IMG/VR virus record: IMGVR_UViG_3300046458_000151
Span: 1-22,376 of that record
Reading direction: 5' to 3' (one strand)
Source of the DNA: a virus
Length of the DNA: 22,376 nt
The notes beneath the pieces are model-generated. The model saw only the letters and a list, made by a program, of their open reading frames with translations, was not told the DNA's origin and did no database searches. Positions 1 to 22,376 of the stretch are shown in pieces (the stretch's first letter is position 1; each line of letters begins with the position of its first letter). The position numbers were made by a program, and so were the translations under genes.

Positions 1-432
1 TCAGGCTTTGTCATGATCGCGGACGCTGTATTTCACCACGCCCCAGATCACCAGTTCGTCCCCTTCCATCACATGGCGAGAGGGATACTTCGGGTTTTCT
101 GACTTCAGGATAACCTCATTCCCCCGCATGTGGAGACGTTTGCAAACGGGCTCCGAATTTAGGGCGGCAATCACGATATCGCCGTGCTCGGCGTAAAGGC
201 TGCGATCTACAATCACCAAGTCACCGCAGTAGATCCCTGCGCCCTGCATGCTGTCGCCCTCGATCTTCACCAAGTAAACGTGCGGCGCGCGGATGTCGAA
301 GAGCTCATCCAAAGAGATGTGCTTCTCGATGTGATCGGCCGCCGGCGACGGGAAGCCAGCCGGGACGTGGAAGGAGTAAAGGGGCAGCTTTTCGCCGCCG
401 GCCGACAGCGGGCCGAGGATCGTGACGCTCAT
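1..432 (-). CDS. umuD: UmuD-like S24 peptidase (SOS mutagenesis/DNA polymerase V subunit type)
   Basis: A 143-aa protein, the usual UmuD length (about 139 aa in E. coli). The S24 Ser-Lys dyad is visible as Ser61 in GDSM and Lys98 in VCKRL. The self-cleavage site is the Ala25-Gly26 bond ahead of FPSPAADHIEKHISL, where E. coli UmuD has Cys-Gly. There is no N-terminal HTH, so it is not a LexA or CI repressor. In the family, RecA filament triggers self-cleavage, and UmuD' then joins UmuC to form the translesion polymerase Pol V. The start at 432 has AAGG about 9 nt upstream. A LexA box lies 24 nt upstream, so SOS induction is expected. The gene ends at base 1-3, so any umuC partner lies outside the window. 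It is divergent from the SRAP gene. Confidence 0.9.
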   Translation of the reverse strand: MSVTILGPLSAGGEKLPLYSFHVPAGFPSPAADHIEKHISLDELFDIRAPHVYLVKIEGDSMQGAGIYCGDLVIVDRSLYAEHGDIVIAALNSEPVCKRLHMRGNEVILKSENPKYPSRHVMEGDELVIWGVVKYSVRDHDKA

Positions 433-455
433 GATGCAAGCCTTGTTTTGAGTAA

Positions 456-471
456 CTGTATGTATATACAG
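456..471. promoter_or_regulatory. LexA (SOS) box
   Basis: CTGTATGTATATACAG matches the CTG-N10-CAG gammaproteobacterial LexA site with an alternating TA core, flanked by AA and TT as in strong sites. It lies between the divergent umuD-like gene (start 432) and the SRAP gene (start 532). LexA bound here could repress both. Binding is inferred from the consensus only. Confidence 0.88.
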
Positions 472-480
472 TTAACGTTC

Positions 481-498
481 TTGTCCGCTTGCGGTCAA
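481..498. promoter_or_regulatory. 18-bp palindrome, possible operator
   Basis: TTGTCCGCTTGCGGTCAA reads TTG-n-CCGC-nn-GCGG-n-CAA, an inverted repeat with one mismatch per arm. It lies 9 bp beyond the LexA box and 33 bp before the SRAP start. On the minus strand it contains TTGACC, a possible -35 hexamer for umuD. It could be a second operator or an mRNA leader hairpin for the SRAP gene. The function is not known. Confidence 0.45.
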
Positions 499-531
499 TC
501 TCATGTGTAGGACATTTCGACGGGTGACATC

Positions 532-1227
532 ATGTGCGGACGCTACTCGATCTACGAATCGATGGACCATTACCTCAAGGAGCTCGCGCCAAAGCAGCTG
601 GTGATCAACGGCTACGACCTATGGCCGATTGAGCGCTACAACGTTGCCCCGTCTACTCGCGTGGAGATCATCCGGCCGACCGAGGAAGGCCTGAGCGTCG
701 ACAAAGTGAAATGGGGTTGGTCGCCGTTCTGGGCGAAGAAGGATGCGAAGCGCCCCGCTCCCATAAACGCCAGGGTCGAGACGGTGATGACGGGGAAGTA
801 CTTCAAACAGCTGTGGCCGAACGGACGCGCACTGGCGCCGGCGAATGGTTGGTTTGAATGGGTGAAGGATCCGGATGATCCGAAGAAGAAGCAGCCGTAT
901 TTCATCAGACTGAAAGAGGAAGGCCCGATGTTCTTCGCCGCGCTGGCGGAGGTGCATCAGGGCTTGGAGCCGGACCCGCAGGATGGCTTTGTGATCATCA
1001 CTGCGGATTCAGATCAGGGGATGGTGGACATTCACGACAGGCGGCCGGTGGTGCTGAGCCCAGAACACGCACGGGAGTGGGTGGATCCTGAAACGACGCC
1101 GGAGCGCGCAGCCGAGATCGCGAGGGAATGCTGCAGGCCGACGGAAGAGTTCACCTGGTTCGAGGTGAGCAATGATGTGGGGAATGTGCGGAATCAGGGA
1201 CCGCACCTGATCGAACGAAAGATGTAG
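532..1227 (+). CDS. SRAP family protein (YedK/HMCES-like abasic-site DNA-protein crosslinker)
   Basis: A 231-aa SRAP-domain protein; E. coli YedK is 222 aa. The start is fixed by MCGRYS, because Cys2 becomes the N-terminal nucleophile after Met removal. The other conserved residues are Asn79 in INARVET, Glu109 in GWFEW and His168 in DIHDRRPVVL, corresponding to YedK Asn75, Glu105 and His160. The family forms a stable thiazolidine crosslink with abasic sites in single-stranded DNA and shields them during replication. The gene diverges from the umuD-like gene across a LexA box, consistent with the old name 'SOS response-associated peptidase'. The ribosome binding site is weak. It may be prophage cargo or host DNA beside the prophage. 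Confidence 0.93.
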   Translation: MCGRYSIYESMDHYLKELAPKQLVINGYDLWPIERYNVAPSTRVEIIRPTEEGLSVDKVKWGWSPFWAKKDAKRPAPINARVETVMTGKYFKQLWPNGRALAPANGWFEWVKDPDDPKKKQPYFIRLKEEGPMFFAALAEVHQGLEPDPQDGFVIITADSDQGMVDIHDRRPVVLSPEHAREWVDPETTPERAAEIARECCRPTEEFTWFEVSNDVGNVRNQGPHLIERKM

Positions 1228-1250
1228 GATAAAGATTACGTATTTCATGG

Positions 1251-1844
1251 ATGACCGAGATGAACCCTGCCTTGAAACAACCTCAATCTGAGCTGTCCGC
1301 GGCATCTAGATCAATCGACGCAATGAAAACCGCCACCACGTTCGAAGAGTTCGAATCTGAATGGCGGGAATTCCTTACTTGCATTGAAAAGGCATGGAAC
1401 AAAACCGAACGGGTTTGCCAGTCTCAGCGGGACAGGTTCCAGCCTTGGCAGGGAAAATATCAGTCGCTGAGAAAGAAGGACATGCTGCTCAGGTATCTAA
1501 AGCAGGCTCGAGATGCTGACAATCACTCAATCCAAGATATAGCCGAATTGAAGCCTGGATACACGGGGCTGAATTTTGCAGACCCAAGGGGTGGCTATAT
1601 AAAGAATCTAGAGATCCAGAATGGGCAAATAGTCAGATACGAGGGCGACCCTGCAGTTTTGACCATTCGCCCGCCCCATCCAGTTGCGTTGCCCGTAAAA
1701 AACAGCGGCCAATGGTACAACCCCCCTACCTCTCATCTCGGCTTGCCCGTGGCAGACGCGAATCCGGTCAGTCTCGCAATCCTCGGCCTGAAGTTCTACG
1801 AGGATTTCCTGATGTCTGTGGAACAAGAATTCTTCCATAAGTAA
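1251..1844 (+). CDS. Hypothetical protein, 197 aa
   Basis: I do not recognise this protein. It is soluble-looking, with no signal peptide or membrane segment. Residues about 15-90 are charged and helical, including a Trp-rich stretch (SEWREFLTCIEKAW). Residues about 105-165 look beta-rich with many Pro and Gly (ELKPGYTGLNF, TIRPPHPVALP). The C-terminus returns to a helix (GLKFYEDFLMSVEQEFF). The DNA is AT-richer than the flanking SRAP gene. Start choice is uncertain: ATG codons at 1251, 1260 and 1323 are possible and none has a strong ribosome binding site. It follows the SRAP gene by 23 nt in the same direction, and its stop codon abuts the stop of the convergent Rz gene. A cargo or defence role is possible but unsupported. 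Confidence 0.65.
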   Translation: MTEMNPALKQPQSELSAASRSIDAMKTATTFEEFESEWREFLTCIEKAWNKTERVCQSQRDRFQPWQGKYQSLRKKDMLLRYLKQARDADNHSIQDIAELKPGYTGLNFADPRGGYIKNLEIQNGQIVRYEGDPAVLTIRPPHPVALPVKNSGQWYNPPTSHLGLPVADANPVSLAILGLKFYEDFLMSVEQEFFHK

Positions 1845-2381
1845 TCATTGCCTGCACACATCCCTGATGTACGCTTGCGCAGCTCTCAAGGCCGCTTGAT
1901 CAGCAATGATCCCGGCGCGGATATCGAGAATAGATCGTCCAGTTGCTGAAGAGAGTTCGACGGTTCCTGCATTACCCACGCTGGCGGCGCTGGCGGTACC
2001 GGGCACGTTCCCGCCACCGGCACTACAACTTCCCGCGATCCGCAACCGGCGAGTGCCGTCAGCAACAGCGCGGCGCAGAGACTCATTTTCAGCATTGGCC
2101 TTTTCCTTCTGTTCAGTGGCGTATTTGTCCAACGCGGCGAGTTTCTGCTCGGCGTCCTGCTGCTTGGCCAGCGCTTCGCGGGCCTGCTTTGCCCCGGCGT
2201 TCGCGATCATTGCAAGGTCGGCCTGATGGTTGGCTTCGTTGGTGGCGATGGCCTCACCGTACTTCGCCACGATTTTTCCGTAGGCATTGGCCTGCCAGAA
2301 CCAAGCTGCAGCGAATCCAACGCCGACGAGCGCGATAACCGCCAGCGCATAGGCCAGTAGCTTGACGCGGATATCGGTCAC
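1845..2381 (-). CDS. Rz: Rz-like inner-membrane spanin subunit (i-spanin)
   Basis: A 178-aa protein with one N-terminal membrane segment (about residues 8-29, AYALAVIALVGVGFAAAWFW). A long Ala/Lys/Glu-rich periplasmic coiled coil follows (about 35-110), then a less ordered C-terminus. This is the type II membrane protein layout of lambda Rz. In the family, Rz pairs across the periplasm with the outer-membrane lipoprotein Rz1 to fuse the two membranes after peptidoglycan is degraded. Its start overlaps the lysozyme stop by 4 nt (ATGA). A convincing Rz1 reading frame is nested inside it. Its stop directly abuts the stop of the convergent gene at 1844. Confidence 0.88.
   Translation of the reverse strand: MTDIRVKLLAYALAVIALVGVGFAAAWFWQANAYGKIVAKYGEAIATNEANHQADLAMIANAGAKQAREALAKQQDAEQKLAALDKYATEQKEKANAENESLRRAVADGTRRLRIAGSCSAGGGNVPGTASAASVGNAGTVELSSATGRSILDIRAGIIADQAALRAAQAYIRDVCRQ
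1886..2095 (-). CDS. Rz1: Rz1-like outer-membrane spanin lipoprotein (o-spanin), nested in Rz
   Basis: A 69-aa protein encoded entirely within Rz in another frame. Its signal peptide ends in a lipobox (L15-A16-G17-C18), so the mature protein starts at Cys18 followed by Gly, compatible with outer-membrane sorting. The mature part carries the short Pro-rich stretch typical of Rz1 (CPVPPAPPAW). Lambda Rz1 has the same nested arrangement and a similar small size. It should interact with the Rz C-terminus to span the periplasm. The lipobox and Pro cluster together make a chance overlap frame unlikely. Confidence 0.88.
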   Translation of the reverse strand: MLKMSLCAALLLTALAGCGSREVVVPVAGTCPVPPAPPAWVMQEPSNSLQQLDDLFSISAPGSLLIKRP

Positions 2382-2887
2382 GCCAGCACCCCGCCAGCCG
2401 CAACGTAAACAGCCAGCAGATCCTCAAGCTTGTGCTCGCGCTGCCCGTATCCCGCTCGTGGCAAACTGGCCCAGATGTTCCGGCACTTCTGGATAGCACT
2501 TTCGATGCTACCCGCCTTTATGTCGTCCAGCGCCTTGCGCTCCTTGATCAACTGGATTGCCCACCGATCCTGGCTGACCGGGCCGAAGTCCGGAAGCTTC
2601 AACAGGTCGCGGTAGTGCGCGTAGTCCTTGAGCATGAACTGATAACGACCTGACGCGCTCGATGTCTGGCCGCTACGGCTGAACACCTTTGACATGCGCC
2701 CGCCCGCGAAGGGATGAGCGCTGTAGTCAGTGAACAGCTCGAGCTTGCCGTCGACACCCGTCACGATCACGTTGTATCCATCGTCGGACCGCTTCAGGTA
2801 ATCGCTGCTCAGCTCCGACCAGGCCAGCAGATCGAGGAACGCAAGAACGTTCCGGCCGCCCGCGACTGTTTCAGTAATTCGTGCCAT
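2378..2887 (-). CDS. R: Endolysin, lambda R-like lytic transglycosylase (GH104 type)
   Basis: A 169-aa protein closely patterned on lambda endolysin R. Shared features are FLDLLAWSE with the catalytic Glu (Glu25 here), the LFTDYSAHPF segment, SASGRYQF, and CRNIWASLPRAGYGQ near the C-terminus. R-type enzymes cleave the MurNAc-GlcNAc bond to give 1,6-anhydro ends. There is no signal peptide or SAR anchor, so the enzyme would need a holin to reach the periplasm, and none is adjacent. The start at 2887 has TGGAG 7 nt upstream. A terminator-like hairpin stands just ahead of this ribosome binding site. It is translationally coupled to Rz through an ATGA overlap. Confidence 0.93.
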   Translation of the reverse strand: MARITETVAGGRNVLAFLDLLAWSELSSDYLKRSDDGYNVIVTGVDGKLELFTDYSAHPFAGGRMSKVFSRSGQTSSASGRYQFMLKDYAHYRDLLKLPDFGPVSQDRWAIQLIKERKALDDIKAGSIESAIQKCRNIWASLPRAGYGQREHKLEDLLAVYVAAGGVLA

Positions 2888-2903
2888 TCACTTTCTCCAG
2901 ACG

Positions 2904-2927
2904 AAAAAAAGCCCGCGGATGGCGGGC
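2904..2927 (-). terminator. Terminator-like hairpin before the lysis genes
   Basis: Read on the minus strand, GCCCGC-CATCC-GCGGGC is followed by seven T. This is a 6-bp GC stem with a 5-nt loop and a T tract. It ends 5 nt before the CTGGAG ribosome binding region of the endolysin gene. It would stop tail-operon transcripts before lysis unless an antitermination complex reads through. On the plus strand it lies in the leader of the small lipoprotein gene but has no T tract in that direction. Confidence 0.8.
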
Positions 2928-2965
2928 CATTGGATAAACTGCGCTCTCCACGCATGGAGGCATTT

Positions 2966-3190
2966 ATGAAATACCTTTTTACTCTCACGATCGCAGCGTT
3001 GATGACAGGTTGCGCACACTACAGCGACAGCACTACCGGCTCTGATAGCGTTAACCGACAAGTCGGGAGCAAGGGCTATAACCACAGTTGCGACGCCGAG
3101 CCGAAGAACCAGCCAGGCTGCTATGACCCTGCGCCAACCTTTTCATGGGGACTCGTGGACAAATTCAAACTCAAGCTCGGAGCTGAATAA
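2966..3190 (+). CDS. Small lipoprotein on the opposite strand (moron candidate)
   Basis: A 74-aa protein with a canonical lipoprotein signal: MKY, a hydrophobic core and LMTGC with Cys16 as the lipidated residue. Residue +2 is Ala, which favours outer-membrane sorting. The mature part has two further Cys (42 and 52), possibly a disulfide. The start at 2966 is chosen because TGGAGG sits 5 nt upstream and the signal peptide begins exactly there; a longer in-frame reading from 2714 would be antisense to the endolysin. It is the only plus-strand gene among the structural genes, lying between the tail and lysis clusters. I see no convincing promoter. Phage lipoproteins of this kind often alter receptors or block superinfection, but that role is inferred. 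Confidence 0.75.
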   Translation: MKYLFTLTIAALMTGCAHYSDSTTGSDSVNRQVGSKGYNHSCDAEPKNQPGCYDPAPTFSWGLVDKFKLKLGAE

Positions 3191-3199
3191 TCCCGTTTG

Positions 3200-3412
3200 C
3201 TATTCCGCAGTCTGATCCTGCTCCGGCACGTCCTCAGCTGTGATCGTCACCTGGGCGCGATAGGTCTTCACCAGTTGCGCAGTGCGGATCAGCGATTGCG
3301 GGAACGCTCCGAGGATTTCCCGCGCTTTGGCATCAGCCTCGGCTTCGGTTGCGCACTCAACCTGATTATTCGGGTCGAACGAGTTACTGCCATTGATCAC
3401 TATAAAAGGCAT
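3200..3412 (-). CDS. Small phage protein, unknown function (70 aa)
   Basis: Starts MPFIVINGSN and contains an Ala/Glu-rich helix (ATEAEADAKAREIL) between short beta-like segments. There is no signal peptide or membrane segment. ATG at 3412 is chosen because GGAG lies 6 nt upstream; an in-frame ATG at 3427 would place that ribosome binding site inside the gene. It is the last minus-strand gene of the tail cluster before the lysis module, after the two MAGLI proteins. Its stop lies 9 bp from the stop of the convergent lipoprotein gene. I do not recognise a named family, and a virion role is a guess from position. Confidence 0.68.
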   Translation of the reverse strand: MPFIVINGSNSFDPNNQVECATEAEADAKAREILGAFPQSLIRTAQLVKTYRAQVTITAEDVPEQDQTAE

Positions 3413-3457
3413 GTGAGTCTCCATCATTTAACTGAGTGTCGTGTGAAACAGAAAGCC

Positions 3458-4321
3458 TTAACCGAACGGGAAAGGCAGGTTTGCGGTGCGCACAACGAGA
3501 GCAATTGGGTAATTTCCATCTGCGGGCAGCCCGGCGACCGAGCAGCCCGGAACCTGGTTTGTGTTTGCGGCAACGTTTGTAGTTTCTCCAGCTGGACCGA
3601 ACATGAAGCTAATACCGCCAACCCTCCCGTAAGAACCCTCCGAAACACCAACGATAGTAAGCGTAGGGTCAGTGAACCAATTGTCGCAACCTCTTGAGTA
3701 ATTCAAGAACGAGGCATATTCCACGTTTGACTCAAGTGAAATATCGATAACGGCATCCCATCCGTCTAGTCTTCCTGACCCGTTGCTCCAGCCAACGTAT
3801 TCCCAGCGACACCCTGCATAGGGCTGCCTTTTGTTGAATCTATCCAACACACTAGGCGCTGGGGCCTGAATCGAATATGCAACGTTCAGCGGAACCTGCA
3901 ATGAGTTGAACGATATAGAGCCGTCCGGCCTTCTGCATTTCAAGAATGGCGGGGATCCTTGAACGTTATCGTTCATCAAATCAAAAATGTAAGCCTTCGT
4001 CGAGGTGCTGGCGGACGCATAGTAAAACTTAAACGTATTGCCTGATCGTTGAGTTCCTTGAAGGGTTCCTTTGCCAACTAGGAAACATATCGGATTGACA
4101 GCACCAGAAACCGTTATTGAGTGCATGCGCTCTCCCGGAGACGGTGGCTGAACCTGGTTGTAACTAGATCTCAGATTCGGGTCTACGTTGATTCCGCGAA
4201 GGACGAATCTATACCACTCCCCGTCCGCTTGGAGATAACCGCTTTTAATCAACCCGTGGGAAATGTATTGGGTATCAAACAAAAGACTTCCATCTTCTTT
4301 CCTGACAATCAGGCCTGCCAT
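3458..4321 (-). CDS. Tail-tip associated protein, unknown function (287 aa, MAGLIVR type)
   Basis: Starts MAGLIVRKEDGSLLFD, resembling the first residues of the upstream 100-aa protein (MAGLIIRNPAGQEIL), so the two may share an N-terminal domain. The rest is rich in Gly, Ser, Asn and aromatic residues, as expected of a beta-structured virion surface protein. ATG at 4321 overlaps the upstream TAA (TAATG), indicating coupled translation; a longer reading from 4396 would add residues antisense in character and inside the neighbour. The DNA is clearly AT-richer than J. Its location just after J suggests a tail-fibre cap, receptor-binding partner or fibre assembly factor. No enzymatic motif is seen. 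Confidence 0.75.
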   Translation of the reverse strand: MAGLIVRKEDGSLLFDTQYISHGLIKSGYLQADGEWYRFVLRGINVDPNLRSSYNQVQPPSPGERMHSITVSGAVNPICFLVGKGTLQGTQRSGNTFKFYYASASTSTKAYIFDLMNDNVQGSPPFLKCRRPDGSISFNSLQVPLNVAYSIQAPAPSVLDRFNKRQPYAGCRWEYVGWSNGSGRLDGWDAVIDISLESNVEYASFLNYSRGCDNWFTDPTLTIVGVSEGSYGRVGGISFMFGPAGETTNVAANTNQVPGCSVAGLPADGNYPIALVVRTANLPFPFG

Positions 4322-4623
4322 TAGAAATACCCGTAAAAGATTCGACAGTTCGCAGAAAAATATCCCCATCCATTGGTGTTGTATGAATAAGCCCAACTCA
4401 GATTCAATCCGCTAAGCGTAACTGCGGGCCTTTTCCCCAAGGATTTCTGTAGATCAACCAGCGGTACCACCACAAAGTAGAGCTGCTTACCGGCAGGAGG
4501 TGACGGCAGCGTCGCGCTGCCGTTTGCCCCGTTGGTGTCGACCGAACCCATGTTCTGACTGATCCTCATCGTCATGTTGAGGATTTCTTGTCCTGCCGGG
4601 TTTCGGATGATCAAACCGGCCAT
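4321..4623 (-). CDS. Tail-tip associated small protein, unknown function (100 aa, MAGLIIR type)
   Basis: Begins MAGLIIRNPAGQEIL and ends in an aromatic-rich strand (CRIFYGYF). The N-terminal pattern MAGLI(I/V)R-x3-G-x3-L is shared with the next gene (287 aa). It starts 2 nt after the J stop and overlaps the next start by one base (TAATG), so the three are tightly coupled. There is no signal peptide or membrane segment. In Pseudomonas lambda-like phages, small proteins downstream of J are commonly virion or fibre-associated. The specific function is unknown. Confidence 0.75.
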   Translation of the reverse strand: MAGLIIRNPAGQEILNMTMRISQNMGSVDTNGANGSATLPSPPAGKQLYFVVVPLVDLQKSLGKRPAVTLSGLNLSWAYSYNTNGWGYFSANCRIFYGYF

Positions 4624-4625
4624 GG

Positions 4626-7600
4626 TTAAACCCTCAGCTCAAGTATGACTACACCACCTGACACGGCGAACAAACCATCTTCCCTCAGAATCATATATTT
4701 CCCGTTCGTTGCTTTATTCTGAATGGTTATTTGCCCGCTGTTGTAATCGGTGGTCATTACGGGCTGACCATAGTTAGTAAGGGTTTGTGAATAGATTGAC
4801 TGCCCGATAAGCGCATTAGTGATCGTAGCCTTTCGGATAACCGTGTCACGAATGAACACCTGCCCACCCGATACCATGAACGGAGAGGTAAATGTCCCGT
4901 TTGCAGACGAGTCAGCGTTTAGCACAGCAAAGGTATCAGCGCTCACCACGAACTGTGATTGTGTCGTTCCTGAGCTGTTATCCAGACCGATACCAAAGCC
5001 TGCAGCCCAACGTCGTCCATCAGCCATAACGCCGAGCTTTACGGTATACGAACTGCTGACCTTCCCGCTGGTATCAGCCAGGGCATTTGCCTGAACCTGC
5101 AGCGCAGCCCCTTGGTTATTCACCGTAGTGTTCAAGCCAGTGATCGACTGCGCTTGCGAGCTGATCGTGCTGCCTTGCTGAGTCACGGTTGACGTCAGCG
5201 AAGACAGCGCGCGGCTTGAGGCCGACGGCGCAACCCTGCCGACTGCAATCCAGTCAATATCGAATGCGCCACCGGACAACGCACCGATGTCGAGCCGGAT
5301 GGCAGTGATCGTGCTGGTTACCCAGTCCGAACCGCCGGCAGTCAACGCCGCCATATCGAACTCAAGAACGGTGCTCGCACCCACAGCGAGGTTTGGGTTA
5401 GCGAGCTTCTTGGTGTAAGAGCCGCTGACTCCGTGACCACTCGTAACGTAATAGATGCTCCCATCCCAGTCTGTTGCCGAAGTACCCGCGCGCCGAGTGA
5501 TCGAAACGCGGATCTTGGAATACAGACCGCCGTTGATGGCCAGGCCCGAAATGTTGAGACTCGGATCTGAGGCCGTCGCCGTCTGCCGCATGACGCCGGC
5601 GGACGGGAATGTGAGCGAGCTGTTAGCGGCCGCCCACCCCTCGGCCGCGCTGTCAAAGTTCCAACTGGCACCCTCGGCAGGATCCAGCCCCGAAGATCCC
5701 AAGCTCCCCTGTATCGTCGACACCGATGCTTGAAGATCGGTGATACTCGACGACTGGGCGGTGTTAACCCCTTCAACCGCTGTGACGCGGTTCGTTAAGG
5801 TTTGCACGGCGCTGGCACTGGCTTTGGTGGCAAGCCCGTCGGTCGCGCTGTTCACCGCATTTTCCAGGCTCGTTGTGCGTGCCGCGACACTGGTTAACGT
5901 GGTGCCTTGCTGCGTAACCGTCGAGGACAACGAATCCACCGCCGCCGAGGTTGCCGCCTGGGCGCTTGTCACTGCCTGAACAGACGGCGAGTACGCCGTG
6001 AGTGTTGCGCCCTCCTGGAGCTGCACATTGTCCAGCTCGATCCACATGTCCGCTGTGGCGCCAGCTCGGTTGAGCAGGCGACCTGCGTAAACATGCCCGG
6101 CCACCGTGCCTGCCGGTGCAGTAGCCGTGAAACTCATTCGAGTGAACGTTGTTCCAACCGCAGTTTCCGCTAGCTGCGAGGTGGAAATAACCGACCCGCT
6201 GCTGTTTACCCATTGGATGTACATAGCCAAGCGCGCCGACGGGCTCGACATGCGCGCATACACACTGAGCGTATAGGTCTGCCCTGCCACCAGCTTCGGG
6301 TCTGCACCTTCGGTTGGGTACAGCTGTAGGTCGATATAGCCGCCGTTAGGAATAGCTGGATTGGCTAACCGAACTGCCTTCAGGCTTGAAGACAAGGTGG
6401 AATCCACAAAAGTAACTGTAGGCACCACACTGCCCGCAGCACGCCAGTAAAGAGGCCATCCAGTAGATGATGTTTGCTCAAACGAGCTATTTGCCAGCAG
6501 GTTGTCCCCACCCATGCTGCCGATACTGTTGTTCAGCGTTGTCAGTTGCCCGCTAACACTGGTCAATCCCGTTTCGGTTTGTGTGACGCGCGCAGTCAAC
6601 GCAGTTGTTGCAGCAGCCTGGGCAGAGTTATCTGCCGCGTTTACCTGCCCGTTATCACTCCAGCCACTCGCGGTCGGTGCAATCTCTAATTGCGCACGGT
6701 CGATCTCTATAAAGCCCGCATTAACGGTACCGGCAGCGTTCGGGCGAACACGCAGCAATGGTGCGATATTCACTGAGTCTGCTGGCAATGCAATGCTGGT
6801 CAACGTCACGCGCTGCCAACCGTCTGTCAGCAGGGTAATGCCTTGCGATGCTGTGTTCAGCACAGTGCCGGCAGAGTTTCTGGTTTGCAAAAACAGCTGA
6901 AAACCAAGCCCTGAGGTGCCTCGAACATAAGCTGAGAGCGTCAGGACCTGTCCGGCAGAAACTGCGGGGCGCTTTGCGACTTCTGGCGTCAGATCGACAT
7001 AGGTTGCGGTCGTAAGACCTGTCACTGTAATTCGCTCCGCCCTCCCGGCTGGATCGAGACTCGATGCTACGCTGGCACCAGTCCACGAGGTGCCGGCGGG
7101 AGTCGAGAAACCCCAGCCTGACGGAACCGTGGAGTTCCCGTCTGCCAAACGATCAAAGGACGGGTTGAACAGAAGATTTTCACCGCCAACGCTCGACAGA
7201 TTCGCATTGATAGTTGTGATCGCAGCACCATTGGCGGTGATCGCGGTCCCTTGCTGGGTAACGGTGTTGCTCAATGCAGCCACTGTCGACGCATCTGCCT
7301 TGCCCGCAACAGAGTTCTGCAGCCCGGTAATCGCCGTGCCCTGGCTGCTGATTGAGTTTTCGGCAGTCATGACGCGGCTCGACAGGCTGCTAACCACGGA
7401 CGAATCGGCCTTGCCGTCCAGCGAAGTTTGCAGGCCGGTGATCTGGTTCGCCTGCGCGGTGTTGACGCCCTCAATGCTGGTGATCTTGGTTTCTGTGGTG
7501 GTGACGCGCGCGGCCAAGCCGTTTGCTGCCTGCACAGCTTGGCCAACGTTCAGCCAGTAGGTTGCGTTCGGCGGCGACGTGTTGACCGGCACGTTCTGGA

Positions 7601-10370
7601 TTGCCTGGTAGATGATCCCGTCCGCACCGAGCACGCCCTGCCCGTTGGTGTAGGTCTCGTCCGCCTTGTACGGCATCGAGTCGGCCAGATCTGCAATCTG
7701 ATCGATCTGCGCCTGCAGCTCGCTCTGCACCTCGGTCACGGTGTTACTGACGTCGGTGATTTGCTGGCTGAGGTCCGTCCGGACATCGTCCAAGCGCTCA
7801 TTCACGGAGCCTGGGCCGTCGCCGCCGATCTTGCCAATTTCTCCGAGCAGTTCCTGGCCCAACTGGCTTTCGGTGATTTGACCAGTCAGGTAATCAAGGA
7901 TGTCATCGGCATCGGCGCTGGCTTGGCCATTGACGACGGTCGGAGCCTGCGGAAACCACGGCCCCTCATTGCCGGTACGGTCGACCAGTCGCGCCCAGAA
8001 GAAGAACGACTGACCTGCGCGGAGACCCTGCATGGTGTAGTCGGATTGCGGGTAGGCCAGATCGGCCAGCTTGGTCGCGCTGTCGAGCTGCGGCGCCTCG
8101 CTATACCAGAGCTCGGTACGCTGGGTGTCTTCCGCACCTGGTGGGAAGGTCCATTTCAGCCCAATGCCGAAGATCAGGCTTTCAGTGGTCAGCGACGTGA
8201 CGGCCGGCGGCAGGCCTTCCTTACCATTCAGCTGAGTCAGGTTCGACGAACGCCAGATCGACGAGATGTCGTAAGCGCTCACGGCACGCACGCGGGCCAG
8301 GTAGGCGCCCGAGTAAATGCCGGTGATATCCACGCTGGTGCTGCCGGTACGCTGGACCCTGATCCAGTTGCCGTTGTCCTTGCGCCACTCGACGTCGTAA
8401 CCGACCGCGCCATTCACGGCAGGCCAGGTGATCGTCATGGTGGTAACAGCGATGCCTTGATCAATCGCAGAGTTCGAGGACAGTGTGACGCTGGCCGGCG
8501 CCGGGACCACCGTGATCGGAATCACGCTGATCGGGCGCTCTTCCAGCTTCGCGCCAGTGTCGATGAAAGCGAACTTGCCGGGCTCGAACTGGAGGGCAGC
8601 GATTTCATAATCGCCTTCAGTCGTCCGCTTGGTGCTGAGCACGCGATAAAGCGGAATCGCAAGATCATCAGCATCAAGAGCCCACTGAAGCTGTGGCGTT
8701 GGATTCTCGCTGTAAGCAGTGGTGACAGTAACCGCGCGTCCAGATACAGACTGCACGGTGCGCCCTTCGGCTTTGCCGCTGGGCAGATTGATGATCAGCC
8801 GATCGCCAACCTTGGCTTGAGTATCTCGATCGAGAGTCACGACACGGCCAGCTGCAGCGGAGATACGTCCGCCAATTTCTCGGCCGGCCAGCAATGAGTC
8901 CGCAACCGGAATGATGTACCCAGGCAGCGGAATCGCGCCCTCCATCCCCGTCTTGAAGGTGACGGTGCGGTCCTGGTTGTTGCTCATCACCACCCATTTG
9001 CCGCGGCGCTGTGCCTCGGACGCGCGAGTGCAACCAATGGCGCTGATTTCGACGGGTTTGTCACCAAATCGGCGCTGCAGGACTGGGTCTGCATAGGCCG
9101 TCACGTCGGTGTCGTAATTGTTCGCCGGATTGTCGTAACTGACGATCGCCCGGGTGTAGCGAGTTTGGGACGAGGCGCTACCATAGGAGAACTTGCCGTC
9201 GACGACGTTGGCACGCGTGAACACGTAGTCAAAGTCTTGCGCGCGCGGCATATCGGCCTGCATGACAAGCTGACCTTGGGCCCAGTAGGTCATCCCTCGG
9301 TAAATCGCCGAGATGTCGCGCAGCAGCGTCCAAGCCTCGGCCTTGCCCTGCAGATTCATGTCACAGAGAAAGCGCGGCTCCTGGCCGCCGATGCCGTTCG
9401 GCACCAACTGATCGCAGTACTGAGCGATCCGGTAGAGCTCCCACTTGTCGACCATGAACGGCTTGATGCGCTTGCCCAGGCCGAAGCGGTCGACAGTGCA
9501 GATCCCGTAGGTCACCCACGCCGGGTTGTTGGTCCACGCCGACTTGAAGGTGCCATCCCACACACCGGTATAACTGCGGGTCACCGGATCGTAATTGCTC
9601 GGCACCTGCCATTTGCGGCCGTTGCAATCCACGGTTACCGCGGGAATGTTGGCGAACTGCTCGGCGTCGAACTCGATGTAAAGAAGAGCGGTGTTTGGGT
9701 AGCGCAGTTTCGCGTCGATGACTTCGGTGTAGCCGGCGATCAGCATCGTGTCGGCGATCTTATTGGTGTTCTGGTTCGGCGTTATACGGCGCACGCGGAT
9801 CTGCCAGCCAGTGGTGGCCGGTGGCAAATCGATGCGGCGCGATCGCTCATAACGAGTGGTCGTCTTGCCGTCGACCGCCTCGTCGAGGACCTGCTGATAG
9901 GCGCCGCCGTCAGTCGCGATATCGATCGCGTACTCAATGCGGTAGCCGCCGACGTTCCCGTTTTCGTCTTGCTGCTGGAGTGCGGGCCAGGCGAAACGCA
10001 GGCGCACGGCAGAAAGCTGGGTGTTGGTTAGCGAGCGTACCCACGCGGTGTCGCTGCGCAGCTCAACGTTGACGGTCGTTTCGTTCTCGACCGATGGAAT
10101 GCCTGGGATGTAGGACTGGTCTACAGCCCCGGTGCGCCACTCCCATTTCACGTTTGGAAAGTTGACGTTGCCGCTGGCATCGTTGATCGGCGTGTTGTCC
10201 AGGTAGATATTCGCAGCCGTCGGCGTACCGTCGAATTCACCCTCGCCAACTGCGATCAGGATCTTGGCCAGGTTGGTAGAGCGCAGGCTATCCACAGCCT
10301 CAATCGGAGCCTTCGGGCTGCTGCTTCCGCCTTTGGCGCCGGTGATATCGATTCTCTCAGCTGCGCCCAT
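4626..10370 (-). CDS. J: Central tail fibre / host specificity protein J (tip attachment protein)
   Basis: A 1914-aa lambda J homologue; lambda J is 1132 aa. The N-terminal 600 residues form the conserved tail-tip hub (for example RAQDFDYVFTRANVV near residue 380). Two FN3-like domains follow at about 620-715 and 715-815. A long fibre region then alternates coiled-coil repeats (TVTQQGT three times, EGVNTAQ twice) with three lectin/CBM-like jelly-roll modules: GGENLLFNPSF near 1062, GGDNLLANSSF near 1286, and a divergent one near 1558 (ASWNFDSAAEGW). The C-terminus (from about 1770, VKLGVMADGRRWAAGFGIGL) resembles the DUF1983-type J end. ATG at 10370 has GGAG 6 nt upstream; ATG at 10400 lies inside a terminator hairpin. 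It sits at the tail tip and should bind the receptor. Confidence 0.93.
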   Translation of the reverse strand: MGAAERIDITGAKGGSSSPKAPIEAVDSLRSTNLAKILIAVGEGEFDGTPTAANIYLDNTPINDASGNVNFPNVKWEWRTGAVDQSYIPGIPSVENETTVNVELRSDTAWVRSLTNTQLSAVRLRFAWPALQQQDENGNVGGYRIEYAIDIATDGGAYQQVLDEAVDGKTTTRYERSRRIDLPPATTGWQIRVRRITPNQNTNKIADTMLIAGYTEVIDAKLRYPNTALLYIEFDAEQFANIPAVTVDCNGRKWQVPSNYDPVTRSYTGVWDGTFKSAWTNNPAWVTYGICTVDRFGLGKRIKPFMVDKWELYRIAQYCDQLVPNGIGGQEPRFLCDMNLQGKAEAWTLLRDISAIYRGMTYWAQGQLVMQADMPRAQDFDYVFTRANVVDGKFSYGSASSQTRYTRAIVSYDNPANNYDTDVTAYADPVLQRRFGDKPVEISAIGCTRASEAQRRGKWVVMSNNQDRTVTFKTGMEGAIPLPGYIIPVADSLLAGREIGGRISAAAGRVVTLDRDTQAKVGDRLIINLPSGKAEGRTVQSVSGRAVTVTTAYSENPTPQLQWALDADDLAIPLYRVLSTKRTTEGDYEIAALQFEPGKFAFIDTGAKLEERPISVIPITVVPAPASVTLSSNSAIDQGIAVTTMTITWPAVNGAVGYDVEWRKDNGNWIRVQRTGSTSVDITGIYSGAYLARVRAVSAYDISSIWRSSNLTQLNGKEGLPPAVTSLTTESLIFGIGLKWTFPPGAEDTQRTELWYSEAPQLDSATKLADLAYPQSDYTMQGLRAGQSFFFWARLVDRTGNEGPWFPQAPTVVNGQASADADDILDYLTGQITESQLGQELLGEIGKIGGDGPGSVNERLDDVRTDLSQQITDVSNTVTEVQSELQAQIDQIADLADSMPYKADETYTNGQGVLGADGIIYQAIQNVPVNTSPPNATYWLNVGQAVQAANGLAARVTTTETKITSIEGVNTAQANQITGLQTSLDGKADSSVVSSLSSRVMTAENSISSQGTAITGLQNSVAGKADASTVAALSNTVTQQGTAITANGAAITTINANLSSVGGENLLFNPSFDRLADGNSTVPSGWGFSTPAGTSWTGASVASSLDPAGRAERITVTGLTTATYVDLTPEVAKRPAVSAGQVLTLSAYVRGTSGLGFQLFLQTRNSAGTVLNTASQGITLLTDGWQRVTLTSIALPADSVNIAPLLRVRPNAAGTVNAGFIEIDRAQLEIAPTASGWSDNGQVNAADNSAQAAATTALTARVTQTETGLTSVSGQLTTLNNSIGSMGGDNLLANSSFEQTSSTGWPLYWRAAGSVVPTVTFVDSTLSSSLKAVRLANPAIPNGGYIDLQLYPTEGADPKLVAGQTYTLSVYARMSSPSARLAMYIQWVNSSGSVISTSQLAETAVGTTFTRMSFTATAPAGTVAGHVYAGRLLNRAGATADMWIELDNVQLQEGATLTAYSPSVQAVTSAQAATSAAVDSLSSTVTQQGTTLTSVAARTTSLENAVNSATDGLATKASASAVQTLTNRVTAVEGVNTAQSSSITDLQASVSTIQGSLGSSGLDPAEGASWNFDSAAEGWAAANSSLTFPSAGVMRQTATASDPSLNISGLAINGGLYSKIRVSITRRAGTSATDWDGSIYYVTSGHGVSGSYTKKLANPNLAVGASTVLEFDMAALTAGGSDWVTSTITAIRLDIGALSGGAFDIDWIAVGRVAPSASSRALSSLTSTVTQQGSTISSQAQSITGLNTTVNNQGAALQVQANALADTSGKVSSSYTVKLGVMADGRRWAAGFGIGLDNSSGTTQSQFVVSADTFAVLNADSSANGTFTSPFMVSGGQVFIRDTVIRKATITNALIGQSIYSQTLTNYGQPVMTTDYNSGQITIQNKATNGKYMILREDGLFAVSGGVVILELRV

Positions 10371-10386
10371 GCTTTTCTCCAGGCAT

Positions 10387-10408
10387 AAAAAAACCGCCAT
10401 TTGGCGGT
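10387..10408 (-). terminator. Terminator-like hairpin between I and J
   Basis: On the minus strand, ACCGCCA-AA-TGGCGGT runs directly into a run of seven T. The stem is 6-7 bp with a small loop. It is followed by ATGCCTGGAG and the J start at 10370. It lies between two genes that must both be made for tail assembly, so read-through or antitermination is expected. Confidence 0.78.
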
Positions 10409-10427
10409 CGGGTGTTTCAGTCAGAGG

Positions 10428-11012
10428 TCAGGTTTTGTCTTCGGCGTAGATCGATGCAGAAATGATCGCGCCACCCCAGCGCCGACGGCCAATGCAGATC
10501 GGGACGGGGTTACCGCTCGCAGTGGTGTTTCGCGCGCTGCCGAAGGCGTAAGACGGGAGGTTTTCAGGAGCTGCGCTTTGCCTCAGGCCGGAGGCTTGGG
10601 GGCTGAGCATCTGGATGACGCCGCCAGCCACAAGGGCCACACCAGCAGGAGCCAAGGAAGGAAACCAGATACTTGCCACAAGCAGCACTGCACCCAAAAC
10701 AGTTTGCAGAATTCCTGCTCGCTTGCTGCCCTCAACCACTGGGGCGATCTTAACTTCCCTGGTGCCGCCCATATCCAAGCCGTCGACCCCAACGTTCTTC
10801 CCATTCCGGAAAACAGCAAACCTCATCCCTAGTCTAGCGAGTCGCTTAATCTCCTCCTCGAAGCCCTCAAGCGTGCAACTTAAGGCTTTAATGGCCTCCC
10901 ACGCGCGCCCGCTATCAAGCTGCCGTCGGTGGATGCGACCGAACCTCTTCCGAAGCGTTCCGGTGAGCACGATTGTGGTTACTGGGTCGAAATGAATAGC
11001 TGTAGCGGCCAT
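10428..11012 (-). CDS. I: Tail assembly protein I (lambda gpI-like)
   Basis: A 194-aa protein with the lambda I layout: an N-terminal ubiquitin-like part (about 1-95, containing GRAWEAIKAL and FRNGKNVGVDGL), a central Ala/Gly/Val hydrophobic segment (about 105-140, GILQTVLGAVLLVASIWF), and a basic C-terminal tail ending near GRRRWGGAIISASIYAEDKT. gpI is needed for tail-tip assembly together with K, L and J. ATG at 11012 is chosen because TGGAG lies 5 nt upstream; the reading frame extends to 11027 but that part overlaps a terminator leader. It lies immediately before J, as in lambda. It is preceded by a hairpin and separated from K by inserted cargo. Confidence 0.88.
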   Translation of the reverse strand: MAATAIHFDPVTTIVLTGTLRKRFGRIHRRQLDSGRAWEAIKALSCTLEGFEEEIKRLARLGMRFAVFRNGKNVGVDGLDMGGTREVKIAPVVEGSKRAGILQTVLGAVLLVASIWFPSLAPAGVALVAGGVIQMLSPQASGLRQSAAPENLPSYAFGSARNTTASGNPVPICIGRRRWGGAIISASIYAEDKT

Positions 11013-11027
11013 TTTTGCTCCAGGCAC

Positions 11028-11048
11028 AAAAAAACCGCCTGGAGGCGG
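11028..11048 (-). terminator. Terminator-like hairpin before tail gene I
   Basis: On the minus strand, CCGCC-TCCA-GGCGG is followed by seven T, then GTGCCTGGAG and the I start at 11012. It marks the downstream end of the toxin-antitoxin and lipoprotein cargo. It could terminate the cargo transcripts or attenuate read-through into I and J. Confidence 0.8.
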
Positions 11049-11063
11049 CTTCTTGAGGTTTGT

Positions 11064-11408
11064 TTAAAGGCAGGATCGTACCGCTGACTCGACCGCGCTG
11101 CGCCCAGGCATCATGGACCATGCCATTCGCTGATGGAGAACCACCGAACTGCCGGTTGAGGTCTTCGTAATGTCCAGCATCTCGTCCGCCATGTTGTTGC
11201 TCGCCACAAGCAAACGGTATCCGTTTTCGGTTTCAGACATCGTTGAATCAGTTCGGGCGTTCTGCCACTTGGGGAAAACGCATAGCGCATAACGCTTGGG
11301 GTCTTTCTTGGTGGTGGCCGCGATACTCGGCTCATTTTCGGCAAGATCGCCAGGGCCGACGCAGCCCGCCAGCAGGGCGACAGCCAGCGCCCCTATCAGA
11401 ATTCGCAT
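11064..11408 (-). CDS. Lipoprotein of unknown function (114 aa)
   Basis: The signal peptide is MRILIGALAVALLAGC with a perfect lipobox (L13-A14-G15-C16). Val at +2 favours transport to the outer membrane. The mature part has two further Cys (43 and 113, the latter the penultimate residue), plausibly a disulfide joining the ends of a small periplasmic domain. The start at 11408 has GAGGG 6 nt upstream. It lies between the YafO-type toxin gene and the hairpin before I, where lambda has nothing. A weak promoter-like pair (TTGCAT at 11457-11462, TACCCT at 11435-11440, minus strand) could give lysogenic expression. Superinfection exclusion or lysogenic conversion is possible but inferred. Confidence 0.8.
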   Translation of the reverse strand: MRILIGALAVALLAGCVGPGDLAENEPSIAATTKKDPKRYALCVFPKWQNARTDSTMSETENGYRLLVASNNMADEMLDITKTSTGSSVVLHQRMAWSMMPGRSAVESAVRSCL

Positions 11409-11460
11409 GATGATCCCTCATTGAGAAAGCGCCGAGGGTAGCATTTGAGGCGTGAGATGC

Positions 11461-11487
11461 AAAAAGCCCAGCCTTGGAGTGAGCTTG
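11461..11487 (-). terminator. Weak terminator-like hairpin after the toxin gene
   Basis: On the minus strand AAGCTC pairs with GGGCTT (one G-U wobble) around an 11-nt loop, followed by a short T tract. It lies 16 nt after the toxin stop and before the lipoprotein gene. The stem is marginal, so this is a tentative call. Confidence 0.3.
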
Positions 11488-11502
11488 CGGTTGCGATGTG
11501 AG

Positions 11503-11958
11503 TTACTTGACCATGATCCATTTGTGGGAAGGAAGCCTTGAGGAATACGCGAAAACCTCTTCCTCGTACTCTTCTCCCAAAGATTTCATGTGCTCAATAT
11601 CATCCATTTTTTTGTGACCGTCTGGGTCAAGGATGGTGAGAAGCATGAAAGGCATGAATGACACCTCAGTCATGCGTCCATAAACCAAAATTTTGTCAGA
11701 GGTAAATGTCACTTGGGGATCGCCATTATCCCAGTGTCGCTGCCACTCGTTTTCCACGGATGGCTGCTCCATGTGAACGTGCCAAATACCGTTCTTCACA
11801 ACGATTTCGGGAAACAAAAATCCCTTATCACGCCCAAAAATATCACCATAGTTTTGGGCAGGATTGGCTTTGTAGTATTGGAAGTCGGTTGCGAGCTCAA
11901 TTGCGGCAGCGTCGCCAATCTCAGCAGTCAGGCTACGGCTAATGACAACTGCGACCAT
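11503..11958 (-). CDS. YafO-family type II toxin (ribosome-dependent mRNA interferase)
   Basis: A 151-aa protein whose pattern matches E. coli YafO (132 aa): DFQYYK, then GDIFGRD (residues 38-44), a beta strand ending WHVHM, and a C-terminal block LVYGR...MLLTILDPDGHKKM...HMKSLGEEYEE. YafO-type toxins cleave mRNA downstream of the start codon on ribosomes and halt growth. ATG at 11958 overlaps the stop of the upstream 47-aa gene by one base (TGATG), typical of coupled toxin-antitoxin pairs; the reading frame extension to TTG at 11961 is less likely. The DNA is AT-richer than the tail genes around it. It interrupts the lambda-like K-I gene order, so it looks acquired. The family call rests on remembered motifs, not a search. 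Confidence 0.8.
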   Translation of the reverse strand: MVAVVISRSLTAEIGDAAAIELATDFQYYKANPAQNYGDIFGRDKGFLFPEIVVKNGIWHVHMEQPSVENEWQRHWDNGDPQVTFTSDKILVYGRMTEVSFMPFMLLTILDPDGHKKMDDIEHMKSLGEEYEEEVFAYSSRLPSHKWIMVK

Positions 11959-12101
11959 CAACCATTTCGCTTGGCAGTGCGCGCCATCAACCTTGCCTCT
12001 GCATTCTCAGCCACGCGGGCGAGAAGCTCAGGATCAAGATAAGCTGGACGATCCTTTTTAACGCGACGCTCGGATCGAATCGGTGTGCTGACGGCAGTCA
12101 T
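11958..12101 (-). CDS. Putative antitoxin partner of the YafO-type toxin (47 aa)
   Basis: A 47-aa protein with a basic N-terminal half (RSERRVKKDRPAYLD) and an Ala/Glu/Arg-rich helix (PELLARVAENAEARLMARTA). ATG at 12101 is chosen because AAGGG lies about 8 nt upstream; the frame opens further upstream only with TTG. It precedes the toxin with a one-base TGATG overlap, the usual antitoxin-first order. It is much shorter than E. coli YafN (97 aa) and shows no Phd/YefM fold that I can recognise. Its role is inferred from gene order, the palindrome in its promoter and its size. It could instead be a leader or an unrelated small protein. Confidence 0.62.
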   Translation of the reverse strand: MTAVSTPIRSERRVKKDRPAYLDPELLARVAENAEARLMARTAKRNG

Positions 12102-12148
12102 AATTTCGCCCTTGTGTGGGTCGAGGAGTTGATACAAGCATCTACAAG

Positions 12149-12164
12149 TTGACACTTGTGACAA
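12149..12164. promoter_or_regulatory. Palindromic operator of the toxin-antitoxin pair
   Basis: On the plus strand TTGACACTTGTGACAA reads TTG-n-CAC-nn-GTG-n-CAA. It lies 4 bp downstream of the predicted -10 box on the minus strand, across the likely transcription start. Related TTG/CAA half-sites recur at 12129-12137. This placement fits autorepression by the antitoxin or the toxin-antitoxin complex. Confidence 0.6.
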
Positions 12165-12168
12165 CCAC

Positions 12169-12196
12169 AGTATATCGACTGCTCAAATTTGATCAA
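12169..12196 (-). promoter_or_regulatory. Predicted sigma-70 promoter for the toxin-antitoxin pair
   Basis: On the minus strand TTGATC (-35, plus positions 12191-12196) and TATACT (-10, 12169-12174) are separated by 16 nt. The -10 box matches the consensus at 5 of 6 positions, the -35 at 4 of 6. It lies about 68 nt before the 47-aa gene. An own promoter would let the pair be expressed in the lysogen when the late operon is silent. Confidence 0.55.
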
Positions 12197-12335
12197 GGGC
12201 GTAGTGTTTTCGAGGGGGTTAGCCTATCACGGCCGTTTTTTGAGGCGCTAGGCACCTTGGGCTATATCCACCTACGCCCACTCGCAGCCCGCAGGCACTC
12301 CCAACAGAGCAGATCGGCTATTTTCTGGACATTGC

Positions 12336-13094
12336 CTATAAGTTCGCATCCTTGTGCCTGAGGATCAGGCGTGTTCTGTCATGCCAAGGCCCGCCAAAGA
12401 CAATGATCTCGGACGGCTTGCCGTAGATGTGATGCAACAGGAAAGGCCCAGCCCCGTGAACCGCCATTGATTCGCCGGGGAGTGCCGGATCTGATCCGAG
12501 ATAGATCCCGGCATGGTTTGGATGCTTGGTGCGCCCTACTTCCATCACGATCATATCGCCGCGCTGCGGTGAGCCGACACGCTCGAATCCAGCGGACTCA
12601 TAGGCCTGCTCGTAGAGGCTTGGGCCGTCCGCCTGCTCCCACCAACCGTCCTCGCGGTTGAAGGCATCGAAGTCCAGCCCCCATTCGCGCTTGTACCAGT
12701 CAGCGCAGACCTGCCAGCAGTCCCAAGCGCCATGCACGAACGGACGACCCAGCAGCGGCGTGTGACCGGTGGGCACGATGGTACGCAGGTCGCCTTCCGG
12801 CCAGCTCAGGATGTGCCAGGGCAACTCGGTTGCTTCACACATCGCCAGATCGCGCGGTGACGGCCTGCTGGTTGCATCCGGGTGTGAGTGAACAATGCCG
12901 ATAACCTCGCCCTGATCTTCAGCCGCGGCGTAATCCTCCGGCGCAATCCGGAACTCTTCGCTTGGATCGGTGGCGGTGTTCGGGCACGGGATGTACTTCT
13001 GCTTGCGGCCGATGCTGATCAGCACGCCGCAGCACTCGCGCGGGTACTCGGCGGCCGCATGGATCTGCACGGCCTTCAGGATGTGTTTAAGCAT
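12336..13094 (-). CDS. K: Tail assembly protein K (JAMM plus NlpC/P60 peptidase)
   Basis: A 252-aa two-domain protein like lambda gpK. The N-terminal domain has a complete JAMM zinc motif: Glu20, then H69-S-H71-x7-S79-x2-D82. The C-terminal NlpC/P60-like domain has Cys126 in AWDCWQVC and His194 in HPNHAGIYLG. In the family K acts with I and L at the tail tip and is thought to cleave peptidoglycan or process tail-tip proteins during assembly or DNA entry. ATG at 13094 has GGAG 6 nt upstream; the frame opens with TTG at 13100. It starts 2 nt after the L stop. About 230 bp separate it from the cargo genes downstream; that gap holds the toxin-antitoxin promoter and nothing else I recognise. Confidence 0.92.
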   Translation of the reverse strand: MLKHILKAVQIHAAAEYPRECCGVLISIGRKQKYIPCPNTATDPSEEFRIAPEDYAAAEDQGEVIGIVHSHPDATSRPSPRDLAMCEATELPWHILSWPEGDLRTIVPTGHTPLLGRPFVHGAWDCWQVCADWYKREWGLDFDAFNREDGWWEQADGPSLYEQAYESAGFERVGSPQRGDMIVMEVGRTKHPNHAGIYLGSDPALPGESMAVHGAGPFLLHHIYGKPSEIIVFGGPWHDRTRLILRHKDANL

Positions 13095-13096
13095 GC

Positions 13097-13846
13097 TCAA
13101 CTCCGGGCGATCAGCGAGACGGCCGGGAATCCGCCGAAGGGTAATTCGTTGTTTGCACCCCAGCGAGGCTCACAGCCGGAAGTAAGCAGACCGTTGCATT
13201 CGTCAAGTTCAGGGTTGTCAGTCGGGTTTCCGTCTTTGTCGAAGTAAGGGCCGGTATAGCCGCAGTTCGGACCTCGGTATCCGCCGGTAAGGCACCAGTG
13301 GCATAGAGTGGTCATCTGTCTGCCGACAGACTCTCCACCAACATTACCCGGGCTGGCCAGCTCCCACGAAACGGTTTCACCGTCCTCGTTGGTTTTCTGG
13401 TCTAGATACCAGACCTCAATGGATTCCTGCGTAGGATCAGCCTCTGGGTTGCCCGCCGGGAAGTTCACAGCATCGATGTAGCGCACCAAGGTGTGCCGCA
13501 TAGTCAGCTTGAACTCGAGCAGATCTTCGAAGGCGAGACACAGCGCCGTGATTCGTCCATTCACGTTGCCGACTGACAATGTTGGACGCACCGCTGTCCC
13601 GTCGCCGTTTGCCTCGATGCCTTCGATCTGCATCGGCCAGGCGCCGTATTCCTCGCCCTGCCACCAGATGGACTTTGCCGGCAGTTGGTCGGCGTCATCG
13701 CCAGCTGCAATGATCTCGGCCTGGGTGTGCGGTATTGAGTGACCGTGAAATCTCAGAATGTCCGCACCGTAATCCGATCCGTCTAACTCGAAAAGCAAAG
13801 CCTCGCTGCCAGGCTCGAGGAGCTGCAGATCATTGATTAACGGCAT
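13097..13846 (-). CDS. L: Minor tail protein L (lambda gpL-like, Cys-rich)
   Basis: A 249-aa lambda L homologue. Lambda gpL binds a 4Fe-4S cluster in its C-terminal domain and is part of the tail tip. Here the C-terminal half carries Cys182, Cys185, Cys195, Cys217 and Cys225 (LCHWCLTGGYRGPNC and DECNGLLTSGC), enough for a similar cluster; Cys103 is separate. The start at 13846 has AAGG 7 nt upstream. It lies between M and K as in lambda, with 2-nt spacing to K. Cluster binding is inferred from the family. Confidence 0.9.
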   Translation of the reverse strand: MPLINDLQLLEPGSEALLFELDGSDYGADILRFHGHSIPHTQAEIIAAGDDADQLPAKSIWWQGEEYGAWPMQIEGIEANGDGTAVRPTLSVGNVNGRITALCLAFEDLLEFKLTMRHTLVRYIDAVNFPAGNPEADPTQESIEVWYLDQKTNEDGETVSWELASPGNVGGESVGRQMTTLCHWCLTGGYRGPNCGYTGPYFDKDGNPTDNPELDECNGLLTSGCEPRWGANNELPFGGFPAVSLIARS

Positions 13847-13855
13847 GGTGGATCC

Positions 13856-14194
13856 TTACGGTAGGAATGCTTGGTCAAACGTCGCGGTGAGCTTGAACTG
13901 CCCACCGCCCAGCGGCGTCGGCACTGCTTTCTCGCAGGTGTAGAGGCCTACTTCGCCAAGTGGGGTTGTCCATTTGAAGGCTTTGGCCCCGCCATGACGG
14001 TCAAGGAATGCCATGATCGCCAAGACTGTCGCCTTGCTGCCGGTGTAGGTGACGGGGAACGACTGACCCTTGTTGTTGGGACCATCGCCAACCTTCTGCG
14101 TGTAGCCGTTGCCGAACTGTGATTTCCGGACGCGCCAGTTGATATCCGGCGCGTCCCCGAACTGAGTCGGCCAGGTGAACGTTTCAATAGCCAT
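13856..14194 (-). CDS. M: Minor tail protein M (lambda gpM-like)
   Basis: A 112-aa protein beginning MAIETFTWPTQFGDAP, with the conserved pattern RVRKSQFGNGYTQKVGDG and a C-terminal block F(K)WTTPLGEVGLY typical of the phage minor tail family containing lambda gpM. It forms part of the distal tail or tail tip joining the tube to the hub. ATG at 14194 is chosen because AAGGA lies 7 nt upstream and the tape-measure stop ends 2 nt before; the longer frame to 14239 would overlap the tape measure. Gene order H-M-L-K is exactly lambda's. Confidence 0.9.
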   Translation of the reverse strand: MAIETFTWPTQFGDAPDINWRVRKSQFGNGYTQKVGDGPNNKGQSFPVTYTGSKATVLAIMAFLDRHGGAKAFKWTTPLGEVGLYTCEKAVPTPLGGGQFKLTATFDQAFLP

Positions 14195-14196
14195 GG

Positions 14197-17100
14197 TCAG
14201 GTCCTTGTCTGCCGGAAGCTGACGCCACCCGGTCGCCATGAATCAGCAACGGCTTTATCGGCCGCTTGCTTGATCTGGATTTGCAGGTTCTGAGCGAGTG
14301 CCGTCTGATCGAGCGCCAGCCCCTCGGAGCTCCGATCTTCGACCGAAATACTCACCGGGGCATTAATTTGGACATTTGACCCGCCGCCACCGATTGCGCG
14401 CACCCCAAGAGCACCGCCAGACGTACGGGTCAGCGGCATGATTGCCTCAGGCCCTGCTTCACCCATCACGCCGGCTCCTCCCCCAGACATCCCGAACGCC
14501 GTAGGCGAACTGACAATGCCGTTGGTGAAGGCGCCGCCATTGGCGAACATCTGCACGCCATCCAGCCACGCCCCGCCTTTAGCTTGCGGGAAGTAGGAGG
14601 ATGAATACCCAGCCTGCGATGCGCCGAGGTTTGAGGACGTCGCGCCTGCGGAACCAGCAGCCAGCCCGTTACCACTTCCGCCACCGAAGTAACTCAGGCC
14701 CGCGCCAAACAAAGCGCTCAGCAGCGAAGACGAGGCCTGGCGTGTTGCGATCCGAGCCATGTCGGCAAGGATTGACTTCGCGAAGTCCGAAAAAGAAAGC
14801 TTCCCGGTCAGCGCGAAATTGACGATGGCGTCTTCCATGCTGCTGAAGGCGTTGGTGAAGAGCATCTTCGTCTGCCCGGCTATGTCGCGCGCGCTGTCGA
14901 GGTAACTTTCCCAAGCGGAGGTTGCTCCGTTGGTCCAGTCGCCCTGGGCAGCCTGCACATCGGCGTAATTCTGCTGGATCTGGTCGGTCGCCTTTTTGTT
15001 GGCATTGGCCAGCGCCTGGGATTTCTTCGCGAACTCCTCCTCGGACATGTTGCGAGAGGGGTCGGATTTCTGATTCGCCAGGTCCAGCGTCTGCTGGGCG
15101 TACCGATCTTGTTGCGCATTGAGCTGTGCATCGAGCGCGTTCTGCCGATCACCGCGACCGACGCCCAGCACAGCACGCTGCCCGGCCAATTCCAGGGCCT
15201 TCTGCTGCTGATCCAGCGCCTGCACGTACTGGGCAATAGAGCGAGTCTGTTTGTCGATCCGCCCCTTTTCGTTATTGGCCAGCACCTCCAGTTGGCTATC
15301 AGCGTCCTTCTGCGCCTTGACCATGCTGGTCCGCGCGTCAGCGATCTTCTGGTCCAGCTGGATGCGCTGCTCGCCCGTGGTAGACGACTTGTCGCGCACG
15401 GCCTGCAGGGCAGCGATCTCAGCCTCGTAGGCAGCAGTGACGTCGCCCTTTTCCTGCTCAACGATCGCAATGCGCTGGCTGCTGTATGACTCAGCCGAAA
15501 CCAGCCCGGCCTTTTGAGCTGAATCCAGTTCTTTTTCGAGGTTCTGGTAGTGACCGGTGATCGACTTCAGGTTGTTCTGAGCGTCGTTGAACCCGGTCAG
15601 GTTCAGCTGGTTGGCCGGGCCTTTCGGGTCCTTGAACTTGTCGTTGATATTGGCGATGTTCTTGTCGACGGTCGCCTGGCTGAGTCGGGCGTCATTCGGA
15701 TCAGTCTTCCGGATGTCGTCCAGCCACTTCTTATATTCCTTTACCGCCTCGGTGCGTTTTTGTTCATTGGTCCAGGATGACTTGGTGAGCGCATCGATCT
15801 TGGCCATGGCCCCGATCGAATCCTGCTGCGCTTTCGCTTGCTCGGCATCATATTTGGCGATGTCGGCGTTGGCAGCCTTCGTATCCTTGAGGAAGGTGAG
15901 CTTGTCGGTGTAGTACTCGATCATCTCCTGTTTGTTTTGAAACAGGCCGACTTCACCGTTTTGCGCTTGGTCGAGATCGCGCTGGGCGTTGGCGATATCC
16001 GTATCGATATCGGAGCGCCCGAGATTCTTCAAACCGTCTGCAGCTTTCACCACCGCCAGATAACCGCGCTCCCAGAAGCTCAGGTTCTCAAGGATCTTCG
16101 GGGTGCGCTCGTTGATCGCGTCAGCGTATTGCTCGGTTGCGAGTTTCACCGCCCCTGCATGGTCGCCCTGCTCTTCCAGAGCGGCGATCTGCGAGTACAC
16201 GGACGCGGTCAGATAGTGATACTGCTCGTTCAGCGCCGCAGACGCCTTCACGGGGTCATCGGCCAGCTTCACGAACTCGGCAATGGTCGCGCTAACGGCG
16301 GTTCCGGTCGCTTTCTGCATTCCGATGGCAGCCTGGCTGATCGCACCAAAGCTATCGCCAGCGATTTTGCCATTCGAAGCGAGAGTAGCGAGTACCTCGG
16401 CGGCCGCGCCGGTTGTGCCGACGGTTGCGCTTACCTGGCGCGTCAGTGACCCCAGTTGGCTGGCACTGACGCCTGCGGCGTTGCCGGTTGTGATCAGCGC
16501 CTTGTTGTAACTATCGGCTTCCTCGCTGCCCTTGTAATAGGCGATGCCGAGGGTGGCCACGACTGCGGCAACCGCAGCGATGGGCGCAAGAATCGCAACC
16601 AAACGCAAAGCAGAAGCGCCCGCGCTGGTCCCGATCTCCAGGAGATTGTGAGCAGCCACACGAAAGTTGCCTTCGGCGAGGGCATTGCCCAACTGAAGAA
16701 CGTTTTCGCGCGCGCCTTTGGTGTTCAGGCTGAATTTCTGAGTTTCGTCACCGAGGCCTTTGATTTTCTGGCGCGCGGCGTCGATGGATGCCGAGAAGGT
16801 TTTGAAGTCATCCTCGCCAATGTTGCCGTCGGCGCGGTGCTTGTTCAGCAGCTCTTGTTGATCGTCAAGCTTTTGCAGCGCCGCCAACGCAGGGCTGATC
16901 TTGCCCAGCAGTGCCTGTAAGCCCTCGGCCTGTACGCCTACCGCTGCGGCTGCATCTTTCGCAGCTTTCGCGCCCTGCTGATTCGTTCCGACAAGAGCGT
17001 CAGATTCAGCCTGCAGACGTTTTTGCAATGCTGCCAGGCTTGCAGTTGAATCGCGACTGGCGTCCATCGCGCTGGAAGTGCTGCTGACGCTAGTCGTCAG

Positions 17101-17367
17101 TCGCTGGTAATACTCGCTGTTTTGGAGCGAGGTTCTCGCTACCTCGATCAGCCGAGCCTTCGCCTCATCGGTCGCCTGAGCGGCACGCGCTTCCGCCTCG
17201 GCCAACTTGTCAGCAGCGTCAGCTGTCTTTTTGAAACCGGCGGTGACGTCGTCGGCGGCTTTCTCGGCCTTTACGCCTGCCGCGGTGAGTTTGTCGAGAT
17301 CGGTCGCGGCTTGGGCGGCATCACCCGAATCAACCGCGATCCCCAGTTCTGCGATTGTGCCCGACAT
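14197..17367 (-). CDS. H: Tail tape measure protein (lambda gpH-like)
   Basis: A 1056-aa protein; lambda H is 853 aa, so the tail may be somewhat longer. It is dominated by Ala/Lys/Gln-rich helical coiled coil (about 15-230 and 450-800). A hydrophobic segment at about 252-276 (LVAILAPIAAVAAVVATLGIAYY) could insert into the host membrane during DNA ejection. The C-terminus at about 824-870 (TNAFSSMEDAIVNFALTGKL, FSDFAKSIL) is the signature of lambda-type tape measure C-terminal domains, followed by a Gly/Ser-rich tail. The start at 17367 has GGAG 5 nt upstream. The GT chaperone frameshift product ends just upstream, matching the lambda G/GT-H order. Confidence 0.94.
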   Translation of the reverse strand: MSGTIAELGIAVDSGDAAQAATDLDKLTAAGVKAEKAADDVTAGFKKTADAADKLAEAEARAAQATDEAKARLIEVARTSLQNSEYYQRLTTSVSSTSSAMDASRDSTASLAALQKRLQAESDALVGTNQQGAKAAKDAAAAVGVQAEGLQALLGKISPALAALQKLDDQQELLNKHRADGNIGEDDFKTFSASIDAARQKIKGLGDETQKFSLNTKGARENVLQLGNALAEGNFRVAAHNLLEIGTSAGASALRLVAILAPIAAVAAVVATLGIAYYKGSEEADSYNKALITTGNAAGVSASQLGSLTRQVSATVGTTGAAAEVLATLASNGKIAGDSFGAISQAAIGMQKATGTAVSATIAEFVKLADDPVKASAALNEQYHYLTASVYSQIAALEEQGDHAGAVKLATEQYADAINERTPKILENLSFWERGYLAVVKAADGLKNLGRSDIDTDIANAQRDLDQAQNGEVGLFQNKQEMIEYYTDKLTFLKDTKAANADIAKYDAEQAKAQQDSIGAMAKIDALTKSSWTNEQKRTEAVKEYKKWLDDIRKTDPNDARLSQATVDKNIANINDKFKDPKGPANQLNLTGFNDAQNNLKSITGHYQNLEKELDSAQKAGLVSAESYSSQRIAIVEQEKGDVTAAYEAEIAALQAVRDKSSTTGEQRIQLDQKIADARTSMVKAQKDADSQLEVLANNEKGRIDKQTRSIAQYVQALDQQQKALELAGQRAVLGVGRGDRQNALDAQLNAQQDRYAQQTLDLANQKSDPSRNMSEEEFAKKSQALANANKKATDQIQQNYADVQAAQGDWTNGATSAWESYLDSARDIAGQTKMLFTNAFSSMEDAIVNFALTGKLSFSDFAKSILADMARIATRQASSSLLSALFGAGLSYFGGGSGNGLAAGSAGATSSNLGASQAGYSSSYFPQAKGGAWLDGVQMFANGGAFTNGIVSSPTAFGMSGGGAGVMGEAGPEAIMPLTRTSGGALGVRAIGGGGSNVQINAPVSISVEDRSSEGLALDQTALAQNLQIQIKQAADKAVADSWRPGGVSFRQTRT

Positions 17368-17377
17368 GAGTGCTCCG

Positions 17378-18081
17378 CTATTTCGATTCGCTCATGACGA
17401 GCAACGCCTCGGCCTCCATGACCCTAAGGTCCGGAAATATCCTGGCTGTTTGTTTTTTCGTGAAACCGAGGAAGGCGGTCACGTCGCTGATAACGCTGTA
17501 GTCCAGCCCCACGGCGCCGCCAAAGCCGGTACGCCACTGCGTGGACATGGCGTTGAACGTCAGAAATGCGGGCCAGGCGTCAGGAAAGACGTCGAACTCT
17601 TCATCTGGGATGTCCGCGCGGGACAAGCCGAAGGCCGCCAGATCGGAATCCGACGGGCCTGCTTCGTACATTAGGCGCGCGACCGCTCTCAGTTTCCCAG
17701 GCGCGCGACCGCAAAAGCGTTCTGGTAGGCAGTGACGACTGCGTCACCGGCACCGGCAGAGGTTTCGACCAGCGCGCGAATGGCGTCAGGCGTGAACTTG
17801 TCCTCAAAGCCCCAACCCACCACGAGCTCGCTCACTTGCTCGACCTGCCGCTCAATGTTCGCGTCGGTGATGTCGACCAGAGTGATTTCGTCGCCCTTCT
17901 CCTTGAACCGCTCCTGATCATCTTTCGCCGCCTGCTGCCAGCCGGCGAACAGAGTGGCCAGCTCTTTGCGGTTACGGTACTTGAACTCAAACGGCACCTT
18001 CACCGTGGTACCACCTACGCGTGGGATTTCCACGTCCGCCTTGAACGTGGCGGACTGAGCGATTTTGAACTTGGTCGCCAT
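17378..18081 (-). CDS. GT: GT tail assembly chaperone, made by -1 ribosomal frameshift
   Basis: A joined product of 234 aa: the 130 residues of G, then reading shifts by -1 at G-GGA-AAC (17692-17698) and continues LRAVARLMYEAG into a 97-aa second domain (T). The T frame is exactly -1 relative to G and is open across the junction, from a stop in that frame at about 17744-17746 down to 17378. The T part resembles DUF1799-type phage proteins (MSTQWRTGFGGAVGLDYSVI). The ATG at 17671 has no ribosome binding site, supporting expression only by frameshift. In lambda, G and GT coat and recruit the tape measure for tail tube assembly, and their ratio matters. Frameshifting here is strongly suggested by the sequence but not shown. 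Confidence 0.85.
17673..17712. repeat. 14-bp direct repeat bracketing the slippery site
   Basis: AGGCGCGCGACCGC occurs at 17673-17686 and 17699-17712 (plus strand), perfect copies 26 bp apart, one on each side of the frameshift heptamer. Because the offset is 27 minus 1, both copies encode the same peptide AVARL in the GT product: the upstream copy in the G frame and the downstream copy in the shifted frame. Confidence 0.85.
17689..18081 (-). CDS. G: G tail assembly chaperone
   Basis: A 130-aa acidic/basic helical protein (FKIAQSATFKADVEIPRVGG, then ELATLFAGWQQAAKDDQERF) in the position of lambda G, between the tail tube and tape measure genes. It ends ARLGN-stop, with the slippery heptamer overlapping its last codons, so most ribosomes should stop here and a minority make GT. 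The start at 18081 follows the tube-protein stop by 3 nt; AAGG is 11-14 nt upstream, so initiation may depend on coupling. It is a cytoplasmic assembly factor and not expected in the virion. Confidence 0.88.
   Translation of the reverse strand: MATKFKIAQSATFKADVEIPRVGGTTVKVPFEFKYRNRKELATLFAGWQQAAKDDQERFKEKGDEITLVDITDANIERQVEQVSELVVGWGFEDKFTPDAIRALVETSAGAGDAVVTAYQNAFAVARLGN
17692..17698 (-). promoter_or_regulatory. GGGAAAC slippery heptamer for -1 frameshifting
   Basis: On the minus strand the G-frame codons CTG-GGA-AAC-TGA contain G-GGA-AAC, a canonical X-XXY-YYZ heptamer; lambda uses GGGAAAG at the same place. After slippage GGG-AAA is paired and reading resumes at CTG-AGA-GCG. The G stop codon follows immediately. 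The motif is bracketed by two copies of a 14-bp direct repeat (17673-17686 and 17699-17712). Confidence 0.85.
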
Positions 18082-18084
18082 GGA

Positions 18085-18735
18085 TTAGGCCGCCTTGTAG
18101 CGAGTTGGACGCGAGGCGAGCGACAAAGTGATAACGCGGGCCATCACGTTGTTGCGCGTAAGGGTCGGAGTCGGTGTGATCGACACATAGGCGTTGTAGT
18201 AGATGGTCGCGCCGTTTGGCAGGGTAAGACGGAGCACGCGCGGCTCGCGATCGTCGTCGGCGGCTTCGACGGCCGCAACGTACGGCAGGCTGTCGTCATC
18301 GGCGACAGTCAGCGACAAGGTGATCGGGTTCTTGGTGGTTGGCAGTTGGCGGTCGTCGGACTCTTCCAGGAAGCCGAACGTAGCGAACTGCTGCTCACCA
18401 CCGGAACTGCTGTTGTCGGTAATCTGGCTGATCTGGGCCCAGTTGCTAACAGAGCGCACAGACCCGACACCGGAACCAGCGGTGTACACAGAGGTTTTGG
18501 TGGTGTCGATCCCTTCCAGCTCGAAGCTGTCGGTGTCGGAGCCAGTCACGCGGACGACCTTGTCGTTCAGGCGGGTCCAGCCCGAGGTCACGACCAGCAC
18601 GTCACCATCATCGAAGCCGTTTGCAGCGGCGCTGGCCTCAGGCGGCTTGGCGTTGGTGATGGCAGTGAAAGGCTTCGGCACGCTGTAGGCCGTGGCAATT
18701 TCAAAGATCGAGCCGTTGGGAAGAATGGCACTCAT
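18085..18735 (-). CDS. V: Major tail tube protein (lambda gpV-like)
   Basis: A 216-aa beta-rich protein (lambda V is 246 aa) in the tube-protein position between the tail terminator and the G/GT chaperones. It starts MSAILPNGSIFEIATAYSVP, has a compact beta-sandwich pattern (VVRVTGSDTDSFELEGIDT) and ends in strands TLTRNNVMARVITLSLASRP. It should form the hexameric rings of the non-contractile tail tube. ATG at 18735 is chosen because GAGG lies 8 nt upstream; the frame continues upstream only into the hairpin leader. It is preceded by a terminator-like hairpin, so tube-protein expression may be set separately from the head genes. Confidence 0.85.
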   Translation of the reverse strand: MSAILPNGSIFEIATAYSVPKPFTAITNAKPPEASAAANGFDDGDVLVVTSGWTRLNDKVVRVTGSDTDSFELEGIDTTKTSVYTAGSGVGSVRSVSNWAQISQITDNSSSGGEQQFATFGFLEESDDRQLPTTKNPITLSLTVADDDSLPYVAAVEAADDDREPRVLRLTLPNGATIYYNAYVSITPTPTLTRNNVMARVITLSLASRPTRYKAA

Positions 18736-18758
18736 TGGGTTTTCCTCGTACAGAAATG

Positions 18759-18780
18759 AAAAACCCCGCACTCGGCGGGG
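18759..18780 (-). terminator. Terminator-like hairpin before the tail tube gene
   Basis: On the minus strand CCCCGC-CGAGT-GCGGGG is followed by five T. It lies between the tail terminator gene (stop 18806) and the tube-protein ribosome binding site. It is the fourth such hairpin in the late operon, but its leader (CATTTCTGTACGAGG) differs from the other three. Confidence 0.75.
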
Positions 18781-18805
18781 GTTCAGGGTTTGCCCAATGG
18801 GCGGG

Positions 18806-19216
18806 TTATGCGCGGTCGGCGCGGTATTGGAAGGACGCCGACACCGTAAGCGTTGTGCCGTCCTGAATTGCGGGGCCGGGCTCGACCGGTGTCAGCACCA
18901 TTACTTCGAAGTCGCCCTGCTGCAGTCGCAAGTACGTGGGAAACAGGTCGTCAAGGTCGTCGATCAGTCCTTCAGCATCGCCGGTGCCGTTACCGGCCGA
19001 CGTCACGACACTGATCTGGAACACGCCGGTATAGACCCGGTCAGTGCCTTCCAGCGTTTGTGTGTCGGTGGCTGCGGGCAGCGTGAAAGCGCGCAGATAG
19101 GTCTCGTTGTCACCGGGCTCGAATGCCACGCCCTGATAGGCGATCCGTAATGCGCGCGGCCCTCCCCAGGCGGCAAGACGCTGCTCGTAGATCCGACGAA
19201 TGATCTGATGGCTCAT
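18806..19216 (-). CDS. U: Tail terminator protein (lambda gpU-like, DUF4128 type)
   Basis: A 136-aa protein beginning MSHQIIRRIYEQRLAAWG. It matches the DUF4128/tail-terminator pattern: an N-terminal helix, GVAFEPGDNETYLRAFTLP, a beta strand with YTGVFQISVV, an acidic helix DAEGLIDDLDDLFP, and a final strand VSASFQYR. In the family it caps the tube once its length matches the tape measure and joins the tail to the head. Its start overlaps the upstream gene stop as ATGA, so the two are translationally coupled. Position directly before the tube gene supports the call. Confidence 0.87.
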   Translation of the reverse strand: MSHQIIRRIYEQRLAAWGGPRALRIAYQGVAFEPGDNETYLRAFTLPAATDTQTLEGTDRVYTGVFQISVVTSAGNGTGDAEGLIDDLDDLFPTYLRLQQGDFEVMVLTPVEPGPAIQDGTTLTVSASFQYRADRA

Positions 19217-19869
19217 ACCTGGTTGTTCCTGATTGCGTCGAGAACTATCTGCTGGAAGCGCGCGACAGTGATACGGACCATGCCGCCGGGGGCCTGATGG
19301 GAGTGACCGAACTCAAGCGGGATCGCGTACGGCAACGAGTTGGTGATGTAGGCCGTGTCGCCTGCCTTGAACTCAATAGCGCCGTCGACGATGCGCGCGG
19401 TGGATTTGCGGCCGCTCGGGTCGATCTCATCGGTCGTGGTGTTGTCCGGCGTACCGATGCTGAACATCCAGTTGCCACGGAACCGGCCACCGACGTAATC
19501 CTTGCCGGAAACGAGGCCGTTCACGTTGAAGTTCTGCACCCTCTCGGCCTTGGTCAGCGGCTTGGCGTATTTCACGCCCTTGCGCAGATTGCCGGACTTG
19601 GTGAAATTGCTGTCGTCCAAGTTGATCAGTGTGTTCCGGACGGCAACCTTGAAGTCGTAGTCATCCGCGGCCCGGGCGTTCTTTTGTCGATGCGCAACGT
19701 TGGCGGCCCATATTTCCGGGTTGCCCACGGGCGACATGCGAATCACGCTGCTGCCGAGTTCGGTGACTATCTCGCGCAATGTCGCGTCGATCGCCAGCTG
19801 CGCCTGATCGGCGAAAGCCTGGATCTGCGCGGCAAAACCGCCGCTCAGTCCTGAATATTTGGAAGCCAT
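19213..19869 (-). CDS. Z: Neck / head-tail connector protein (HK97 gp10-like, lambda gpZ-like)
   Basis: A 218-aa protein similar in length and position to lambda Z (192 aa). It has an N-terminal helical part (FADQAQLAIDATLREIVTEL), then SPVGNPEIW and FRGNWMFSIG, typical of gp10-like minor tail proteins (SPVDTGxLRxxW in shorter members), and a C-terminal helix (APGGMVRITVARFQQIVLDA). It should sit at the neck or upper tail and help mature tails join heads. The start at 19869 has GAGGAAG a few nt upstream and follows the previous stop by one base. It is coupled to the tail terminator by an ATGA overlap. Confidence 0.85.
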   Translation of the reverse strand: MASKYSGLSGGFAAQIQAFADQAQLAIDATLREIVTELGSSVIRMSPVGNPEIWAANVAHRQKNARAADDYDFKVAVRNTLINLDDSNFTKSGNLRKGVKYAKPLTKAERVQNFNVNGLVSGKDYVGGRFRGNWMFSIGTPDNTTTDEIDPSGRKSTARIVDGAIEFKAGDTAYITNSLPYAIPLEFGHSHQAPGGMVRITVARFQQIVLDAIRNNQV

Positions 19870-19870
19870 G

Positions 19871-20260
19871 TCACTTCCTCAGTTGAACGGTCCAGGTGGC
19901 GCCAGCTGGATCTTGACTCACGTTCAGCACACGCTTCGCCGCGATGATGTCGCCGATCTTTGGCTCGGCTGGTGTCGTCGTAGGCAAGCCAGCAGCAGAG
20001 ATGAACAGTTCGTTCTGGAGGATCAGCAGCTTCTCGTCGGTGGTCTGAATCAGCGAGCCATCGATCTCCTTGGCGAGATAGCTGCCGAAGGTCCCACGCC
20101 CGGTGTAGGTAATGGTTCCACCAGTGGTAGTGCCCGTAGACGGGTCATAGACCGGGGTCGACTTTCGCGAGCCTTCCACGGGCTTCACCGCGTCGGCCAG
20201 GCCGTCCGGATCGTCAAACGCTTCGGCCAGTTCGGCCTGAATCTCTTCGCGCATTCCCAT
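19871..20260 (-). CDS. Head-tail connector protein, unknown family (129 aa)
   Basis: A 129-aa protein: an N-terminal helix (EEIQAELAEAFDDPDGLADA), a linker, then beta-rich segments (YTGRGTFGSYLAKEIDGSLI, KIGDIIAAKRVLNVSQDP). Pseudomonas phage proteins in this slot are sometimes named glutamate 5-kinase in databases, which I think is misleading: no kinase motif is visible. By position, between the adaptor and the gp10-like neck protein, it is likely a head completion or stopper protein (lambda FII-like role). The start at 20260 lies 2 nt after the upstream stop; an ATG at 20254 is also possible. The ribosome binding site is weak, so coupling to the upstream gene is likely. Confidence 0.75.
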   Translation of the reverse strand: MGMREEIQAELAEAFDDPDGLADAVKPVEGSRKSTPVYDPSTGTTTGGTITYTGRGTFGSYLAKEIDGSLIQTTDEKLLILQNELFISAAGLPTTTPAEPKIGDIIAAKRVLNVSQDPAGATWTVQLRK

Positions 20261-20262
20261 GG

Positions 20263-20640
20263 CTACACCCGTTTGAGCATGATCGTGCCCGAGCGCTTGA
20301 CCCACGGCGCCAATAGCGCGAGGGCGAAGTTCTCGCCGGCGGAAAGATCAGTCGAGCCTTCCGCGTAGGTCTTGCTGACGGAAGTGCCCGACTGAGCCGA
20401 TACCGTCTTGCTCAGCACTTCCTTCTGGGTCGTTTTGTACAAGTTGCCCGCCGCCGCTTCCTTCGCAACCTGAGCGCCTGCAAGCTTGATGGCGTCAGGG
20501 GTCGGATCGGCAACGGGTCTATTAATCTTGGCAGTGAGCCAGGCATTCGCCATCGCCACAGCAAGGACCGCATCACCGGTGCCCGCCCAGTCAGGACCTA
20601 ACTGAGTGGTGACATCGGCCACGGTGATGAAGTCGGTCAT
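20263..20640 (-). CDS. Head-tail adaptor, DnaT-like family
   Basis: A 125-aa, mostly helical protein beginning MTDFITVADVTTQLGPDWAG, with a helix AVAMANAWLTAKINRPVADP and a second GAQVAKEAAAGNLYK. In Pseudomonas phages proteins of this type are grouped as DnaT-like, but the position after the capsid and the helical pattern fit a gp6/gp15-type adaptor ring between portal and stopper. The start at 20640 has AAGGA 7 nt upstream. I favour the adaptor role over DNA binding, with moderate certainty. Confidence 0.78.
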   Translation of the reverse strand: MTDFITVADVTTQLGPDWAGTGDAVLAVAMANAWLTAKINRPVADPTPDAIKLAGAQVAKEAAAGNLYKTTQKEVLSKTVSAQSGTSVSKTYAEGSTDLSAGENFALALLAPWVKRSGTIMLKRV

Positions 20641-20650
20641 GTGCTTGTCC

Positions 20651-21100
20651 TTATTCCGCTGGCACTAGGGCCTGCAGGTCTTCTTTCTTGGCCGAGGCGT
20701 CAAACGAGATGTTTTTCGCGGTCAGCCAGGTCTTGAGGTCGTCGACCTTCATTTTCAGCGGGTCGGTTTCAGTGTTGGCGTCAGCCTTCGGCTTTTGAGC
20801 GGCAATCGCTGCTTCGATTTCTTCGGCAGTGCTGCGCGAGGCGTAGCCAGTCGGTGGGTAGCTGCCCGCCTGATAGCCAGCGTCAACATACTCGGCAACG
20901 GTCGGGCCATCGGTACGCAGACCGTTTTCATCGGCGCCGTTCACCTTGATGCCTGCTCGCTTGTAGGCCTCGATGATGTTGGGGTTGTCACCTTGGACGA
21001 ACACATCGGTCGCCGCGCTGATCACCCCGAAGAACTCATTGAGCAGTCGATAGCACACACCAGGCTCATCGCCCGGCTTGTCGGTGTAGATCACTTTCAT
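20651..21100 (-). CDS. Capsid-associated protein with C-terminal SAP/HeH-like motif (149 aa)
   Basis: A 149-aa protein beginning MKVIYTDKPGDEPG. The C-terminal 35 residues (LKMKVDDLKTWLTAKNISFD followed by ASAKKEDLQALV) have the helix-extension-helix pattern of SAP/HeH/LEM-like phage modules, in which a Leu-Lys helix, a short turn and a second helix end in Leu. The middle is acidic with a flexible Ala/Lys linker. ATG at 21100 has GGAG 6 nt upstream; the frame to 21142 is probably not used. It lies between major capsid and adaptor genes, where many phages encode a head-completion or capsid-decoration protein. The function is inferred from position. Confidence 0.75.
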   Translation of the reverse strand: MKVIYTDKPGDEPGVCYRLLNEFFGVISAATDVFVQGDNPNIIEAYKRAGIKVNGADENGLRTDGPTVAEYVDAGYQAGSYPPTGYASRSTAEEIEAAIAAQKPKADANTETDPLKMKVDDLKTWLTAKNISFDASAKKEDLQALVPAE

Positions 21101-21149
21101 GATTTGCTCCTTGCGACAGGGCGCCCGAAGACGCCCGGCCACAGATGGC

Positions 21150-22127
21150 TTACGGGGTGGTGGTGCCGCTGATCACGGCGGCGAACGGAACCTGCTTGCG
21201 GTCGAACACACGCTCCCAGTTCGCAGCAGCAGCGTACTGAGTGGCAGTCGGGCTGAGGTTCTGGTTGTTGCTGCCCTTCCAACTGAAACCGGCAGGCTGC
21301 AGGATGAAGGTTTTGCGTTCCCACAGGACTTCAGCGCCGCCACCGTTGCCGCCGCTTGGCTTACGCTCCAGTTCGACCGGGACGGTTGGGGTCCCCTCGC
21401 CGTAGCCGAACGCGCCTTGGCCGAAGAACACCGACAGGTAACGGCCCGCGCCGTAGACGAGGCTGTCGTCCATGAACACCGGCTTGCCCAGGTAGGTGGC
21501 CAGGATGATGCGGCCGTCGGAGTCGCGCAGGTACTCGATGAGGTCCTGCTTGACCATCTGGTTCATCACCACGGAGTGCACGCCGATCGCGGAAAACACG
21601 TCAGCGGCATCGCCGGAGGTGAAGGCAGCATCTTGGAAAGCGCCCGCGCTGATGGTCGTACCAGCATCCACTACCATGTCACCGGCGTCGTTCGCGATGT
21701 TCGATGCGATCACGCCGCGGGCCGCGCCGAGCAGGTAACGCTGCCAGCGGCGAGTCCAGTAGGTGCCGAAGCGGTTGCGGATGTGCTGCATCGGCTCGGT
21801 GTTGGCAAGCTCGGACGTCAGGTCGGCAACGCCATAGCCTTTGTTGAGGTAGAGCGTACGGGCACGCATGGTGCCCTGCTCTGCCTTGCCGACTTCGCCC
21901 AGGTCATCCGGGTTATCGTTTGAGATGTTGGGCTCTTCGTCAGCGTCCAGATCTTGCCAGTAGTTGATTTCCGAGGTGCCTTGGCCGTTCTTCGCGATGA
22001 CGTCCAGTTCGGGCGATTTGACGATGATTCCGGATTCGAAGACCGCAGTCTTTTCCGGGGAGTTGACCGGCGCGATAGTGCCGTAATAGTCGGCGACAAA
22101 GATGTCCGACAGTTGGGTCGTTGCCAT
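21150..22127 (-). CDS. Major capsid protein
   Basis: A 325-aa protein of HK97-fold capsid length, with no long N-terminal scaffold region. Segments include an N-arm (MATTQLSDIFVADYYGTIAP), a central helical stretch with MRARTLYLNKGYGVADLTSE and WTRRWQRYLLGAARGVIASN (spine-helix-like), and a C-terminal domain with VHSVVMNQMVKQDLIEYL and PVFMDDSLVYGAG. These resemble the gp13-like major capsid family, though I cannot run a search. AAGGA lies about 10 nt before the ATG at 22127. It follows a likely scaffold gene and precedes connector genes, the usual head-module position. Confidence 0.88.
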   Translation of the reverse strand: MATTQLSDIFVADYYGTIAPVNSPEKTAVFESGIIVKSPELDVIAKNGQGTSEINYWQDLDADEEPNISNDNPDDLGEVGKAEQGTMRARTLYLNKGYGVADLTSELANTEPMQHIRNRFGTYWTRRWQRYLLGAARGVIASNIANDAGDMVVDAGTTISAGAFQDAAFTSGDAADVFSAIGVHSVVMNQMVKQDLIEYLRDSDGRIILATYLGKPVFMDDSLVYGAGRYLSVFFGQGAFGYGEGTPTVPVELERKPSGGNGGGAEVLWERKTFILQPAGFSWKGSNNQNLSPTATQYAAAANWERVFDRKQVPFAAVISGTTTP

Positions 22128-22130
22128 GGA

Positions 22131-22376
22131 TTAGGTTCCTTTGGTGGCCAAGAGTTTTTTGAACGCATCGGGGTTGTCACGGGCCAGCGCAGCGCGCTCG
22201 GATTCCGTGTACTCGCCCCACTTCTTCGTGGCCTTGCCACCGTTGTCGCCGGTCTGACCGGCACCCTGAGCCCTTGGCCAGAGGTGTGTAGCTGTTTCAC
22301 GCAGCGATTCCGCCCATTCGAGCGGGGACAGAGGCGTCTTGCCGTCCTTGCCGTAGATGACCTCGCCATCACGGTC
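22131..22376 (-). CDS. C-terminal end of a probable capsid scaffold protein (partial)
   Basis: The last 81 codons of a gene that enters from the right edge. The reading frame is open from 22376 to TAA at 22131-22133. It reads DRDGEVIYGKDGKTPLSPLE, then WAESLRETATHLWP, a Gly/Asn/Gln-rich linker, and a helix ending AFKKLLATKGT. An overlapping frame at 21818-22372 is a shadow. Position just before the capsid gene and the charged helical tail fit a scaffold or capsid-morphogenesis protein. The stop lies 3 nt before the capsid start, so they are coupled. Identity is tentative without the N-terminus. Confidence 0.65.
   Translation of the reverse strand, partial: DRDGEVIYGKDGKTPLSPLEWAESLRETATHLWPRAQGAGQTGDNGGKATKKWGEYTESERAALARDNPDAFKKLLATKGT

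Follow-up and report, generated by a model that had tools for sequence, protein, structure and literature searches.

The G and T reading frames of this virus most probably form a -1 frameshift pair of the lambda G/GT type in the tail chaperone gene of a Pseudomonas-type siphophage, and the 14-bp direct repeat around the slippery site is most probably incidental. We give this reading of the sequence a probability of roughly 0.93. The window, meaning the whole 22,376-base stretch that was analyzed, is the IMG/VR virus record IMGVR_UViG_3300046458_000151. The overlapping G and T frames sit between the genes for the major tail protein and the tape measure (Table 1). G matches PF08748 Phage_TAC_4 (E 1.2e-34), scoring 119.7 bits where the cut-off is 21.1, and T matches Pfam DUF1799 (E 7.2e-21). 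On the minus strand, G ends in ...AFAVARLGN* (GCG GTC GCG CGC CTG GGA AAC TGA), and the -1 frame read from AAA gives KLRAVARLMYE..., with a predicted GT junction of AVARLGN-LRAVARL. An earlier note on this DNA had pointed to a GGGAAAC heptamer in the G/GT pair, and it is present exactly, in the correct phase, with TGA as the next codon.

Table 1. Coordinates of the features at the G/GT junction and of the neighboring genes in the window
Feature	Position	Strand	Basis
Slippery heptamer G_GGA_AAC, predicted -1 ribosomal frameshift site	17692..17698	-	Sequence and conservation in relatives
TGA stop of G, abutting the heptamer on its 3' side	17689..17691	-	Sequence
Upstream 14-mer copy GCGGTCGCGCGCCT, coding for AVARL in G	17699..17712	-	Sequence
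Downstream 14-mer copy, coding for AVARL in T	17673..17686	-	Sequence
Gene G, tail assembly chaperone, 130 aa	17689..18081	-	Pfam Phage_TAC_4
T frame (-1), C-terminal extension of GT	17378..17695	-	Pfam DUF1799, tblastn
Major tail protein gene, upstream neighbor of G	18085..18771	-	phrog_584, E 1.5e-80
Tape-measure gene, downstream neighbor of T	14197..17367	-	phrog_24 tail length tape measure protein, E 2.6e-198

Related loci were collected by peptide patterns, none of which contained the heptamer. Among the distinct related junctions, GGGAAAC is unchanged and in the same position in every one (112/112). Since GGA accounts for only 8% of the Gly codons in the structural genes of the window, codon preference cannot explain the heptamer. 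Of 110 relatives, 107 have the stop codon of G right against the heptamer, and three have one more codon between the two. The later stop (GGA AAC TCN TAA) is seen at loci L064, L065, L066, L161, and L162, an arrangement indicating that contact between the stop codon and the heptamer is not obligatory. At the homologous position, GGGAAAC is also found in more distant phages of Pseudomonas, Acinetobacter, Stenotrophomonas, Xanthomonas, and Acidovorax, and AAAAAAC is found in HK639, phiES15, PHB10, pAEv1818, SO-1, and two Drexlerviridae. The 112 distinct junctions with one heptamer extend the known conservation of tail-chaperone frameshifting.

In the mechanism that we propose, the majority of ribosomes would end at the TGA, yielding G (130 aa). 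A minority would slip back by one base on G_GGA_AAC (GGA to GGG, AAC to AAA) and continue in the T frame, yielding the GT fusion. By analogy with lambda, G would serve to coat the tape-measure protein, with the T portion of GT recruiting the tail-tube protein. We infer the slippage itself, its efficiency, and the chaperone roles of G and GT; the conserved heptamer, register, T frame, and gene order place the locus in the textbook class of tail-chaperone frameshifts.

The programmed -1 frameshift of phage lambda G/GT was reportedly described by Xu, Hendrix & Duda in 2004. Its slippery heptamer is GGGAAAG, where the window has GGGAAAC. In both, the tail chaperone gene adjoins the tape-measure gene, the -1 shift lies near the 3' end, and the T extension is in the -1 frame. 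However, the chaperones of the window are of the TAC_4 and DUF1799 families, and the likeness to lambda rests on gene arrangement and frame. The mechanism of the lambda frameshift has been reviewed (PMC5009743). A second point of comparison is Burkholderia phage KL1, in which a -1 frameshift between gp18 and gp19 was predicted at a GGGAAAC directly before the TGA of the first ORF (PMC3483164). This likeness rests on the site layout, which the window shares, whereas an extra gene separates the KL1 frameshift pair from the tape measure and the T of the window abuts it. Pairs of TAC_4 and DUF1799 also occur in the Pseudomonas phages phiAH14a and Medea1, in Escherichia phage HK639, in Cronobacter phage phiES15, and in Drexlerviridae such as BrunoManser. 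Their T segments are all homologous to that of the window, as are the G segments of phiAH14a, Medea1, HK639, and phiES15. In these phages, as in the window, an XXXAAAC heptamer immediately precedes the stop codon of G. Unlike the window, the enterobacterial phages and pAEv1818 have AAAAAAC rather than GGGAAAC, and none of these TAC_4/DUF1799 phages has a perfect flanking repeat.

The second feature of the junction is the 14-mer AGGCGCGCGACCGC (plus strand), which the earlier note had seen on both sides of the heptamer. The two copies are indeed perfect and offset by 26 bases, so that, on the minus strand, GCGGTCGCGCGCCT lies on either side of GGGAAAC-TGAGA. Translating both frames confirmed that the -1 shift restores the phase of the repeat and that AVARL appears twice across the GT junction. 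Within the window, no other direct repeat reaches 10 bases with its copies spaced fewer than 60 apart, and no further copy of AGGCGCGCGACCGC was found with 2 mismatches allowed. A 14-mer repeat appears in none of 60 Markov shuffles (0/60), and even given AVARL at both sites, a perfect 14-bp repeat has P = 0.0055. The shuffle statistic is misleading, though, because the flanks of the closest relatives already match at 11 to 12 of the 14 positions. In the literature, our search turned up general work on frameshifting and the GGGAAAC prediction for KL1, but no paper that deals with this repeat.

The relatives keep the heptamer and the 26-nt register, but their "repeat" is imperfect, and a perfect match of the flanks (14/14) is unique to the window among the distinct related junctions. 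The exact 14-mer occurs upstream in 1 of 109 distinct junctions, which is the window, and downstream in 4 of 109, window included. The exact 40-bp junction was found in no viral contig besides the window, and a degenerate version, searched in bacterial genomes, gave no match. In a tree built from flanking gene sequence, the window is sister to L003 (support 0.985). The flanks of L003, GCGGTCGCCCGCCT upstream and ACGGTCGCGCGCCT downstream, are one substitution from the window in each copy. The upstream substitution (GCC to GCG) is silent in G, and the downstream one (ACG to GCG) changes Thr to Ala in T. With the flanks of the closest relatives already so similar, the last two or three matches are attributable to point substitution.

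Why, then, are the flanks so similar to begin with? The alignment columns have a conserved ..A-R-L-G-N at the end of G and ..A-R-(A/L)-x-Y-E at the start of the T extension, and the likeness is due to the Ala-Arg that both constrained segments contain. In this phage group, the last residues of G (..AVARLGN) and the first of the T extension (..RAVARLMYE) are separately constrained peptides, each with Ala-Arg, and the two point substitutions on the window's own branch made the flanks identical in DNA. It is possible to ask whether the resemblance is older. In the clade of the window, the flanks match at 11.4 of 14 positions at offset 26, compared to a background of 3.9 of 14. In the most distant group, the match at offset 26 is 6.7, no better than at other offsets (6.8 at offset 31). 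Offset 26 is thus indistinguishable from other offsets in that group, and a very old kinship of the two peptide segments has no support, although the high match in the clade of the window leaves it conceivable. Altogether, the repeat is a lineage-specific coincidence on two separately constrained peptide ends, and it is very unlikely to have any function. Two convergent peptide motifs, and not a duplication, can thus lie behind a striking in-phase repeat of this kind at a recoding site.

It is nonetheless tempting to see a duplication in so regular a pattern, and the earlier note had suggested that a recent micro-duplication created or tuned the junction. A tandem 26-bp duplication that turned one continuous G-T gene into two frames joined by a frameshift would fit the perfect 14-bp repeat and its offset of 26, and on paper, dropping one 26-bp unit would put G and T in one frame. 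The relatives contradict this suggestion. All 112 distinct junctions, down to ~40% G identity, share the same register and align without an indel, none has a perfect repeat, and none differs from its close relatives by 26 bp in the junction alignments. The sister taxa are separated by point substitutions, with L003 two such changes away, and the G/GT frameshift is shared with homologues in many other phages. As far as these sequences reach, a 26-bp duplication is excluded from the history that they cover, and we see next to no chance that the junction arose in this way. Gene conversion could instead have homogenized the copies, which are identical in the window. However, the two branch substitutions hit different copies, each converging on the other copy, and the downstream A/G position changes repeatedly across the tree. 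In addition, two copies from one genome resemble each other no more than copies from different genomes do: from the nearest group to the most distant, the mean flank match, of 14, is 11.42, 10.0, 8.2, and 6.7 within a genome and 11.50, 10.07, 7.6, and 6.6 between genomes. A permutation of within- against between-genome identity gave p = 0.75 for the closest 18 junctions; extended to all 110 junctions, the same test gave p = 0.0002, which is a result of clade structure. This near equality indicates that the copies do not co-evolve inside one genome, and we consider homogenization by conversion extremely improbable. In this virus, the perfect repeat could also act as a deletion hot spot, at which recombination between the copies removes the heptamer and the stop and fuses G to T in frame. 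None of our results points to this, and we would be very surprised if it were so; if it were, the hot spot would occasionally give rise to an always-fused chaperone, a natural means of shifting the G:GT ratio.

A different role for the repeat would be to stimulate or tune frameshifting as an RNA element, and the earlier note had suggested a stimulatory role for the GC-rich downstream copy. In the fold of the window, the two GCGCGC blocks can form a hairpin with the heptamer in its loop, and the first T codons show mildly raised synonymous codon identity (0.79, compared to a mean of 0.69 for the gene). In pseudoknot-free RNAfold predictions, however, the window stretches at and just downstream of the heptamer do not outdo shuffled sequence in folding (z +0.15 to +0.8 at the heptamer), and the mean folding z over 108 relatives is -0.46, compared to -0.20 in control stretches inside T. 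RNAalifold, also pseudoknot-free, returned no consensus structure when given 37 diverse sequences; with 17 close ones, the consensus was weak and long-range (-5.8 kcal/mol). An Rfam scan gave no match. The downstream sequence diverges while the heptamer stays, and the exact repeat is missing from every relative that retains the heptamer. A stimulatory role for the repeat, or for its downstream copy, did not hold up and is very improbable. Could T, on the other hand, be a separate protein made by re-initiation, without frameshifting? An ATG in the T frame at 17669-17671, 17 nt past the G stop, opens a 97-aa ORF that gene callers would list, and in relatives short T ORFs have been annotated separately by gene callers. 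Of 110 relatives, however, 82 lack an ATG within the first 16 T codons and 72 lack all of ATG, GTG, and TTG there, so separate initiation of T is no general route. T-frame homology (tblastn) begins upstream of this ATG, at the heptamer codon AAA, and in the relatives it runs unbroken to the heptamer, adjoining G in constant register. Re-initiation would also leave the invariant heptamer unexplained, and we regard it as highly improbable.

The -1 frameshift reading has a direct use in annotation. Many phage records present T as a short ORF of its own or give it a tape-measure name, and it should be annotated as the extension of GT. Often, T is unannotated or begun at a downstream ATG, as in Escherichia phage HK639 (L159, 1234-1540) and in L150-L168 generally, where both G and T carry the name "tail length tape measure protein" (RefSeq/PHROG-derived; phrog_569, phrog_680). 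The tape-measure name on G and T appears to be a naming error that was carried over. In one record, from a bacteriophage in human faeces (L162, MT836437.1), the T that follows GGGAAAC diverges from the family past ~15 residues and ends at 84 aa, which suggests that the record, an unverified one, contains either a frameshift from sequencing or a T that is broken.

Two relatives are without the canonical heptamer, namely Klebsiella phage vB_KM5a1-KLB16 (L156, near 1255-1275) and Pectobacterium phage Pappous (L165, near 590-605). Their G ends read TCA AAG GAT TAA or CAA AAG TAA, and the -1 T frame is retained, resuming straight after an A_AAG tetramer. The sequences suggest that in these phages a single-tRNA slip on A_AAG may replace the XXXAAAC site.
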